Shown: positions 1 through 64,000 of the stretch, piece after piece
Position numbering within the stretch: the stretch's first letter is position 1
How the letters are laid out: the number at the start of each line of letters is the position of its first letter
NCBI GenBank assembly: GCA_019670725.1
Contig: AP024629.1
Span: 2,790,001 to 2,854,000, forward strand
From: Alphaproteobacteria bacterium SO-S41
GTDB taxonomy: Bacteria; Pseudomonadota; Alphaproteobacteria; Micropepsales; Micropepsaceae
Direction: 5' to 3'
DNA length: 64,000 nucleotides
Notes under the pieces: model-generated
Seen by the model: only the letters and a program-made list of their open reading frames with translations
Database searches by the model: none
What the model was told of the DNA's origin: nothing
Program-made: the position numbers and the translations under genes

Positions 1-919
1 CGAAGCCGACGGCTTCCGGCCCCTTGAACGCGCCATGGCCCCATTCGGGATTCATGTAGCCGAGCCCCGCCATGTAGAACTGCCATTTCGGCTCGAAGGT
101 CGCCGTCCAGTTCTTCTTGCCGTCGGTGAACTTCACCTGCGCGCTCTTCGCGTGGCGCGTGCCGGACCTGTAGTCGACGGTCGACGACGCCGTCTTCATG
201 TGGACCGGCTCGTGATCGCCCGCGAGGCCCATGACCGCGGCCTCGTTCCAAGGTGCGCCGGTCGATTCCGCGTTGATGTGATAGAGCGAGAAGCGATCCG
301 CGAAATTGCACGGCGCCCACAGCCAGTAGAATTGCGGCATGGCCTGCGGCGCGACCGGCTGGCTGTCGCGCGCGCCGACGGGACGTACGCCCCACGAACG
401 ATCGCGCGTGCCCCAGACATCGCTGGATTTCAGTTCGATCCGCTTGCCCTCGACTTCCAGCCAGCCCTCATAGGTGCCGTTCTGGGTGAGGCGCGTGTAG
501 TCCATCACCGTGCGCGGGCCGGACTGGTAGATGAAGCGCGGCTCCTCCACGGCGGGCGCGCGCTTGGTGAAGGTGAACTCGCCCTTCACGCCGTATTCGT
601 TGTCGGCGCAGCGCACGCGCAATTTGGTCAGCGGCTCCAGCACCTCGACGGTGATCGGCCCGACCTTGGTGTCCATGCGTTCCATGCCGAGGATGCGCGA
701 GGCGTGGACGTTGTACTGCTTGCCGTTCGCGACGACGCAGAACGAACCGTCGATGATGTTGAGATGCGGATAAATCCCCATCGCGGCGGCGAAGAAGATT
801 TCGCCGTCCTTGGAATACCCGTTGAAGAAATAGCGATCATAGAAATTGCGGTCGGTGCCCGCATAGGCGATCGGCACGGGCAATTGGTGGATCGGATAGT
901 CGTCGGCCTTGGTGAGCAT
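1..919 (-). CDS. Hypothetical protein, possibly lipocalin-like (3' end outside window)
   Basis: A minus-strand reading frame starts at the ATG at 919-917 (MLTKADDYPIHQ) and stays open for 306 codons to the left edge, so the C-terminus is missing. Read directly, it contains DRYFFNGYSKDGEIFF, a GRSF-free stretch rich in Trp, Tyr and Gly, and near the edge GYMNPEWGHGAF. There is no signal peptide or membrane segment. The many aromatic beta-strand-like stretches recall the AttH/CrtC lipocalin-like group of uncharacterised bacterial proteins. That is a weak resemblance, and I assign no function. It lies 81 bases downstream of the GST-like gene on the same strand and may be co-transcribed with it. 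Confidence 0.7.
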   Translation of the reverse strand, partial: MLTKADDYPIHQLPVPIAYAGTDRNFYDRYFFNGYSKDGEIFFAAAMGIYPHLNIIDGSFCVVANGKQYNVHASRILGMERMDTKVGPITVEVLEPLTKLRVRCADNEYGVKGEFTFTKRAPAVEEPRFIYQSGPRTVMDYTRLTQNGTYEGWLEVEGKRIELKSSDVWGTRDRSWGVRPVGARDSQPVAPQAMPQFYWLWAPCNFADRFSLYHINAESTGAPWNEAAVMGLAGDHEPVHMKTASSTVDYRSGTRHAKSAQVKFTDGKKNWTATFEPKWQFYMAGLGYMNPEWGHGAFKGPEAVGF

Positions 920-1000
920 CGCGGCGTTTCCCTGGATGTTTTTATGTCGTTGGACGCGAGGTTGGACCGCCCCTCGCGCGGGCGCAAGGTGACACCTGCG

Positions 1001-1627
1001 TCATGCTTGCGCGCTCGGCCGGGCCGAGACCCTTTCGTGCCAGGCCTTGAGGTTGTCGCAGCGCTCCGGAATGGGGATGCCGATAAAGCCCGCGAAGTCG
1101 ATCACGGTCAGCGCGGCGATGTCGGCCATCGAATAGGTGTCGCCTGCGATGAAGTCCCGGCCGGCGATGTCGCCGTCCAGCCAGTGCAGGCGCCCGACGG
1201 CGCGCTTGGCGCTCTCCTCTCCGAAATCGGGGAAGCGCTTGATGCCGTACTTCTCGGCATATTTCTCGGTGTATTTGTGGCTGTTGATCCAGACATTGCC
1301 GATCTGGCTCATGAGCTGCAGCTCGACACGTCTGATCCACATGTCGATCAGGCCGATCTCCTTCGGCGTCGTGCCGAACAAGGCGGGCGTGGGGTGCAGC
1401 GCCTCCAGATAGCGGCAGATCGAGACGGTTTCGGAGATGGTCGAGCCGTCATCCAGTTCCAGCACCGGGATCTGGCCGAGCGAGTTCTTGGTCAGGAAGT
1501 CCGGCGCCTTGTGCTCGGCCTTGGCGAGCGAGACGTTGACCAGCGGGATGGTGATCCCCTTCTCGGCCAGGAAGATCCGCACGCGGCGCGGATTGGGCGC
1601 CGGCATATTCTCGTCGTACAGTTTCAC
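1001..1627 (-). CDS. Glutathione S-transferase family protein
   Basis: A 208-residue protein of normal length for a soluble GST. The N-terminal thioredoxin-like half has the pattern MKLYDENMPAPNPRRVRIFL, then a TSLGQ-like NSLGQIPVLELDDG and the glutathione-contacting SETVSICRYLE. The helical C-terminal half carries SMADIAALTVIDF, the typical N-capping region. I chose the GTG at 1627-1625 because GGGAG lies about 6 bases upstream and the fold begins there. The open frame extends further upstream without homology. GSTs conjugate or isomerise electrophiles in the cytoplasm, and the substrate cannot be told. It is divergent from the DUF423 gene across a 51-base gap. Confidence 0.88.
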   Translation of the reverse strand: MKLYDENMPAPNPRRVRIFLAEKGITIPLVNVSLAKAEHKAPDFLTKNSLGQIPVLELDDGSTISETVSICRYLEALHPTPALFGTTPKEIGLIDMWIRRVELQLMSQIGNVWINSHKYTEKYAEKYGIKRFPDFGEESAKRAVGRLHWLDGDIAGRDFIAGDTYSMADIAALTVIDFAGFIGIPIPERCDNLKAWHERVSARPSAQA

Positions 1628-1678
1628 GTCTCGCTCCCGGTCTTTGTTTTCGCCACCCTGCCCCAGAAAGGCGCCGCC

Positions 1679-2056
1679 ATGAACTTCCTTCTCATCGCCG
1701 CGGGTCTCGCCGGGCTCACCGGCGTCGCGGCCGGGGCGTTCGGCGCCCATGCCCTGCGCGACAGCCTGCCGCCGGACATGCAGGCGGTCTGGCAGACCGG
1801 GGCGCTCTATCACCTGCTCCATGCCGTCGCTTTGCTGGGCGCCGCCGTGCTGGCCCGGGACGAGGCCTTCGCCCGGCCGGCCGTCTGGACCGGAATCGCG
1901 TTTGCGGTGGGAATCGTCCTCTTTTCCGGCTCGCTCTACCTGCTGGCGCTGACCGGTACGCGGGTGCTGGGCGCCGTGACGCCGCTGGGCGGGGTCGCGT
2001 TCATGGTCGGTTGGGCGCTGCTTATCTGGACGGGATGGCGTGCCGGTCACACCTGA
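1679..2056 (+). CDS. DUF423 family small integral membrane protein
   Basis: A 125-residue, very hydrophobic protein with four predicted membrane helices. It has the DUF423 (YgdD-like) hallmarks: an N-terminal GxxGVAAGAFGAHALR motif, YHLLHAVALL in helix two, and LFSGSLYLLALTG in helix three. The function of the family is unknown. The ATG at 1679 has AGAAAGG upstream, and homology starts here. A much longer open frame continues upstream but is antisense to two real genes. It may form a unit with the FAD oxidoreductase 62 bases downstream, although a palindrome in that gap suggests a separate promoter. Confidence 0.88.
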   Translation: MNFLLIAAGLAGLTGVAAGAFGAHALRDSLPPDMQAVWQTGALYHLLHAVALLGAAVLARDEAFARPAVWTGIAFAVGIVLFSGSLYLLALTGTRVLGAVTPLGGVAFMVGWALLIWTGWRAGHT

Positions 2057-2071
2057 CGGGCTTTACCGGCT

Positions 2072-2094
2072 CGATATGCCGGACTAGCATATCG
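2072..2094 (+). promoter_or_regulatory. Perfect inverted repeat upstream of FAD oxidoreductase, candidate operator
   Basis: CGATATGC (2072-2079) and GCATATCG (2087-2094) are perfect 8-base inverted arms around a 7-base spacer, between the DUF423 stop and the FAD oxidoreductase start at 2119. Six bases beyond the right arm is a TATTTA, which could serve as a -10 box. The AT-rich arms stand out in this GC-rich DNA. This has the look of a dimeric repressor site, but no adjacent regulator gene identifies the binder. Confidence 0.4.
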
Positions 2095-2118
2095 GATCGC
2101 TATTTATCGGTTCGAAAA

Positions 2119-3591
2119 ATGACAGAAACGCTGATCGTCGCCGGCGCGGGTATCGCCGGGCTGAATGCGGCCATGGCCCTCGCCAAGCCCGGCCGCAACG
2201 TGATCGTGCTCGATCGCGACCCGCCCCCGCCCGATCTCGACCCCGAGCAGGCGTTCTATGAGTGGGAGCGCAAGGGCGTGACGCAGCTCCGCCACAGCCA
2301 CGTTTTCCTTGGCCGCCTGGTGAAGCTGATCCGCGACAACCATCCCCGCCTCTGGACCGAATTGCTGGCCGGCGGGGCGCGCGAGATCACCTTCGGCGAC
2401 GCCCTGCCCCCCACACTCGCCGCCGAGTACACGTTCAAGCCGGGCGACGAGGACATGTCGTTCCTCTTCAGCCGCCGCACGACGCTGGAATTCATCATGC
2501 GCCGCTATGCGCAGACCCTGCCCGGCGTCACCTTCGTGCCGAATGCCGGCATTCGCGGGCCGGTGGTCGAAAAGCGCGGCGATGCGGTCGTCATCACCGG
2601 CCTCACCGTCACCATCGATGGCGAGGAGAGCGTCATGAGCGCCGACGCCGTGGTCGACGCGACGGGCCGCGAGACGCAGTTCCCGGACTGGCTGGCGCCC
2701 TACGGCCTCAAGGTCGACCAGACGCCCCGTCCCGCGGGCATTCTCTACTTCACGCGGCACTACCGTCTGCGCGACGGACAGGACGAGCCGGGTCGTGACG
2801 GCGCGCCGGGCGCGGGCGATCTTGGCTACATCAAATATGGCGTGTTCGCGGCCGACAACCGGCACTTCTCGCTGACCCTTGCCGTGCCGGAGATCGAAAC
2901 CGAGCTCCGTACCGCCGTAATGAAGCCCGAAGTGTTCGATCAGGTCTGCGCGCTGATGCCCGGCGCCTATCGCTGGACCAACACCGAGCGCGCCGAGCCG
3001 GTCACCAAGGTCTTCGGCATGGGCAATCTCAAGAGCGTCTGGCGGCGTTACGCCGCGCCCGGCAATCCGACGCTGCTCGGCTTTTATCCCATCGGCGATG
3101 CCTCATTGCGCACCAACCCGCTTTACGGCCGCGGCTGCTCGATCGGCGCGATCCAGGCGCATCTGCTGGCCAAGGTGCTGGACGAGGTCAGCGAACCCGA
3201 GAAGCGCCTGCCCGAACTCGAGAAGCGCAGCTTCACCGAGATCCGCCCGTTCTACGATGTCATGGTCAAGCAGGACGAACAGGCGATCCGCCGCGCCGAG
3301 AACGAACAGAACCCCGCCTACAAGCCGCGCTTCAAGGCGCGCGTGGTGAAGAGCCTGCTGGACGACGCCATCGGCCCCGCCTCGCGCGGCAATCTCGCGC
3401 TGATGCGGCAATTGATGCGGCCGTTCCACATGCTGGAAGAGCCGTCAGGCTGGTTGAAGCGTCCCGCCAATCTGTGGCGCATCCTCCGCACGTGGGCGAC
3501 GCCCCGGTCGTGGAAGGCTAATCTCTACCAACCCAAATTCGGCCCCGAGCGCGCGGAGATGCTGCAGACGCTTGGGTTGAAGGCGTCTTAG
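2119..3591 (+). CDS. FAD-dependent oxidoreductase (halogenase / geranylgeranyl-reductase-like fold)
   Basis: A 490-residue protein. The N-terminal dinucleotide-binding motif is G9-A-G11-I-A-G14, followed at the end of the second strand by the acidic VIVLDRD that binds the FAD ribose. DAVVDATGRE near residue 200 is the second FAD-contacting strand, and GFYPIGDASLRTNP near residue 325 is the GD motif of the group-A flavin monooxygenase fold. No membrane segment is seen. The substrate is unknown; relatives include flavin halogenases, lycopene cyclases and prenyl reductases. I chose ATG 2119 because the Rossmann motif follows at once. The longer frame from 2011 overlaps DUF423. No clear Shine-Dalgarno is seen. 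See the palindrome at 2072-2094. Confidence 0.82.
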   Translation: MTETLIVAGAGIAGLNAAMALAKPGRNVIVLDRDPPPPDLDPEQAFYEWERKGVTQLRHSHVFLGRLVKLIRDNHPRLWTELLAGGAREITFGDALPPTLAAEYTFKPGDEDMSFLFSRRTTLEFIMRRYAQTLPGVTFVPNAGIRGPVVEKRGDAVVITGLTVTIDGEESVMSADAVVDATGRETQFPDWLAPYGLKVDQTPRPAGILYFTRHYRLRDGQDEPGRDGAPGAGDLGYIKYGVFAADNRHFSLTLAVPEIETELRTAVMKPEVFDQVCALMPGAYRWTNTERAEPVTKVFGMGNLKSVWRRYAAPGNPTLLGFYPIGDASLRTNPLYGRGCSIGAIQAHLLAKVLDEVSEPEKRLPELEKRSFTEIRPFYDVMVKQDEQAIRRAENEQNPAYKPRFKARVVKSLLDDAIGPASRGNLALMRQLMRPFHMLEEPSGWLKRPANLWRILRTWATPRSWKANLYQPKFGPERAEMLQTLGLKAS

Positions 3592-3622
3592 CGCGCGTGA
3601 GCGGGCCAACCCTCCACCGCTC

Positions 3623-3690
3623 TGTCATGCCCGCGCAGGCGGGCATCCATGCCACGTCGCAGGTGGATGCCCGCCTGCGCGGGCATGACA
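3623..3690. repeat. Intergenic palindromic element, type A copy 1
   Basis: Two 27-base arms (3623-3649 and 3664-3690) are perfect reverse complements around a 14-base spacer. Each arm is itself a hairpin: ATGCCCGC, loop gcag, GCGGGCAT on the left, and the same stem with loop ctgc on the right. The ends are TGTCAT and ATGACA. It lies in the tandem gap between the FAD oxidoreductase and the epoxide-hydrolase-like gene. It could act as a transcript 3'-end structure, but it has no T tract. Confidence 0.9.
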
Positions 3691-3734
3691 ATCTCATTCA
3701 GTAAACAGAAAAAACAAAACCCGAGGAAACACCC

Positions 3735-4700
3735 ATGAGCGCCCCCAGCCTGCCTGCCCCGCATTACGTCGAAACCAACGGCATCCGCATGGCCGTGCAC
3801 GAGCAGGGCTCCGGCTTTCCCATCGTGTTCTGTCACGGCTTTCCAGAGCTCGCCTATTCCTGGCGCTACCAGGTCCCGGCGCTGGCGAATGCCGGGTTCC
3901 GCGCCATCGCGCCGGACCAGCGCGGCTATGGCCTGACCGACGCGCCGGAGGGCGCAGAGAAGTATTCGATGGAGCACCTGACCGACGATCTCGCAGGCAT
4001 GCTCGATGCGCTGAAGATCGAGAAGGCGGTGTTCTGCGGCCATGACTGGGGCGGCTTCGTCGTGTGGCAGATGGCGCTGATGCATCCGGACCGCGTCGCC
4101 GGCGTCATCGGCGTCAACACGCCCCACCTGCCCCGTTCGCCGATGGACCCGATCGCGCTGATGCGCATAGCGATGGGCGAGGACATGTATATCGTGTTCT
4201 TCCAGAAGCCGGGCGTCGCCGATGCCGTGCTCGCTGCCGACACCGCCAAGACCTTCCGCTTCTTCATGCGCAAGGGCGGCATGACGCTGGAGGAGTACGA
4301 GAAGCAGCCGGCCGAGGCGAAGACCCTCGCGCTCGCCCATGCCATCCAGACCGACGAGACGTTGTGGCCGGGCGAGCTGGTGATGAGCCAGGCCGAGCTC
4401 GACGTCTTCATCGACACGTTCAAGCGCACCGGCTTTACCGGCGGCATCAACTGGTACCGCAACTTCACGCGGAACTGGGAAGAGAGCGCGGGCAAGAGCG
4501 AGCTCGTGACCGTGCCCTCGCTGATGATCATGGCCGAGGACGACGTCGTCCTGCGCCCCGCCATGGCCGACGGCATGGAAGAGCGAGTCCCGAACCTCGA
4601 ACGCCACATCGTCAAGAAGTGCGGCCACTGGACCCAGCAGGAGCACCCCGAGGAAACCAACCGCGTGATCGTGGATTGGATGCGCCGCCATTTCGGGTAG
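3735..4700 (+). CDS. Alpha/beta hydrolase, epoxide hydrolase type
   Basis: A 321-residue cytoplasmic enzyme with the complete epoxide hydrolase set: oxyanion motif HGFP (34-37), nucleophile Asp104 in GHDWGG, candidate lid tyrosines Tyr152 and Tyr241, acid Asp269 or Asp270 in AEDD, and general base His298 in CGHW. The Asp nucleophile fits epoxide hydrolases and haloalkane dehalogenases. HGFPE and the lid tyrosines favour the epoxide hydrolase reaction, which opens an epoxide to a vicinal diol. The start ATG is preceded by GAGGAAA. It is 31 bases from the TAXI binding protein and may share its transcript, so its substrate might be imported by that system; that link is inference. Confidence 0.87.
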   Translation: MSAPSLPAPHYVETNGIRMAVHEQGSGFPIVFCHGFPELAYSWRYQVPALANAGFRAIAPDQRGYGLTDAPEGAEKYSMEHLTDDLAGMLDALKIEKAVFCGHDWGGFVVWQMALMHPDRVAGVIGVNTPHLPRSPMDPIALMRIAMGEDMYIVFFQKPGVADAVLAADTAKTFRFFMRKGGMTLEEYEKQPAEAKTLALAHAIQTDETLWPGELVMSQAELDVFIDTFKRTGFTGGINWYRNFTRNWEESAGKSELVTVPSLMIMAEDDVVLRPAMADGMEERVPNLERHIVKKCGHWTQQEHPEETNRVIVDWMRRHFG

Positions 4701-4731
4701 TGTTCGCCCCAGAAAAGCCTGGGGAACCGCC

Positions 4732-5706
4732 ATGACCGTGACGCTGACGCGCCGCACCTTGATCGCCACCGCCGCTGCCGCGGGTCTCGTCCGCTTTGCG
4801 CCGGCCGCCGATCGGCGCCGGCTGGTGATCGTCACCGGCGGCACGGGCGGCGTCTTCTACCCCTATGGCGGCGGCCTCGCGAAGGTCCTGTCGGAGAAGG
4901 TCGCCAACGTCCAGGCGACGGCACAGGTGACCGGCGGGTCGGTCGACAACGTCAAGCTGCTGGCCGACGGCGAGGCCGATATCGGCTTCTCCACCATCGA
5001 CTCCGCCTTTGACGGCGTCACCGGCGCCGCGGCCTATGCCGAGGAAGGGCCGCAGGACGTGAAGGTCATCGCCCGCCTCTATGACAGCTTCCTGCATGTT
5101 GTGGCGTCCGCCGAATCCGGCGTCACCACGGTTGCCGATCTCAAGGGCAAGCGCGTTTCGGTCGGCTCGGCCGGGTCGTCCACGGAATCCATCGCCGACC
5201 GCGTGCTCGCAGCCGCCGGGCTTAATCCGGCGAGCGATGTCAGCCGCGACAATCTTGGCGTCGCCGAATCCGCCGGCGCGCTGAAAGACGGCAAGATCGA
5301 CGCCTTCTTCTGGATCGGCGGCATCCCGACCTCGGCGGTGCAGGACCTCGCCTCCGCCGGCCAGCCCGCCGTCACCTTCGTCTCGACCGGCACCGAGGTG
5401 GTCGTGCTGCAGACCCGCTATCCCGGCCTCTACACCCCGATGACGCTGCCCGAGAACAGCTATGCGGGCCAGACCGTGGCGATCGAAGGCCTCGGCGTCG
5501 CCAATGTGCTGATCGTCTCCGGCAGCGCCGAAGACGCGCTGGTCAGCGACGTCCTCGCCGGCATTTTCGACAATATCGACGCCGTCCACGCGATCCATCC
5601 CGAGGCGGCCAAGCTCACAATCGAGGGCGCCTACGCGAAACTGGCGGTGCCCTATCACACTGCGGCGGACGCCTTCTTCGCCGCCCGCGGCATCACCGCC
5701 CGCTAA
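4732..5706 (+). CDS. TAXI family TRAP transporter solute-binding protein
   Basis: A 324-residue periplasmic binding protein. The N-terminus, TRRTLIATAAAAGLV, has a twin-arginine pair before the hydrophobic segment, so export may use the Tat route. Mature features are those of the TAXI (TRAP-associated extracytoplasmic immunogenic) family: VTGGTGGVFYPYGGGLA near residue 35, the QVTGGSVDN region, DLKGKRVSVGSAGSST near 140, and a C-terminal HPEAAKLT segment. The first motif contacts ligands, and known TAXI ligands are small dicarboxylates or amino acids, but this ligand cannot be predicted. It is followed after 8 bases by the fused permease, which fits a two-gene transporter. Confidence 0.92.
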   Translation: MTVTLTRRTLIATAAAAGLVRFAPAADRRRLVIVTGGTGGVFYPYGGGLAKVLSEKVANVQATAQVTGGSVDNVKLLADGEADIGFSTIDSAFDGVTGAAAYAEEGPQDVKVIARLYDSFLHVVASAESGVTTVADLKGKRVSVGSAGSSTESIADRVLAAAGLNPASDVSRDNLGVAESAGALKDGKIDAFFWIGGIPTSAVQDLASAGQPAVTFVSTGTEVVVLQTRYPGLYTPMTLPENSYAGQTVAIEGLGVANVLIVSGSAEDALVSDVLAGIFDNIDAVHAIHPEAAKLTIEGAYAKLAVPYHTAADAFFAARGITAR

Positions 5707-5714
5707 TCCAGCGC

Positions 5715-8039
5715 ATGACAGCACCCACCGCCGCCGAACTCGCGCAGGATTCCGAGGGCGGCCCACAGACCTTTCCGCCGGGCGTCATCGGCGCGTTCTG
5801 CTTTGTCGCCTGCGTGGCGCTCGCGGTGCTGGCGCTCGGCTGGACGCAGTTCTCGATCAACACCTCGATCTATCGCGCGACCTTCCTGGGCGCGGTGCTG
5901 TCGCTGCTCTTCCTTCTGACGCCTGCCAAGGCGGAGGGCGCATCGCGGCGCGGCACGCTAATCGAACACTGGGCGACCTCTACTGTCGCTATCGCCCTGC
6001 TCGCCTTCGCGGCGATCCAGGGCGATCTCGCCGGCCGTAGCGCAACGGCGCTTGTCCTGATGGGCGTTGCCGCGCTCGGCTTCCTCCTGACGCCGCTCAG
6101 CGCCACCTACCCGGCCTTGAGCAAATGGCGCATTCCCGAATGGATCTTCGCCGCGCTCGCCCTCGTCTGCGCGATCTATCTCACCGTCGAAATCGAGAGC
6201 TACAAGACCCGCCCCACCAAGCCGACCGCAGACGAGCTCGCGCTCGGCGCCATCCTGATCGTGCTGGTGCTGGAGGGCTCGCGCCGCGCGGTCGGCTGGA
6301 TCCTGCCCTTCATCGCTTTGCTCTTCCTGCTCTACGCCTGGTTCGGCCCGTCGATGCCCGAGCCGTTCGACCATCGCGGCTTTTCGCTGAACCGCATTGT
6401 CGGCCAGAACTTCCTGACCCTCGAGGGCATTTTCTCGACGCCGCTCGACGTCGCGGCGACCTTCATCGTCCTCTTCACGATCTACGGCGCGGTGCTGGAG
6501 CGCGGCGGTGCGGGCACCTTCTTCATCGACTGGGCCTTCGCGCTGTTCGGCCGCAAGCCCTCGCCCTCCGCGCCGGGCCGCGCCGTCGTGGCGTCGGGCT
6601 TCCTGCTCGGCACGGTGTCGGGCTCCGGCGTCGCGACCACAGTGACCGTCGCATCGATTGCCTGGCCGATGCTGCGGCGTTCCGGCTATCCGCCCCATGT
6701 CGCGGGCGGGCTTCTCTCCGCCGCCGGCATCGGCGCGACGCTCTCGCCGCCGACGCTGGGCGCCGCGGCCTTCATCATCGCGGAGTATCTGAAGGTCGAT
6801 TACCTGCAGGTCCTGATCTACGCCTCGATCCCGACCCTGCTCTATTATCTCTCCTGCTGGCTGATGACCGAGGCCGACGCACGGCGCTATGATATCAAGC
6901 CGGTCAAGACGAGCGATGCCTCGCTCTGGCATCTCACCTGGACGCAGGGCTACCACTTCCTCTCCCTCGCCGCGATCGCGGTCGCCCTGGCTTGGGGCTT
7001 CACCTCGTTCATGGCGGTATTCTGGTCGATCGCCGTCGCCTTCGTGCTGTCGATGATCCGGCCGGAAAGCCGTCTCGTGACGCCGCTCGCCTTCATCGTC
7101 GGCCTCGTGGTCATGGCCGGCGTCGCGCTCATCGCGCAGACCTCGCTGCCGCTCAGCCTCGGCCTGCACCACGTCATCGACACCCGCGCTTCGGTCGCGG
7201 TCTTCTGGGGCATCGCCGCGGCGACGCTCTTCAGCGCGTTCCAGAGCCTGCGCTATCGCGCCGAGCCCACGCGCCGCGAGAAATCCCTGCGCATGGTGGA
7301 GGCGCTCGGCTCCGGCGCGCGCTCGGTGCTCGGCGTCGCCGCGACCTGCGCCTGCGCGGGCATCATCGTCTCGGTCGTCAACCTCACCGGCCTCGGCCTC
7401 ACCATTTCCGGCATGATCGTGACCCTGGGCGGCGGCGAACGCCTCGCCGTCATCCTGCTCGCGGCGATCGCGATGTGGATCCTCGGCGCCGCCGTGCCGG
7501 TGACCGCGAGCTACATCATCGCGGCCGTCATGCTGGTGCCCGCGCTCACCAGCGTCGGCGTGCCCGAGCCGGCCGCGCACATGTTCATGTTCTACTATGC
7601 CGTGCTCGCCGACGTGTCGCCGCCGACCGCGCTCGCGCCGTTCGCCGCCGCCGCGATCGTCCGCGCCGCGCCGTTCCCCACGATGCTGCAGGCATGGAAA
7701 TACACCCTGCCCGCCTTCCTCGTGCCGATCATGTTCTGCCTGACGCCGCAGGGCATCGGCCTCCTTGCCCTCGACCAGGACGGCGCCAATGCCGGCACGA
7801 TCGCCGACTGGCTGGAGATCGCGCTCCAGACCGGCGTTGCGATGCTCGCGCTGGTCGGCTTCACCATCGCCTTCACCGGCTACGCCTTCGGACACGTCCC
7901 ACGCTTCAGCCGCTGGATCGCGGCGGCGGGCGGGCTCTGCCTGCTGTGGAACGGCAATCCGTTCTATGCCGCGGCCGGTGTTGTCCTTGTTGTCGCAGCC
8001 GCCCTGCTGCCATTGGCGGGGCGGGCGCGCCCGGCCTAG
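5715..8039 (+). CDS. TRAP transporter permease, fused small and large subunits (4TM/12TM)
   Basis: A 774-residue inner-membrane protein with about 18 hydrophobic segments. The N-terminal third corresponds to the small DctQ-like subunit. From about residue 230 on it is the DctM-like large subunit, including ASGFLLGTVSGSGVATT and AGIGATLSPPTLGAAAFI, the conserved ion-coupling loop of TAXI-type permeases. A second inverted half carries AVPVTASYIIAAVMLVPAL and ADVSPPTALAPFAAAA. These transporters use a sodium or proton gradient to import the ligand handed over by the TAXI protein directly upstream. The length matches the fused 4TM/12TM family. Confidence 0.93.
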   Translation: MTAPTAAELAQDSEGGPQTFPPGVIGAFCFVACVALAVLALGWTQFSINTSIYRATFLGAVLSLLFLLTPAKAEGASRRGTLIEHWATSTVAIALLAFAAIQGDLAGRSATALVLMGVAALGFLLTPLSATYPALSKWRIPEWIFAALALVCAIYLTVEIESYKTRPTKPTADELALGAILIVLVLEGSRRAVGWILPFIALLFLLYAWFGPSMPEPFDHRGFSLNRIVGQNFLTLEGIFSTPLDVAATFIVLFTIYGAVLERGGAGTFFIDWAFALFGRKPSPSAPGRAVVASGFLLGTVSGSGVATTVTVASIAWPMLRRSGYPPHVAGGLLSAAGIGATLSPPTLGAAAFIIAEYLKVDYLQVLIYASIPTLLYYLSCWLMTEADARRYDIKPVKTSDASLWHLTWTQGYHFLSLAAIAVALAWGFTSFMAVFWSIAVAFVLSMIRPESRLVTPLAFIVGLVVMAGVALIAQTSLPLSLGLHHVIDTRASVAVFWGIAAATLFSAFQSLRYRAEPTRREKSLRMVEALGSGARSVLGVAATCACAGIIVSVVNLTGLGLTISGMIVTLGGGERLAVILLAAIAMWILGAAVPVTASYIIAAVMLVPALTSVGVPEPAAHMFMFYYAVLADVSPPTALAPFAAAAIVRAAPFPTMLQAWKYTLPAFLVPIMFCLTPQGIGLLALDQDGANAGTIADWLEIALQTGVAMLALVGFTIAFTGYAFGHVPRFSRWIAAAGGLCLLWNGNPFYAAAGVVLVVAAALLPLAGRARPA

Positions 8040-8067
8040 GCTCGCCCTCGGGGAATCGAGGGTGACG

Positions 8068-9261
8068 ATGGGAACGAGACTGTGGGCCGCCGCGTGTGCG
8101 GCGCTGAGCCTGACGGGCTGCATGTCCGGCGCCGACTATGCCGGCCGGGTCGTCGAACATAACCGCGCCATCGCCGATGCCGCCGACCAGATCCTGCTGC
8201 TCAACGTCGTGCGCGCCCAGCACGGCCGCCCTGTCGTCTACAGCCAGTTCAGCGGCGTCTCGGAGAGCTTCTCGAACAATCTCGGCCTCTCGGTCAGCGC
8301 ACCCTTCGGCGCCGATGCGGACTCCGCCTACAGCGCCGACTTCTCCACCGGCCCCAGCCAGGACGTCACGCTGGCGACCGCGCCGCTGGACGACGTCGAC
8401 TACTATCAAGGCGTGATGCGCCCGGTGAAGATCGGGCTGCTGCGCTACTATCTCGACAATGGTTGGCCGCCCGATCTGCTGCTCGCGCTGACCGTCGAGA
8501 AACTGACCATCAGTGAAGATTTCTATGCGCGCGTCGTCGCCGAGAGCAACGCGCTCTGCGCCGGTGTCGCGACCGGCGCCTGCGGCCGCATCAACGATCC
8601 CGCGCGCCTGCACAACCGGCCGCCCACCGATCGCGGCCGCCTCGTCTTCTCCAACGATCCGCGCACGCCCGAACTGTTCGATCCCTTCCACGATCTCGTG
8701 CTGCGGCTGATCGTGCTCGGCCTCACCGTGGACGGTTCGGCCAAGACGGTGGAGACGCGGGTGCCCGCGGGTTCGGAGTTCTACACCGATGCCGAGATGC
8801 TCGGGAAACTCATGGACATGGGCGCGACCGTGAAGCGCCAGGGCGGCGATTATGTGATCTCCGCGCCATCCTGGACCCCAGGCTTCCGCCTGACCCATCT
8901 GGGACAGACCAGCGTCCGCGTCGAGGGCGACATGACCGCGGCGGCCGAGGTCGACATGACCGCGAGCCTGCGCTCGCCGGACTCGATCCTCTTCTTCATC
9001 GGCGCCTATGTGCGTGAGGGCGGCGCGGATGCGAGCGTGCTGGTCGGCCGCCCCGGCGAGGAGCAGTTCGTGCAGGTGTTCGAAGTCGGCTCATGCAGCG
9101 ATGCGGTGGTGCAGGTCGATTTCGACGGGGCCTGCTACGGCATCCCGCGCGAGAGCGCCGGCATCACGATGCGCGTCGTCGCCTTCCTGCATCAGGTCTT
9201 CGGTCTCAACAAACGCGCGGTCGAGCCGCCGAGTTCGGGGACCGTGCGGGTGGTGAACTGA
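8068..9261 (+). CDS. Hypothetical lipoprotein
   Basis: A 397-residue protein with a lipoprotein signal: positive n-region, hydrophobic stretch and lipobox SLTGC with the acylated Cys at 18. The mature part begins with ADYAGRVVEHNRAIADAADQ and ILLNVVRAQHGRP, a segment seen in uncharacterised proteobacterial lipoproteins. The middle has mixed alpha-beta character and two further Cys pairs. I recognise no catalytic motif. ATG 8068 has GAGGGTGAC just upstream; a GTG six bases earlier in the same frame is an alternative. It follows the TRAP permease by 28 bases and could be co-transcribed, but no functional link is known. Confidence 0.78.
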   Translation: MGTRLWAAACAALSLTGCMSGADYAGRVVEHNRAIADAADQILLLNVVRAQHGRPVVYSQFSGVSESFSNNLGLSVSAPFGADADSAYSADFSTGPSQDVTLATAPLDDVDYYQGVMRPVKIGLLRYYLDNGWPPDLLLALTVEKLTISEDFYARVVAESNALCAGVATGACGRINDPARLHNRPPTDRGRLVFSNDPRTPELFDPFHDLVLRLIVLGLTVDGSAKTVETRVPAGSEFYTDAEMLGKLMDMGATVKRQGGDYVISAPSWTPGFRLTHLGQTSVRVEGDMTAAAEVDMTASLRSPDSILFFIGAYVREGGADASVLVGRPGEEQFVQVFEVGSCSDAVVQVDFDGACYGIPRESAGITMRVVAFLHQVFGLNKRAVEPPSSGTVRVVN

Positions 9262-9268
9262 CGCCCGA

Positions 9269-9300
9269 GATCAGGGCCGCCATAACTGGCGGCCCCGATC
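9269..9300. terminator. GC-rich hairpin between convergent genes, possible bidirectional terminator
   Basis: GGGCCGCC (9274-9281) pairs with GGCGGCCC (9288-9295) across the 6-base loop ataact. The outer GATC pairs extend the stem after one mismatch. It begins 8 bases after the lipoprotein stop and ends 8 bases before the stop of the convergent GNAT gene. There is no T run on either side, so intrinsic termination would be imperfect. Confidence 0.5.
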
Positions 9301-9308
9301 ACAGAGGC

Positions 9309-9737
9309 CTACTCCGCAGCGAGCATCTTCTGCATGAAGAAACGCGGAAAGACTGGCGGCGGACCGTCGATCTGACCGAACACGCTGAAGCCGAGCCGCT
9401 CATAGAACGCCCGCGCCTGAAACGCGTACGTGTCCAACCACATCTGGCGGCATCCCAGTAGACGCGCTTCCGCCTCTGCCTGCTGCATCAACGCTTTGCC
9501 CAAGCCTTGTCCCCGCGCTTCTGCGGGGACGACGACCAAAGCGATATAGAACGTGCCCCAGAGCGAGTGCGCCCACAGTCCACCGGCGATCTTCGGGTCG
9601 TCGCCGGCGGTCAACGTCAAGGCGAAGGGAATGCCGTCCGCATCACCGACCGTATCCCGGTTGAAGGTGAGAAGCGGCATCCAGATGGAATTGTAGGCCG
9701 CGCCGGCATCAGCCGCGCGGGTGATGGCGTAGCTCAT
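9309..9737 (-). CDS. GNAT family N-acetyltransferase
   Basis: A 142-residue single-domain protein. The acetyl-CoA pyrophosphate-binding motif A is plain: IALVVVPAEARGQGLGKAL, with the R-G-Q-G-L-G pattern. The C-terminal YAFQARAFYERLGFSVFG is motif B, with the usual FYERLGF. The GNAT fold transfers acetyl from acetyl-CoA to an amine; the substrate is not predictable. I chose ATG 9737 because AGGAG lies 6 bases upstream; an in-frame ATG at 9788 would add 17 residues without homology. It ends beside the hairpin at 9269-9300. Confidence 0.87.
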   Translation of the reverse strand: MSYAITRAADAGAAYNSIWMPLLTFNRDTVGDADGIPFALTLTAGDDPKIAGGLWAHSLWGTFYIALVVVPAEARGQGLGKALMQQAEAEARLLGCRQMWLDTYAFQARAFYERLGFSVFGQIDGPPPVFPRFFMQKMLAAE

Positions 9738-9903
9738 GGCTACTCCTTTGTGCTGTCTAAAATGGGTGACTATCGGTGCGCTAGGCACGCGGGCGCGCGA
9801 TGCCGGCCCATGGAGGGCGGCATCCGCAATGCGTTGTGGTGCGTATCAGACTGCGACGAAGCCGATCATACAGGCAGTCTACGCAACTGCCGCACGCCGT
9901 CTA
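9738..9903. other. Gap of 166 bases with no gene
   Basis: This gap holds the leader of the GNAT gene and the 3' flank of the outer-membrane protein gene, both on the minus strand. GATGCCGGCC and GGGCGGCATC, around 9799-9825, form an imperfect hairpin that could end the upstream transcript. No open frame with a convincing start is seen. Confidence 0.5.
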
Positions 9904-10689
9904 CTAGAAGCGCAGCGTCAGACTGCCCTTCACGGGGATGACGATGCGTTCGCTGCTCTCGACGATGGAGCCGAGGCCGTAGGACGAGATGTCCTCGTCA
10001 TTGCCGTTGAGCGCCGACAGGTATTTCGCGCCGACCGAAACGGAGCCCGAGACGTTCTGCCCGTCGCCGAATGCGATACCGGCTTCGACGCCCGCCGACA
10101 GGACCGTCGAGGAGTCGTAGAAGCGCAGATCGTTGATCAGCACGCCGGCATCCGGCGCGGCCAAAGCGACGCGGATTTCCTCCGTATACGTCGCACCGAG
10201 ATTGGCGCCGACGAAGGGACGGATCACGTCCTCGCCGAAATAGTAGCGCGCGCCGACTTCGCCCGAATAGGAATTGAGATCCTCGAACGTCGCATAGAGC
10301 GGCAGGCGATCGCCGGTCGAGGTCGGGATGATGTCGCCCATCTGGATCGTGTTGCCGCCCGCCTGCATCCAGGCGATGGCGCCGTAGACCTCGATATTGT
10401 CGCTGACGCCATAGGCGAGTTCGGCATGGATGCCGGTCGTCGGCTGGTCGTAGACATCGTTGAACGACGCGCCGCGAATTTCGATCTGGCCGCCCTCGCC
10501 CGCATAGTCCGGCCCGAGCAGGCCGAGATCGGCGATGTCCGAGGTCGCGGAGCTGAAGAGATCGCCGTCCGCCGTGTATTCGGCGTCGATGCCCAGCGAA
10601 CCGCGCAGCTCGCCGAGATGCGGACCGACCGCCGCCGCGGCAACAGGCACGAAGACGGCGGCTAGGTAGAGGGCAGTCGTCTTGCGCAT
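9904..10689 (-). CDS. Outer-membrane beta-barrel-like protein
   Basis: A 261-residue protein with a signal peptide (MRKTTALYLAAVFVPVAAAA). The mature part has many alternating amphipathic strands, such as HAELAYGVSDNIEVYGAIAW, SYSGEVGARYYFG, FVGANLGATYTEEI and SGSVSVGAKYLSAL. It ends in SLTLRF, with the terminal Phe typical of beta-barrel proteins recognised by the Bam machinery. It may be an 8- to 10-strand barrel of the OmpA/OmpW-like size class, but the family was not recognised. ATG 10689 is preceded by GGGAG at good distance. It lies downstream of the MFS gene on the same strand. Confidence 0.75.
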   Translation of the reverse strand: MRKTTALYLAAVFVPVAAAAVGPHLGELRGSLGIDAEYTADGDLFSSATSDIADLGLLGPDYAGEGGQIEIRGASFNDVYDQPTTGIHAELAYGVSDNIEVYGAIAWMQAGGNTIQMGDIIPTSTGDRLPLYATFEDLNSYSGEVGARYYFGEDVIRPFVGANLGATYTEEIRVALAAPDAGVLINDLRFYDSSTVLSAGVEAGIAFGDGQNVSGSVSVGAKYLSALNGNDEDISSYGLGSIVESSERIVIPVKGSLTLRF

Positions 10690-10744
10690 GGCGCGCTCCC
10701 AATCTGATCGGCCGGGAGTCTCGCTGCGTTGGGTTGACGAAAGG

Positions 10745-11959
10745 TTACGCCGGCTTGCGCAATGCGAGCACGAAAAGCGCCGTCGAACTGCCGCCGAGGC
10801 AGAACAGCATGACCGCGGCGAAGGCCGTGGGCGACCCGTCGCTGACCGCCGCGACCACCGTCGAGGCGAGAGCGCCAGTGCCATAGGACCCTGCGCCGAT
10901 CAGCGCCGAGGCCGAACCCGAGCGCAGCGGATCGACCGACAGCGCGCCGGCGGCGGTGTTGCCCGTCATGACGCCGTAGGAGGTCAGCACGCAGAACAGC
11001 GCGCCGAGCAACAGATACATGCCGCCGAACCCGGTCGCGGCCGACAGGAACAGGACGCCCCCCGCGCTCAGCGCGAACAGCGTGACGATGGACAGCACAT
11101 CGTCCGGCCCGAACCAGCGCAAAAGCAGCCGGTTGAACTGCGCCCCGCCCATGATCCCGATCGCGTTGAAGCCGAAGAACCAGCCGAACGCGCCGGGCGT
11201 GATGCCGTAATGGCCCATCAGCACCGAGGGCGAACTCGCGATATAGGTCAGCAAGCAGGCGCCATTGAGCCCGCCCGCCATCAGATAGCCGACGAAACGC
11301 GGCTGGCTGAGCAATGCGAAATACGCCTTGAACGCGTTCTCGCTGCGCGCGCGGGCGCGGGTCTCGGGCGAACGGGTCTCGCGCAGGGTGAGCAACACGC
11401 ACAGCCCGACCCCGATCCCGAAGGCTGCGAGCACGCCGAAGATCGGCCGCCAGCCGAAGAAATGCAGGATGGCCGCCCCGGCAAACGGCGCAAGCAACGG
11501 CGCTAACCCCATGATGAGCCCGAGCAGCGACAGGATGCGCGCGGCGTTCAGATGATCGAACCGGTCGCGCACCACGGCGCGGCCGATCACGATCCCCGCA
11601 CAGCCGCCCAAGGCTTGCACCAGGCGCGCGGCGAGCAGCAGCTCGATGCTGGTCGCCAGAGCGCAGACGACGCTGGCGGTGATGTAGATCGAAATCCCCG
11701 TCAGGATCGCCGGGCGGCGGCCCCACAGATCCGACGCCGGGCCATAGAGCAACTGGCCGAAGCCCATGCCGACGAAATAGACGGCGACCGTCGCCTGCGC
11801 CGCCTCGGGGCTCGCGCCCAGATGGCCGGCCATTTCGGGCAGCGCCGGCAGGTACATGTCGACCGACATGGCCCCGAACGCCGTCATCGCCCCCAGCAAC
11901 ACGACCAGCCCCCAGGGGGTAGGCGCAAAGCGCGGCGGCGGGACGGCCGGTGCGGTCAT
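10745..11959 (-). CDS. Bcr/CflA-type MFS multidrug efflux transporter
   Basis: A 404-residue transporter with 12 predicted membrane helices. The Bcr/CflA signature is clear: helix 1 ends in SVDMYLPALPEMA, helix 2 has GFGQLLYGPASDLWGRRPA (MFS motif A with the family-specific YGP), and helix 5 carries the antiporter-like GLAPLLAPFAGA. These are drug:proton antiporters of the inner membrane, known for bicyclomycin, chloramphenicol or sulfonamide export; the substrate here is unknown. The ATG is 10 bases downstream of the aspS stop on the same strand, so read-through is likely. Confidence 0.9.
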   Translation of the reverse strand: MTAPAVPPPRFAPTPWGLVVLLGAMTAFGAMSVDMYLPALPEMAGHLGASPEAAQATVAVYFVGMGFGQLLYGPASDLWGRRPAILTGISIYITASVVCALATSIELLLAARLVQALGGCAGIVIGRAVVRDRFDHLNAARILSLLGLIMGLAPLLAPFAGAAILHFFGWRPIFGVLAAFGIGVGLCVLLTLRETRSPETRARARSENAFKAYFALLSQPRFVGYLMAGGLNGACLLTYIASSPSVLMGHYGITPGAFGWFFGFNAIGIMGGAQFNRLLLRWFGPDDVLSIVTLFALSAGGVLFLSAATGFGGMYLLLGALFCVLTSYGVMTGNTAAGALSVDPLRSGSASALIGAGSYGTGALASTVVAAVSDGSPTAFAAVMLFCLGGSSTALFVLALRKPA

Positions 11960-11969
11960 CGCGGCGGCG

Positions 11970-13793
11970 TCAGCCCTTCTCTGGCGGGACGATGCGGATG
12001 TGCAGTTCGCGCAGCTGCTTCGCCATCGCTTCCGACGGCGCGCCCATCATGACGTCTTCCGCCTTCTGGTTCATCGGGAAGAGCGTCACCTCGCGGAGGT
12101 TCTCCTCCTCCGCCAGCAGCATCACGATGCGGTCCACGCCCGGGGCCGAACCGCCATGCGGCGGCGCGCCATAGCGGAACGCGTTCAGCATGCCGCCGAA
12201 GCGCGCTTCCACCACTTCGGCCGGATCGCCCTTCAGCTCGAACGCCTTGATCATGATCTCGGGCTTGTGGTTCCGGATCGCGCCCGACGACAGCTCGGTG
12301 CCGTTGCAGACGATGTCGTACTGGAACGCCGTGATGCCCAGAATCGTGTCGCGATCCGCCTCGCGGTCCAGCTTCAGGAACGCCGCGTGGTCGAAGTTCG
12401 GCATCGAGAACGGGTTGTGCGAGAAGTCGATCTGCTTCTGGTCGTCCAGCTCGTACATCGGGAAATCGACGACCCAGCAGAATTTGAACGCGCCTTCTTC
12501 GATCAGCCCCAGCTCCTTGCCGATACGCGTGCGCGCGGCGCCGGCGAGCTTCGCGGCGTCGAGCGGCTTGTTCGCCGAGAAGAAGATCGCATCGCCCGGC
12601 TTGGCGTTCGCCTTGTCGGCGATGCGCTTGAGGATCGGCGCGGGGATGAACTTGGCGATCGGACCCTTGCCGGAGAGCACGCCGCCCTCCTCTTCCAGGA
12701 TCACATAGCCAAGGCCCGCCGCCTTGAACTCGGCGCGCGCCCAGTCGTTGAGATCGTCGAAGAACTTGCGGGGCTTCGCTCCCGCGCCGGGCGCGGGAAT
12801 GGCGCGCACGACGCCGCCATTGGCAATGACGCCCTTGAACGCCTTGAACTCGACGCTCTCGTCCGCGAACTCATCGGTGATGTCGACGATCACGATCGGG
12901 TTGCGCAGGTCCGGCTTGTCGACGCCGTATTTCAGCATCGAGTCCGCGTAGGTGATGCGCGGGAACGGCGCCGGGGTGACACTCTTGCCGTTCGCGAACT
13001 GCTCGAACGTCCCCTGGAGCACCGGCTCGATCGCTGCGAAGACGTCTTCCTGCGTCACGAAGCTCATCTCGAAGTCGAGCTGGTAGAACTCGCCCGGCGA
13101 ACGGTCGGCGCGGGCGTCCTCGTCGCGGAAGCAGGGCGCGATCTGGAAGTAGCGGTCGAAGCCCGCGACCATCAGCAGCTGCTTGAACTGCTGCGGCGCC
13201 TGGGGGAGCGCGTAGAACTTGCCGGGATGGTTGCGCGCGGGGACCAGGAAGTCGCGCGCGCCCTCCGGCGATGAGGCCGTCAGGATCGGCGTCTGGAACT
13301 CGGTGAAGCCCTGCGCGATCATCCGCTGGCGCAGGCTCGCGATGACGTTCGACCGCAGCATGATGTTGCGGTGGAGCTTGTCGCGGCGGAGGTCGAGGAA
13401 GCGGTACTTTAGCCGCGTCTCTTCGGGGTATTCGATGTCGCCGAACACCTGAACCGGCAGGTCCTCGGCCTTGGACTGGATCTCGACCTGCTGGATGCGG
13501 ATCTCGATCTCGCCGGTCGGCAGGTTCGAATTCACGGTCTCGGCCGGGCGCAGGACGACCGGGCCGGTCACGGTCAGCACCCACTCCGAACGGGCCGAAT
13601 CGGCCACGGCGAAGGCGGCGCTGTCCGGCTCGATGACGCACTGGGTCATGCCGTAATGGTCGCGGAGGTCCAGGAAGACGAGGCCGCCATGGTCGCGCCG
13701 GCGGTGCACCCAGCCCGAAATACGGACAGTTTCGCCCGCGTTTGCAGCGCGCAATTCACTGCATTTATGGGTGCGGTAGGCGTGCATAGCCAT
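11970..13793 (-). CDS. aspS: Aspartyl-tRNA synthetase
   Basis: A 607-residue class II synthetase of the bacterial type. The N-terminal OB fold ([32 protein letters not shown]) recognises the anticodon. Motif 2 reads [15 protein letters not shown], near residue 225. A GAD insertion domain occupies the middle (about 290-420). Motif 3 is [16 protein letters not shown] near the C-terminus. It charges tRNA-Asp, and in organisms without AsnRS also tRNA-Asn; the type cannot be settled here. I chose ATG 13793 (MAMHAY) because AAGGGA lies 11 bases upstream; the second ATG at 13787 is also possible. It is divergent from rnd. Confidence 0.97.
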
Positions 13794-13937
13794 GAAATCA
13801 CAAATCCCTTGCCGGAGGCGCGGGTTTGTGGCCCTTCGACCCCGTAGCGTCAAGCTGTGCGGGCAGTGCCCGGGTCATGAAATCGAGTGCCCCCTGGCCG
13901 CTCCGGCCCCTGCGGCGCTGCAGGCGAAGGGTGCCTC

Positions 13938-15086
13938 ATGGAGTTGATTACGACCACCGAGGGCCTGGCTCAGGCGGTGGACGAGGCCTCCAGCGGGCCG
14001 TTTGTCACGGTAGACACCGAGTTCATGCGGGAATCGACCTATTGGCCGATCCTCTGCCTCATCCAGTTCGCCAGCGCGAAGCAGGGCTATCTGGTCGATC
14101 CGATGGCCCCCGGCATCGACCTCAACCCCTTCTTTGCCCTGCTCGACCGTCCCGACATCGTGAAGGTCTTCCACGCCGCCCGGCAGGACGTGGAAATCTT
14201 CCACCACCTCTCGGGCCGCACCCCGACCAACCTGTTCGACACCCAGGTCGCCGGCATGGTCTGCGGCCTCGGTGAGTCGATTTCCTACGAGAACCTGATC
14301 CGCGAGACGACCGGCCACGCCGTCGACAAGTCCTCGCGCTTCACCGACTGGAGCCGCCGCCCGCTGAGCGAGAAGCAGCTCGTCTATGCGCTGGGCGACG
14401 TCACCCACCTGCGCGACGCCTATCGCGTGCTTTCCGAGCGGATCGCGAAGCAGGGCCGCGCGTCGTGGATTGAAGAAGAAATGGCGATCCTCACCGATCC
14501 CTCGATCTACGCCGTCGATCCCGAAGAAGCCTGGCGCCGGCTGAAGGTGCGTTCGGGGTCCAAGAAGATGCTCGCGGCGCTGAAGGGGCTCGCCGCCTGG
14601 CGCGAGCGCGAGGCGCAGACCCGCGACGTGCCGCGCCAGCGCATCCTGAAGGACGACGCGCTGCTCGACATCGCCAGCCACGCGCCCAAGACCGTCGCCG
14701 ATCTCGACGGCCTCCGCTCGGTGCCGCGCGGCTATGCCCAGTCGCGCAACGGCGCGGCGGTGCTGGAGGCGATCGCCGCCGGCCTTGCTCTGCCCGCCGA
14801 CCAGGTGCCGCAGATCGAGCGCAGCGAGCGCCTGCCGGAAGCCGATTCCAGCCTCGTCGATGCGCTGAAGCTGTTGCTCAAATTGAAGTCCGACGAAGCC
14901 GGCGTCGCTGCGCGCCTCATCGCCAATTCGGCCGACATGGAACGCCTCGCCGCCTATGCCGAACCCGACGTCCCTGCCGTGCATGGCTGGCGCCGCGAGG
15001 TCTTCGGGGCTGCGGCAATGGACCTCAAGGCCGGGCGCTTGGTGCTCAAAATCGAAGATGGCAGACTGAAGGCATCGGCGGCCTAA
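13938..15086 (+). CDS. rnd: Ribonuclease D
   Basis: A 382-residue DEDD exonuclease. Exo I reads TVDTEFMRES with Asp26 and Glu28. Exo II is FHAARQDVEIFHH, and Exo III is LVYALGDVTHLRDAY, with the Tyr placing it in the DEDDy group. Two helical regions follow (LAAWREREAQTRDVPRQR, and NGAAVLEAIAAG), matching the HRDC domains of RNase D. It trims 3' ends of tRNA precursors. I chose ATG 13938 because the fold starts there; the upstream in-frame part has no homology. It is divergent from aspS over 144 bases, a pairing that links tRNA charging and maturation. Confidence 0.95.
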   Translation: MELITTTEGLAQAVDEASSGPFVTVDTEFMRESTYWPILCLIQFASAKQGYLVDPMAPGIDLNPFFALLDRPDIVKVFHAARQDVEIFHHLSGRTPTNLFDTQVAGMVCGLGESISYENLIRETTGHAVDKSSRFTDWSRRPLSEKQLVYALGDVTHLRDAYRVLSERIAKQGRASWIEEEMAILTDPSIYAVDPEEAWRRLKVRSGSKKMLAALKGLAAWREREAQTRDVPRQRILKDDALLDIASHAPKTVADLDGLRSVPRGYAQSRNGAAVLEAIAAGLALPADQVPQIERSERLPEADSSLVDALKLLLKLKSDEAGVAARLIANSADMERLAAYAEPDVPAVHGWRREVFGAAAMDLKAGRLVLKIEDGRLKASAA

Positions 15087-15155
15087 ATTTCGACGCCACC
15101 ACGGATTATGAACAGAGCCTGAAGCGTCCTTGTGTGACGCGGCAAGGAGGCTTTG

Positions 15156-16307
15156 ATGACTCCCGGTGTAAAGACGAAACCCAAGACCCAGCCCGGCCCG
15201 CTGCAACCCGTCGGCATGAACAAGGCCGACCGCGCCAGCACCAAGGCGGCGAACAATCTCCAGCGCGGTCTGGAGCACATCAACAACATCTATGCCGACC
15301 GCAAACTGTTCCTCGGCGGGCTTGGCATGGTGCTGGGCTACGTCAACGACGAGTTCGACAAGTTCATGGCGCTGGAACCGCAGAAGCCGGTCGACAGCGG
15401 CAGCCTGTTCGAGGAGCTGTTCGGCGCGATCACCGACATCATCTCGGTGATCCCCCCGCTCTCGATCCCCATCAAGCTCGGCAAGACCGCGAAATTTCTG
15501 ATCAAGGCGGCCGACATAGCCAAGACGCATGCCAGCGAAGGCTATGCCAGGGCGAAAACCGCGGCCGAGGCGATCCAGAAGATCAACGATGCGATCAGCG
15601 CGCCGCCGGACGATCCCAACGCGCCGCCCCCGCCCGACAAGGGCAGCGAGGCCTATCTGCGCGAGGCGGAACTAAAGTTCCCGCTGGTCCAGAAGGTGAT
15701 CGCCGCGACCTATCTCGCCGAGTTCGAACGGCGCGCGGCCGTCGCGGCCTATCAGGACGAGGTCGACCGGAAGATGGACGACCCCGCCTTCGCAGGCACG
15801 CCGCTGACCATCGCGACCGATATGTTCGGCCCGTCCGCGCCGGCGCGGACGCCGGACGATATCTTCAAGCAATTCGCCGAAGTGAAAGAGACCCTCTTCC
15901 GTGAAATCCTGAAGGCCTATGTCGGGAAATACGCCGTGCTGGCGTATAGCGAATGGATCAACAAGGACGTGAACACCACGCAGGGCATCTGGGGGCTGTA
16001 TAGCGGCCTCAACGATGCGCAGTGGCGGGCGCTGGTCGCGCGGTGCGGCATGCCGAACATGTCGCTGCAGGCCCGCCAGGACGAACTCAACAAGGTCTAT
16101 CGCGGCGACAAGGTGTCCGCGCTGATGAGCAAGCTGCCCAAGTATTTCCAGAAGCTCGGGGCCGACCAGCTAAGTCTCGATCGGCAGATCGACGATCCCG
16201 GCGATCTCGTGATGTGGTGGAACGCACGCAAGGTGATCTTCCGCAACATCACCGACTGGCACGGCTTCAGGCATACGACCGACTGGAACCTGAACCCGCA
16301 CCGCTAG
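15156..16307 (+). CDS. Hypothetical protein with central hydrophobic region
   Basis: I do not recognise this 383-residue protein. AAGGAGG ends 5 bases before ATG 15156, a very strong ribosome site. The N-terminal 20 residues are basic and Pro-rich. Residues 80-110 are hydrophobic (LFGAITDIISVIPPLSIPIK), too Pro-rich for a standard membrane helix. A Pro/Asp-rich linker (APPDDPNAPPPPDKGS) splits it from a largely helical C-terminal half ending in NITDWHGFRHTTDWNLNPHR. There is no signal peptide. The two-domain, linker-joined shape recalls effector or toxin-like proteins, but no catalytic motif supports that. Its 3' end overlaps the convergent GNAT gene by 41 bases. Confidence 0.78.
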   Translation: MTPGVKTKPKTQPGPLQPVGMNKADRASTKAANNLQRGLEHINNIYADRKLFLGGLGMVLGYVNDEFDKFMALEPQKPVDSGSLFEELFGAITDIISVIPPLSIPIKLGKTAKFLIKAADIAKTHASEGYARAKTAAEAIQKINDAISAPPDDPNAPPPPDKGSEAYLREAELKFPLVQKVIAATYLAEFERRAAVAAYQDEVDRKMDDPAFAGTPLTIATDMFGPSAPARTPDDIFKQFAEVKETLFREILKAYVGKYAVLAYSEWINKDVNTTQGIWGLYSGLNDAQWRALVARCGMPNMSLQARQDELNKVYRGDKVSALMSKLPKYFQKLGADQLSLDRQIDDPGDLVMWWNARKVIFRNITDWHGFRHTTDWNLNPHR

Positions 16308-16764
16308 CGAGTTCCAGCGAGAACAGCGGCAGGGTGCGGCCCGGAATGGCATCGGACGGCGCGTCGCACAGATAGGCGGCGCCGTACCGCCGGTAGAAGC
16401 CGGCCGCGTTCGGGTCCGCCAGGATGACCAGACGCCGCGCGCGCGCCGCCGTCACGGCAGCAACCACGCGGTCCAGCAGCGCCCGGCCGACGCCCTTGCG
16501 CATCACGCCCGGCGCGACGAACAGCAGATCGAGTTCCGCCGCGCCTGTCGCCTGCAGCCATTCATAGCTGGCGACACCCAGCAGCTCGCCCGCCTCGTCC
16601 TCGGCGACGAACACGCGGCCGCGTTCGATGGCCTCGAACTCGACCCGCAGCGATGCCGCGCTCGCCGCCATGAACGCGGCGTCGTAGCCCCAGCTCGCTT
16701 TGGAACGGCGGCAAAGCTCTGACAGCACCTCGGCCTCGTGGAACCGGGCGGCGCGGAGGCGCAT
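16267..16764 (-). CDS. GNAT family N-acetyltransferase
   Basis: A 165-residue GNAT. Motif A is LDLLFVAPGVMRKGVGRALL, close to the R/Q-x-x-G-x-G/A consensus, here R-K-G-V-G-R. DPNAAGFYRRYGAAYL is motif B. The N-terminus (MRLRAARFHEAEVLSELCRR) is the usual first strand and helix. The substrate is unknown. Its ATG at 16764-16762 shares one base with the ppx stop (TGATG), so translation is coupled to ppx. A 99-codon upstream extension is possible but lies inside ppx. Its last 41 bases overlap the convergent unknown gene ending at 16307. Confidence 0.85.
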   Translation of the reverse strand: MRLRAARFHEAEVLSELCRRSKASWGYDAAFMAASAASLRVEFEAIERGRVFVAEDEAGELLGVASYEWLQATGAAELDLLFVAPGVMRKGVGRALLDRVVAAVTAARARRLVILADPNAAGFYRRYGAAYLCDAPSDAIPGRTLPLFSLELASGAGSGSSRSYA

Positions 16765-18224
16765 CAGCGCGTCAGCTGGATGCGGGGCTCGCGCACGAAC
16801 GAGGTCGCGAGGTCTTCGAGCCGCTTGTCGACCGCCTCGCCGCGCACGTCGGCATGGCTGCGCGCAATGCGCAGGATGAGCGCGTCGGGCGCTAGCCGCA
16901 TCGAGAACTCCTTGCCGATCCCACCCGCCGTGCCGGCCAGCACATAGCCGAGCCGCAGCGCGCGCCCCAGCCGCTCGGCCCGCAGCGCCGTGTCGAGGCC
17001 GACGAGGCGCTCGATCGGCGAGATCAACTGGTCCTGCGCCTGCCCGCCATAACGGTGCCACAGGGTCAGCGCCAGAAAGCCGCGCGCGCGATGGCGGATG
17101 CCCGCGATCTGGGCCTGCAGCACATAGCGGAACGAGAGTTCTGCGCGGTAATCGGGATGCTGGCGCCAGGCCGAATCCGAGAGCAGGCAGGCCGCGCGCC
17201 GCAGCCGCGCCTCTTCCGGCTTCTCGCCTTCGAACAGCGGCGCAGTGAAGGTCTCGATCTCATCGGCCTGGGCCCGGCGGCGGCCGAAGCGTTCGGCCGT
17301 GTCGTCGGCGGTCTCGTAGAGCGGATCGAGCGCGCGCTTCTTCGCCGGCAGCGACTTGAACAGCACGCCCTCGCGCACGCCGAAGGCCGAGACGATGACC
17401 CGGTCGAGCTGGGCGAGCCGCACCAGGCGGTCGAGCACCAGCGCGCCGAAGGGCAGCGACTCCGCGCGGCGGCGAGGCACGTCGATCATGCGCTCCAGCG
17501 TCTTCTGGCTCTGCGTCATCACGAACTCGGTCATGCGCAGGATCTCGGCGCGCGACATCTCGTAGCCGTGTAGGATGTGCAGCGGATAGCCGGTGCGCGC
17601 CATGTGCAGCCGCGCAATGTTCCGCCACACGCCGCCGACCGCATAGAGCGAGCGGCCCTTCAGTTTTTCGAGCCCCGGCAGGGCCATGATGCCGTCATCG
17701 ACGATCGCCCGCGCACGGTCGAGCCGGCCGCGCGCCGCATCGATCAGGCGCAGGGGGCCGAAAGGCAGGGTCGCCCCTGCCCCCAGCGCGCTGTCCTTCA
17801 CGACAGTCAGTTCCAGACTGCCGCCGCCGAGATCGCCGACCAGCCCGTCGGCATCCGGCAGGCCGGAAATGACGCCGAGGGCGGCCAGCTCCGCCTCCTG
17901 CTCGCCGGTCAGCACCTTCACCGGCCGGCCGCAGGCCTCGCTCGCCCGGCGCACGAAATCGGGACCGTTGCGGGCGTCGCGCGCGGCAGCCGTGGCGACC
18001 ACGTCCACCCGCTTCACGCCCATGGAATCGGCGACCACGCGGAAGCGCTTGAGCGCCGCCAGCGCCAGCTTCATGCCATCAGCGTCCAGCCGCCCGGTCG
18101 AGACCATGTTGCGGCCGATCGCGCAGATCGCTTTTTCGTTGAACAGCGTGACGGGATTGCGCACCGCCGCCTCGAAGACGACGAGGCGCACGGAATTGGA
18201 GCCGATGTCGATGACGCCGAACAT
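16764..18224 (-). CDS. ppx: Exopolyphosphatase / Ppx-GppA family phosphatase
   Basis: A 486-residue protein of the ASKHA fold. The first phosphate-binding loop is VIDIGSNSVRLVVFE at residues 4-18, with the second at LVGDLGGGSLELTVV near 145. The C-terminal third is an HD-like helical domain, as in the longer Ppx proteins. It removes terminal phosphates from polyphosphate or the 5' phosphate of pppGpp. Its placement 45 bases downstream of ppk1 argues for the polyphosphate role: synthesis and breakdown enzymes in one operon. It is coupled to the GNAT gene by a TGATG overlap. Confidence 0.93.
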   Translation of the reverse strand: MFGVIDIGSNSVRLVVFEAAVRNPVTLFNEKAICAIGRNMVSTGRLDADGMKLALAALKRFRVVADSMGVKRVDVVATAAARDARNGPDFVRRASEACGRPVKVLTGEQEAELAALGVISGLPDADGLVGDLGGGSLELTVVKDSALGAGATLPFGPLRLIDAARGRLDRARAIVDDGIMALPGLEKLKGRSLYAVGGVWRNIARLHMARTGYPLHILHGYEMSRAEILRMTEFVMTQSQKTLERMIDVPRRRAESLPFGALVLDRLVRLAQLDRVIVSAFGVREGVLFKSLPAKKRALDPLYETADDTAERFGRRRAQADEIETFTAPLFEGEKPEEARLRRAACLLSDSAWRQHPDYRAELSFRYVLQAQIAGIRHRARGFLALTLWHRYGGQAQDQLISPIERLVGLDTALRAERLGRALRLGYVLAGTAGGIGKEFSMRLAPDALILRIARSHADVRGEAVDKRLEDLATSFVREPRIQLTR

Positions 18225-18269
18225 GCGTATCGCGCTATCCGATTCGCGGGGCCGCTACACCCCGCGCTT

Positions 18270-20516
18270 TTACCCGATCTTCTTGCGGCTGATCGGGACG
18301 CTGGGCGGGGTGCTGAATTTCAGCGCCTTGCCGCGGCCCGACAGGCTGGGATTGGTCATGAAATACTGGTGCGCGCTGAACGCCTCGGCGCCGTCGGCGC
18401 CGGGCGCGCGGCTGTAGCTGCCGTCCGCCTGCAGGAACCAGCTCTGCGCCTCGTCCTTCATATTGGCGACCATGATCTGGTCGAGGATCTGCTGGTGCAC
18501 GGTCGGGTTCTCGATCGGCGCCAGGGTCTCGACCCGGCGGTCCAGATTGCGCGGCATCCAGTCGGCGGACGAGATGTAGAGCAGCGCCTTGGGCGACGGC
18601 AGGCCGTTGCCGGCGCCGAAAGCGACGATGCGGCCATGCTCCAGGAAGCGGCCGACAATGCTCTTCACCGTGATGTTCTCCGACAGGCCCGGCACGCCGG
18701 GGCGGAGGCAGCAGATGCCGCGCACCACCAGCGAGACGCGCACGCCCGCCTGGCTGGCGCGATAGAGCGCGTCGATCATGTCGGAATCGACCAGCGAGTT
18801 CATCTTCGCCCAGATCGCCGCGGGCTTGCCCGCCTTGGCGTGGCCGATCTCGGCCTCGATATTGTCGAGGAGCTTGCGCTTCAGCGTCAGCGGCGCGATC
18901 GCCAGTTTCTCCAGCAGGCTCGGCTCGGCATAGCCGGTGATGAAGTTGAATACCTGCCCCGCGTCGCGGCCCAGCGCCGGGTCGCAGCTGAAGAGCGAGA
19001 GGTCGGTGTAAACCTTGGCGGTCTGAGGGTGATAATTGCCCGTGCCGATGTGCACATAGGTGCGCAGGTTCCCCGCCTCGCGCCGCGCCACCAGCGACAG
19101 CTTCGCGTGGGTCTTCAACTCGATGAAGCCATAGACGACCTGCACGCCCGCGCGCTCCAGATCGCGCGCCCACTTGATGTTGGCTGCCTCGTCGAAGCGG
19201 GCCTTCAATTCGACGACCGCGGTGACGGACTTGCCGGCTTCCGCCGCCTCGATCAGCGCCTTGACGATCGGGCTGTCATGGCTGGTGCGGTAGAGCGTCT
19301 GCTTGATCGCCACGACATCGGGATCGGCAGCCGCCTGGCGCAGGAACTGCACCACCACGTCGAAACTCTCGAAGGGATGATGGACGACGATGTCCTTGCC
19401 GCGGATCGCCGCGAAGCAGTCGCCGCCGGCATCGCGGATGCGCTCGGGGAAGCGGGCGTTGTAGGGCGGGAATTTCAGGTCGGGGCGCTCGTCGACGATG
19501 AGCTGCTTGGTGTCGACCAGACCGACCAGCCCGTCGGTCACCATCGCCTGGCCGTCGAGATCGACCTCGCCCGCGATGAAGTCGCGCAGGTCCTGCGGCA
19601 TGGAGCTCGACACCTTCAGCCGGATCACGCTGCCGCGGCGGCGGCGTTTCAGCGCGGTCTCGAACTGGCGCACCAGATCTTCGGCCTCTTCCTCGATTTC
19701 GATGTCGCTGTCGCGGATGATGCGGAACATGCCGCTCGCCACGACGTCGAAGCCGGGAAACAGGCGCTCGCTGAACAGCAGCGCCGCGTCCTCGATGGTG
19801 ACGAAGCGAATACGCGGCTTGGCCCCGCGCTTCGCCTTCACGTCGGGCAGCCGGATGAAGCGGTCGGCGAGCGGCGGCAGCGGCAGCAGCGCCTTGCGCA
19901 ACAGCCCGTCCTTGCGACGCTTCATCTGCAGCGCCAGCGAAATGCCGAAATTCGGAATGAACGGAAAGGGATGGGCGGGGTCGATGGCGAGCGGCGTCAG
20001 GACCGGGAAGATCGACTCCATGAACTTCCATTCCAGCCACATCCGGTCCTCGCCGGAGAGCGCGGTGGTGTCGAGGACCTCGATCTCCTCTTCCGCCAGC
20101 TCGGCCCGAAGCGCCAGCCAGATGCGCTGCTGCGCGGCCATCAGCTCGACGGCGTCCTCGTGGATCTCGGCCAACTGCTGCGCGGGGGTCAGGCCGTCAT
20201 CGCTGATCTCGACGACGCTCTGGGTCACCATCGCGTGCAGCGAGGCGACGCGCACCATGTAGAACTCGTCCAGATTGCCCGCCGAGATCGACAGGAAGCG
20301 CAGCCGCTCCAGCAGCGGGTGGCGAGTGTTCTGGGCTTCGGACAGCACGCGCGTGTTGAACTGCAGCCACGACAGCTCGCGATTGATGAACCGCGCCGCG
20401 CTGTCGGCGGCGATGGCGGGCACTTTCGGGGCCGGCGCCGGCGCATCGGCCTTCGCAACCTTCGCGCTGCGCGCCGTCTTGCGTTCCTCGATCGTCTCGT
20501 CCGCCACGTGGATCAC
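18270..20516 (-). CDS. ppk1: Polyphosphate kinase 1
   Basis: A 748-residue PPK1. The N domain opens with [17 protein letters not shown], the conserved family start, and includes [20 protein letters not shown]. The two catalytic phospholipase-D-like domains follow: [35 protein letters not shown], the phospho-acceptor His region [11 protein letters not shown], and [14 protein letters not shown]. It makes polyphosphate from ATP, reversibly. The N-terminal 40 residues are an Ala/Pro-rich extension of no clear function. It sits in a minus-strand unit with hdaA upstream (the type A copy 2 palindrome is between them) and ppx downstream. Confidence 0.97.
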
Positions 20517-20633
20517 CCTGTTTTCAACGCGGCGGCAGAATGCCTTTTTGACCCGCTCGGCGCCATAACCCTTGCATGACGGTTGTATGAAGAAAGCCTA
20601 ATAAGCGCCTGATCTTCTACAGCCTCGCTGAAC

Positions 20634-20704
20634 TGTCATGCCCGCGCAGGCGGGCATCCAGCAACAGAACTACCCTGTGGATGCCCGCCTGCGCGGGCAT
20701 GACA
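20634..20704. repeat. Intergenic palindromic element, type A copy 2
   Basis: Left arm 20634-20660 and right arm 20678-20704 are identical in sequence to those of the copy at 3623-3690 and perfectly complementary; only the 17-base spacer differs. It lies in the 212-base tandem gap between hdaA and ppk1 (both minus strand). The remainder of that gap shows no gene. Confidence 0.9.
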
Positions 20705-20728
20705 CTTGGGGACAGGGGTCTCAGGCAG

Positions 20729-21373
20729 TCACCCCGCCCCGTTCAGCACATCGGCCGCCAGCCGCGTGTCGATCTTGCGCTTTTCGGCCAGCGAGCGCTG
20801 ATCGATCTGCTCGACCAGCGTCCGCGCTGCGCCCAGCGAGCGGTCCATGCGGGGCAGCAGCCAGGCGGCAACCTCGGCCGCCTTTTCGGAATCGATCTGG
20901 CGATCCGCGAACTGCTTCAGCAGCACCGCGAACAGCAACTCGTCGTCCGGCGTCGGCAGATCGACCGGCACCACCGTGTTCAGGCGCGTGCGGAGGTCCG
21001 GCAGGCCGATCGCCCAGCCGGCCAGCGGCGTGCGCGCGGTGAAGAGGATGCTACCCCCCTCGCCCGCCACACGGTTGAAATCATGGAACAGCTTTTCCTC
21101 GGCCGCGCGGTCGCCCGCCAGGCGGTCGGCGTCCTCGACGACGAGATCCCGCGCGCTCCCGCCCGCCGCGAGCCGCGCCGCGTGAAGCCCGGCGAGATGC
21201 GTCTTCCCCGACCCATCCGGCCCGATCACGGCGAGCATACGGCCCGGCCAATCCGGCCAGCGCTCGACCGCCTCCAGCGCCGGTCGATTGCTCGCGGAGA
21301 CGAAATAGTCGTCGCGCTCCAGCGACACGCGCTGTGGCAGCGGCAGGACGAGCTGGCGTGGCGCCGCGGTCAT
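20729..21373 (-). CDS. hdaA: DnaA-related regulatory protein HdaA
   Basis: A 214-residue AAA+ protein of the DnaA/Hda group. It begins with QLVLPLPQRVSLERDDYFVS, which includes the clamp-binding QL-x-LPL-type motif (residues 7-12) that ties Hda to the DNA polymerase sliding clamp. Walker A is GPDGSGKTHLA near residue 50; the Walker B area is LVVEDADRL. It lacks the DNA-binding domain of DnaA. With the loaded clamp it would stimulate ATP hydrolysis by DnaA after initiation. ATG 21373 overlaps the upstream phosphatidyltransferase stop by 4 bases, the usual alphaproteobacterial pairing. Confidence 0.9.
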   Translation of the reverse strand: MTAAPRQLVLPLPQRVSLERDDYFVSASNRPALEAVERWPDWPGRMLAVIGPDGSGKTHLAGLHAARLAAGGSARDLVVEDADRLAGDRAAEEKLFHDFNRVAGEGGSILFTARTPLAGWAIGLPDLRTRLNTVVPVDLPTPDDELLFAVLLKQFADRQIDSEKAAEVAAWLLPRMDRSLGAARTLVEQIDQRSLAEKRKIDTRLAADVLNGAG

Positions 21374-21954
21374 GCCGGACCGCCCGGCGGGCGCCGCGCG
21401 ATGTCCCAGGCCGAAATCGAGGCGAACCAGGCGAGGAAGTAGGCAAAGCCCGACAGGATCGTCGTCGCCGCGACGATCCACTCGCCGGGCACGACGGCGG
21501 GCATCAGCGCCGGCACGAGGCCCAGCGCCGCCAGCATCAGTGCGGCGACGATGATCTGCGCGGCGGTGTTCAGCTTGCTCAGCATCAGGGGTGCGATCCG
21601 CAGCGGGTGGCCGATGAAATAGGACAGCATGACGGCGCCGATGATCAGCAGATCGCGCGCCACGACCAGCGTCACCAGCACCTGCGCCATCTGCCCCTGC
21701 ACGCCGAGCGTGATGTAGACGCAGACCAGCAGCGCCTTGTCGGCGATCGGGTCCAGATAGGCGCCGAGCTCGGTGCGCATGTCGAAGCGCTTGGCGATAT
21801 AGCCGTCCACCGCATCCGAGACGCCCGCGACCACGAAAAGCGCGAAGGCGAGATCGTAGTCCTTGCCCAGCATCAGCGAGACGATCAGCGGCACCATCAA
21901 GATGCGCAGGATCGAGATCAGGTTCGGCAGCGACAAAGCCAGCGGGCGCGCCAC
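21370..21954 (-). CDS. CDP-alcohol phosphatidyltransferase (PgsA/cardiolipin-synthase-like)
   Basis: A 194-residue inner-membrane enzyme with five or six hydrophobic segments. The catalytic CDP-alcohol motif is at about residues 46-72: DAVDGYIAKRFDMRTELGAY followed by LDPIADK. This fits D-x2-D-G-x2-A-R-x8-G-x3-D-x3-D except that the Arg after Ala is Lys. It begins with LPNLISILRIL, typical of phosphatidylglycerophosphate synthase and its relatives. It would transfer a phosphatidyl group from CDP-diacylglycerol to an alcohol; which alcohol is uncertain. It lies 12 bases downstream of the DUF2066 gene and overlaps hdaA. Confidence 0.88.
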   Translation of the reverse strand: MARPLALSLPNLISILRILMVPLIVSLMLGKDYDLAFALFVVAGVSDAVDGYIAKRFDMRTELGAYLDPIADKALLVCVYITLGVQGQMAQVLVTLVVARDLLIIGAVMLSYFIGHPLRIAPLMLSKLNTAAQIIVAALMLAALGLVPALMPAVVPGEWIVAATTILSGFAYFLAWFASISAWDIARRPPGGPA

Positions 21955-21966
21955 CCCAGGTCTCCC

Positions 21967-23160
21967 TTACTGCGGCCGGATGACCTGCGGCTGCTCGACC
22001 GGGGGCTCTTCCTCGGGCGGCGGCGGGGGCGGCTGCGCCTCGTCGTCGGGATTGGCGGCAGCGCCGCCGCCGAACGACATCGGTACGCCGGCGCGGTAGG
22101 CGTCGAGCACCAGACCGCCGCCGCTGCTGCTGGACGGGTAGATGCCGAAGCCCGCCTGGCGCAGCGCCTGCTCGAACTGGTCGTTGCGGCCGCGATAGCG
22201 CAGCGAGACCGCCATACCGCTGGTCGTCACGCGCGAGACGTTCACGTCGAGGATGTTCTGGATCTTACGCAGGCGCTGCTCGATGTCGTTGCGCTGGGCG
22301 AGCGAGTTGTAGGGCGCCCAGACCGAGATCGCCGCCGAGATCGAATTGTCGATCGCCGCGGCGGCCTTCCAGCTTTCGCCCATCGCCGCCGCGAGGGTGC
22401 GCACCGCATTGGCGAGCGCGCCGCGCTCGTCCGCGCCGGTGCCGGTCGCGCTGAAATGCTCGCTGCCGGCCTCGCTCACGAGATCGGCTTCGACGGTGAC
22501 GGTGCCGGCGGCATAGGTCGCCCGCGCCACCAGCACGGCCTTCATGCCGTATTTGTCGGCGATGGTCTTGTAGGTCAGCCAGTCCGTGCCCAGCGAGGCG
22601 CCGGGCGGGATCGCCGCCTTGTCGCCGTCATCGCCATAGGGCGCCTCGACGGGGATCAGCTCGTTCTCGAGCTTCACGACCTTGAAGGCGTTCAGCCACA
22701 GATTGTCGTCGCCCCACAGCCGCGTGCCGCCGGGCGTTTCATAGAGCGGAATGGCCAGCGTCGCGGGGCCGCGGCGGTCGGCATAGGAGACGCCCCGCTC
22801 GCGCAGGTACTTCTTCACCAGGTCCGCTTTGAACAGATACGTCATCGTCGCGACGCACTTGGTGTTGCTGCGCTTTTCGCCCGAGACTTCGTAGCCCGCG
22901 ACGAATTCGTTGAGCTGCTCGGCCGGCGGCTGCGGCACGGCGGCCCAGCCCGCTTCGGGCACCACGCGCTCGATCAGCTTCTTCCAGGCGCGGTCCTGGC
23001 CCTGACCGTAGGCGGCCTCGCAGGCCTTAGGGCCGGATTCGCCGGTCGCTTCCACGTCGACGCCGCGCACCACGAAAATGCTGCCGACCGCGAAAGCGGG
23101 CGCCGCGATGGCGAGGCTCGCGAAGAGCGCCGCCAGAAATGTCAGGAACCGCAGGCGCAT
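21967..23160 (-). CDS. DUF2066 domain-containing periplasmic protein
   Basis: A 397-residue protein with a clear signal peptide (MRLRFLTFLAALFASLAIAAPAFA). The mature start SIFVVRGVDVEATGESG and the following QGQDRAWKKLIERV match the DUF2066 region, a family of unknown function common upstream of hda in proteobacteria. The C-terminus is a low-complexity Pro/Glu tail (PPPPPPEEEPP), probably exposed. A possible role in the envelope is inference only. It is the first gene of the minus-strand unit that continues with the phosphatidyltransferase and hdaA. It is divergent from purM over 182 bases. Confidence 0.88.
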   Translation of the reverse strand: MRLRFLTFLAALFASLAIAAPAFAVGSIFVVRGVDVEATGESGPKACEAAYGQGQDRAWKKLIERVVPEAGWAAVPQPPAEQLNEFVAGYEVSGEKRSNTKCVATMTYLFKADLVKKYLRERGVSYADRRGPATLAIPLYETPGGTRLWGDDNLWLNAFKVVKLENELIPVEAPYGDDGDKAAIPPGASLGTDWLTYKTIADKYGMKAVLVARATYAAGTVTVEADLVSEAGSEHFSATGTGADERGALANAVRTLAAAMGESWKAAAAIDNSISAAISVWAPYNSLAQRNDIEQRLRKIQNILDVNVSRVTTSGMAVSLRYRGRNDQFEQALRQAGFGIYPSSSSGGGLVLDAYRAGVPMSFGGGAAANPDDEAQPPPPPPEEEPPVEQPQVIRPQ

Positions 23161-23342
23161 GATTTGACGTCTATCCCCTCGAAGCAGGGTGACGCTTATA
23201 TCGGCGGCTTCCGTGGCGAGAAAGAGGCGGTTGACCCAACTGTCCGCTTGTCCCCGGAAATCCGGGCCTTGATCCGGGCGGCCCCTCCGGTCTAACGCAG
23301 GGCGGCGACCCCAAGCGCGCCCCCTCCGGCAGGAACCCGCCC

Positions 23343-24413
23343 ATGACCGACCGCCGCAACGGCCTCACCTATGCCGACTCCGGGGTGGACATTAACGCCG
23401 GCGATGCGCTGGTCGAGCGCATCAAGCCCCTCGCCAAATCGACCCGCCGCCCCGGCGCGGATGCCGCGCTCGGCGGGTTCGGCGGGCTGTTCGACCTCAA
23501 GGCCTGCGGCTTCAAGGACCCGGTCCTCGTGGCCGCCAATGACGGGGTCGGCACCAAGCTGAAGCTCGCCATCGAGACCGGCCTCCATGACGGCGTCGGC
23601 ATCGACCTCGTGGCGATGAGCGTCAACGACCTCGTCGTCCAGGGCGCCCAGCCGCTCTTCTTCCTCGACTACTACGCCTCGGGCAAACTCCAGGTCGACG
23701 ATGCCGAAGCTGTGATCGCGGGGATCGCCGAAGGCTGCCGCCAGGCGGGCTGCGCGCTGATAGGCGGCGAGACCGCCGAGATGCCCGGCATGTATCACGG
23801 AAAGGATTACGACCTCGCGGGCTTCGCGGTCGGCGCCGTCGAGCGCGAAGCGATCCTGCCCAAGCTCGACACGATCAAGCCGGGCGATGTCGTGCTGGGC
23901 CTGGCCTCCAGCGGCCTTCACTCCAACGGCTTCTCGCTGGTCCGCCGCATCCTCGACGACAACGCGGTCAACGCGAACGACATCATGCCCTTCACGGTCG
24001 GCATCTCCATCGGCCGCTTCCTGCTGGAGCCGACGCGGATCTATGTCCGCTCGATCCTCGACGTCCTCGCCAAGCACAGCATCAAGGGCCTCGCCCACAT
24101 CACCGGCAGCGGCCTCCCCGGCAACCTGCCGCGCTGCCTGCCCGAGAATGTCGATGCCGAGGTCGATCTGAGCGCATGGCGTCTGCCGAAGGTGTTCTCG
24201 TGGCTGCAGTCCATGGGCGGCGTCAGCACCACCGAACTCCTCAGCACCTTCAACTGCGGCATCGGCATGTGCGCCGTCGTCGCGGCGGAGGATGCGGACG
24301 CGATCGACAACGCCTTCACCGCGGCCGGCGAAACCGTCTACCGCCTCGGCACGCTGATCGAGGGCGCCGGCGAAGCCAAGGTCGTCTATCGCGGCACGCT
24401 GGAGAACGCGTGA
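23343..24413 (+). CDS. purM: Phosphoribosylformylglycinamidine cyclo-ligase
   Basis: A 356-residue AIR synthetase, the fifth step of purine synthesis, which closes the imidazole ring with ATP. The start [20 protein letters not shown] is the family N-terminus. [14 protein letters not shown] is the ATP-binding segment, [20 protein letters not shown] carries the active-site residues, and [13 protein letters not shown] is the Gly-rich loop. [18 protein letters not shown] marks the C-terminal domain. It overlaps purN by 4 bases (GTGA) and is therefore translationally coupled to it. Confidence 0.97.
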
Positions 24414-25009
24414 GCGCCGCGCGCAAGAAGGTCGCGGTGCTGATCTCCGGCACCGGCTCCAACCTCAAGGCGCTGATCGACGCCTCCGCCGACAGCGACT
24501 GCCCCTATGTGATCGACCATGTCATCACCAACCGGCCGGACGCGCCGGGCCTCATCTACGCCGAAGGCGCCGGCCTCGCGCGCACCGTCATCAACCACAA
24601 GGAATTCGCGTCGCGCGAACAGTTCGACGGCATTCTCGACGGCTTCCTGAAATCCATCAGCCCCGACATCGTCGCCCTCGCCGGCTTCATGCGCATCCTC
24701 ACCGAGCGCTTCATCCACGAGTGGCAGGGCAAGATGACAAACATCCACCCCTCCCTCCTCCCCGCGTTCAAGGGCCTGAAGCCGCAGCAGCAGGCGCTGG
24801 ATGCCGGCGTCGCGGAGGCCGGCTGCACCGTGCATTGGGTGACGCCCGGCGTCGACGAAGGCCCGATCATCGCCCAGATGCGCGTTCCGGTGATTGCCGG
24901 CGACACCGCCGAAACCCTGTCCGCGCGCATCCTGGAGAAAGAGCACAAGCTCTATCACAAGGCGCTGAAGATGGTCGCCCGCGGCGAGGCCGTCTTCCCA
25001 GCGGGTTGA
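24410..25009 (+). CDS. purN: Phosphoribosylglycinamide formyltransferase
   Basis: A 199-residue GAR transformylase. [18 protein letters not shown] at the N-terminus is the phosphate-binding loop for the substrate. [10 protein letters not shown] and [13 protein letters not shown] hold the catalytic Asn-His region, and [15 protein letters not shown] holds the catalytic Asp. It uses 10-formyltetrahydrofolate. The start is a GTG at 24410 that shares four bases with the purM stop. The upstream in-frame extension is only the shifted frame of purM. A type B palindrome follows 36 bases after the stop. Confidence 0.96.
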
Positions 25010-25045
25010 GCGTTGCCGATAGTGCTTGAAACCATCCTCTACTAC

Positions 25046-25130
25046 CGTCATGGCCGCCCTTGAGGCGGCCATCCAGAGCGAGCGGCAGTGCGGTTGCAAT
25101 GGATGGCCGGGTCAGGCCCGGCCATGACGA
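25046..25130. repeat. Intergenic palindromic element, type B copy 1
   Basis: The ends are CGTCATGG and CCATGACG. The left half is its own hairpin (ATGGCCGCC with GGCGGCCAT), and the right half is another (ATGGCCGGG with CCCGGCCAT). The halves face each other over a spacer, with CCA and TGG at the inner edges. It is closely similar to the copy at 28455-28540. It lies in the tandem gap between purN and the 2H phosphoesterase gene. Confidence 0.88.
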
Positions 25131-25168
25131 TGAGTTGAGTGCGGGTGTAGATTCTGAGGACGGATGGG

Positions 25169-25759
25169 ATGCCGAAGCAGTTTTCCTTCGCCGGATTTGA
25201 AAGCGCTTCCAAGCCGACCGACCGGCTGTTCTACGCCGTCTTCCCGCCGCCCGATGTCGCCGCGCAGATCGCGGGCCTCGCGAAGCACCTGCGCGACGAG
25301 CGCGGCCTCAAGGGCCGGCCGCTGCACAACGACCGCTTCCACATCACGATCAACCACGTCGACGATTACGCCGGCCTGCCGCCCGACATCGTCGCCAAGG
25401 CGACGGCGGCGGGCGACGCCGTGAAGGCTGCGCCGTTCGAGGTCACGTTCGACCGCGCCGCCAGCTTCTCAGGCCGTCAGGCAAACCGCCCCTTCGTCCT
25501 GCGCGGCGGCCAGGCGCTGGCCGACCTCAAGGCGTTCCAGCTCGTCCTCGCGCACGCCATGAAAGCCAACGGCCTCGGCAAGCTGGTGGACAAGATGTTC
25601 GTGCCCCACGTGACGATGCTCTACGACGGCCGCCTCGTGACGCCGCAGGACGTCCCGCCGATCACCTGGACGGTGACCGAACTGGTGCTGGTCCACAGCC
25701 TGCTCGGCCAGACCAAACACATTGCGCTGAAGAAGTGGCCGCTGGTCGCTCCGGCCTGA
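25169..25759 (+). CDS. 2H phosphoesterase family protein (2'-5' RNA ligase-like)
   Basis: A 196-residue protein with the paired H-x-T motifs of the 2H superfamily: His58-Ile-Thr in RFHITINHV and His147-Val-Thr in VPHVTMLY. The N-terminal DRLFYAVFPPPDVAAQI is the usual first strand. Family members (LigT/ThpR) cut 2',3'-cyclic phosphodiesters or join 2'-5' RNA ends. The exact reaction here is open. The protein is small, cytoplasmic and of normal family length. It follows a type B palindrome and faces ndk across a type D palindrome. Confidence 0.88.
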   Translation: MPKQFSFAGFESASKPTDRLFYAVFPPPDVAAQIAGLAKHLRDERGLKGRPLHNDRFHITINHVDDYAGLPPDIVAKATAAGDAVKAAPFEVTFDRAASFSGRQANRPFVLRGGQALADLKAFQLVLAHAMKANGLGKLVDKMFVPHVTMLYDGRLVTPQDVPPITWTVTELVLVHSLLGQTKHIALKKWPLVAPA

Positions 25760-25767
25760 ACCTGCCC

Positions 25768-25874
25768 GTCATGCTGAGGTGCGGCGCGCGGAACGTGCAG
25801 CCTCGAAGCACGCACGCCGTTACGACAGGCTGCGTCCTTCGAGACGCGGGCTGACGGCCGCTCCTCAGGATGAC
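25768..25874. repeat. Intergenic palindromic element, type D
   Basis: GTCATGCTGAGG at 25768 pairs with CCTCAGGATGAC ending at 25874 with one mismatch. Inside, CCTCGAAGCACGC pairs roughly with GCGTCCTTCGAG. It fills the gap between the convergent 2H phosphoesterase and ndk genes and may act as a bidirectional 3' end structure. Only one copy of this type is in the window. Confidence 0.75.
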
Positions 25875-25895
25875 TAGAAAGGTGTTGGTGGGCGC

Positions 25896-26318
25896 TTAAC
25901 CCGTGATTTCGGTCGCGGCGAAGAAGTAGCTGATCTCGCGCGCGGCCGACGCGGCGCTGTCTGAACCGTGGACCGTGTTCGCCTCGATCGACTCGGCGAA
26001 GTCCTTGCGGATCGTGCCGGCGTCGGCATTGGCGGGGTTGGTCGCGCCCATCACCTTGCGGTAGGCGGCGATGGCGTCTTCGCCTTCCAGGACCTGCACG
26101 ACGACGGGGCCGGAGATCATGAAGCCGACGAGATCGCCGAAGAAGCCGCGCTCCTTGTGCTCGGCATAGAAGCCCTCGGCGGCCGCCTTGGTCAGCTGGA
26201 TGCGCTTCTGGGCGACGATCTTCAGGCCGGCGCCTTCAATCACGGCGTTGACCTTGCCGGTCAGGTTGCGGCGGGTCGCGTCGGGCTTGATGATCGAGAG
26301 CGTGCGTTCGGTGGCCAT
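25896..26318 (-). CDS. ndk: Nucleoside-diphosphate kinase
   Basis: A 140-residue enzyme that balances nucleoside triphosphate pools by moving phosphate from ATP to NDPs. [16 protein letters not shown] is the conserved start. [17 protein letters not shown] lies in the middle, and the phosphorylated His117 sits in NTVHGSDS. The length is typical. AGGAA stands upstream of the ATG. It is divergent from the ABC-F gene over 119 bases. Confidence 0.97.
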
Positions 26319-26437
26319 GGCGGCGTTCCTGTCTGGTCTGTCCGGAGAATTGGCGGGGCTTATAGCGGCGGCCCCCGCCGCCCCGCAAGCGTTGCCGTTT
26401 GCGCCGCAGCAAAAGCCGGGCTATTCCCCCGCCCATC

Positions 26438-28333
26438 ATGCTCACCATCGACGACTTCTCGTGCCGGATCGCCGGACGCCTGATCATTGACCACGCCTCG
26501 GCCTTCATCCCGGGCGGGCACAAGGTCGGGCTGGTCGGCCGCAACGGCTCCGGCAAGACGACGCTGTTCAAGGCGATCACCGGCGACCTCGAATCCGAGG
26601 GCGGCCGCATCTACCTGCCCAAGGGCCTGCGCATCGGCGGCGTCGCCCAGGAAGCCCCCGCGAGCGAAATCTCCCTGCTCGACGTCGTCCTCGCCGCCGA
26701 CAAGGAGCGCACGTCGCTGCTCGCCGAACGCGACACCGCAACCGACCCGCACCGCATGGGCGAGATCGAGACCCGGCTGTTCGACATCCAGGCCGCCGCC
26801 GCCCCTGCCCGTGCCGCCGCCATTCTCGCCGGCCTCGGCTTCGGCGCCGAGGACATCATCCGCCCCTGCTCCGACTTCTCCGGCGGCTGGCGCATGCGCG
26901 TCGCCCTCGCCGCGGTGCTGTTCTCGGAACCCGACCTGCTGCTGCTCGACGAGCCGACCAACTATCTCGACCTCGAAGGCGCGCTGTGGCTCGAGGACTA
27001 CCTCGCCCGCTACCCGCACACCGTGCTGCTGATCAGCCACGACCGCGACCTGCTGAACCGCGCCGTCGACGCCATCCTGCATCTCGAGCACGGCAAGCTG
27101 ACGCTCTACACCGGTGGCTTCGATCGCTTCCAGACCCAGCGCGCGATGAAGCTCGATCTGCTGAAATCCGCGAAGGTGAAGCAGGACGCGCAGGCCAAGC
27201 ACCTGCAGGCCTTCGTCGATCGCTTCAAGGCCAAAGCCTCCAAGGCCCGCCAGGCGCAGAGCCGCGCCGGGGCGCTGGAGAAGATGCAGAAGATCGTCAT
27301 CCCCGAAGGCGAGCGCGTCGCGCCCATCGTCTTTCCGGAGACCGAGAAGATGTCGCCACCGGTACTGGTGTTCGACAATGTCGCCGTCGGCTATGGCGAC
27401 CACACCGTCCTGTCGAAGCTCACCATGCGCATCGACCCGGATGACCGCATCGCCCTGCTCGGCAAGAACGGCAACGGCAAGTCGACCTTCGCCAAGCTGA
27501 TCTCGCAACGCCTCAAGCAGATGAGCGGCTCGGTCGTGCGCTCACCCAAGCTGCGCGTCGGCTATTTCGCCCAGCATCAGGTCGACGAGCTCGATATGGA
27601 CGGCACGCCCTTCAGCCATATGCAGAAGAAGATGCCGGACCAGATCGAATCCAAGGTCCGCGCCCGCTGCGGCTTCTTCGGCTTCGGCGCCGACAAGGTG
27701 ATGACCAAGATCGCCAAGCTGTCGGGCGGCGAGAAGGCCCGCTTGCTGCTGGCCCTCGCCGCGTTCGACGCGCCGCACATCATGGTGCTGGACGAACCGA
27801 CCAACCACCTCGACATCGAAGCGCGCGCCGCGCTGATCGAGGCGATCGCCTCCTATGACGGCGCGGTCATCCTGGTCAGCCACGACCGCCATCTGATCGA
27901 GACCAGCGCCGACCAGCTCTGGCTCGTCGCCGACGGTCGCGTCGGGCCGTTCGAAGGCGACATGGACGACTACGAGGACTTCGTGCTCGGCCGCAAAGGC
28001 AAGCCCGGCACCGCCCGCCACGCGGCGGAGTCGGCCGCCGCCGACAAGGTCTCGAAGTCAGAGCAGCGCAAGGCCAATGCCGGCAAGCGCAGCGAGCTCG
28101 CGCCGCTGAAGAAGAAGACCGACGCCGCCGAGAAGGAAGTGACCCGCCTCACCGCGGAGATCGCGAAGATCGAAACCTCGCTGGCCGATCCCAAGCTCTA
28201 CAAGGCCGACCCCTTCAAGCTGCTCGACGTCACCAAGCAGCGCGGCGAGCTGAAGAAGAAGCTCGCCGAGGCCGAGGAAATCTGGATGGCCCACCTCGCC
28301 GACTACGAAGAGGCGCAGAAGGAAGCGGTTTAG
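26438..28333 (+). CDS. ABC-F family ATP-binding protein
   Basis: A 631-residue soluble protein with two ABC ATPase domains and no membrane segment. Domain 1: Walker A GRNGSGKTT, signature FSGGWRMRVALA, Walker B LLLLDEPTNYLDLE. The linker (about 215-300) is rich in Lys, Ala and Gln and fits the P-site tRNA interaction motif of ABC-F proteins. Domain 2: GKNGNGKST, LSGGEKARLLLALA, MVLDEPTNHLDIE. The C-terminal 100 residues are charged and coiled-coil-like. ABC-F proteins act on the ribosome, as translation factors or by protecting it. The general arrangement resembles YheS/Uup, and I do not assign a symbol. ATG 26438 lacks a clear Shine-Dalgarno. Confidence 0.92.
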   Translation: MLTIDDFSCRIAGRLIIDHASAFIPGGHKVGLVGRNGSGKTTLFKAITGDLESEGGRIYLPKGLRIGGVAQEAPASEISLLDVVLAADKERTSLLAERDTATDPHRMGEIETRLFDIQAAAAPARAAAILAGLGFGAEDIIRPCSDFSGGWRMRVALAAVLFSEPDLLLLDEPTNYLDLEGALWLEDYLARYPHTVLLISHDRDLLNRAVDAILHLEHGKLTLYTGGFDRFQTQRAMKLDLLKSAKVKQDAQAKHLQAFVDRFKAKASKARQAQSRAGALEKMQKIVIPEGERVAPIVFPETEKMSPPVLVFDNVAVGYGDHTVLSKLTMRIDPDDRIALLGKNGNGKSTFAKLISQRLKQMSGSVVRSPKLRVGYFAQHQVDELDMDGTPFSHMQKKMPDQIESKVRARCGFFGFGADKVMTKIAKLSGGEKARLLLALAAFDAPHIMVLDEPTNHLDIEARAALIEAIASYDGAVILVSHDRHLIETSADQLWLVADGRVGPFEGDMDDYEDFVLGRKGKPGTARHAAESAAADKVSKSEQRKANAGKRSELAPLKKKTDAAEKEVTRLTAEIAKIETSLADPKLYKADPFKLLDVTKQRGELKKKLAEAEEIWMAHLADYEEAQKEAV

Positions 28334-28361
28334 GCTTTCGATCCGCCCTCACCGCCTCCGA

Positions 28362-28392
28362 TGTCATCGCCGGACTTGGTCCGGCGATGACA
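28362..28392. repeat. Intergenic palindromic element, type E (single hairpin)
   Basis: A perfect 14-base stem: TGTCATCGCCGGAC (28362-28375), loop ttg, GTCCGGCGATGACA (28379-28392). It has the same GTCAT and ATGAC ends as the larger elements but only one hairpin. It is 28 bases after the ABC-F stop, where it could close the transcript. Confidence 0.85.
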
Positions 28393-28454
28393 GTTGGAGT
28401 TGAGCTTTCACTGCACCCGGCGGCGACTCGCACCGCCTCTATGCCCCTCTTTTC

Positions 28455-28540
28455 CGTCATGGCCGCCCTTGAGGCGGCCATCCAGGGCCACAAGCGTTGC
28501 GGTCGCCCGTGGATGGCCGGGTCAGGCCCGGCCATGACGA
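28455..28540. repeat. Intergenic palindromic element, type B copy 2
   Basis: The outer halves match those at 25046-25130 almost base for base; the spacer differs in part. It lies between the type E hairpin and the end of the orphan antitoxin gene (stop at 28558), where a partner toxin gene would be expected. Confidence 0.88.
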
Positions 28541-28557
28541 TAAGGGGGATTTGGCGA

Positions 28558-28752
28558 TCAAGGTTGAGAGCGGTAACGGGAGCCAGCGTTCGCCCCAGGA
28601 TCGCTACCGCCGAGTGCCGCAAGCCGGCGTGCAGCTTCGCGTTCGACCAATGCGAGAAGCGCGTCATTTACAAGTTCGTTCAGCGAACGAGTGCCCGCAT
28701 AGGCCATCGCGGCCTCCACCAACGCATCGTCCAGAACAACAACCTTGCGCAT
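28558..28752 (-). CDS. VapB-like antitoxin without a toxin partner
   Basis: A 64-residue protein: MRKVVVLDDALVEAAMAYAG, then SLNELVNDALLALVERE and ARRLAALGGSDPGANAG. This is the ribbon-helix-helix type seen in VapB antitoxins (DUF2191-like), with the usual ALxxLGGS tail that precedes a vapC gene. Such antitoxins repress their own promoter and block a PIN-domain ribonuclease. No PIN-domain frame follows: the next 225 bases hold two palindromic elements and then the convergent ABC-F gene. The ATG is only 2 bases after the TPR gene stop. It could be a remnant, or could regulate in trans. Confidence 0.72.
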   Translation of the reverse strand: MRKVVVLDDALVEAAMAYAGTRSLNELVNDALLALVEREAARRLAALGGSDPGANAGSRYRSQP

Positions 28753-28754
28753 GC

Positions 28755-29501
28755 CTAGGCTGCCGCCACCTGTGCTTTCGCTGTCTGGTACCAGCGCTTG
28801 TTGATGCGCTTCACGTGCGGCGGCGAGGTTTCGATCGTTTTCACGATCTTGCGGAAATGGCCGATCGCCTCGTCCTTGCGGCCGATCGAGAGCAGATACT
28901 GCGCGTAACGGCACAGCGCTTCAGGCCCCGGGAAGTACACGATGACGGCCTCGTACTCCTCGATCGCCTGCGCGCTCTTGCCCTGCCCCGCCAGCGCGCG
29001 GGCGAACAGCAGGTGGCCATCGGCATCGGTCTTGGAGGGATGCTCGCGCTGGAAGCGGTCGAGCACGGTTTCGGCCTCGGCGAAATTGGCGGTCTCGACC
29101 AGCGCGTTGGCGTAGCCCATCTGCAGCCGGGGATCGTCGCCATAATCCGTCGCGGCGAGCGCGCGATAGATCGGCAGCCCATCCTCCGCCCGGCCGATGC
29201 GCAGATACTCGTCGGCGAGGCGCTGGCGCGCATCGACCGAATTCGACAGCTCCGCCTCGTGCTTCAGCTTGCGCAGATTGCGTTCGGGATCGCGCAGATC
29301 GAGCGCGGTCTCCTTGATTTTCTGCGCATCGGGACTGGAGAGCGCCTGGGGCAGGATCTCGACGATGATATAGGCGATGCAGCCGATCAGCGGCAGGAAG
29401 ACGATCACATAGATCCAGGGAATGATCTTGCCGTTGCGCGCCGCGTGCACCACGCAGGTCAGCATGAGCAGCAAGATGCCGCCGTAATAAATATACGCCA
29501 T
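28755..29501 (-). CDS. Membrane-anchored tetratricopeptide repeat protein
   Basis: A 248-residue protein. Residues 1-55 have two hydrophobic helices with the PLD-nuclease N-terminal-like pattern (GKIIPWIYVIVFLPLIGCIA), so it is held in the inner membrane. The rest is built of TPR-like helices: DARQRLADEYLRIGRAEDGL, RLQMGYANALVETANFAEAE, HLLFARALAGQGKSAQAIEE, ALCRYAQYLLSIGRKDEAIG. TPR arrays bind partner proteins, but the partner is unknown. The same layout occurs in uncharacterised alphaproteobacterial proteins. It lies between holC and the VapB-like gene, all on the minus strand. Confidence 0.85.
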   Translation of the reverse strand: MAYIYYGGILLLMLTCVVHAARNGKIIPWIYVIVFLPLIGCIAYIIVEILPQALSSPDAQKIKETALDLRDPERNLRKLKHEAELSNSVDARQRLADEYLRIGRAEDGLPIYRALAATDYGDDPRLQMGYANALVETANFAEAETVLDRFQREHPSKTDADGHLLFARALAGQGKSAQAIEEYEAVIVYFPGPEALCRYAQYLLSIGRKDEAIGHFRKIVKTIETSPPHVKRINKRWYQTAKAQVAAA

Positions 29502-29577
29502 CGCGATCCCCCTCCGCGTGGCGTGAGCCTACTCAGCAGACGGCGGGCGGCAAGCGAAACGACTGCAACCCTAGGGT

Positions 29578-30036
29578 TTAAGCCTGCTTCTCCCAGCGGC
29601 CGGCGTCCGACTGTTTCCAGTAGGTGACGCCGTGCCCCGCCGCCTTGGCATCCTTCCAGTGCCGGCGGGCTTCACCCACCGCGCTTTCGTCGCGGCCGTC
29701 GAACACCAGGATCACCCGCTCCAGCTTCGCCAGCGCGGCCCAGTCTTTCGGCTGCGCCCCGTCGACCAGGAACAGCGCCTGCGCGCCGTTCGGGTTCTCG
29801 TCGTCGGCGGTGAGATAGATCGGCTGGCGCTCGGCGAACCCGTCGGCCCGGCGGCCATGCGGAATGAAACTGTCGGTGCGGTACGTCCACAGATGCGCGT
29901 CGAGCGCATCGACCCGCTCAGGTCCGCCCGCCCGCACCACCGCGCGCCAGCCGCGCTCCAGCGTCTTCTGCAGCAGGGGCGGCAGCGCACTTTCCAGCGT
30001 CTCGCGTTGCAGGTGGTAGAACCAGACCTCCGTCAC
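29578..30036 (-). CDS. holC: DNA polymerase III subunit chi
   Basis: A 152-residue protein starting TEVWFYHLQRETLESALPPL, the chi N-terminus. RGWRAVVRAGGPERVDALDA and LWTYRTDSFIPHG follow, with LFLVDGAQP and RVILVFDGRDESAV as the later strands. Chi joins the clamp loader to single-strand binding protein. The ATG overlaps the stop of the upstream hypothetical gene by 4 bases. Its placement near pepA is conserved in many proteobacteria. Confidence 0.92.
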   Translation of the reverse strand: MTEVWFYHLQRETLESALPPLLQKTLERGWRAVVRAGGPERVDALDAHLWTYRTDSFIPHGRRADGFAERQPIYLTADDENPNGAQALFLVDGAQPKDWAALAKLERVILVFDGRDESAVGEARRHWKDAKAAGHGVTYWKQSDAGRWEKQA

Positions 30037-30401
30037 GCGTAGCTCTCGGGCCGCGAGGGATCGTCGGCGCTTTCAGGCGCCAGGAAGTTGAACGGCTTGC
30101 CGCGCGCATTGGCGCGCCAGCCCACCTCCATCGCGAGGCGGATGTTGGCTTCCAGCAGGATCTTGAACTCGCGTGGCCGCTCCGGCCAGCTGCGCGGACG
30201 GCCGTGCTGGGTCTTGGTGTAGGGAAACTCGACGATCAGCTCACGGAAGTTTTCCGACGCCCGCACCGAGACGCGCAGGCCCATATAGCCGTCGGTCGAC
30301 CATTGCGGCTCGCTGAGCACGACCCAGACCAGCACCTCGTCATCGATAGTGATCGTCTCGGGAACCCGCTTCCCGCGGCCCTTTTTCGCGTTGTACGCCA
30401 A
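30033..30401 (-). CDS. Hypothetical protein coupled to holC
   Basis: A 122-residue protein, soluble and rich in Arg and Glu, with a basic N-terminus (MAYNAKKGRGKR). LVWVVLSEPQWSTDGYMGLR and NFRELIVEFPYTKT look like beta-strands, and the C-terminal PREFKILLEANIRLAMEVGW looks helical. I do not recognise it. Its stop overlaps the holC start (ATGA), so the two are translated together, which suggests but does not prove a role in replication. A type C palindrome lies just upstream. Confidence 0.72.
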   Translation of the reverse strand: MAYNAKKGRGKRVPETITIDDEVLVWVVLSEPQWSTDGYMGLRVSVRASENFRELIVEFPYTKTQHGRPRSWPERPREFKILLEANIRLAMEVGWRANARGKPFNFLAPESADDPSRPESYA

Positions 30402-30426
30402 TGACCTTCCTCAACTCCAACCTATC

Positions 30427-30530
30427 CGTCATCCCGGCCTTGCGCCGGGACCCAGGTGACTGGACACGGTGTTTGCGCCCCTGGGTCCCGGGTCTCGGAC
30501 GCCTCACGGCGGCCTCGCCCGGGATGACAG
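30427..30530. repeat. Intergenic palindromic element, type C copy 1
   Basis: The ends are CGTCATCCCGG and CCGGGATGACA. The left half pairs internally (CCCGG with CCGGGA), then come CCCAGG and, on the other side, CCTGGGTCCCGGG. A shorter inner spacer separates them. It lies between pepA (stop at 30542) and the hypothetical gene of the holC unit, both on the minus strand. Confidence 0.82.
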
Positions 30531-30541
30531 GAGAGCGAAAG

Positions 30542-32005
30542 CTAACCCTCCGCGACGCTCTTCACGAAGCGGTCGAGCAGGCGCACGCCGAAGCCGGTCG
30601 CGCCTTCCGGGTGGATGTGGCGGGCCTTGCCGCTCCAGGCCACGCCGGCAATGTCGAGATGCGCCCATTTCGTGCCGTTGACGAAGCGCTGCAGGAACAT
30701 CGCGCCGACGATCGAGCCGCCGAAGCGGTTGCCGGTGATGTTCTTCATGTCGGCGCAGGCGCTGTCGAGCGCGCGGTCCAGCGTCTCCGACAGCGGCAGG
30801 CGCCACAGCTCCTCGCCGACGCCCTTGCCGGCCTCGGTCAGCGCCGCCGACAGCGTGTCGTCGTTGGAGAAGAGGCCCGCGATGTCGGTGCCGAGCGAGA
30901 TCATGATCGCGCCGGTCAGGGTCGCGAGATTGACCATGTATTTCGGCTTGAAGCGGTCCTGCGTGTACCAGAGCGCATCGGCGAGAACGAGACGGCCTTC
31001 GGCGTCGGTGTTCCACACCTCGATGGTCTGGCCCGACATCGAGGTGACGATGTCGCCGGGGCGCTGCGCGTCGCCGTCGGGCATGTTCTCGACCAGGCCG
31101 AGCACGCCGACGACATTGGCCTTCGCCTTGCGCGTCGCCAGCGTCATCATCGCGCCCGCGACGGCGCCCGCGCCGCCCATGTCCCACTTCATGTCCCACA
31201 TGCCGTCGCCCGGCTTCAGCGAGATGCCGCCGGTGTCGAAGGTCACGCCCTTGCCGACGAGGGCGATCGGGGCTTCCTTCGCCGCGCCGCCCTTCCACTG
31301 CATGACGACCAGCTTCGTCTCCTTGCGGCTGCCCTGGCCGACGCCCAGCAGCGCCCCCATGCCGAGCTTGGTCAGCTCCTTCTCGCCGAGGACCTCGACG
31401 GTGACGCCCAGCTTCTTCAGCGCGACGCAGCGGTCGGCGAAGGTCTGCGGATAGATGATGTTGGCCGGCTCGGTCACCAGGTCGCGCGTGAAGGTCACGC
31501 CGTCGATGGTCGCCTCATGCGCCTTCCACAACTTCTTCAGCCCGGCGACGTCGGCGGTCTGGACCTCGATCGCGGTCACCGAGGGCTTCTGCTCGGTCTT
31601 CAGCTTGGTGCGGTACTTGTCGAAGCGATAGGCGCGCAGCACGGCGGCCAGCGCCACGTGGCCGGCGACCTCGGCCGAGACGTCGAGCGCGAAGACCAGC
31701 TTCGTCTCGCCGCTGACCAGGAAGCGGGTGATGACCGAGCCGCCGACGACTTCGCCGCCGAGGGCGTCGATCGCGTCAGCCTTGCCGAGACCCACCAGGG
31801 CGACCCGGCCGCCCGCGAGGCCGGCAATGTCGACCACCTGGCCTTTGGCGCCGGTGAAGCGGTTGCGTTTGGCCGCGGCGGAAATCGCGCCGCCGGAGGC
31901 CTTGTCCGCGGCTTCGGCCTGGGGAAGCAGCTTGCCCCCTTCGGTCGCGCCGACGATCAGCAGGCCGTCCTTGGCAGGGCCGAAGCCCGAAAAACGTACA
32001 TCCAT
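30542..32005 (-). CDS. pepA: Leucyl aminopeptidase
   Basis: A 487-residue M17 aminopeptidase with two metal ions. Metal and active-site residues lie in the C-terminal half: Lys252 and Asp257 in GKGVTFDTGG, Asp275 in KWDMGGAGAV, and Asp334 and Glu336 in the signature NTDAEGRL (332-339). The N-terminal 160 residues form the regulatory alpha/beta domain. It removes N-terminal residues from peptides; in E. coli PepA also binds DNA, which cannot be judged here. I chose ATG 32005; an upstream extension of 25 codons has no homology. AGGGA lies 10 bases before it. It is divergent from lptF over 201 bases. Confidence 0.95.
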   Translation of the reverse strand: MDVRFSGFGPAKDGLLIVGATEGGKLLPQAEAADKASGGAISAAAKRNRFTGAKGQVVDIAGLAGGRVALVGLGKADAIDALGGEVVGGSVITRFLVSGETKLVFALDVSAEVAGHVALAAVLRAYRFDKYRTKLKTEQKPSVTAIEVQTADVAGLKKLWKAHEATIDGVTFTRDLVTEPANIIYPQTFADRCVALKKLGVTVEVLGEKELTKLGMGALLGVGQGSRKETKLVVMQWKGGAAKEAPIALVGKGVTFDTGGISLKPGDGMWDMKWDMGGAGAVAGAMMTLATRKAKANVVGVLGLVENMPDGDAQRPGDIVTSMSGQTIEVWNTDAEGRLVLADALWYTQDRFKPKYMVNLATLTGAIMISLGTDIAGLFSNDDTLSAALTEAGKGVGEELWRLPLSETLDRALDSACADMKNITGNRFGGSIVGAMFLQRFVNGTKWAHLDIAGVAWSGKARHIHPEGATGFGVRLLDRFVKSVAEG

Positions 32006-32206
32006 TATGTGATATTCCCTGTCACTCGTCTGGCTTTGCGGCGCCGCCCCCTCTGGACGATTGCGGCGCGCCGCGCGCATGTTTAGACCGGGGCCGGACT
32101 CAGGGGCCTGCCCGCGGCATTAAGGGCAGACCTAGAACAAACGGCGTCGGTGCGGAAGCGGCTTATGGCGCCTCGCGCGCGTGTGATGTGAAGAAGGCGC
32201 CTGAAT

Positions 32207-33328
32207 GTGACGCGGCTCGGCCGGTACATTTTCGATGAAGCGTTCCGGCCGTTCGTCTTCTTCGTGGCGGCGCTGGCGGCGATCGTCTGGCTGTCGCAGT
32301 CGCTGCGCTACGTGAATGTGATCGTCGATCAGGGCCAGTCGGCCGGCATGTTCTTCTACCTGATCGTGCTGATGCTCCCCAGCCTGCTGATCTTCGTGCT
32401 CCCGGCCGCCCTCCTCTTCGCGACCTTCTACGCCCTCTTTCGACTCCAGGGGGACAGCGAGCTCGTCGTCATCTCGGCCGCCGGCCGCTCGCGCTTTGCC
32501 GTTGCCTGGCCGCTGGTGATCCTCGCCGGGCTGGTGGCGCTGCTCCACCTTGCGGTGAACCTCTATCTGATGCCGCTCGGCCAGCGCACGCTGAAGGACC
32601 GAATGTTCGAGATCCGCGGCGACCTCGTCTCCAACGTCCTGCGCGAGGGCCAGTTCACGACGCCGTCGGACGGGCTCACCGTCTATGTCCGCGAGCGCTC
32701 GGGTACCAACAGCGCCAAGGGCATCCTCGTCCACGACAACCGCGAGCCGGCCAAGGCGACGACCTACATGGCAGAGGCCGGCGAGATCGTCGCGGGCGAT
32801 GCCGGGCCGCGCTTCGTGCTGGTCAACGGCAACGTCCAGAAGATCGAGGCCCCCGGCCGGATCGCGACGCTGCAATTCGACTCCTATGTCATCGACCTCG
32901 CGCCCTTCCAGTCCGGCGAGCGCGGCAGCGACCGCGGCCTGCAGGAGCGCTATCTCGGCGAGCTGCTGAACCCCCAGGACCCCGAACTAAAGCCCGAACG
33001 CCGGCGCTCGCTTTTCGCCGAGGCGCATGAACGGCTCTCCTCGCCGCTCTACAGTTTCGTCTTCGTCCTGATCCCCGCCGCGACCATTCTCGCCGCCGGG
33101 TCAGCGCGGCGCTCGATCGCGCTGCGCATCGGGATGGCGGCGCTGATCGCACTGGCGGTCCGCATGGCGGGCCTCGGCGTGCGCGGGGCGGTCGGCAACA
33201 ATAACGACCTCTGGCCGCTGCTCTACATCGTGCCGCTGCTCGGCATCGCCTTCGGCATCGTCTGGCTCTCGGGCTTCAGCTCCCGCCGGCGCATTCCCGC
33301 CGGTCCGCCCGCCGAGGCCCCGGCATGA
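32207..33328 (+). CDS. lptF: LPS export permease LptF
   Basis: A 373-residue YjgP/YjgQ-type permease. The start LGRYIFDEAFRPFVFFV leads into helix 1. Three N-terminal helices, a periplasmic beta-jellyroll (about 120-270) and three C-terminal helices follow. With LptG and the LptB ATPase it pulls lipopolysaccharide out of the inner membrane. The start is GTG 32207, preceded by AAGGCG. The ATG two bases before is out of frame. Its end overlaps lptG (ATGA). Confidence 0.95.
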   Translation: MTRLGRYIFDEAFRPFVFFVAALAAIVWLSQSLRYVNVIVDQGQSAGMFFYLIVLMLPSLLIFVLPAALLFATFYALFRLQGDSELVVISAAGRSRFAVAWPLVILAGLVALLHLAVNLYLMPLGQRTLKDRMFEIRGDLVSNVLREGQFTTPSDGLTVYVRERSGTNSAKGILVHDNREPAKATTYMAEAGEIVAGDAGPRFVLVNGNVQKIEAPGRIATLQFDSYVIDLAPFQSGERGSDRGLQERYLGELLNPQDPELKPERRRSLFAEAHERLSSPLYSFVFVLIPAATILAAGSARRSIALRIGMAALIALAVRMAGLGVRGAVGNNNDLWPLLYIVPLLGIAFGIVWLSGFSSRRRIPAGPPAEAPA

Positions 33329-34416
33329 CGCCCTTCGTCCTCGCCCGCTACCTGACCTGGCGCTTCCTGCTCAGCTGCGGCGCCGTCACCGGGGCGCTCG
33401 CGGCCTTCGTCTTCGTCCTCAACCTCGCCGAACTGCTGAACCGCAGCGCCGGCAAGGAGGAGATGACCTTCAGCATCGCGCTCGCCATGGCGGTCTTCAA
33501 GTTGCCGCTGACGCTGAACAAGCTGCTGCCCTTCATCGCGCTCTTCGGCGCGATCTGGATGTTCGCCCGGCTCTCGCGCCACCACGAGCTGGAGGCGATC
33601 CGCGCCTCCGGTGTGTCGGCCTGGCAGTTCATCGCGCCGCCAATCGGCGTCGCGATCATCGCCGGCATCGTCTCGACCACCGCGATCAACCCGATCGCCG
33701 CCAATGCCGCCAGCCAGTTCGAGCAGCTGGAAGCGCGCTATATCCGCGGCCGGCCCTCGATCCTCGCCGCTTTGCCGACCGGCGTCTGGCTGCGCCAGGC
33801 CGACGATAGCGGCCAGGCGGTCATCCACGCCCTCCGCGTTTCCAGCGGCGACATGACGCTCGAGGACGTGATCGTCTTCATCTATGCCGGCACCGACCGG
33901 TTCGAGCGCCGGCTCGATGCCCAGTCAGCCGTGCTGCAGGACGGGTTCTGGCATCTGACCAAGGTCTACGAATCCCGCCCCGGCGAGCCCTCCACCTTCA
34001 CCGAGAGCTACGACTTCCCGACGACGCTCACCCCTGACGAGGTGAAGGACAGCTTCACCTCGCCCGACACGATCGATTTCTGGGACCTGCCCCGCTTCAT
34101 CTCGACGGCCGAGGATGCCGGCTTCACCGCCGTGCGCCACCGGATGCATTTCTATTCGCTGATCGCGCTGCCGCTGGCGCTCGGCGCTATGGTGGTGATC
34201 GCCGCGGCCTTTGCGCTCCGGCCCATGCGCTTCGGCGGCACCGGCAAGCTGCTGGCGATGGCGGCGGGGGTTGGCTTCGTCTTCTTCTTCTTCAGCGACT
34301 TCACCGAAGCGCTCGGCCTTGCGGGGCTCGTCACGCCCGTTATCGCCGCCGCCGCGCCGACGCTCGCCGTCATCCTCACCGGCGTCACCGCCCTCCTCTA
34401 TCTCGAGGACGGCTAG
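33325..34416 (+). CDS. lptG: LPS export permease LptG
   Basis: A 363-residue partner of LptF with the same layout: helices at 15-35, 60-80 and 95-120, the jellyroll domain, then helices from about 270 on (MHFYSLIALPLALGAMVVIA, AAGVGFVFFFFSDFTEALGL). LSRHHELEAIRASGVSAWQF is the cytoplasmic coupling region that contacts LptB. Translation is coupled to lptF by the 4-base overlap, and lptD begins 2 bases after its stop. Confidence 0.95.
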   Translation: MTPFVLARYLTWRFLLSCGAVTGALAAFVFVLNLAELLNRSAGKEEMTFSIALAMAVFKLPLTLNKLLPFIALFGAIWMFARLSRHHELEAIRASGVSAWQFIAPPIGVAIIAGIVSTTAINPIAANAASQFEQLEARYIRGRPSILAALPTGVWLRQADDSGQAVIHALRVSSGDMTLEDVIVFIYAGTDRFERRLDAQSAVLQDGFWHLTKVYESRPGEPSTFTESYDFPTTLTPDEVKDSFTSPDTIDFWDLPRFISTAEDAGFTAVRHRMHFYSLIALPLALGAMVVIAAAFALRPMRFGGTGKLLAMAAGVGFVFFFFSDFTEALGLAGLVTPVIAAAAPTLAVILTGVTALLYLEDG

Positions 34417-34418
34417 GC

Positions 34419-36662
34419 ATGCCGCTTCGTTCTTTCCTGCTCGGCGCGGCGTCAGCGGCGGCGCTCGTCCTGACGGCCCTGGCCGCGGACGAGCCGCTGA
34501 CCTCGTTCGATCCCGACAAGCCCGCCCTCGTCTCGGCCGACCGCGCCGTCTACGACAATGACGGCAAGACCGTGCGTCTCAGCGGGAATGTCGAGATCTG
34601 GTCCGACGGCCGGCTGCTGACCGCCGACGAGGTTTCCTACGACCAGAACAGCGGCCGGGTCATCGCCCGCGGCCATGTCGTCGTGCGCGAGGCCGACGGC
34701 GGCACGCTGACCGCCGACGAGGTCGAACTCACCGGCGACCTCAAGGACGGCGTGGTCGAGAATATCGGCTTCATCCTCGACGAACACACCCGCCTCGCCG
34801 CGACCCGCGCGACGCGCGAGAACGGCACCAAGACGACGCTGGAAAACGCGGTCTTCAGTCCCTGCCGCATCTGCGTCGAGGACGGCCAGACCGAGGCGCT
34901 GTGGCAGATCAAGTCGGTCCGCGTCGTGTGGGACCAGACGGGCAAGCGGATTTCCTACGAGAACGCCTCGTTCGAGTTCTTCGGCATCCCGCTGCTCACC
35001 ATTCCCGCGTTCTCGCACGCTGACTTCTCGGTGAAGAACCAGTCGGGCTTCCTCGCGCCGTCTGCGGGTTCGTCCAGCGACCTCGGCTATTTCGTCGAGG
35101 TGCCCTACCACTTCGCGCTCGACCCCAGCTACGACCTCACCGTCACGCCGCTCGTCGCGACCGAAGCCAACCCGCAGCTCAAGCTCGACTGGCGTCAGTT
35201 GACGTCGACGGGCGGCTACTTCCTGTCGGGCAGCTACACCTATGACGACGCGTTCGACTCGACGGGCCTGCGCAACGGCGAGCAGACCTCCTACAGCCAC
35301 ATCTTCGGCCGCGGCCGCTTCAAGCTGTCCGACACGATGGGCTGGGGCTTCGATTTGGAGCGCACCTCGAACGACACCTATCTCAAGCGCTACGACATCT
35401 CCGATGCCGACCGGCTGACCAGCGACGCTTATTGGGAATGGCGCCAGGGCCGCTCCTTCGCCTCGGTGACGGCCTATGCCTTCCAGGGCCTGCGCGCCAC
35501 GGACGATCCCGGCCTCACCCCGCTCGTCCTGCCCGAGGCCGTGCTGCATTATGTCTTCGACGAGCCGATCTATGGCGGCGTCACCGCGATCGATGCGAGC
35601 CTGCTCTATCTGACGCGCACCGAGGGGCTCGACACCCAGCGCATCTCGGCCGGCATTTCCTGGAACCGTCCCGAAATCCTGGAAGGCGGCCAGGCCGTCA
35701 CCTTCTTCGCGGAGTTGCGCGGCGACGTGTACCGCCTCAGCGACGTCGATCCCATCTCGACGCCGACCGCCGAGGACGGCGACATCCTGGGGCGCTTCAG
35801 CGGTTATGTCGGCGTCGATGCGCGCTGGCCCTTCGTCCGCGTCACCGACGACGGCTACACCCAGATCGTCGAGCCGATGATGCAGGTCATCCTCGCGCCC
35901 TACGGCAATGGGCCGGACGGCATTCCCAACGAGGACAGCCAGTCGCTCGAATTCGACGACACCAATCTCTTCAACCCCGTCAAGTTCACCGGCCTCGATC
36001 TGGTCGAAAGCGGCCCGCGCGCCAATATCGGCCTGCGCTATGCCGAGTTCTTCCCGAGCGGCGGCTCGCTGGAAGTGTTCGGCGGTTTCCAGACCCGGCT
36101 CGACGACGACCCGTCCTTCCAGAACGCCTCGGGCCTCGGCGAGACCCAGTCGGACTATGTCGGCCGCATCACCTTCATTCCCTGGCCGGGCCTCACCATC
36201 GTAAACCGGCTGCGGCTCGACAAGGACGACTTCTCCGTCCGCCGCAACGAGGTCTACATCCAGGGCACCGGCTCTTGGTACGAGATCGACGCCTCCTACC
36301 TGAAGCTCGAAAGCGACCCTACGCTCACCGGGCTCGGCCCGCGCGAGGAGGTCTCGCTGCTGACCCGCCTCCATGTCGGGGACTATTGGAGCGTCATCGG
36401 CGGCATCCGGCGCGATTTGGAAGACGACCAGATGATCGAGAGCCGGTTCGCGGTCGCCTATGAGGACGAGTGCTCGTTCCTGGAATTCGGCTTCCGCCGC
36501 CGTTTCACCAGCGACCGCGACACCACGCCCTCGACCACCGTGATCCTGTCGATTCGTCTCAAGGCGCTCGGCGACGACGGCCGGACCGCGGTGCCGCTGT
36601 TCCAGGAAGACCCCTATACAGGCGCGGAAACCCGCGATCCTCAGGACTACCGCTCGTTTTGA
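34419..36662 (+). CDS. lptD: LPS assembly protein LptD
   Basis: A 747-residue outer-membrane protein with a signal peptide (residues 1-22). The LptA-like jellyroll is at about 35-145 (SADRAVYDNDGKTVRLSGNV, LLTADEVSYDQNSGRVIA). A Cys pair, C149-R-I-C152, lies at the jellyroll-barrel junction. The remaining 550 residues form the large barrel with many aromatic strand ends, and it ends in QDYRSF. It takes LPS from the periplasmic bridge and places it in the outer leaflet with LptE. A lone Cys in EDECSFLEFG near residue 685 may be the disulfide partner. It is tightly linked to lptG. Confidence 0.96.
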   Translation: MPLRSFLLGAASAAALVLTALAADEPLTSFDPDKPALVSADRAVYDNDGKTVRLSGNVEIWSDGRLLTADEVSYDQNSGRVIARGHVVVREADGGTLTADEVELTGDLKDGVVENIGFILDEHTRLAATRATRENGTKTTLENAVFSPCRICVEDGQTEALWQIKSVRVVWDQTGKRISYENASFEFFGIPLLTIPAFSHADFSVKNQSGFLAPSAGSSSDLGYFVEVPYHFALDPSYDLTVTPLVATEANPQLKLDWRQLTSTGGYFLSGSYTYDDAFDSTGLRNGEQTSYSHIFGRGRFKLSDTMGWGFDLERTSNDTYLKRYDISDADRLTSDAYWEWRQGRSFASVTAYAFQGLRATDDPGLTPLVLPEAVLHYVFDEPIYGGVTAIDASLLYLTRTEGLDTQRISAGISWNRPEILEGGQAVTFFAELRGDVYRLSDVDPISTPTAEDGDILGRFSGYVGVDARWPFVRVTDDGYTQIVEPMMQVILAPYGNGPDGIPNEDSQSLEFDDTNLFNPVKFTGLDLVESGPRANIGLRYAEFFPSGGSLEVFGGFQTRLDDDPSFQNASGLGETQSDYVGRITFIPWPGLTIVNRLRLDKDDFSVRRNEVYIQGTGSWYEIDASYLKLESDPTLTGLGPREEVSLLTRLHVGDYWSVIGGIRRDLEDDQMIESRFAVAYEDECSFLEFGFRRRFTSDRDTTPSTTVILSIRLKALGDDGRTAVPLFQEDPYTGAETRDPQDYRSF

Positions 36663-36695
36663 CGGTCAAAAAAAGGCCCGATTTCTGGTCGATCC

Positions 36696-36727
36696 CGCCG
36701 TTGAACGGCGTAGCGAAGCCTGTATTC
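36696..36727 (+). promoter_or_regulatory. Possible promoter and small palindrome before surA
   Basis: CGCCGTT and AACGGCG form a perfect 7-base inverted repeat around a single G (36696-36710). TTGAAC (36701-36706) inside it and TATTCT (36722-36727) could be -35 and -10 boxes, although the 15-base spacing is short. This lies in the 151-base gap between lptD and surA and would give surA its own promoter. Confidence 0.25.
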
Positions 36728-36813
36728 TCCGCCGCGCGGCGGGGGTCGGGGCCAACGGCACTGAGGCAGCACGCGGTTGTGCGCCTTCAAACAGACGGAT
36801 TAGCGTTAAGGCC

Positions 36814-38172
36814 ATGAAATCTCTGTTCAAGCTTGCCGCCGCCGCGGCGCTCGCTCTGCTGATCCAGCCGGCAGGCGCCGACAGCATCCAGCGCGCCGCC
36901 GCCGTCGTGAACGGCACCGTGATCTCCACCTACGACCTCGACCAGCGTGTCAGGATGGTGCTCGTCACCTCCGGCGGCGCCCAGGGTGAAGCGGCGCAGC
37001 AGCGCCTGCGCGAGCAGATCTTGCGCACGCTGATCGACGAGATCCTGCAGCTCACCGAAGCTGCCGACGCCAAGCTCGAGATCACCGAAGCCGAGGTCGA
37101 CGAGTCGCTCGACAACATCGCCAAGCAGAACAACACAACCCGCGAGAGCATCGTGAAGTCGCTCGCCTCCAACGGCGTCGGCGAGGATACGCTGCGGGTT
37201 CAGGTCAAGGCCGAGCTCGCCTGGTCGAAGCTGATCGAGGAGCGCCTCGCGGGCCGCGTCAACGTCACCGACGAAGAAGTCGACCAGGAGATGAAGCGCA
37301 TCCAGGAAGGCGCCTCGAAGCCGCAATTCCTGGCGTCTGAAATCTTCATCAGCGTCGACTCCCCCGGCGACGAGCCCCGCGCCCGCCGCGCCATCGACCA
37401 GATCTTCGCCCAGCTGAACACCGGCTCGCCCTTCTCGGCGCTCGCCCAGCAGTTCAGCGAATCCGCCACCGCCTCGCGCGGCGGCGATCTCGGCTGGGTG
37501 CAGGACGGCGACGTCCCCGCCGAGGTCTGGACGACGCTGCAGGGCATGCGCCCGCTGTCGATCTCCAAGCCCATCCGCGCGGCCGGCGGCTACTACCTCA
37601 TCGCGATGCGCGACAAGATGCGCCCGGCCGGCGCCGCCGCCGAAGCGCCCCCGCCGCCGCCTGGACGCCCCGCGGGCGTGCCCCCCGGCTCGGTCAAGCT
37701 GAAGCGCCTCGTGCTCGGCATGCCGCCGAGCATGACCAAGGCAGAGCAGGAGCAGTATCTCCGCGCCGCCGGCGGCCTCCGCGAGCAGATCAAGGGCTGC
37801 CAGGGTCTGGAGCAGTTCGTCGGCCAGATGCAGGGCGTCGGCCTCATCGACCTGCCCGTCCTCCCGGTCGCCGACCTCGCCCCGGAAATCCGTCAGGTCA
37901 TCCAGGGCCTCAACCCCAGCGACGTGTCGCAGCCCTTCTTCAGCAATGAAGGCGGCCACAACCTGATGAACCTGCTGGTCGTCTGCGGCGACCGTCCGCG
38001 CGTCGATTTCGTGCAGACCAAGGCGTTCCAGATGCCAACCCGCGAGCAGGTCCAGAACCGCATGTTCAACCAGGAGCTCTCGGTCCTCGCCCGCCGCTAT
38101 ATGCGCGACCTGCGTCGTGACGCGGCCATCGAGATCCGCGACGCGGCGGTGCTGAACACCGCCTCGAACTGA
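36814..38172 (+). CDS. surA: Periplasmic chaperone / peptidyl-prolyl isomerase SurA
   Basis: A 452-residue protein with a signal peptide ([22 protein letters not shown]). The N-terminal SurA chaperone domain has [21 protein letters not shown] parvulin domain runs from about 170 to 270 ([35 protein letters not shown]). After a Pro-rich linker, a more degenerate second parvulin-like region ([15 protein letters not shown]) follows. SurA escorts beta-barrel proteins such as LptD to the Bam machinery, so its place downstream of lptD makes sense. The gap holds a possible promoter. Confidence 0.92.
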
Positions 38173-38174
38173 CC

Positions 38175-39068
38175 GTGACGACGCCGCGGCCGATCGCTCT
38201 CACGATGGGCGATCCGGCCGGGATCGGGCCGGAGATCGCGGCCAAGGCGATGGCGGCGCTGCAGAACCGCATTCCCCTGCGCTTCATCGCCGGACGCAGC
38301 GCGCTCGCAAGCGCCATCCCCGGCCGCCCGGAAACCACCGACGCGGCGGCCGTCATCGAGTCGATCCGCCGCGCCGTCGAGCTGGTGGAGACCGGCGAAT
38401 GCTCAGCCGTCGTCACCTGCCCCATCGCGAAGAAGACGCTGATGGATGCCGGCTTCGCCTTTCCCGGTCATACCGAATATCTCGCCCACCTGACCCAGGC
38501 GCCGCGCGCCGTGATGATGCTGGCGGTGGAAGGCCTCCGCGTCGTCCCCGTCACCGTGCACAACGCCCTCGCCAGGGTGCCGGCGCTGCTGACCGAGGAC
38601 CTCATCGTCGAGACCGGCCACATCACCGCCGCCGCCCTCACCCGCGATTTCGGCATTGCCTCGCCGCGTCTCGCGATCGCCGGCCTCAACCCGCATGCCG
38701 GCGAAGGCGGCGCGCTCGGTGGCGAGGAGGCGGCGGTGATCACCCCCGCCATCGAGCGCCTGCGCGCGGAGGGGATCGCCGTCTCCGGCCCGCATCCCGC
38801 CGACACGATGTTCCATGCCGCCGCCCGCGCGCGATACGACGCCGCGCTTTGCATGTATCACGACCAGGCGCTCATCCCGATCAAGACCATCGACTTCGAC
38901 CGCGGCGTAAACGTCACGCTCGGCCTGCCGATCATCCGCACCTCGCCGGATCACGGCACGGCCTTCGACATCGCCGGCAAGGGCATCGCGAACCCGACCA
39001 GCCTCATCGCCGCGATCGAACTCGCCGCCGCGCTCGCCGAACGCCGCGCCGCCGTTCACCCCGCATGA
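38175..39068 (+). CDS. pdxA: 4-hydroxythreonine-4-phosphate dehydrogenase
   Basis: A 297-residue enzyme of pyridoxal phosphate synthesis. The start [20 protein letters not shown] is conserved. Metal-binding histidines lie in [19 protein letters not shown] and [13 protein letters not shown]. It is about 30 residues shorter than E. coli PdxA: the region after [14 protein letters not shown] is compressed, while all catalytic segments are present. The start is GTG 38175, two bases after the surA stop. The end overlaps ksgA by 4 bases. Confidence 0.95.
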
Positions 39069-39919
39069 GCGGGCTCGACGACCTGCCGCCCCTGCGCGAG
39101 GTGATCGGCGCGCAGAACCTCATCGCGAAGAAATCGCTCGGGCAGAACTTCCTGCTCGACCTCAACCTCACCGGCCGCATCGCGCGCGAGGCCGGGCCGC
39201 TCGCCGGGCGCGACGTGCTGGAGATCGGTCCCGGCCCCGGCGGCCTCACCCGCGCGCTGCTGGCCGAAGGCGCCAACCGCGTCCTCGCCATCGAGCGCGA
39301 CGATCGCTTCCTCCCCGCCCTCGCCGACATCAACACGGCCAGCGGCAACCGCCTCATCGTCGAACCCGCCGACGCCCTCGGCGCCGACGAGCCCGCTTTG
39401 CTCGCCCGCCATGGCCTCAAGACGCCCGTCACGATCGTCGCCAACCTGCCCTACAATGTCGGCACGGCGCTGCTGGTGAAGTGGCTGACGCAGCCGGTCT
39501 GGCCCACCTGGTTCTCGTCCATGACGCTGATGTTCCAGCGCGAGGTCGCCGAGCGCATCGTCGCCGCCAACGGCACCGACTTCGGCCGCCTCTCGGTCCT
39601 CGCCCAGTGGCGCACGAAACCGCGCATGCTGTTCGACGTGAACCCCAAGGCGTTCCTGCCGCCGCCCAGCATCACCTCCACCGTGGTGCGCCTCGACGTT
39701 ACCCCCGACCCCGAACCCGCGCCGCTGAAAATGCTGGAAGCCGTCACCGCCGCCGGCTTCGGCCAGCGCCGCAAGATGCTCCGCGCCAGCCTGAAGACCC
39801 TCGGCCGCGATCCCATCCCGCTGCTCGAATCCTGCGGCATCGACCCCACCACCCGCGCCGAACAGGTCCCGGTCACGAAGTTCCTGGCCCTCGCGCGGGC
39901 GTATGCGGCCTCGCCTTGA
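39065..39919 (+). CDS. ksgA: 16S rRNA adenine-N6,N6-dimethyltransferase
   Basis: A 284-residue RsmA/Ksg[19 protein letters not shown] is the conserved start, the SAM-binding motif is [15 protein letters not shown], and the catalytic motif is NLPYN in [35 protein letters not shown] and the C-terminal helical domain complete it. It dimethylates two adenines in helix 45 of 16S rRNA, late in small-subunit assembly. The order surA-pdxA-ksgA is conserved widely. The ATG overlaps the pdxA stop. Confidence 0.96.
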
Positions 39920-39977
39920 CCTCTCCCTCCACCCCGCGCAGTTTGCGCCCGACAAAAAATCAGTAAGGGAGCCATCC

Positions 39978-41030
39978 ATGTTCTGCGAAGCCATTGTCGC
40001 CTATGGCGAGCCGCTCCAGCGCGTCGAACTGCCGACCCCCGTGCCGCAGGGCTCGGAAGTCGTCCTCGCCGTCACCGATGCCGGCGTCTGCCACAGCGAC
40101 GTGCACATTCATGACGGCCATTTCGACATGGGCGGCGGCAACAAGCTCGACGTCCGCGCCGGCCGCAAGCTGCCCTTCGCGCTCGGCCACGAGATCGGCG
40201 GCAAGGTCGTCGCCGTCGGTCCCGATGTGAAGGGTGTGAAGGTCGGCGACCGCCGCGCCGCCTATCCGTGGATCGGCTGCGGCGACTGCCCGGCCTGCAA
40301 CCGCGAGGAAGAGCAGCTCTGCAACAAGCCGCGCAATCTCGGCATCCAGGTGAATGGCGGCTACGCCACCCACGTCCTCGTGCCGGACGAGAAGTATCTC
40401 ATCGATTTCGGCAACACCGATCCCGGCCTCGCCGCCGCCTATATGTGCTCGGGCCTCACCGGCTTCGGCGCGATGAAGAAGCTCGGCCATGTCGGCAAGC
40501 AGGACCCGATCGTGATCGTCGGCCTCGGCGGCGTCGGCATGATGGGCCTGCAATTCGCCCGCGCGCTGTTCGACGCCCCGATCATCGGCGTCGATGTCGA
40601 CCAGACCAAGCTCGACGCCGCGCTGAAGGCCGGCGCCACCTCGGTCGTCAACTCGCGTGAAGAGGGCGCGCTGAAGAAGCTGCTCGCCGCGACCGGCGGC
40701 GCCTATGCCGCGGTCGACTTCGTCGGCTCGGAAGCCTCGTTCGCCTTCGCGCAGGGCAGCGTCCGCAAGGGCGGCAAGGTCATCGTCGTCGGCCTGTTCG
40801 GCGGCGCCTTCTCGATGCCCATTCCCTTGCTGCCGATGCGCGCCATCTCGATCGGCGGCTCCTATGTCGGCTCGCTGCCCGAGACCAAGGAGATGATGGA
40901 GCTGGTGAAGGCCGGCAAGATCGATCCGATCCCCGTCGTCCGCCGCAAGCTGGCCGAAGCCTCCGCGACGCTCGACGACCTCCGCGAAGGCAAGATCGTC
41001 GGCCGCGTGGTGCTCGACCCCGCGCTCTAG
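39978..41030 (+). CDS. Zinc-dependent alcohol dehydrogenase
   Basis: A 350-residue medium-chain dehydrogenase. Catalytic zinc ligands are Cys38 (AGVCHSD), His71-Glu72 (GHEIGG) and Cys157 (AAYMCSGLT). The structural zinc is held by Cys101, Cys104, Cys107 and Cys115 in GCGDCPACN and EEQLC. The NAD(P) loop is VGLGGVGMMGLQFA. It oxidises an alcohol or reduces an aldehyde; the specificity is not readable. AAGGGAG precedes the ATG. The gene ends at a strong intrinsic-terminator-like hairpin (41055-41094). Confidence 0.92.
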   Translation: MFCEAIVAYGEPLQRVELPTPVPQGSEVVLAVTDAGVCHSDVHIHDGHFDMGGGNKLDVRAGRKLPFALGHEIGGKVVAVGPDVKGVKVGDRRAAYPWIGCGDCPACNREEEQLCNKPRNLGIQVNGGYATHVLVPDEKYLIDFGNTDPGLAAAYMCSGLTGFGAMKKLGHVGKQDPIVIVGLGGVGMMGLQFARALFDAPIIGVDVDQTKLDAALKAGATSVVNSREEGALKKLLAATGGAYAAVDFVGSEASFAFAQGSVRKGGKVIVVGLFGGAFSMPIPLLPMRAISIGGSYVGSLPETKEMMELVKAGKIDPIPVVRRKLAEASATLDDLREGKIVGRVVLDPAL

Positions 41031-41054
41031 CCCGCCACACAAATGCCGAACCCG

Positions 41055-41094
41055 CGCGCGACCGTCAGGCCATGACGGTCGCGCGTTTCTTTTT
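41055..41094 (+). terminator. Strong intrinsic-terminator-like hairpin overlapping the next start codon
   Basis: A perfect 13-base stem (CGCGCGACCGTCA at 41055-41067 and TGACGGTCGCGCG at 41073-41085) closes a 5-base loop and is followed at once by TTTCTTTTT. It begins 25 bases after the alcohol dehydrogenase stop. Unusually, the start ATG of the next gene (41072-41074) lies at the loop-stem junction, and the T tract encodes part of its signal peptide. Confidence 0.85.
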
Positions 41095-41458
41095 GGCCCC
41101 GCTCCTCGCCGCCACGACGGCCGCCGCCGCGGAGCCGCAACTCCTGTGGAGCGGCCCGCTCTATTCGGAAGCCTGCACGCGCCTCGCCGATAACGGCATG
41201 ATCGAAAGCGCCGCCGGCGCGCGCTACGGCGAGATCACGGCAACGGTCGCCGGCGGCGAAGCAACCCTGGCCGCCGCCCGCACCTGCGCCTCCGCCAGCG
41301 CAGAGAGCGCAAAACTCAGTGAACTGATGAACGAGGATGGCCCGGAATGGCGGGCCTTCGAGGCAAGCTTCTCCGCCTGCCTCGCCGATTCCGGCATCGC
41401 CGCCAAGATCGGCAAGCCCGCCATCGTCAGCTACACATCGTGCGCCTGGCCCGGCTGA
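41072..41458 (+). CDS. Small secreted protein, hypothetical
   Basis: A 128-residue protein with a short signal peptide (MTVARFFLAPLLAATTAAAA). The mature part of about 108 residues has four Cys (EACTRLA, ARTCASASA, FSACLADSG, YTSCAWPG), a pattern that fits two disulfides in the periplasm. It is not recognised. The start codon lies inside a terminator-type hairpin and there is no clear Shine-Dalgarno. Either expression is held low by the structure, or transcripts begin inside it. The signal peptide makes this ATG the best start. Confidence 0.68.
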   Translation: MTVARFFLAPLLAATTAAAAEPQLLWSGPLYSEACTRLADNGMIESAAGARYGEITATVAGGEATLAAARTCASASAESAKLSELMNEDGPEWRAFEASFSACLADSGIAAKIGKPAIVSYTSCAWPG

Positions 41459-41503
41459 TCTGCAGCGCTGATTGCCGTCTCAAAAACCCGTGCTCTCTCC
41501 AAC

Positions 41504-41581
41504 TGTCATTCCCGCGAAGGCGAGAATCCATGCAGGAAACACCCTGCCTGATCATGGATGCCTGCCTTCGCAGGCATGACA
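41504..41581. repeat. Intergenic palindromic element, type A copy 3 (diverged)
   Basis: Left half 41504-41530, right half 41555-41581. The right half keeps a perfect hairpin with a compensated pair: ATGCCTGC, loop cttc, GCAGGCAT. The left half has ATTCCCGC, loop gaag, GCGAGAAT. The halves match each other less well than in the copies at 3623 and 20634. It sits between two convergent secreted-protein genes. Confidence 0.85.
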
Positions 41582-41616
41582 CATGAGAGTAATCTGGGGA
41601 GACCGCGTTCGCGCCC

Positions 41617-42345
41617 TCAGCACCCCATCGGGTCGAGCCACCAGCCCAGCAGCTTGCCGTTGGCGTCCTTCACCTCGGGCGCCTCGTAGCATTCGCCGCC
41701 GGGGTTCTCACCGGGGCCGCGCACGAAGATTTCGGCATTCGTGCCTGGCGGTTCGATGTCATCGGCCGTCGCCGGCGTGAGCGTCGCCTTGCCGCCGGCG
41801 ACGACACAGCCCTGCAGGGGATGGTCGTCGCTGCCGGACAGCATCACATAGCCGGCGTCCGGCGCCGTCGCTGCCGCGAACGAGATGGGCGGCTTGGTGG
41901 CGTCGAGTGCGAGGCAGGCGTCGATGATCGGGATCGCGGCGACGACATCCTGCCCCCACGAACGATAGGCGCAGCCTTTCAGCGACACGGCGTTCTTGCC
42001 GGTCACCGTGACCTCGATCGAATAGGGATAGTTGACCTCGCTCATGCCGTCGGAGCATGCGCCTTCCGACACCGTCACGGTCAGCGGCCCCGACGTCCAG
42101 CTATGCGCGGTCGCGCCTAGCGCCGTGGAAGATTCCGGCTTGAACTCGGTGACCTCGTCATTTTCCGGCCCCGGCGCCGTCAGCGTGATCTTCTGGCCGG
42201 TGATCTCCATGCTCCAGAACGGCTCGGTCCCCACGCCACGCAACGTGCTCTTCACCGCCTCGGCCAGCTTCGGCGCCGGCGGCCAGGGTTGCGCGGGCGC
42301 TGCGGCGGCGGCCGTGGCGGCAGTCATGACGAGAGCGAGCAGCAT
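41617..42345 (-). CDS. COG3650-like secreted protein
   Basis: A 242-residue protein with a signal peptide (MLLALVMTAATAAAAA). RGVGTEPFWSMEITGQKITL matches the GxEPFW motif of the COG3650 family of putative envelope proteins. The motif recurs in spirit: a domain with Cys in SEGACSDGMSEVNYPY, and SLKGCAYRSWG. The function is unknown. I chose ATG 42345 because AAAGGAG lies 7 bases upstream; the longer frame upstream runs through a palindrome. It is downstream of gmk on the same strand, with the type A copy 4 between. Confidence 0.78.
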   Translation of the reverse strand: MLLALVMTAATAAAAAPAQPWPPAPKLAEAVKSTLRGVGTEPFWSMEITGQKITLTAPGPENDEVTEFKPESSTALGATAHSWTSGPLTVTVSEGACSDGMSEVNYPYSIEVTVTGKNAVSLKGCAYRSWGQDVVAAIPIIDACLALDATKPPISFAAATAPDAGYVMLSGSDDHPLQGCVVAGGKATLTPATADDIEPPGTNAEIFVRGPGENPGGECYEAPEVKDANGKLLGWWLDPMGC

Positions 42346-42437
42346 AGAGAGTCTCCTTTGGCCACCATCATACCGGCCGACACCGCGTCTGAAACTGCGA
42401 CTCCTTGGCCGAATTGGGGCGTTGGGTTCCCACCATT

Positions 42438-42516
42438 TGTCATTCCCGCGCAGGCGGGAATCCACGCCGCGAGCACCGCGTTTGCGTGATGGATGCCCGC
42501 CTCCGCGGGCATGACA
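42438..42516. repeat. Intergenic palindromic element, type A copy 4
   Basis: Left half 42438-42464 has stem ATTCCCGC with GCGGGAAT (loop gcag). Right half 42490-42516 has ATGCCCGC with GCGGGCAT (loop ctcc). Both hairpins are perfect although the halves differ, so the G-to-T change on the left is matched by C-to-A within the same half. It lies between gmk and the COG3650-like gene. Confidence 0.88.
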
Positions 42517-42548
42517 GATTAGTCTCGGGAGAGAACGAAGACCGCCCC

Positions 42549-43181
42549 TCAGAACTCCGCCATCATCCCCTGGACGAAGGGCACGAGGCCCGGCTGGCGG
42601 TGGCGGCGCAGACGTTCGGCGGCGATGATCTCGCGGGCTTCCTGCAGCGCGCGCTCCAGGAAGTCGTTGACGATGATGTACTCGTACTCGCCCCAATGGC
42701 TGATCTCGTCATTCGCCTCGGCCATGCGGCGGGCGACGGTCGCCTCGTCGTCTTGAGCGCGGCGGCGCAGGCGCTCTTCCAGCGAGGCTTTCGAGGGCGG
42801 CAGGATGAAGATCGTGACGATGTCGTCCGGCATGCTGGCGCGCAGCTGCTGCGTGCCCTTCCAGTCGATGTCGAACAGCATGTCGTGGCCCTCGGCCAGC
42901 GCCGCGTCGACATAGTCGCGCGGCGTGCCGTAGGACTTCCCGAACACGCCGGCATGCTCCAGGAACCCACCTTCCGCGACCTTGTCGTCGAACGTCTTCT
43001 GGTCGACGAAGGTGTAGTCCTGCCCGTCGATCTCGCCCGGCCGCATCGGCCGCGTCGTCCACGAAACCGACAGCCGCACCTGCTCGTCGAGCCCCAGCAG
43101 GCGGCGCGTGATCGAGGTCTTCCCCGCACCCGAGGGCGAGGAAAACGCGATCAACATGGGCCGGCGCTTGATGGTCAGCAT
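42549..43181 (-). CDS. gmk: Guanylate kinase
   Basis: A 210-residue enzyme that turns GMP into GDP. The P-loop is SSPSGAGKTS (14-23). The GMP-binding region has SVSWTTRPMRPGEIDGQDY, and the lid region YGTPRDYVDAALAEGHDMLF follows with DIDWKGTQQLR. ATG 43181 is 10 bases after the yicC stop, preceded by GCGGGGA. An in-frame upstream ATG inside yicC is unlikely. The order yicC-gmk is widely conserved. Confidence 0.96.
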   Translation of the reverse strand: MLTIKRRPMLIAFSSPSGAGKTSITRRLLGLDEQVRLSVSWTTRPMRPGEIDGQDYTFVDQKTFDDKVAEGGFLEHAGVFGKSYGTPRDYVDAALAEGHDMLFDIDWKGTQQLRASMPDDIVTIFILPPSKASLEERLRRRAQDDEATVARRMAEANDEISHWGEYEYIIVNDFLERALQEAREIIAAERLRRHRQPGLVPFVQGMMAEF

Positions 43182-43191
43182 GAGTCCCCGC

Positions 43192-44073
43192 TCACTCGAC
43201 GTTCTGGACCTGCTCGCGGAATTGCTCAATCGTGGCCTTCAGGTCAAGGCCCAGCCGCGTCAGCTTGATGTCGAACGACTTGGAACAGAGCGTGTTGGCC
43301 TCGCGGGTGAACTCCTGGCAGAGGAAGTCGAGCCGCCGCCCCGATGGCTCGCCCGACGCCAGCAATTCGCGCGCCTGGGCGATATGGGCGTTCAGCCGGT
43401 CCAGTTCCTCGGTCACATCCGCCTTGGCCGCCAGCAGCGCAGCCTCCTGGTGCAGGCGTTCGGGGTTGAGGCCCGATGACGCATCCAGCAGCTTCGCCAG
43501 CTGATCCGACAGGCGCTGCTTCACCGCATCCGGCGCCAGGCTCGCGAGGTTGCGCGCCTCGCCGGTGATTTCCGCAATTCGGCTGAGCTGGGCGTCCAGC
43601 ACCTCGCCGATCCGCGCGCCTTCTTCGCCGCGCGCCTTGGCCAGCGCCTCGATCGCCTGCAGCAGCGAGGCGACCAGCGCCGCGTCACGCGCCTCGATGT
43701 CGGGGCTCACGGCCTCGCCTTCCTCGATCACGCCCTTGATCCGGAAGATGCCGTCCGCGCTCGGCGGCTGCATCGGGATGATATTCTCCATCGCCTTGAT
43801 GGCTTCGGAGATCGCCTGCAGCGCTTCGCGATTGATCTTCAGGCTCGGGGTCTGCGACTGCTCGGTCAGCGACAGCGAGACCTGCACCGAGCCGCGCTTG
43901 AGCTTGGCCTGCAGCGCCTGGCGCGCCTGCACCTCGATCCCGTCCATGCCGGGCGGCAGGCGGAAGCGCAGCTCAAGACCCTTGCCGTTGACGCTCTTCA
44001 GCTCCCACGTCCAGTCAAGCGTCGCGTGATTGCCCCGCGCGCGCGAAAAGCCGGTCATGCTGACGACGGTCAT
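43192..44073 (-). CDS. yicC: YicC/YloC family endoribonuclease
   Basis: A 293-residue protein. The start SMTGFSRARGNHATLDWTWE and SVNGKGLELRFRLPPGMDGI match the YicC N-terminal domain. The C-terminal domain has RLDFLCQEFTREANTLCSKS, the conserved acidic motif. E. coli YicC is reported as an endoribonuclease acting on small RNAs. Its ATG overlaps the mltG stop by 4 bases. Confidence 0.94.
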   Translation of the reverse strand: MTVVSMTGFSRARGNHATLDWTWELKSVNGKGLELRFRLPPGMDGIEVQARQALQAKLKRGSVQVSLSLTEQSQTPSLKINREALQAISEAIKAMENIIPMQPPSADGIFRIKGVIEEGEAVSPDIEARDAALVASLLQAIEALAKARGEEGARIGEVLDAQLSRIAEITGEARNLASLAPDAVKQRLSDQLAKLLDASSGLNPERLHQEAALLAAKADVTEELDRLNAHIAQARELLASGEPSGRRLDFLCQEFTREANTLCSKSFDIKLTRLGLDLKATIEQFREQVQNVE

Positions 44074-45131
44074 GGCTGATCCTTGGCGCGCTCGCGCTCG
44101 ATCTCGCGCAGCTTCGCGACGTTGCGGTTATGCTCCTCCAGCGTGGCCGCGAAGGCATGTCCGCCGGTGCCGTCGGCGACGAAGAACAGATAGTCCGTAT
44201 CCGGAGGATTCATCACCGCAGCCAGCGAATCCTTGCCGGGATTGCAGATCGGCCCCGGCGGCAGGCCCTCGATCTGATAGGTGTTGTAGGGGTTCGGCTT
44301 TTCCATCTCGCTCTTGCGCAGGCCATGGCCCAGCGGCTCGCCGCCGGTCAGGCCATAGATGATGGTCGGGTCCGACTGCAGCTTCATGCCCTTGCGCAGG
44401 CGATTGACGAAGACCGAGGCGACCAGCGGGCGTTCCTTCGCCAGCCCGGTCTCCTTCTCGACGATCGAGGCGAGGATCACCGCCTCCGCGAGCGTCGTAT
44501 AGGGCAGATCCTTCGCGCGACCGGCCCACAGCTTGTCAGCCGTGTCGGTGTGATCCTTCGCCATGCGGCGCAGCAGGTCGGTGCGCGTCGTGCCGCGGTT
44601 GAAGAGATAGGTCTCCGGAAGCAGCGTGCCCTCGGCCGGCGCGGCGCGCGCCTCGCCGGTCAGGATGGGATCGGCCTGCACGATGCGCAGGATCATCGCG
44701 CTGGTCAGCCCCTCGGCGGCGGTCACCTTGTACTGGATGACCTTGCCGGCAACGAGCAACTCCATCACCTGCTTCATGCTGGCATGGGCGGGGATGTTGT
44801 ATTCGCCCGCTTTCAGCTTGCCCTGCATCTCGGCGTAGCGGACGCCCAGCTTGAAGATCGAGGCATCGTCCAGCAGGCCCAGCTTGAAGGGGTCGTCCTT
44901 AGACAGGACGCCGCTGTCGCGCAGCTTGTTGGCGATCGTGTTCAGCCCGTCGCCTTGGTCGAGCATGACCAGCGTGTCCTGAGGGAGCGGCCCCGGCTGC
45001 TCGAAGCGCTGCTGCGCCCAATAGACCGCACCGCCCGTCGCGCCGATGGCGAGCACCATCAGCACGACGAGAACGATGAAAATGCGGAGCAGAATGGACC
45101 TCCGCCGAGGCTTGGGCGCGTCGGCGGTCAT
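44070..45131 (-). CDS. mltG: Endolytic murein transglycosylase
   Basis: A 353-residue inner-membrane protein. A single N-terminal helix (about 13-34) anchors it. A LysM-like region follows (LKAGEYNIPAHASMKQVMEL). The YceG catalytic domain has AVILASIVEKETGLA with catalytic Glu225. QSDPTIIYGLTGG and YNTYQIEGLPPGPICNPG are also conserved. It cuts nascent glycan strands and thereby sets their length. It follows fabF by 7 bases and overlaps yicC, as in other alphaproteobacteria. Confidence 0.95.
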   Translation of the reverse strand: MTADAPKPRRRSILLRIFIVLVVLMVLAIGATGGAVYWAQQRFEQPGPLPQDTLVMLDQGDGLNTIANKLRDSGVLSKDDPFKLGLLDDASIFKLGVRYAEMQGKLKAGEYNIPAHASMKQVMELLVAGKVIQYKVTAAEGLTSAMILRIVQADPILTGEARAAPAEGTLLPETYLFNRGTTRTDLLRRMAKDHTDTADKLWAGRAKDLPYTTLAEAVILASIVEKETGLAKERPLVASVFVNRLRKGMKLQSDPTIIYGLTGGEPLGHGLRKSEMEKPNPYNTYQIEGLPPGPICNPGKDSLAAVMNPPDTDYLFFVADGTGGHAFAATLEEHNRNVAKLREIERERAKDQP

Positions 45132-45138
45132 GGTCGCG

Positions 45139-46401
45139 TCAGGCCGGCGGCGCCGTCAGGATCAGCGCAGCATTCGTTCCGCCGAAGCCGAACGAGTTGG
45201 AGAGGACGGCCCGCACTTCGCGCTTGCGCGCCTTCAGCGGCACCAGGTCGATCGCCGTCGTGACGTCCGGGTTTTCCAAGTTGATCGTCGGCGGCACGAT
45301 CTGGTCGCGGATCGCGAGGATGGAGAAGATCGCCTCCACTGCACCCGCGGCACCCAGCAGGTGGCCGATCGATGACTTGGTCGACGACATCGACAGGTTT
45401 GCCGCGGCATTGCCGAACAGCCGCTCGATCGCGCCGAGTTCGATGCCATCGGCCATGGTCGAGGTGCCGTGCGCGTTGACATAGTCGATGTCGGCGGGCG
45501 TTAGCCCCGCGCGCTTCAGCGCCATGACGACGGCGCGATAGCCGCCGTCGCCGTCTTCCGACGGGGCGGTGATGTGATAGGCGTCGCCCGACAGGCCGTA
45601 GCCGACGACCTCGGCATAGATCTTCGCGCCGCGCGCCTTGGCGTGCTCCAGCTCTTCTAGGACCACCACGCCGGCGCCCTCGCCCATCACGAAGCCGTCG
45701 CGGTCCTTGTCATAGGGACGCGACGCCTTGTCGGGCGTTTCGTTATAGGCGGTCGAGAGCGCACGGCAGGCGTTGAAGCCGGCGATGCCGAGACGGCAGA
45801 TGGCGCCCTCGGCGCCGCCCGCGATCATCACGTCGGCATCGTCGAACGCGATCAGCCGCGCCGCGTCGCCGATCGCATGCGCGCCGGTGGCGCAGGCGGT
45901 GACGACGGAGTGATTGGGACCTTTCGCCCCGAGGCGGATCGAAACCTGGCCCGACACGAGATTGATGAGCCGGCCCGGAATGAAGAACGGACTGATCCGG
46001 CGCGGACCTTTTTCGGCGAGCAGAAGCGCCGCGTCTTCGATACCCGGCAGACCGCCAATGCCCGAACCGATCAGCACACCGGTGCGATAGCGGTCCTCGT
46101 CGGTCTTCAGCTCGATGCCGGAATCCTTCCAGGCCTGATCTGCCGCGGCGATGCCATAGATGATGAATTCGTCCAGCTTGCGCTGTTCCTTCACCTCTAG
46201 ATAGTCGTCGGGGTTGAACAGACCCTCGGACCCCGCGCCCAGCGGGACGCTGCAAGCGATCTTGGTCGCCAGGTCATCGGTCTTGAACTTGGTGATCGGC
46301 CGCGCGCCCGACTGACCGTCGAGCAGACGCGACCACGTGGCTTCCACGCCGCTTCCCAGCGGCGTGACAGCACCCATGCCTGTAACGACGACGCGCCTCA
46401 T
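45139..46401 (-). CDS. fabF: Beta-ketoacyl-ACP synthase II
   Basis: A 420-residue condensing enzyme of type II fatty-acid synthesis. The nucleophile Cys170 is in VVTACATGAHAIGDA; His in NAHGTSTMADGIEL and Lys/His in TKSSIGHLLGAAGAVEA complete the triad. GFGGTNAALIL is the C-terminal motif. It adds malonyl-ACP units to acyl-ACP. I chose ATG 46401; a TTG three codons upstream is in frame but unlikely. It is 14 bases downstream of acpP. Confidence 0.97.
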   Translation of the reverse strand: MRRVVVTGMGAVTPLGSGVEATWSRLLDGQSGARPITKFKTDDLATKIACSVPLGAGSEGLFNPDDYLEVKEQRKLDEFIIYGIAAADQAWKDSGIELKTDEDRYRTGVLIGSGIGGLPGIEDAALLLAEKGPRRISPFFIPGRLINLVSGQVSIRLGAKGPNHSVVTACATGAHAIGDAARLIAFDDADVMIAGGAEGAICRLGIAGFNACRALSTAYNETPDKASRPYDKDRDGFVMGEGAGVVVLEELEHAKARGAKIYAEVVGYGLSGDAYHITAPSEDGDGGYRAVVMALKRAGLTPADIDYVNAHGTSTMADGIELGAIERLFGNAAANLSMSSTKSSIGHLLGAAGAVEAIFSILAIRDQIVPPTINLENPDVTTAIDLVPLKARKREVRAVLSNSFGFGGTNAALILTAPPA

Positions 46402-46415
46402 AGGCGTCAAACGCC

Positions 46416-46655
46416 TTATTTCGCCGCGCGTTCCGAGATGAACTTCACGGCGTCGCCGACCGTCTGGATCGACTCGGCGGAGTCATCGGGGATCTCGATG
46501 CCGAATTCTTCTTCGAACGCCATGACCAGCTCGACGGTGTCGAGGCTGTCCGCGCCCAGATCGTCGATGAAGCTCGCCTTTTCGCTGACCTTGTCGGCTT
46601 CGACGCCCAGATGGTCGATCACGATCTTCTTAACGCGTTCCGCGACATCGCTCAT
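46416..46655 (-). CDS. acpP: Acyl carrier protein
   Basis: A 79-residue acidic protein, [20 protein letters not shown], with Ser37 in GADSLDTVE as the phosphopantetheine site. It carries growing acyl chains. GAAGGA lies 10 bases before ATG 46655. Its 221-base leader is the longest gap in the fab cluster, which fits a strong separate promoter for this abundant protein. Confidence 0.98.
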
Positions 46656-46876
46656 TTGAATTGGATCCTTCATCCTTGTTCGTTTTTCCGGCGCTTGCTG
46701 CCGGGCATCCGCGGGCGCGGGTGGCAACTTGTACAACGTCGAAAGTCGGGTTTCGTATCACGGAGGGGAACGCGATGTCACCCCCGGAAACCCGCCATTT
46801 CTCTCTGGCCCGGCAACCATAACCGTGCGACCGGGCGGCCAGAATCACCCCGATTTGAAGCCGCAATTGGCGCGCG
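46656..46876 (-). promoter_or_regulatory. acpP leader region with a long-loop hairpin
   Basis: This 221-base gap lies between the acyl-CoA dehydrogenase stop and acpP. TCTGGCCCGG (46804-46813) pairs with CCGGGCGGCCAGA (46831-46843) with one bulge and a 17-base loop, possibly a terminator for the upstream gene. I could not find a convincing -35/-10 pair. No gene is seen here. Confidence 0.4.
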
Positions 46877-48112
46877 TTACAGGCCCAGAACGGCTTTCGC
46901 CATGATGTTACGCTGAATCTCGTTCGATCCGCCATAGATCGAGCCGGCGCGATCATTGAGATATTTGCTCATCACGGGCAGCGCATGGTCCGGTCCGACA
47001 CTGTCGTTATGGCCCGCTTTCGGCCACCCGGGAATCGGTCCGCCCGGACAGGTCGCGCCCGGCTGGAACGGCACACCATAGGCGCCCGCCGCCTCGATCC
47101 CCAGTTCGGTCAGATGCTGGCTGAGTTCGGTGCCCCGCGTCTTGACGATCGAGGCCTGCGGCCCCGGCGCCCCGCCGGAGAGGCTCAGCGCCGAGATCAG
47201 CCGGTGCTCCAGGAACTCCAGCGCCTTGATCGCCACATCCGCCGCCGCGATCTTCGCCTGGAAGTCCGCCTCGTCGATCAGCCGCCCGCCGTCGCCCGAG
47301 GCTTCCGCCGCCGCCATTGCGCGGATCTTGTCGAGGCGGATCGCCAGCCCCGGCGCGTAGGCGTTCCCGCCGCGCTCGAACTCCAGCAGGTATTTCGCGA
47401 CCGTCCAGCCCTGCCCGATCTTGCCGACGACATTCGCCTTGGGCACGCGCACGTCGGTGAAGAAGACCTGGTTTTGGATATGCTCGCCCGACATCATGAT
47501 CAGCGGATCGACCCTGACACCGGGCTGGTCCATGTCGATCAGCAGGAAGGTGATCCCCTTCTGCGGAATCTCCTCGCGCGAGGTCCGCACCAGACAGAAG
47601 ATGCGGTTGGCGTAGTTGGCATGGGTCGTCCAGATCTTCTGGCCCGTGCAGATCAGATCGTCGCCGTCATCCACCGCCGCCATCTGTAGCGAGGCGAGAT
47701 CGGAACCCGAGCCCGGCTCGCTGTAACCCTGGCACCAGAAATCCTCGCCGGAGAGGATGCGCGGCAGATAGGCGGCCTTCTGCGCCTCGGTGCCGTAGCC
47801 GATCAGCATCGGCCCGCACATCGCGAGCCCCATTGGCGAGAGGCCGGGCGTCGAGGCCCGCGCGCACTCGACCGAATAGATGTAGCGCTGCGTCACGCTC
47901 CAGCCGCAGCCGCCATACTCCACCGGCCATGACGGCGCGATCCAGCCTTTGCGGTAAACGATCTCATGCCATTCGCGCATGCTCTCGCGGTCGGCATAGA
48001 CGCTGGTCGACAGGCGCGCCGCGCGTCGCAGCCGCTCGTTCAGATGGGCGGCGAGAAAGTCGCGCACCTCGTCGCGAAACGCGGCGTCGGCGGCGCTGAG
48101 AGCAATATCCAT
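46877..48112 (-). CDS. Acyl-CoA dehydrogenase
   Basis: A 411-residue flavoenzyme. The N-terminal helical domain opens with SAADAAFRDEVRDFLAAHLN. FWCQGYSEPGSGSDLASLQ and WTTHANYANRIFCLVR are the FAD and substrate segments, and LNDRAGSIYGGSNEIQRNIM is the C-terminal cofactor motif. It would form a 2,3 double bond in an acyl-CoA. It lies between fabG and acpP on the same strand, an unusual place for a beta-oxidation-type enzyme. Its similarity to the pimeloyl-CoA/FadE type is inferred from the pattern. It starts 42 bases after fabG. Confidence 0.92.
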   Translation of the reverse strand: MDIALSAADAAFRDEVRDFLAAHLNERLRRAARLSTSVYADRESMREWHEIVYRKGWIAPSWPVEYGGCGWSVTQRYIYSVECARASTPGLSPMGLAMCGPMLIGYGTEAQKAAYLPRILSGEDFWCQGYSEPGSGSDLASLQMAAVDDGDDLICTGQKIWTTHANYANRIFCLVRTSREEIPQKGITFLLIDMDQPGVRVDPLIMMSGEHIQNQVFFTDVRVPKANVVGKIGQGWTVAKYLLEFERGGNAYAPGLAIRLDKIRAMAAAEASGDGGRLIDEADFQAKIAAADVAIKALEFLEHRLISALSLSGGAPGPQASIVKTRGTELSQHLTELGIEAAGAYGVPFQPGATCPGGPIPGWPKAGHNDSVGPDHALPVMSKYLNDRAGSIYGGSNEIQRNIMAKAVLGL

Positions 48113-48154
48113 GATCGGCCTCGAATGTCTGATATGCAGACGCTACGACCGATC

Positions 48155-48892
48155 TCAGATCATCGCCATGCCGCCGTTCACGTGCAGCGTCGCGCCCGTG
48201 ACATAGGCGGCTTCCTCGCTGGCGAGGTAGACGACGGCCGCCGCGATCTCCTCCGGCGAGCCCATCCGGCCGGCGGGGATCTTGTCGAACACGGCCTTCT
48301 TCTGGTCGTCGGTAAGCGCTTCGGTCATCGCCGTCGCGATGAAGCCGGGGGCGACGCAGTTGACGGTGATGTTGCGGCTCGCGACTTCCGCGGCGAGCGA
48401 CTTCGACATGCCGATCAGCCCCGCCTTCGCCGCGGCGTAGTTGCCCTGCCCCGGATTGCCGGTGACGCCGACCACCGAGGTGATCGAGACGATCCGGCCC
48501 CAGCGCTTCTTCATCATGCCGCGCAGCGACGCACGCGCCAGACGGAACGCGCCCGTCAGGTTGACGCGGATGATGTCGTCCCACTCCGCGTCCTTCATGC
48601 GCATGAAGAGATTGTCGCGCGTGATGCCGGCATTGTTGACGAGGATGTCGACACCGCCCAGCGCCTTGTCGACGGTGGGGATCAGGGCATCGACCGACGC
48701 GGTGTCCGCGAGATCGGCGGGGAAGATTTCCGCCCGCTCGCCCAGCTCGGCCTTCAGCGCCTCGAGCTGCTCGACCCGCCGCCCGGACAGCGCGACCGTC
48801 GCGCCCTGCGCATGCAGCGCTTTGGCGATCGACAACCCGATCCCGCCCGTCGCGCCGGTCACCAGCGCGGTCTTGCCTGTGAGGTTGAACAT
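48155..48892 (-). CDS. fabG: 3-oxoacyl-ACP reductase
   Basis: A 245-residue short-chain dehydrogenase. The NADPH loop is TGATGGIG (12-19), with NNAG at 87-90 and catalytic Ser139, Tyr152 and Lys156 in SITSVVGVTG and GNYAAAKAG. It reduces 3-oxoacyl-ACP in the elongation cycle. I chose ATG 48892, with GAGGG upstream. A type A palindrome lies between it and fabD. Confidence 0.96.
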   Translation of the reverse strand: MFNLTGKTALVTGATGGIGLSIAKALHAQGATVALSGRRVEQLEALKAELGERAEIFPADLADTASVDALIPTVDKALGGVDILVNNAGITRDNLFMRMKDAEWDDIIRVNLTGAFRLARASLRGMMKKRWGRIVSITSVVGVTGNPGQGNYAAAKAGLIGMSKSLAAEVASRNITVNCVAPGFIATAMTEALTDDQKKAVFDKIPAGRMGSPEEIAAAVVYLASEEAAYVTGATLHVNGGMAMI

Positions 48893-48913
48893 CGTTTCCC
48901 TCTCCACTCACTC

Positions 48914-48983
48914 TGTCATGCCCGCGAAGGCGTGCATCCACATTGGGCGCCGCGGCTGGATGCCCGCCTGCGCGGGCATGACA
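48914..48983. repeat. Intergenic palindromic element, type A copy 5
   Basis: Left half 48914-48940 (loop gaag, one stem mismatch), right half 48957-48983 (perfect stem, loop ctgc, identical to the right half at 3664-3690). It sits inside the fatty-acid synthesis operon, between fabD and fabG, where it could set unequal transcript levels. Confidence 0.88.
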
Positions 48984-48992
48984 GCCTGGAGC

Positions 48993-49937
48993 CTAGACAC
49001 TCTTCAGAAACGCCTCGATCTCCTGCGGCGTTTCCAGCGATAGCGGCTCGACGTCCTTGGTGATGCGCTTGGCCATGCCGGTCAGCACCTTGCCCGCGCC
49101 GGCTTCGACCACCTTGGTCACGCCGAGCGCCGGCAGCGATTCAATCGTCTCGCGCCAACGCACGCGACCCGTGACCTGTTCCACCAGCAGCTTCTTGATC
49201 TCGTCCGGCGCGATCACCGGCTTCACCGTGACGTTCGAGATCACCGGCAGCGACGGCGTATTCAGCACCGCCTGCTCCAGCGCCCGCGCCATCTCCTCGG
49301 CGGCCGGCGCCATCAGCGGCGAATGGAAGGGCGCGCTGACGGGCAGCATCATCGCCCGCTTGATCCCATGCGCCTTCACCAGCTCCGCCGCGCGGTCGAT
49401 CGCCGCCTTGTGGCCGCTGATCACGACCTGGCCCGGCGCGTTGTCGTTGGCGACCGCCGCGATCTCGCGATCGGTCGAGGCCTCCTTGCACAACGCCTCG
49501 GCCTGCGCGATCTCCGCGCCCAGCAGCGCCGCCATCGCGCCGACGCCGACCGGTACCGCGCGCTGCATCGCCTGACCGCGCGCCTTCAGCACGCGCGCCG
49601 CATCGCTCAGCGAGAACGCGCCCGCCGCGGCCAGCGCCGAATATTCGCCGAGCGAATGGCCCGCGACGTAGCTGCACTTCTCAGCCAGCCTGAAGCCGCC
49701 CTCGCGCTCCAGCACGCGCACGATCGCCATGGAGACGGCCATCAGCGCCGGCTGCGCATTCTCGGTCAGGATGAGATCGTTTTCCGGCCCCTCCCACATC
49801 AGCTTCGAGAGCTTCTGCGACAGCGCCTCGTCGACTTCCGCGAACACGTCCTTGGCCGCGCCGAACGCCTCGGCCAGCGCCTTGCCCATGCCGACGGCCT
49901 GGCTGCCCTGTCCGGGAAAGGTAAATGCGATCGTCAT
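48993..49937 (-). CDS. fabD: Malonyl-CoA:ACP transacylase
   Basis: A 314-residue enzyme. The start FTFPGQGSQAVGMGKAL is canonical, and the active Ser95 is in GHSLGEYSAL. LPVSAPFHSPLMAPA holds the catalytic His, and EAGAGKVLTGM is the C-terminal motif. It loads malonyl onto ACP. It is the first gene of the minus-strand fab cluster, 54 bases from the zinc-ribbon gene upstream on the same strand. Confidence 0.97.
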   Translation of the reverse strand: MTIAFTFPGQGSQAVGMGKALAEAFGAAKDVFAEVDEALSQKLSKLMWEGPENDLILTENAQPALMAVSMAIVRVLEREGGFRLAEKCSYVAGHSLGEYSALAAAGAFSLSDAARVLKARGQAMQRAVPVGVGAMAALLGAEIAQAEALCKEASTDREIAAVANDNAPGQVVISGHKAAIDRAAELVKAHGIKRAMMLPVSAPFHSPLMAPAAEEMARALEQAVLNTPSLPVISNVTVKPVIAPDEIKKLLVEQVTGRVRWRETIESLPALGVTKVVEAGAGKVLTGMAKRITKDVEPLSLETPQEIEAFLKSV

Positions 49938-49991
49938 GCTGATCCTTGCGTCTGCGCTCGGGCGCGGTTGAGCATTCCCGGCGCCATCAAG

Positions 49992-50333
49992 TCAAGAATG
50001 GGTCTTGCCCGCTTGTTCGAGACTATGGCCGCACCTGTTGCAGAACTTCGGCACGGGAAAGAAGAACGTGTTCCGGTTGGACAAGCCGCACTGCGCACAG
50101 ATGCGGATCGTCACGGCATTCAACATGATGACCAACGCCGCGAAGACGGAGAAGCCGATCAGCGCGGTCGACTCATTGATAAGAATCGCCGCGGTGACCA
50201 GGGCGAGCGCCGCGATGATCTGCATCGGCATCCAGAACTCGCGCCGCGTCTTCGGCGAAGCGAAGACGTACATAAGACCGCTGGCGATCGCCAAGGATGC
50301 CCAAATCGCCAGAAAAGCCGTCCCGAATTTCAT
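49992..50333 (-). CDS. Small membrane protein with zinc ribbon
   Basis: A 113-residue protein with two or three hydrophobic segments: FGTAFLAIWASLAIASGLMY, MPMQIIAALALVTAAILI and ALIGFSVFAALVIML. The C-terminus has Cys-x2-Cys twice (ICAQCGLSN and KFCNRCGHS), a likely zinc ribbon on the cytoplasmic face. Its role is unknown. AGGGGA lies before ATG 50333; an in-frame ATG at 50357 is possible. It is divergent from the lectin gene. Confidence 0.72.
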   Translation of the reverse strand: MKFGTAFLAIWASLAIASGLMYVFASPKTRREFWMPMQIIAALALVTAAILINESTALIGFSVFAALVIMLNAVTIRICAQCGLSNRNTFFFPVPKFCNRCGHSLEQAGKTHS

Positions 50334-50509
50334 ATCGAGTCCCCTGCGCTCCGCCATCCTATGAGACGACGGTGAGGCCCGCCAGTTGCCCTGTGTGCGC
50401 CGCACAACGCGGGAACGCTTTGCCGCATCGCGCATTTCGGTCATTGGCGGTTCATGCGCCGCCCGCTAGGCTTGCGGGCCTATTGGATGGACTGGGGAGA
50501 CGCGATCCG

Positions 50510-51367
50510 ATGACACTGCTTCGCCGCTGGATGACAGCTTTCGCCGCTGCCGGTGCGCTGTTCTTGGCCACCCCCGCCGCCCACGCGGACAGCCTTGAGG
50601 CCGGCAATGCCGGCGGCATGTGCCTCGATTTCGGCGCCGGCGAAGGCCGCATCAGCCGCTGCAACGGCAGCGGCTATCAGAACGTCCAGATTCCTTATGG
50701 CGGCACCGGCCAGCTCCGCGTCGGCAAGAACTGCGTCGCCGTCGGCAATGAAGGCCAGCCGCTCTATCTCGCCAAGTGCAAGAACCGCAACGAACAGAGC
50801 TGGTATCTCGACCAGAGCGGCGCGCTGGTGAACGGCAACGGCCTCTGCGCCGATGTTGAAGGCGGCAAGCGGGGCGAAGGCACCCGCGTCATCGGCTATC
50901 GCTGCAACGGCAAGTCGAACCAGCGCTGGGCGGCCAATGGCGGTGGCGGCGGCTATCCCCAGCCGGGCCCTGGCCCCGGCAATGGCGGCAACTACCAGAC
51001 CTCGCTGCTCTCGCCCCAGCATGCCTACGGCATGTGCCTCGACGTGCGCGGCGGCAGCACCGACCTCATCATCTATGGCTGCCACGGCAAGAACAATCAG
51101 CGCTTCTCGTTCACCACGCGCGGCGAAACCGAGCTCCAGGTGGGCGGCAATTGCGTGACCGCGCCCGGCTCGACCAACCAGTCGCTCTATGTCGCGCGCT
51201 GCACCGGCAGCTACCAGCAGCGCTGGAGCTTCGAGCGCGACGGCACGATCCGCAGCGCCTCGGGCCAGTGCGCCGACGTCTATGACGGCCGCCCCAACGA
51301 GGGCACCTCGGTGATCCTCTACAAGTGCTCGGGCAAGGCGAACCAGCGCTGGAACGCCGCCCGCTAG
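50510..51367 (+). CDS. Secreted tandem ricin-type beta-trefoil lectin
   Basis: A 285-residue protein with a signal peptide (MTAFAAAGALFLATPAAHA region, residues 8-26). Two ricin-B-like domains follow, joined by a Gly/Pro linker (PQPGPGPGNGGN). Each has three QxW-type repeats: QNV, QSW, QRW in the first (NEQSWYLD, SNQRWAAN), and QRF, QRW, QRW in the second (YQQRWSFE, ANQRWNAA). Paired Cys in each repeat fit disulfides. No enzyme domain is attached, so it is a pure sugar-binding protein of the periplasm or exterior. The target glycan is unknown. Confidence 0.9.
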   Translation: MTLLRRWMTAFAAAGALFLATPAAHADSLEAGNAGGMCLDFGAGEGRISRCNGSGYQNVQIPYGGTGQLRVGKNCVAVGNEGQPLYLAKCKNRNEQSWYLDQSGALVNGNGLCADVEGGKRGEGTRVIGYRCNGKSNQRWAANGGGGGYPQPGPGPGNGGNYQTSLLSPQHAYGMCLDVRGGSTDLIIYGCHGKNNQRFSFTTRGETELQVGGNCVTAPGSTNQSLYVARCTGSYQQRWSFERDGTIRSASGQCADVYDGRPNEGTSVILYKCSGKANQRWNAAR

Positions 51368-51435
51368 GCTCAAGTTGCCAACCCCGCGCGAACCGCCTCT
51401 AATCGGCGGAACGATATCCGGGGGAAACAACGTCC

Positions 51436-52572
51436 ATGAGCAAAGCTGAAGTCCATGGCCGCTGCGACGAGAAGTTCGCAGCGGTCCGCGCGGCCTTCGA
51501 GGCCAATTTCACCAGTGGCGCCGATACGGGCGCCTCGTTCGCCGTCACCGTCAACGGCGAGACCGTGGTCGACCTCTGGGGCGGCTTCAAGGACGAAGCC
51601 GGCACCCAGCCCTGGGAAGAAGACACGATCGTCAACGTCTACTCGACGACCAAGACGATGTGCGCCCTCACCGCCCTCCTCTGCGCCGATCGCGGTCTCA
51701 TCGACTTCGCCGCGCCCGTCGCGACCTACTGGCCGGAATTCGCCCAGAACGGGAAGGAGAAGGTCACTGTCGGCCACCTGATGAGCCACAGCGCCGGCCT
51801 CTCCGGCTTCGACAAGAAGATCGAGACCGAAGAGCTCTACGACTGGGATCACGTCTGCCGCCTCCTCGCGGCGCAGGCACCGTGGTGGGAGCCGGGCACG
51901 CGCTCCGGCTATCACGCGGTCACCCAGGGCTATCTCGTCGGCGAGGTCGTCCGCCGCGTCACCGGCAAGTCGCTCGGCACCGTCTTCCGCGAGGAGATCG
52001 CTGAACCCCTGAACGCCGACTTCCATATTGGCCTGCCGCCCTCAGCCGACGCGCGCATGGGCGATCTCATCCCGCCCGCCACCAGCCTCGGCGAAGCGAC
52101 GCCCGGCGGCGACATCGCGAAGCGCACCTTCGGCAGCGTCACCATGACGGCGCTCGAACCGCGCACCCGCCCCTGGCGCCGCGCCGAAATCCCCGCCGCC
52201 GGCGGCATCGGCAATGCCCGCTCGGTCGCCAAGGTCCAGGCGATCCTCGCCAATGACGGCGTTGCCGCCGGCAGGCGCTTCCTCTCGGCCGCAGGCGCGC
52301 GCAAGGCGCTGGAGCTGCAGATCGACAATACCGATCTCGTGCTCGGCATCCCCGTCCGCTTCGGCCTCGGCTATGGCCTCAAGAGCGAGATGATGCCGCT
52401 GCCCACCGAGAACGCGATGTTCTGGGGCGGCTGGGGCGGTTCGCTCATCGTCGTCGACTACGACGCGAAGGCGACCTTCTCTTATGTGATGAACCGCATG
52501 GTCTCGACCACCACCGGCGACGGCCGCGTCGGCGGCCTGCTGTTCGGCGCCTATGGCGCGTTGATGAGCTGA
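51436..52572 (+). CDS. Serine hydrolase of beta-lactamase / class C esterase fold
   Basis: A 378-residue enzyme. The catalytic S-x-x-K is Ser70-Thr-Thr-Lys73 (NVYSTTKTM). The second motif Tyr is Tyr159 in RSGYHAV. The third-strand motif is WGGWGGSLIVVD near residue 335, in place of KTG, as in EstB-type esterases. HLMSHSAGLSGF is a family marker. It has no signal peptide, so it is likely a cytoplasmic esterase rather than a resistance enzyme. GGGGGAAA precedes the ATG. Confidence 0.9.
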   Translation: MSKAEVHGRCDEKFAAVRAAFEANFTSGADTGASFAVTVNGETVVDLWGGFKDEAGTQPWEEDTIVNVYSTTKTMCALTALLCADRGLIDFAAPVATYWPEFAQNGKEKVTVGHLMSHSAGLSGFDKKIETEELYDWDHVCRLLAAQAPWWEPGTRSGYHAVTQGYLVGEVVRRVTGKSLGTVFREEIAEPLNADFHIGLPPSADARMGDLIPPATSLGEATPGGDIAKRTFGSVTMTALEPRTRPWRRAEIPAAGGIGNARSVAKVQAILANDGVAAGRRFLSAAGARKALELQIDNTDLVLGIPVRFGLGYGLKSEMMPLPTENAMFWGGWGGSLIVVDYDAKATFSYVMNRMVSTTTGDGRVGGLLFGAYGALMS

Positions 52573-52587
52573 CGCTGCCTCTACTTT

Positions 52588-52668
52588 CCTCATGGCCGGG
52601 CTTGACCCGGCCATCCACCAACCGCCTGAGTGTTTGCCTGGATGACCGCCTCGAGGGCGGTCATGAGG
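52588..52668. repeat. Intergenic palindromic element, type B copy 3 (variant ends)
   Basis: The left half hairpin is ATGGCCGGG with CCCGGCCAT, and the right half hairpin is ATGACCGCC with GGCGGTCAT. The ends are CTCAT and ATGAG rather than GTCAT/ATGAC, again changed as a matched pair. Compared with 25046-25130 the order of the two stem types is reversed, so it lies in opposite orientation. It is 11 bases before the spermidine-synthase-like gene. Confidence 0.85.
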
Positions 52669-52679
52669 ATTGAAGGTCG

Positions 52680-53429
52680 ATGGCGAAGAAGGTACTGCGC
52701 GTCAATTTCCTGGAACGCATCACCACCGTCTACGGCGAAATCGCCATCGCGCAGGTGACCAAGACCGGCGGCCTGCTCTACGTCCAGGGCGGCTGCCACC
52801 AGAGCGAATCCGACGGCAAGGGCGTCAGCCTCTCGACCTATATTCACGCGATCTACGGCCTCGTCCGCCAGGCCCAGGCGCGCAGCGTGCTGATGATCGG
52901 CTGCGGCGGCGGCACGCTCGCGACCATGCTGTCGGCCCAGGGCATCGCCGTCACCATCGTCGATATCAACCCCGCCTCGCGCCATGTCGCGCGGCGCTAT
53001 TTCGGCGTGCCCGACTCTATCCCGTTCCACGTTGAGGACGGCGCCGCGTATCTGACGCGCGGCAAGTCGAAGTTCGACGCCATCGTGCTCGACGCCTATC
53101 ACGCCTCGGAAATCCCCGAGCACCTCACCAGTCCCGAGTTCTTCCAGGCTGCGGCCGCACGCCTCAACCGCCGCAAGGGGCTGCTCGTCGCCAATGTCTT
53201 CCTGAAGAACGACGCCGACCGCGCCGCCCGCCGCCTCGCCGCGACGATGACCGAGGTCTGGCCCGAGGTCCGCATGCTCGACGAGCCCGGCGCGCTGGAG
53301 CGCAACGTCATCATCATGGCGGGCGACGTCGCCGCCCTCGCCGAACCCTGGCTGGAACTCAAACCCCGCACCGCCGCCGACGACATCCGCGCGGGGTTGA
53401 AGCTGCTGAAGTTCCAAACCCTCCCCTAA
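52680..53429 (+). CDS. Spermidine-synthase-like methyltransferase-fold protein
   Basis: A 249-residue protein. SVLMIGCGGGTLATMLSAQG is the nucleotide/SAM loop, and VTIVDINPASRHVARRYFG holds the ribose-binding acidic residue. KFDAIVLDAYHASEIPEHLT corresponds to the spermidine synthase D-A-Y/F region. It lacks the full N-terminal tetramerisation strand pair of SpeE, so true aminopropyl transfer is uncertain. It is likely a fused-superfamily member that binds SAM or decarboxylated SAM. Its start follows a type B palindrome. Confidence 0.78.
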   Translation: MAKKVLRVNFLERITTVYGEIAIAQVTKTGGLLYVQGGCHQSESDGKGVSLSTYIHAIYGLVRQAQARSVLMIGCGGGTLATMLSAQGIAVTIVDINPASRHVARRYFGVPDSIPFHVEDGAAYLTRGKSKFDAIVLDAYHASEIPEHLTSPEFFQAAAARLNRRKGLLVANVFLKNDADRAARRLAATMTEVWPEVRMLDEPGALERNVIIMAGDVAALAEPWLELKPRTAADDIRAGLKLLKFQTLP

Positions 53430-53442
53430 TCGCGGGAGCAGC

Positions 53443-54114
53443 TCAGATCCCATGCCACGTCGTGAAGCTCTCAACCGGCTCGCGGTCCGCGACCAGCGTG
53501 TTCACCGGCGCGGTCTCGTCGGGATAGCCGAGCGAGACGCCGCAGATGATGTAGTCCCCGTCCGGCACGTTCAGCACGCGGCGCGTCGCGGTGTGGTACT
53601 GGTTCCATGCCCCTTGCGCGCAGGTGCCCAGGCCCCGCGCCGTCGCGCACAGCATCAGCGTCTGGATGTAGAGACCGACATCCAGATAGCTCATCGGCCC
53701 CAGATCCTTGTCGATCGTGAAGATGAGGCCGACGGGGGCATCGAAGAATTTGTAGTTGCGGCCCCACTGCGCGAAGTTCGCGGCCTTGTCGCCCTTGGGA
53801 ATGCCGATCAGCCCGTACATCGCCTTGCCCAGCGTCCGGGCGCGGCCGACATATGGTTCCTTGCGCTGCCCCGGCGGACGCGGGAATTCGGACTTGTCGT
53901 CCTCGGGATAGGCATCGCGATAGGCGAGCACCTCGGCGACCAGCCGGTCGCGCATCTCGCCCGCGACGACATGCACCTTCCACGGCTGGATATTGGTGCC
54001 CGACGGCGCGCGCGTCGCCTCCTGCAGCAGCGCCTCGATCGTCTCGCGCGGCACGGGATCGGGCTTGAAGGCGCGCACCGACATGCGGGCGCGCAGGGCG
54101 TCTGAGAGCAGCAC
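53443..54114 (-). CDS. Nitroreductase family protein
   Basis: A 223-residue FMN enzyme. The start LLSDALRARMSVRAFKPDPV has the FMN phosphate-binding Arg cluster (RMSVRAF). TRAPSGTNIQPWKVHVV is the second FMN loop, and SYLDVGLYIQTLMLCATARG and LGTCAQGAWNQYH are typical. It would reduce nitro or quinone compounds with NAD(P)H. The convergent spermidine-synthase-like gene ends 13 bases away. Confidence 0.93.
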   Translation of the reverse strand: MLLSDALRARMSVRAFKPDPVPRETIEALLQEATRAPSGTNIQPWKVHVVAGEMRDRLVAEVLAYRDAYPEDDKSEFPRPPGQRKEPYVGRARTLGKAMYGLIGIPKGDKAANFAQWGRNYKFFDAPVGLIFTIDKDLGPMSYLDVGLYIQTLMLCATARGLGTCAQGAWNQYHTATRRVLNVPDGDYIICGVSLGYPDETAPVNTLVADREPVESFTTWHGI

Positions 54115-54171
54115 GGGGGAACTCCAAGGCGAATGGCGATGCGCCGTTCTACCGCCCCGCCGCCCCCGCTG

Positions 54172-54732
54172 TCATGACCCCGGCCAGCGCACGACAATCA
54201 GCGTGCTGAAGACGCAGAGCACCAGCAGCAGCCCCGCGAGGCCGAACAGCACTGTCGTCCCGACCACCGACTCCAGCACTGCCTCTGACGGTCGCGCCGG
54301 ATTGACCCGCGCCGTCACATGCGTGCCCGCGAGATATTGCCCCAACATCGCCGTGATCGCCTTTTCGCTGCGTGGCCGGCGGGCGTCGAAGCTGATCTGG
54401 TCGCTCTCGTAGTCCCGCCCCTCGAAACGATAGGCATAGCGGAACCGCCAGGTCGGGCGGCTGTTCTTGCCCACCGTGAGGGTGACGAGTTCCGACTGCA
54501 GGATTTTCGCATCGACGCTTGCCCAGGTCGCCCGCGCCCGCGCCGCCTTGCGCCGCATATGGAGGCCGAGCCACACGAGGCTCGCGGCGATCAGTCCCTG
54601 GACGATCGCCGCGATGAGATAGCCCGTAAACGTCTTCGGCCCGCCGCCCGACGCCGCCTGCACCTCGCCGCACAGCAGCAGCGCTGCACCGGCACTGGCG
54701 GTCCGATAGACGTTGAACGAGCCGCGTCGCAC
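54172..54732 (-). CDS. DUF3592-like membrane protein
   Basis: A 186-residue protein with two clear membrane helices (TGYLIAAIVQGLIAASLVWL, and VLFGLAGLLLVLCVFSTLIV) around an extracytoplasmic beta domain (WRFRYAYRFEGRDYESDQIS, AGTHVTARVNPARPSEAV). This is the DUF3592 layout, of unknown function. The start GTG at 54732-54730 lies one base after the TGA of the upstream gene, so it is coupled. The N-terminal 30 residues may include another short hydrophobic segment. Confidence 0.75.
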   Translation of the reverse strand: MRRGSFNVYRTASAGAALLLCGEVQAASGGGPKTFTGYLIAAIVQGLIAASLVWLGLHMRRKAARARATWASVDAKILQSELVTLTVGKNSRPTWRFRYAYRFEGRDYESDQISFDARRPRSEKAITAMLGQYLAGTHVTARVNPARPSEAVLESVVGTTVLFGLAGLLLVLCVFSTLIVVRWPGS

Positions 54733-54733
54733 C

Positions 54734-55195
54734 TCAGGTGACGGTGACGTCCGTCCAGCCGCTGTTCGGATCGGTCGACCACGCGACGTCCAGCCCGGCC
54801 GAGGCCTGCCACAGCACGCGCACGATCTGGCCGGTCAGCGAGGGCAGCGCGGAGGACGGAATGGCGATCTCGCCGGTGAACTGCGCCGTCGATCCGGCTG
54901 CGAGGTCCTGCGCGTCGGCGATGACGAATTCCTGATTGAAGACCGTCTCGTCCGCGCGCACGTGGATCGTGTTCGATCCCGTCGCGCCCGGCTGGCTCGG
55001 CGCGTTGTAGCGCGGCAGATCGACGATCTCCTGCGCCCGCAGGTTCACATAGACCCGCTTCGCCTTCACCGCGGCGGAACCGACTTTCACGTCGATCGTC
55101 ACCTTCGCCTTGCCGCCGCGGACGGCGTTCTCGACTTTGATGTCAACGTCAGCCGCTCCGCCCGTCACCTTACGCAGTGCACCTAGAATGGACAT
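54734..55195 (-). CDS. Possible Spo0M/arrestin-fold protein
   Basis: A 153-residue protein, almost all beta-strands by pattern: DIKVENAVRGGKAKVTIDVK, VKAKRVYVNLRAQEIVDLP, FTGEIAIPSSALPSL and VRVLWQASAGLDVAW. The start SILGALRKVTGGAADVDI resembles the N-terminus of Spo0M-like sporulation-control proteins with an arrestin fold. That is a weak match. No signal peptide is seen. It is coupled to the DUF3592-like gene. Confidence 0.65.
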   Translation of the reverse strand: MSILGALRKVTGGAADVDIKVENAVRGGKAKVTIDVKVGSAAVKAKRVYVNLRAQEIVDLPRYNAPSQPGATGSNTIHVRADETVFNQEFVIADAQDLAAGSTAQFTGEIAIPSSALPSLTGQIVRVLWQASAGLDVAWSTDPNSGWTDVTVT

Positions 55196-55284
55196 CGTCG
55201 CGCTCCTTGGCTCGGTCCTGATTGCGGCTGGACCCTAGTCCCGCCGCAGGCCCGATCAATGCGACGCCCTAGCGCAGCCCTGCG

Positions 55285-56157
55285 CTATTCCGCCGCTGGC
55301 TTTTCGCCGCGCGGCTTCTGCTCCAGGATGCGCTCGGCCAGCGTTGCACGCGCCGCGATCAGGTCGATCTGCGCCTTGATGATGCCGTCCAGCGGCCCGG
55401 CATCGACATAGCTCGCCGGCACCACGCAATGCACCCGCCCGTCGCGCAGATAGCGCGCCGCCTTGTGCCGCGCGCCCTTCGCATGTGGTTGGAACACCGC
55501 GACCGACAACCCGCCCTGGTCCTTCACCAGGCGGAACGAGGGCACGTCGGTCTCGCCATCGCCGATGAAGACCATGTTCTCGAACGGCACCGGCCGGCTC
55601 GCCTTGGCGACGAACTCGTTCACCTTGGCATTGTCGGTGATGTCGTGGACGCCCTTGTTGATGCGGAACAGGTACTGCGTCTTTGTCGTGTAGTTGATCG
55701 CCAGCGCCGGCCACACCGCCTCGCCCGCCTCGTCGTAGAGGAACTTCGAGGCATAGACGGCCTCAAACTTGTCGGCGATCGAGGTCCCCGCCACGATCTC
55801 CTCATTGCCCGATGACACGATGTAGTGCTCGACCTTCACGCCATGCGCGACGCCGTAGGCGGTGATGCGGTCGAACCACGCCTCGACGCCGTCGAACAGC
55901 GGCAGGCCGTTGCCGTGCGACTGGAAGCTCTCGCGCCTGACCGGAATGCCCTTCTCCCGCGCGCGCAGCAGCATCAGGCTCATATAGGCGAGGATCGGAT
56001 CGGCCTGGTGCTGCTTGGCATGCGCCACGACCTGCCCCCAGAACGCATTCGCCTTCACCCCCAGCGCCGGAATGAAGTTGTGCTCCTGCATATTCCCGGG
56101 CGCCAACGTGCCGTCGAAATCATAGGCGATGGCCATGGGGGTGAGTTTGCGGGCCAT
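55285..56157 (-). CDS. HAD-superfamily hydrolase
   Basis: A 290-residue protein. Motif I is AIAYDFDGTLAPGN with Asp13 and Asp15. Motif II is HYIVSSGNEEI with the Ser, and motif III/IV is ENMVFIGDGETDVPSF with the metal-binding Asp pair. The cap is helical (residues 30-110). It would be a phosphatase or related phosphotransferase; the substrate is unknown. GGAGGA lies 6 bases before the ATG. It is the first gene of the minus-strand run HAD, Spo0M-like, DUF3592, nitroreductase. Confidence 0.88.
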   Translation of the reverse strand: MARKLTPMAIAYDFDGTLAPGNMQEHNFIPALGVKANAFWGQVVAHAKQHQADPILAYMSLMLLRAREKGIPVRRESFQSHGNGLPLFDGVEAWFDRITAYGVAHGVKVEHYIVSSGNEEIVAGTSIADKFEAVYASKFLYDEAGEAVWPALAINYTTKTQYLFRINKGVHDITDNAKVNEFVAKASRPVPFENMVFIGDGETDVPSFRLVKDQGGLSVAVFQPHAKGARHKAARYLRDGRVHCVVPASYVDAGPLDGIIKAQIDLIAARATLAERILEQKPRGEKPAAE

Positions 56158-56280
56158 GCGGTCCTCCGGCGAACAGGCGCCTTCTTCTGGCAGTTAAGTC
56201 TTAATCCGGCGCTTACCTTGGCGCGAGACGGCTGCTTTACCCTTGCGCGTTAAATTGCCGGAACCGCAACCGGCACGGCC

Positions 56281-57189
56281 ATGTCCAAGGCGACCTCCCG
56301 CTACTTCCTGATCCTGACGATCCTGACGGCGATCACCCTCGCCTTCCCGGCGGTCGTGTATGTCGGCTTTCTGATCCTCATCGTTCCAGGCTTGGTTCTT
56401 TATTTTGCGCCGAGCGCGCTGCTCTACAGCACCCTGGCTTACGGGACCTGGCGCATTGTCGGGCCGCGGCATGTGATCCTGCGGGGGTTCCTGTGCCTCA
56501 TCCCCGTCTATCTCGTCGCCGTCGCGCTTCCCAACATGCTCAACGCCGATCTCGACGCGCGGGTAGAAACCGTGAAGGCGCAAGACATTGTCGGCCCGCT
56601 TGCGCCACCTGCCGAAGGCATTCTGGCCCTCGTCCTGCCTTATCCACTGCCGGCGGATGGGCGAATGTACTGCCCCGCTTTCTGCCAGACGCTGCTCTAC
56701 GAGAAAGGCGCAGGCGAAATCATCGTCGCGAGCCTTGAGCGCCAATCCGGCGCCGTCGTGGACGCGGTTGGCGCGACGGCCTATCGCATCGAGCGACGCG
56801 CCACCTGCGAAGGCCTGCCCGGCGCCGCCGACCAGCGCCCCGCATCGGCCATCGCCGGACGCATCGCGAACGGTGAATGCCTTGTCGGACGGCCCGCCAG
56901 CCTCGATGAGGCGGCCGTCATCCGGGTCACGGGACGGATGCAGGAAGACGGCGAGACCTTGATGCGCAACGCGCCGCGACATCGCACGGGCGCCTATCTC
57001 GCGGGCTCGCGCACGGTCGTCCTCGCCCGCCGGCCCGAAGGGCTTGTCGTCGTCGACCGCCGCACACTGCTTTATGCCAATCGCGTCGGAACGCCGTTCT
57101 TGCCGATCAGCCTGCTCGCGTGGCCGCGCACTTTGGTGATTGTTTTGCGACCCGCCCCAGACGCACTGAACGATACACCGCTGCCCTGA
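56281..57189 (+). CDS. Hypothetical membrane protein
   Basis: A 302-residue protein not recognised by me. Three hydrophobic segments lie at the N-terminus (YFLILTILTAITLAFPAVVY, FLILIVPGLVLYFAPSALLY, GFLCLIPVYLVAVALP), followed by a 200-residue domain with Cys in MYCPAFCQTLLY and ERRATCEGLPG, and a weakly hydrophobic end. The soluble part is probably periplasmic. It has no neighbours on its strand within 250 bases. Confidence 0.7.
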   Translation: MSKATSRYFLILTILTAITLAFPAVVYVGFLILIVPGLVLYFAPSALLYSTLAYGTWRIVGPRHVILRGFLCLIPVYLVAVALPNMLNADLDARVETVKAQDIVGPLAPPAEGILALVLPYPLPADGRMYCPAFCQTLLYEKGAGEIIVASLERQSGAVVDAVGATAYRIERRATCEGLPGAADQRPASAIAGRIANGECLVGRPASLDEAAVIRVTGRMQEDGETLMRNAPRHRTGAYLAGSRTVVLARRPEGLVVVDRRTLLYANRVGTPFLPISLLAWPRTLVIVLRPAPDALNDTPLP

Positions 57190-57440
57190 CCACCGTCCTG
57201 GCGGCAAAGGTCCCGGCTGCGCCTGTCGCCGGCGCGAGACGGATGTCACAGGTCACCGACAATCGCATTGCCGCACCCGTGCGCGCGACTTACGCTGAGC
57301 TGCCGGAAATAGAGCAGCAGGTCGGTAGTTCCTGCGCTCGTCTCAACGGGTTCTTCCCAGCCGCGGCGTCCATCCAACGTGTTTGGGGTGGGCGCAGCGT
57401 ATCGTGCGCCACCTCAGACCGAGCCCGAGGTAACCGCACG
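57190..57440. other. Gap of 251 bases, no gene supported
   Basis: The frame of the DUF1772-like gene stays open through this gap, but the translated sequence shows no fold, no homology and no good start before ATG 57441. GAGG stands 9 bases before that ATG. No hairpin or repeat like those elsewhere in the window is seen. Confidence 0.5.
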
Positions 57441-57872
57441 ATGCTCCTGCCCCTTTCAGCTTTGGTTCTCACGACGCTGTTCACCGGCGCCGCGCCCTAC
57501 ATCTCGCTGGTCGAACACCCCGTGCGGCTCAGCCTCTCCGACCCCGCGATGCTCGCGCAATGGCAACCAAGCTACGACCGGGCCTTGCCGATCCAGGGTG
57601 CGTTGGCGCTGCTGGCGGCGCTCGCCGGAGCCGCCGCCTGGTATCAGACCGGCGCGTGGCCATACCTCGCAGCGGGCACGGTGATGCTCGTCAACTGGCC
57701 GTTCACGCTGCTCGCCATCATGCCGGTCAACAAGCGCCTCCATGCCATCGCGCCGCAGGACGCCGGGCCTGCCAGCCGCGCTCTACTCGTCGATTGGGGA
57801 CGGCTGCATGGAGTGCGCAGCGTCCTCGGATCCGTCGCCACCATCCTCCTGGTCTGGGTACTGGCGGTCTAA
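57441..57872 (+). CDS. DUF1772-like small membrane protein
   Basis: A 143-residue protein with four hydrophobic helices: SALVLTTLFTGAAPYISLVE, GALALLAALAGAAAWY, AAGTVMLVNWPFTLLAIMPV and VRSVLGSVATILLVWVLAV. The motif NWPFT-x5-MPVNKRL is the DUF1772 (anthrone oxygenase-like) hallmark. Its role is unknown. It lies 59 bases before the TetR gene but probably belongs to a different transcript because of the operator there. Confidence 0.85.
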   Translation: MLLPLSALVLTTLFTGAAPYISLVEHPVRLSLSDPAMLAQWQPSYDRALPIQGALALLAALAGAAAWYQTGAWPYLAAGTVMLVNWPFTLLAIMPVNKRLHAIAPQDAGPASRALLVDWGRLHGVRSVLGSVATILLVWVLAV

Positions 57873-57896
57873 TTCGAGGTCGGCGGAAGCACCCTC

Positions 57897-57925
57897 TTGT
57901 ATATAACTGTCCAGTCAGTTATATA
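57897..57925 (+). promoter_or_regulatory. Predicted promoter of the efflux operon
   Basis: TTGTAT (57897-57902) and TATATA (57920-57925) are spaced by 17 bases. Transcription would start about 7 bases later, at or next to the A of the TetR ATG (57932). No Shine-Dalgarno is present, so the message is probably leaderless. Confidence 0.55.
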
Positions 57926-57926
57926 C
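57899..57926. promoter_or_regulatory. Perfect 28-base palindromic operator for the adjacent TetR regulator
   Basis: GTATATAACTG (57899-57909) and CAGTTATATAC (57916-57926) are perfect 11-base inverted arms around a 6-base spacer. The site covers the spacer and -10 box of the predicted promoter and ends 5 bases before the TetR start. Length and placement fit a TetR dimer pair blocking its own promoter. Confidence 0.8.
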
Positions 57927-57931
57927 TCGAT

Positions 57932-58606
57932 ATGCCTCCGAAGTCCCGCCCTGCCACCCTCGATGTCGAAAGCGTCACCCGCTGGCGCCGCCGCGCGGGC
58001 GAGCGGCCGGACGAGATCCTGAACGCCGCGCTCGACGAGTTCCTCGCTAAGGGTTTCGACGCGGCGCGCATGGAGGACATCGCGGCTCGCGCCAAGCTCT
58101 CCAAGGCCGGCGTCTATCTCTATTTCGACAGCAAGCTGGCCCTGCTTCAGGCCCTCGTCGACCGCGAGGTGAAGCCCATCGCCCACCGCGCGACGGCGTT
58201 GATGCGCGCCGGCCATGCCGATCCCATCGCCGCGCTCCGCCTGCTCGCAACCTTCGCGCGCGGCACGGTCGCCGATCCGCGTTTGATGGCCGTGCCGCGG
58301 CTCGTCATCTCCATCGCCGGGCGCTTCCCCGAAATCGCCGAACGCTATCGGCTCGAAGTGGTCGAGCGCGCCATCGGCGGCCTCACCGCCCTCATCGCCG
58401 CCGGCATCGCCAAGGGCGACTTCCGCGCCGTGGACGCCGGCGTCGCCGCGCGCATGCTGGCCGGCCCGCTCATTCTCGAAGCGCTGTGGCGTCACATCCT
58501 CGGCGGCGCCCCACTTGCCCCCGACATCGCGGCGACCGCCGCCGCGCAGATCGACATCCTCCTCAACGGCCTCCGCCCCGACGCGCGCCCCGAGCCCACG
58601 CCATGA
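57932..58606 (+). CDS. TetR/AcrR family transcriptional regulator
   Basis: A 224-residue repressor. The helix-turn-helix is at about 32-70: EILNAALDEFLAKGFDAARM, EDIAARAKLSKAGVYLYFDS. The C-terminal ligand domain is helical. It is the first gene of a four-gene unit (overlaps of 4 bases each) with HlyD and ABC-2 efflux parts, like the CecR-YbhGFSR layout in E. coli. It very likely represses its own operon through the palindrome at 57899-57926 until a ligand binds. The start ATG has no Shine-Dalgarno and is probably at the 5' end of the message. Confidence 0.92.
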   Translation: MPPKSRPATLDVESVTRWRRRAGERPDEILNAALDEFLAKGFDAARMEDIAARAKLSKAGVYLYFDSKLALLQALVDREVKPIAHRATALMRAGHADPIAALRLLATFARGTVADPRLMAVPRLVISIAGRFPEIAERYRLEVVERAIGGLTALIAAGIAKGDFRAVDAGVAARMLAGPLILEALWRHILGGAPLAPDIAATAAAQIDILLNGLRPDARPEPTP

Positions 58607-59478
58607 AACGCCTCGCTTTCCTCCCCATTCTCGCCCTCGCCGCCTGCTCCGATCCAGCGAGCAACACGATCCAGGGCTACGGCGAAGCGCAATATCTCTA
58701 CGCGGCCTCGCAGGACGGCGGCCCGATCGCCGAGGTCCTTGTGAAGGAAGGCGACAGCGTCGCCGCCGGCGCCATCCTCGTCCGCACCGATCCCGTCCGC
58801 GCCAAGTTCGCGCTCGACGCGGCACAAGCCACCGCCGACGCCGCCCGCGCCCGCACCGATGATGGCGGCGCGCTCGCCGAAGCCGTGCGCCAGGCCGAGG
58901 CGCAGGCCGCCCTCGCCGCCCAGAACCTCGCCCGCACCGAAGATCTCGTGCGCCGCGGCAACGCCGCGAAGTCGCAGCTCGACACCGATCGCGCCGCGCT
59001 GAAGGCCGCCAATGCCGCCGTCGCCCAGGCCCGCGCCGAACGCGACGCCGCGCTGCGCGATCTCGGCACGGCGGAAGCGAACGCCGCCCTCGCCCGTCAG
59101 AAGCTTGGCGATACCGAGATCAAGGCCCCCGCCGCCGGCACCATCCAGCGCATCTACCGCCGCGCCGGTGAAATCGTCGCGGGCGGCGCGCCGATCCTTG
59201 CGCTGCTGCCGCCCGCCAATATGAAGATCCGCTTCTTCATCCCCGAAGGCGACCTCACGCGCTTTCCCGTCGGCGCGACGGTCACCCTCGCCTGCGACGG
59301 CTGCGCGAGCGGCCTCACCGCCAAGGTCACCTTCGTCGCCGCCGATCCGCAATTCACCCCGCCCGTGATCTATTCGCTCAGCGAACGGGGCAAGCTCGTC
59401 TTCCTTGCGGAAGCCCAGCCCACCGACGCCAGCGCCATCCGCCCCGGCCTCCCCGTCGATATCGCGTTGCCCAAATGA
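58603..59478 (+). CDS. HlyD-family efflux adaptor lipoprotein
   Basis: A 291-residue periplasmic adaptor. The lipoprotein signal ends in LALAAC with Cys15. The biotinyl-lipoyl half (GGPIAEVLVKEGDSVAAGAI) is followed by a long coiled coil (about 70-160: ALAAQNLARTEDLVRRGNAA). The second lipoyl half is DTEIKAPAAGTIQRIYRRAG, and the beta-barrel is FFIPEGDLTRFPVGATV. It would join the inner-membrane ABC exporter to an outer-membrane channel, not encoded here. It overlaps tetR and the ATPase gene by 4 bases each. Confidence 0.92.
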   Translation: MKRLAFLPILALAACSDPASNTIQGYGEAQYLYAASQDGGPIAEVLVKEGDSVAAGAILVRTDPVRAKFALDAAQATADAARARTDDGGALAEAVRQAEAQAALAAQNLARTEDLVRRGNAAKSQLDTDRAALKAANAAVAQARAERDAALRDLGTAEANAALARQKLGDTEIKAPAAGTIQRIYRRAGEIVAGGAPILALLPPANMKIRFFIPEGDLTRFPVGATVTLACDGCASGLTAKVTFVAADPQFTPPVIYSLSERGKLVFLAEAQPTDASAIRPGLPVDIALPK

Positions 59479-60404
59479 CCAGCGAGGAAGCGGTCATCGA
59501 CGTCCGCAATCTCACCAAGCGCTTCGGCGGCAAGACGGTCGTCGATCATCTCGCGCTGAAGGTGCCGAAGGGCTCGATCTACGGCTTTCTCGGCCCCAAC
59601 GGTTCGGGCAAGACGACGACCATCCGGCTCGTCTGCGGCCTGCTGCGCCCCGACGAGGGCGAAGGCACCGCGCTCGGCTACGACGTCGTCCGCGACAGCG
59701 CGCATATCAAGGCGCGCACCGGCTATATGACGCAGAAGTTCTCGCTCTACGAAGATCTCTCCATCCGCGAGAATCTCGATTTCGTCGCGCGCCTCTATGC
59801 GATGGACAACCGCAAGCAGCGCGTCGACGACGCGCTCGCCGATCTCGGCCTCAAGGAACGCGCGAGCCAGCTCGCCGGCACGCTGTCGGGCGGCTGGAAA
59901 CAGCGCCTGGCGCTCGCCGCCTGCATGATCCACGAGCCCGATCTGCTGCTGCTGGATGAGCCCACCGCCGGCGTCGATCCGAAAGCCCGCCGCGACTTCT
60001 GGGACCAGATCCGCCGTTACGCCCGTGCCGGCGTCACTACGCTCGTCTCCACGCACTACATGGACGAAGCCGTGCAGTGCGACCGCATCGCCTATATCGC
60101 TTATGGCAAGAAGCTTATCGACGCGCCGACGAAAGACATCCCCGCTCAGGTCGGCCTGAAGGCGTGGCGTGTCGAGGCGGATGATCTGACCCGCCTGCAC
60201 GATCGCCTGAACGGCCAGCCCGGCGTCGAACTCATCGCGCGTTTCGGCACCGAGCTCCATGTCTGCGGCATGGACGACGCCCTGCTCGCCGCGGCCGTCA
60301 AATCCGTCGCCGACGAGCCGGGCTATCAGGCCGAGCATATTGAGGCGGGGCTTGAGGAGGTCTTCATCCACCTCATGGCCCAGAGCGCGGACAATATGAA
60401 ATGA
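59475..60404 (+). CDS. ABC transporter ATP-binding protein (efflux)
   Basis: A 309-residue ATPase. Walker A is GPNGSGKTT (40-48), the Q-loop region is YMTQKFSLYEDL, the signature is LSGGWKQRLALA, Walker B is LLLLDEPTAGVDP, and the switch His is in STHYMDEA. A C-terminal 80-residue domain (about 225-305) is typical of the CcmA/DrrA drug-export type. Only one ABC domain is present, so it must dimerise, unlike the double-domain E. coli YbhF. It overlaps both neighbours by 4 bases. Confidence 0.95.
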   Translation: MTSEEAVIDVRNLTKRFGGKTVVDHLALKVPKGSIYGFLGPNGSGKTTTIRLVCGLLRPDEGEGTALGYDVVRDSAHIKARTGYMTQKFSLYEDLSIRENLDFVARLYAMDNRKQRVDDALADLGLKERASQLAGTLSGGWKQRLALAACMIHEPDLLLLDEPTAGVDPKARRDFWDQIRRYARAGVTTLVSTHYMDEAVQCDRIAYIAYGKKLIDAPTKDIPAQVGLKAWRVEADDLTRLHDRLNGQPGVELIARFGTELHVCGMDDALLAAAVKSVADEPGYQAEHIEAGLEEVFIHLMAQSADNMK

Positions 60405-61549
60405 CCGCGCGCGCGCCCTCCCGCTTCGCTCTCGCCCGCGTCGCCGCCGTGTTCCTCAAGGAACTCATCCAGATGCGGCGCGACCGCTTCACCTTCGCGA
60501 TCATGATCGCGATGCCTGTCATGCAGGTCCTGCTCTTCGGCTTCGCGATCAACAACGACCCGCGCCATCTCGCCACCGCCGTCGAACTGCGCGAGGACAG
60601 CCCGCTGTCGCGCAGCTTTCTCGCCGCGATGAAGCAGTCGAGCTTCTTCGACATTGTCGCCGTCACGCATCAGGCGGGCGAAGGCGACGCCATGCTGCAA
60701 TCCGGCGACGCGACCTTTCTCGTCGTGATCCCCGAAGGCTTCGAGCACCGCCTCGTGCGCGGCGAGCGCCCCGAAATCCTGCTCGCTGCAGACGCCAGCG
60801 ATCCCATCGCCGCGGGCGGCGCACTCGGCGCGCTCGAACCCATCGCGGCCGCCGCCTTCGAAGCCGATCTCGACGGCGCGCTCTCCAATCTCAACGCCAC
60901 GCCCGCGCCGTATCAGATCGTCACCCAGCGCCGCTTCAATCCCGAGGGCGAGACCTCGTTCAACATCGTGCCCGCTTTGCTCGGCGTCATCCTCACCATG
61001 ACCATGGTGATGGTGACCTCCATCGCCCTTACGCGCGAGCTGGAACGCGGCACGATGGAAACCCTGCTCGCGACGCCCGTGCAGCCCGCCGAGATCATGC
61101 TCGGCAAAACGCTGCCCTATATCTTCGTCGGCGGCGTGCAGACCGTGCTGGTCCTGCTCGCCGCCTTCACCCTCTTCCACATCCCCTTCACCGGCAGCCT
61201 CCTCGCGCTGCTCGCCGGCGTCACGGTCTTCACCTTCGCCAACCTGATGCTCGGCTATCTCATCTCGACCGTCGCCAAGACGCAGATGCAGGCGATGCAG
61301 CTCACTTTCTTCGTCTTCCTGCCCTCGATCCTGCTGTCGGGTTTCATGTTCCCGTTCCGCGCGATGCCGAACTGGGCGCAGTGGATCGGCGAGGCCCTGC
61401 CCCTCACACACTTCCTCCGCCTCGTCCGCGAGACCATCCTCAAGGAGGGCGGCTTCCCCGCCACCTCAGGCGATCTCCTCCGCCTGACCATCATCCTGGT
61501 GGTCTTAACCGGCCTTGCTCTCGCGAGATTCCGAAAGACATTGGACTGA
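60401..61549 (+). CDS. ABC-2 type transporter permease (efflux)
   Basis: A 382-residue inner-membrane protein. Helix 1 is RFTFAIMIAMPVMQVLLFGF. A large periplasmic loop follows (about 50-180). Five more helices come after it: VPALLGVILTMTMVMVTSIA, KTLPYIFVGGVQTVLVLLAA, LLALLAGVTVFTFANLMLGY, LTFFVFLPSILLSGFMFPF and LRLTIILVVLTGLALARF. RELERGTMETLLATPVQPAE is the ABC-2 coupling region. It resembles YbhS/YbhR. A homodimer with the ATPase and HlyD is the simplest pump. Confidence 0.94.
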   Translation: MTARAPSRFALARVAAVFLKELIQMRRDRFTFAIMIAMPVMQVLLFGFAINNDPRHLATAVELREDSPLSRSFLAAMKQSSFFDIVAVTHQAGEGDAMLQSGDATFLVVIPEGFEHRLVRGERPEILLAADASDPIAAGGALGALEPIAAAAFEADLDGALSNLNATPAPYQIVTQRRFNPEGETSFNIVPALLGVILTMTMVMVTSIALTRELERGTMETLLATPVQPAEIMLGKTLPYIFVGGVQTVLVLLAAFTLFHIPFTGSLLALLAGVTVFTFANLMLGYLISTVAKTQMQAMQLTFFVFLPSILLSGFMFPFRAMPNWAQWIGEALPLTHFLRLVRETILKEGGFPATSGDLLRLTIILVVLTGLALARFRKTLD

Positions 61550-61558
61550 CTCCAAAAT

Positions 61559-61661
61559 CGTCATCCCGGGCGAGGCCGGCGGAGCCGCCCGAGACCCAGG
61601 ACCCAGGGGCCGCAAGCACCGCGCCCAGTCACCTGGGTCCCGGCTCAAGGCCGGGATGACG
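61559..61661. repeat. Intergenic palindromic element, type C copy 2
   Basis: The ends are CGTCATCCCGGG and CCGGGATGACG. It contains ACCCAGG and CCTGGGT as inner inverted parts. It is the near reverse complement of the copy at 30427-30530, so the two lie in opposite orientation. It sits 9 bases after the efflux permease stop, before the sugar dehydrogenase gene. Confidence 0.82.
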
Positions 61662-61735
61662 ATGATGTGGCTCATGGCACCAAGCCCGCCCCAGCGCGTT
61701 TCACCCGCACGCTCGTCCTCAGCCGCAGGTGTCCC

Positions 61736-62932
61736 ATGCGCTCGACCCTCTCCCGCCTCTTCACCGCCGGTGCGACCGCCGCCGCCGCGCTCCTCGGCAC
61801 CGCCGCCGCCGAAACCCTCTCCAGCCAGGCCGGCCCGATCAATGTTGAGGTCCTCACGCCCGTCGAAAACCCCTGGGGCATGGCCTATCTCCCCGACGGC
61901 CGCCTGCTGATTAGCGAGAAACAGGGCGAGCTGCGCATCTTCGCCGACGGCAAGCTGGGCGAGGCGATCGGCGGCCTGCCCGAGGTGGAGTTCAAAGGCC
62001 AAGGCGGCCTGCTCGATGTCGAGATCGACCCGAAATTCGCCGAGAACCAGCTCGTCTATATCTACTATGTCGAGGCAGCCGACCCGCAGCCCGACGACGC
62101 CAAGGAGCCCGGCGACACCCGCACGGGCACGAAGCCCAATGACGACATCATCCTGAAAGGCGGCGCCGTCGCGCGTGGCCGGCTCGAAGGCAATGAGATC
62201 AAGGAACTCACCACCATCTGGCGTCAGGAGCCCAAGGAGATCGGCCGCGGCCATTTCGGCGGCCGCCTCGCCTTCGCGCCCGACGGTAAGCTCTTCATCT
62301 CCTCCGGCGAGCGCCAGCGCTTCGATCCCGCGCAGGACCTGAAGGGCAATCTTGGCAAGATTATCCGTATCAACCCGGACGGCTCGACACCCAGCGACAA
62401 CCCCTTCATCGCCCAGGGCGGCCGCGCCGACATCTATTCGATGGGGCACCGCAACCCGCTCGGCCTCGCGATCCATCCGACGACCGGCGCACTCTGGGAA
62501 AACGAGATGGGCCCGAAGGGCGGCGACGAGATCAACATCATCGAGCCCGGCAAGAACTATGGCTGGCCGATCGTCAGCGACGGCGACAATTACGACGACA
62601 CGCCGATCCCCGACCACAAGACGCGGCCCGAATTCCAGGCGCCGATCATCTCGTGGAACCCGGTGATCTCGCCCAGCGGCATGGCCTTCTACACCGCCGA
62701 TCTGTTTCCGACCTGGAAGGGCAGCGTCCTGCTCGGCGGCCTCTCCTCGACCGCCCTCATCCGCGTGATGCTCGACGGCGACAAGGTCACCGGCGAGGAG
62801 CGCATCACCACCGGCCAGCGCATTCGCGACGTCATCCAGGCGCCCGACGGCGCGATCCTGCTGCTCACCGAAGGCACCGCCGACGGCGATCCCGCGGATG
62901 GCCAGCTCTGGCGCCTCACGCCCGCGAAATAG
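61736..62932 (+). CDS. PQQ-dependent sugar dehydrogenase (YliI-like)
   Basis: A 398-residue periplasmic enzyme with a signal peptide (SRLFTAGATAAAALLGTAAA). The six-bladed beta-propeller is marked by ENPWGMAYLPDGRLLISEKQ, GRGHFGGRLAFAPDGKLFIS (with a candidate catalytic His), YSMGHRNPLGLAIHP, NEMGPKGGDEINII and NYGWPIVSDGDNY. These match soluble aldose sugar dehydrogenases that use PQQ and calcium. I see no PQQ synthesis genes here. ATG 61736 has AGGTG upstream; a 23-codon extension upstream lacks sense. Confidence 0.92.
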   Translation: MRSTLSRLFTAGATAAAALLGTAAAETLSSQAGPINVEVLTPVENPWGMAYLPDGRLLISEKQGELRIFADGKLGEAIGGLPEVEFKGQGGLLDVEIDPKFAENQLVYIYYVEAADPQPDDAKEPGDTRTGTKPNDDIILKGGAVARGRLEGNEIKELTTIWRQEPKEIGRGHFGGRLAFAPDGKLFISSGERQRFDPAQDLKGNLGKIIRINPDGSTPSDNPFIAQGGRADIYSMGHRNPLGLAIHPTTGALWENEMGPKGGDEINIIEPGKNYGWPIVSDGDNYDDTPIPDHKTRPEFQAPIISWNPVISPSGMAFYTADLFPTWKGSVLLGGLSSTALIRVMLDGDKVTGEERITTGQRIRDVIQAPDGAILLLTEGTADGDPADGQLWRLTPAK

Positions 62933-62973
62933 TCGGCGCTGACAATCTGTCGGTCCGCGGTTAGATTCGATTC

Positions 62974-64000
62974 ATGAGTGAGGGGGACGCGCCGCCCGCG
63001 GGGGGAATGCCCAGCTTTGAGACCCGCGGTCTCGAGGAGATGCCGGCATTAGCCCGCGCGACCGACTGGGCGGCGACACCGCTCGGCCCCATGGAAAGCT
63101 GGTCGCCCGGCCTCCGACTCGCCTTCGATATCGTGATGTCCTCCGGCTTCCCGATGGCGCTGCGCTGGGGGCCGGACTTCCTGCTCATCTACAACGACGC
63201 CTACCGCCCCATTCTCGGCGACAAGCACCCCGCCGCCTTCGCCCGTCCTTCGCGCGAGGTGTGGGCCGAGGTCTGGGCGGACATCGAAGCCGCTCATCAG
63301 GCGGTCTTCAGCGGCGCCACCAAGGCGCTCTACGCCGAAGACCTGCCGCTCCGCCTCAAGCGGCACGGCGGCCAATGGGACGAGGGCAATTTCACCTTCA
63401 GCTACAGCCCCATGCCCGACGCGACCGCGCCGAACGGCATCGGCGGCGTCCTCGTCACCGCCGTCGAAACCACCCGCCGCGTCACCGCTGAACGCGCGCT
63501 GGAATCCGAGCGCGCCTTCCTCACCAATCTCTTCCAGAACGCGCCCAGCTTCATGGCCGTGCTGCGTGGGCCCGAGCATCGCTTCGAACTCGCCAACGAC
63601 GCCTATCTCAGGCTGATCGGTAACCGCGACCTCGTGGGCAAGCCGATCCGCGAGGCTCTGCCCGACATCGAAGGCCAGGGCTTCTTTGAACTGCTCGACA
63701 GTGTCCGGGAAACCGGCCGCACCTTCACCGGCCGCGCGATCCGCGCGCTGATCCGCCGCAACGCCGGCGGGCAGCCGGAAGAGCGCTATGTCGATCTGAT
63801 GTACCAGCCCTTCGGCGCGCTCGGCGCCGCGGATGCCGGCATCTTCGTCGAAGGCTTCGACGTCACCGAACGCATCGTCGCGGAGACCGCGCTCCAGCGC
63901 CTCAACCAGTCGCTCGAGGCAGAGGTCGCCCAGCGCACGCATGAGCGCGATCGCGTCTGGCAGAACTCGCAGGACCTCTTCGTCGTCATCAACGCCGACG
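62974..64000 (+). CDS. PAS-domain sensor protein (3' end outside window)
   Basis: At least 342 residues are visible, starting at ATG 62974 (MSEGDAPPAGGMPSFETRG). Residues 20-170 form a first PAS-like sensor (ALARATDWAATPLGPMESWS, FLLIYNDAYRPILGDKHPAA). A second PAS is at about 180-310 (TNLFQNAPSFMAVLRGPEHR, ELANDAYLRLIGNRDLVGKP). Then comes a short coiled coil (LQRLNQSLEAEVAQRTHERD) and another PAS start (VWQNSQDLFVVINAD). Such proteins usually end in a histidine kinase; this cannot be seen. No membrane helix is present in the visible part. Confidence 0.85.
   Translation, partial: MSEGDAPPAGGMPSFETRGLEEMPALARATDWAATPLGPMESWSPGLRLAFDIVMSSGFPMALRWGPDFLLIYNDAYRPILGDKHPAAFARPSREVWAEVWADIEAAHQAVFSGATKALYAEDLPLRLKRHGGQWDEGNFTFSYSPMPDATAPNGIGGVLVTAVETTRRVTAERALESERAFLTNLFQNAPSFMAVLRGPEHRFELANDAYLRLIGNRDLVGKPIREALPDIEGQGFFELLDSVRETGRTFTGRAIRALIRRNAGGQPEERYVDLMYQPFGALGAADAGIFVEGFDVTERIVAETALQRLNQSLEAEVAQRTHERDRVWQNSQDLFVVINAD

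Follow-up and report, generated by a model that had tools for sequence, protein, structure and literature searches.

The window, i.e. the whole stretch of 64,000 nucleotides that was analyzed, harbors a gene for a zinc-dependent alcohol dehydrogenase (adh), which is followed at short distance by a predicted terminator hairpin, a small open reading frame (ORF) and a convergent gene on the other strand. The features of this locus are:

39978-41030, plus strand: adh, zinc-dependent alcohol dehydrogenase of 350 aa (Pfam ADH_N 7.9e-24, ADH_zinc_N 1.5e-23)
41043-41075, plus strand: mini-ORF of 10 codons (MPNPRATVRP, then stop), which covers the left arm of the hairpin and whose TGA overlaps the ATG of the small ORF (ATGA)
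41055-41085, plus strand: hairpin of a predicted intrinsic terminator, 13 perfect pairs, from sequence and folding
41072-41458, plus strand: orphan ORF of 128 aa for a putative secreted protein that has four cysteines; coding-like codon use and no homologue at E <= 0.001
41086-41094, plus strand: T tract TTTCTTTTT, which is also coding (end of Arg5 and Phe6-Phe7-Leu8 of the 128-aa ORF)
41617-42345, minus strand: convergent gene for a putative secreted protein of 242 aa, no Pfam or NCBIfam family

The adh stop codon TAG is found at 41028-41030, and 24 nt separate it from the hairpin. The hairpin is composed of the left arm CGCGCGACCGTCA (41055-41067), the loop GGCCA (41068-41072) and the right arm TGACGGTCGCGCG (41073-41085), the arms being perfect over 13 bp, and the T tract (7 T of 8) follows directly 3' of the right arm. 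The start codon of the ORF, ATG at 41072-41074, is part of this structure: the loop ends with its A, and the right arm begins with its TG. No ATG, GTG or TTG occurs earlier in the ORF frame. The earlier note had described a perfect 13-base stem with a 5-base loop and a T tract behind adh, and had placed the ATG of the next gene at the junction of loop and stem; the sequence confirms both, with only the A lying in the loop.

Hairpin and T tract behind adh

The isolated hairpin folds with an energy of -28.5 kcal/mol and has 14 pairs when a G-T wobble is counted. For the 86-nt region that was folded the energy is -35.4, against -23.5 +/- 2.7 in shuffled sequences (z -4.4), and none of 200 shuffles was as good; centroid and minimum-energy folds of this region yield the same hairpin. 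Perfect stems of at least 13 pairs had 4 seeds in 30 simulated 64-kb windows, and those of at least 10 pairs had 48 seeds in 30 further ones, none of them with a T tract, which was sought on one strand. A 464-kb sample of the genome, made up of the 64-kb window and 20 stretches of 20 kb, contains 11 perfect stems of at least 8 pairs with a T tract, and the adh hairpin has the longest stem. Two perfect stems of at least 14 pairs are present in the sample among the matches listed, both without a T tract. In a permissive scan that accepted stems from 5 pairs, 1 was found versus 2.0 expected, a count that gives no separation from chance. The hairpin with its T tract is far beyond chance.

With a G+C-rich stem, a short loop and a U tract immediately behind it, the structure has the sequence of an intrinsic terminator, and its distance of 24 nt from the adh stop, which is on the same strand, also suits such a terminator. 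Among the ten other terminator-like hairpins of the 464-kb sample, five are found 21, 24, 25, 25 and 42 nt behind a same-strand stop, while the remaining five have no such stop within 300 nt, one of them being inside a predicted gene. Placement shortly behind a stop is thus not a universal rule among the 11. A role as dispersed repeat was rejected, since the genome has no other full copy of the hairpin. A bidirectional terminator that would also serve the convergent gene was rejected as well, because the minus strand has CGGGTTCGG after the hairpin and no T.

With RNA polymerase pausing at the U tract, the nascent RNA would fold into the hairpin and the adh transcript would end near 41090-41094. 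It was proposed in the earlier note that the adh transcript ends at the hairpin, and our computation supports this: both the structure and the distance from the stop, which is typical for this genome, make termination here very probable. Published data from E. coli indicate about 90% termination for a terminator 28 nt behind a stop and less than 10% for one 5 nt behind it; for a terminator in the initial 100 bp of an ORF, the loss caused by translation was only about 10% (PMC4824070). Together with the 24-nt spacing, these values suggest that most adh transcripts should terminate at this site, with or without translation of the ORF. That the first eight codons of the ORF overlap the terminator would be due to the location of both in one short spacer.

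Coding signs and distribution of the small ORF

The codon score of the ORF (0.395 per codon, or 0.393 when the ORF was left out of training) falls among the scores of predicted genes of comparable length. It is higher than that of each of the 331 ORFs of 100-160 aa which overlie predicted genes in another frame. The gene finder behind this test is crude: it selects genes with a score of this type and gave at least one neighbor (ksgA) the wrong strand. Among 20,000 simulations that used the ORF composition, 3,328 left a frame of 128 codons open. The score of the ORF was attained by none of these 3,328 frames, nor by any of 2,512 simulated with the composition of the window. The score from synonymous choice only, 0.268, lies at the median for predicted genes of 80-200 aa (n = 104), and 0 simulated frames reach it. 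In its codon use the ORF therefore resembles the genes of this genome.

The N-terminus, MTVARFFLAPLLAATTAAAAEP, has a charge, a hydrophobic stretch and an AxA site, and by eye it is read as a putative signal peptide. The codons of the T tract are CGT TTC TTT TTG, three of which are rare: in 315 predicted genes CGT accounts for 8.1% of Arg codons, TTT for 10.1% of Phe and TTG for 5.6% of Leu. The rest of the ORF avoids them, its only Phe and Leu codons being CTC (7), CTG (3) and TTC (2), so that the tail looks as if it were set by termination and not by the protein. Kinship of the ORF protein with the neighboring secreted protein was considered and rejected, as none was found.

Searches for homologues of the ORF protein returned only itself at E <= 0.001, both in 61 genomes (60 others without a match) and in 96 genomes of the order, some of which are among the 61. 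At E <= 0.1 there were hits in 24 of the 96 order genomes, including its own; the best non-self hit (E 0.0018) falls in an ORF which we take to be ATP synthase b subunit. In GTDB contigs none of 235 pattern stretches was confirmed, in a search whose single-protein query reaches close relatives only, and in viral contigs none of 26 was. Plasmids gave no match at E <= 0.01, Pfam nothing above cut-off and NCBIfam no family. A tblastn search against 129 loci gave three weak hits (E 0.006 to 0.62), which were judged unrelated. One 31-bp DNA match of 94% to another place in the same genome falls in an ORF that is presumably enoyl-CoA-hydratase-like; the match was set aside as chance. Neither homologues nor a conserved frame of the ORF were found in these collections.

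The adh gene is 82-89% identical in four relatives of the same genus, and behind it both the hairpin and the ORF are absent in all four. The earlier note had suggested checking whether relatives keep hairpin and frame together; behind adh these four keep neither, and the joint conservation that would speak for a switch was not found. The convergent gene is located behind adh in three of the four, at 50-57% identity. In the closest relative (G003) its stop overlaps the adh stop by two bases, and its matching stretch ends about 10 nt (G004, L033) or 106 nt (G002, L032) behind the adh stop. The region downstream of adh differs in G001 (L034), where there was no match to the convergent gene. An unrelated hairpin with a T6 tail lies over the adh stop of G002. 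Within 150 nt of the adh stop, 7 of 80 named adh loci have a perfect-stem terminator-like site, none with the present sequence, and one of these sites is common to two Parvibaculum loci. Within the set of genomes searched, the spacer with terminator and ORF (41031-41616) appears to be specific to this species.

The last part of the spacer, 41504-41581, is a dispersed palindromic repeat, for which the genome gives dozens of matches. It accounts for 52 of the 55 spacer matches listed, several of which are both strands of one place, and this count is a lower bound, as 40 of 234 first-look candidates were scored. A further copy is present at 42438-42522.

Start region of the ORF and competing readings

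A scan of 39000-43000, which covered sigma-70 promoters, detected no promoter-like site. The best promoter-like match upstream of the ORF (7 of 12) is background, its score being reached 794 times on the plus strand of the window. No good Shine-Dalgarno was seen at the ORF start. Folding supports the earlier proposal that any read-through RNA would have a buried start. Ranked by stability, the start region comes third among the 371 predicted starts of the sample (-35.2, against a median of -15.8). Since two predicted starts are more stable, stable structure at a predicted start is not unique to this ORF, although some of those starts may be mis-called. The most stable predicted start of the sample (-40.0) is that of L121 (9281-9643), a predicted small membrane protein whose ATG is found in a long imperfect hairpin without a T tract.

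As no promoter of its own was found, the ORF would depend entirely on the few polymerases that pass the terminator, and with a start inside a very stable hairpin and without a good Shine-Dalgarno its translation would be weak and not regulated. Read-through is presumably low, and we infer that some of the protein may be made. That the ORF is translated at all seems to us somewhat more probable than that it is silent. A strong terminator in the 5' end of a coding-looking gene would be odd if the protein matters, which would point to a promoter or start that was not seen, or to an overlap that is used.

The mini-ORF at 41043-41075 has no Shine-Dalgarno that we could see. Similar mini-ORFs occur at 15 of 97 ATGA starts of the 464-kb sample, counting the present one and two that form the ends of longer predicted genes, and the simulated chance is 14%; the mini-ORF here is probably due to chance. 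Rfam yielded one match in 40900-41600, at E 0.89 and far below the gathering score, and no family fits. The earlier idea of a built-in switch did not find support: behind adh in the four relatives neither hairpin nor frame is kept, no homologue at E <= 0.001 and no fitting Rfam family were found, and such mini-ORFs are at chance level. That the overlap acts as a switch is possible but unsupported.

A different hairpin next to adh was observed in Parvibaculum. In Parvibaculum sp. CPC32 (L044, 4161-4200) and Parvibaculum indicum (L045, 4161-4200), a Shine-Dalgarno AGGAGG and an ATG are found inside a hairpin of 12-13 pairs, identical in its letters in both loci and followed by ACTTTTT or AATTTTTT. 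The site also has a 10-codon mini-ORF with an ATGA overlap. The gene that adjoins adh there has a signal-peptide-like start and matches Pfam LTXXQ (1.7e-16 and 5e-18); we take this LTXXQ-family protein to be Spy/CpxP-like. Seven related proteins were found in 5 of 41 genomes. One (L135) has the hairpin; it is apparently the gene of L045, found a second time. For the other six no comparable hairpin was found at the candidate starts that were folded. The hairpin is present once more in G139, probably the same genome as L045. The Parvibaculum hairpin is a better candidate for hiding a start than the adh hairpin of the window.

Our preferred reading, with a probability of about 0.77, is that hairpin and T tract are an ordinary intrinsic (Rho-independent) terminator of adh, and that it is followed by an orphan ORF specific to this lineage. 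Another reading takes the ORF for no gene at all, i.e. a chance open frame or a decaying remnant in a lineage-specific spacer, where the ATG in the loop is coincidental and the hairpin serves adh only. This is consistent with the lack of any homologue at E <= 0.001 in the searches, with the absence of the ORF in the four relatives of the genus, with the missing promoter and good Shine-Dalgarno, and with the simulations in which a frame of this length stayed open. A single-sequence AlphaFold2 model of the protein was also poor (pLDDT 53.8), which is hardly informative for an orphan. However, no simulated frame reached the gene-like codon use, which extends to synonymous choice, and four cysteines behind a signal-peptide-like N-terminus fit a secreted protein; we consider this non-gene reading rather unlikely.

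A more elaborate proposal is that the hairpin ends transcription and also hides the start, and that ribosomes finishing adh restart on the mini-ORF and melt the left arm; this we hold to be very improbable. The polymerase would then pass and the ribosomes restart at ATGA, with the small protein made only under such conditions. The start codon within the hairpin, the ATGA overlap and the rank of the start region among the 371 agree with such a dual attenuator, and so does the Parvibaculum hairpin over the Shine-Dalgarno and ATG of a gene adjoining adh, although that gene is unrelated. Against it, the ATGA mini-ORFs are about as frequent as simulated and the one here lacks a Shine-Dalgarno, Rfam gave no match above chance, nothing is conserved in the relatives, and six of the seven related Parvibaculum proteins are without a comparable hairpin. 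In its fullest form, one hairpin would be adh terminator and start-codon lock in one, opened by mini-ORF ribosomes, and the U tract would have supplied the hydrophobic core of a signal peptide, with a new secreted protein arising from read-through; to this we give the lowest probability of all. It is also conceivable that the ORF has its own promoter and a leaderless mRNA from 41072, whose RNA would hold the right arm only; the hairpin could then not form, and the overlap would be confined to the DNA. Alphaproteobacteria commonly have leaderless starts, and the first 60 nt of such an RNA, which lacks the left arm, have a folding energy of only -17.2 kcal/mol. However, the place of the -10 box is taken by the G+C-rich left arm, and the sigma-70 scan, with its best relaxed match at background, offers no promoter of the type that it covers; we regard a leaderless start as quite improbable.

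Meaning and comparison with known systems

As the ordinary terminator of our preferred reading, the adh hairpin matters little. A U tract reads as Phe and Leu codons, so that an open frame behind a terminator can resemble, or become, the start of a secreted protein. This offers a possible route by which orphan genes arise, and it can lead to doubtful calls of small genes when a genome is G+C-rich.

In the open-licence literature we found no demonstrated terminator hairpin that holds the start codon of the next gene. The arsC-arsD hairpin of Bacillus ars1 lies between two genes and can be read through, and its removal raised the long transcript (PMC4562236). There both genes form one operon in several Bacillus strains, whereas the second ORF here is an orphan. 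Naville and Gautheret (2010, PMC2965389) listed 15,930 predicted attenuators, of which 1,004 overlap annotated short hypothetical ORFs, and they proposed bifunctional terminators that hide a ribosome binding site; in the words of that paper, none had been demonstrated by 2010. The likeness to their terminators is a 5' terminator that overlaps a short hypothetical ORF. Unlike those premature 5' terminators (PMC2965389), the present one comes immediately after another gene, and neither a sensing part nor a conserved target gene was found for it. Terminators overlapping short hypothetical ORFs are already reported (PMC2965389), and the case described here joins them, without evidence of regulation.

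The adh hairpin shares with the intrinsic terminators found behind genes a G+C-rich perfect stem, a short loop, a U tract and a position about 25 nt after the stop. The difference is that here another ORF has its first codons in the right arm and the U tract, and among the 11 terminator-like hairpins of the sample the adh hairpin is the only one with a predicted start codon inside.
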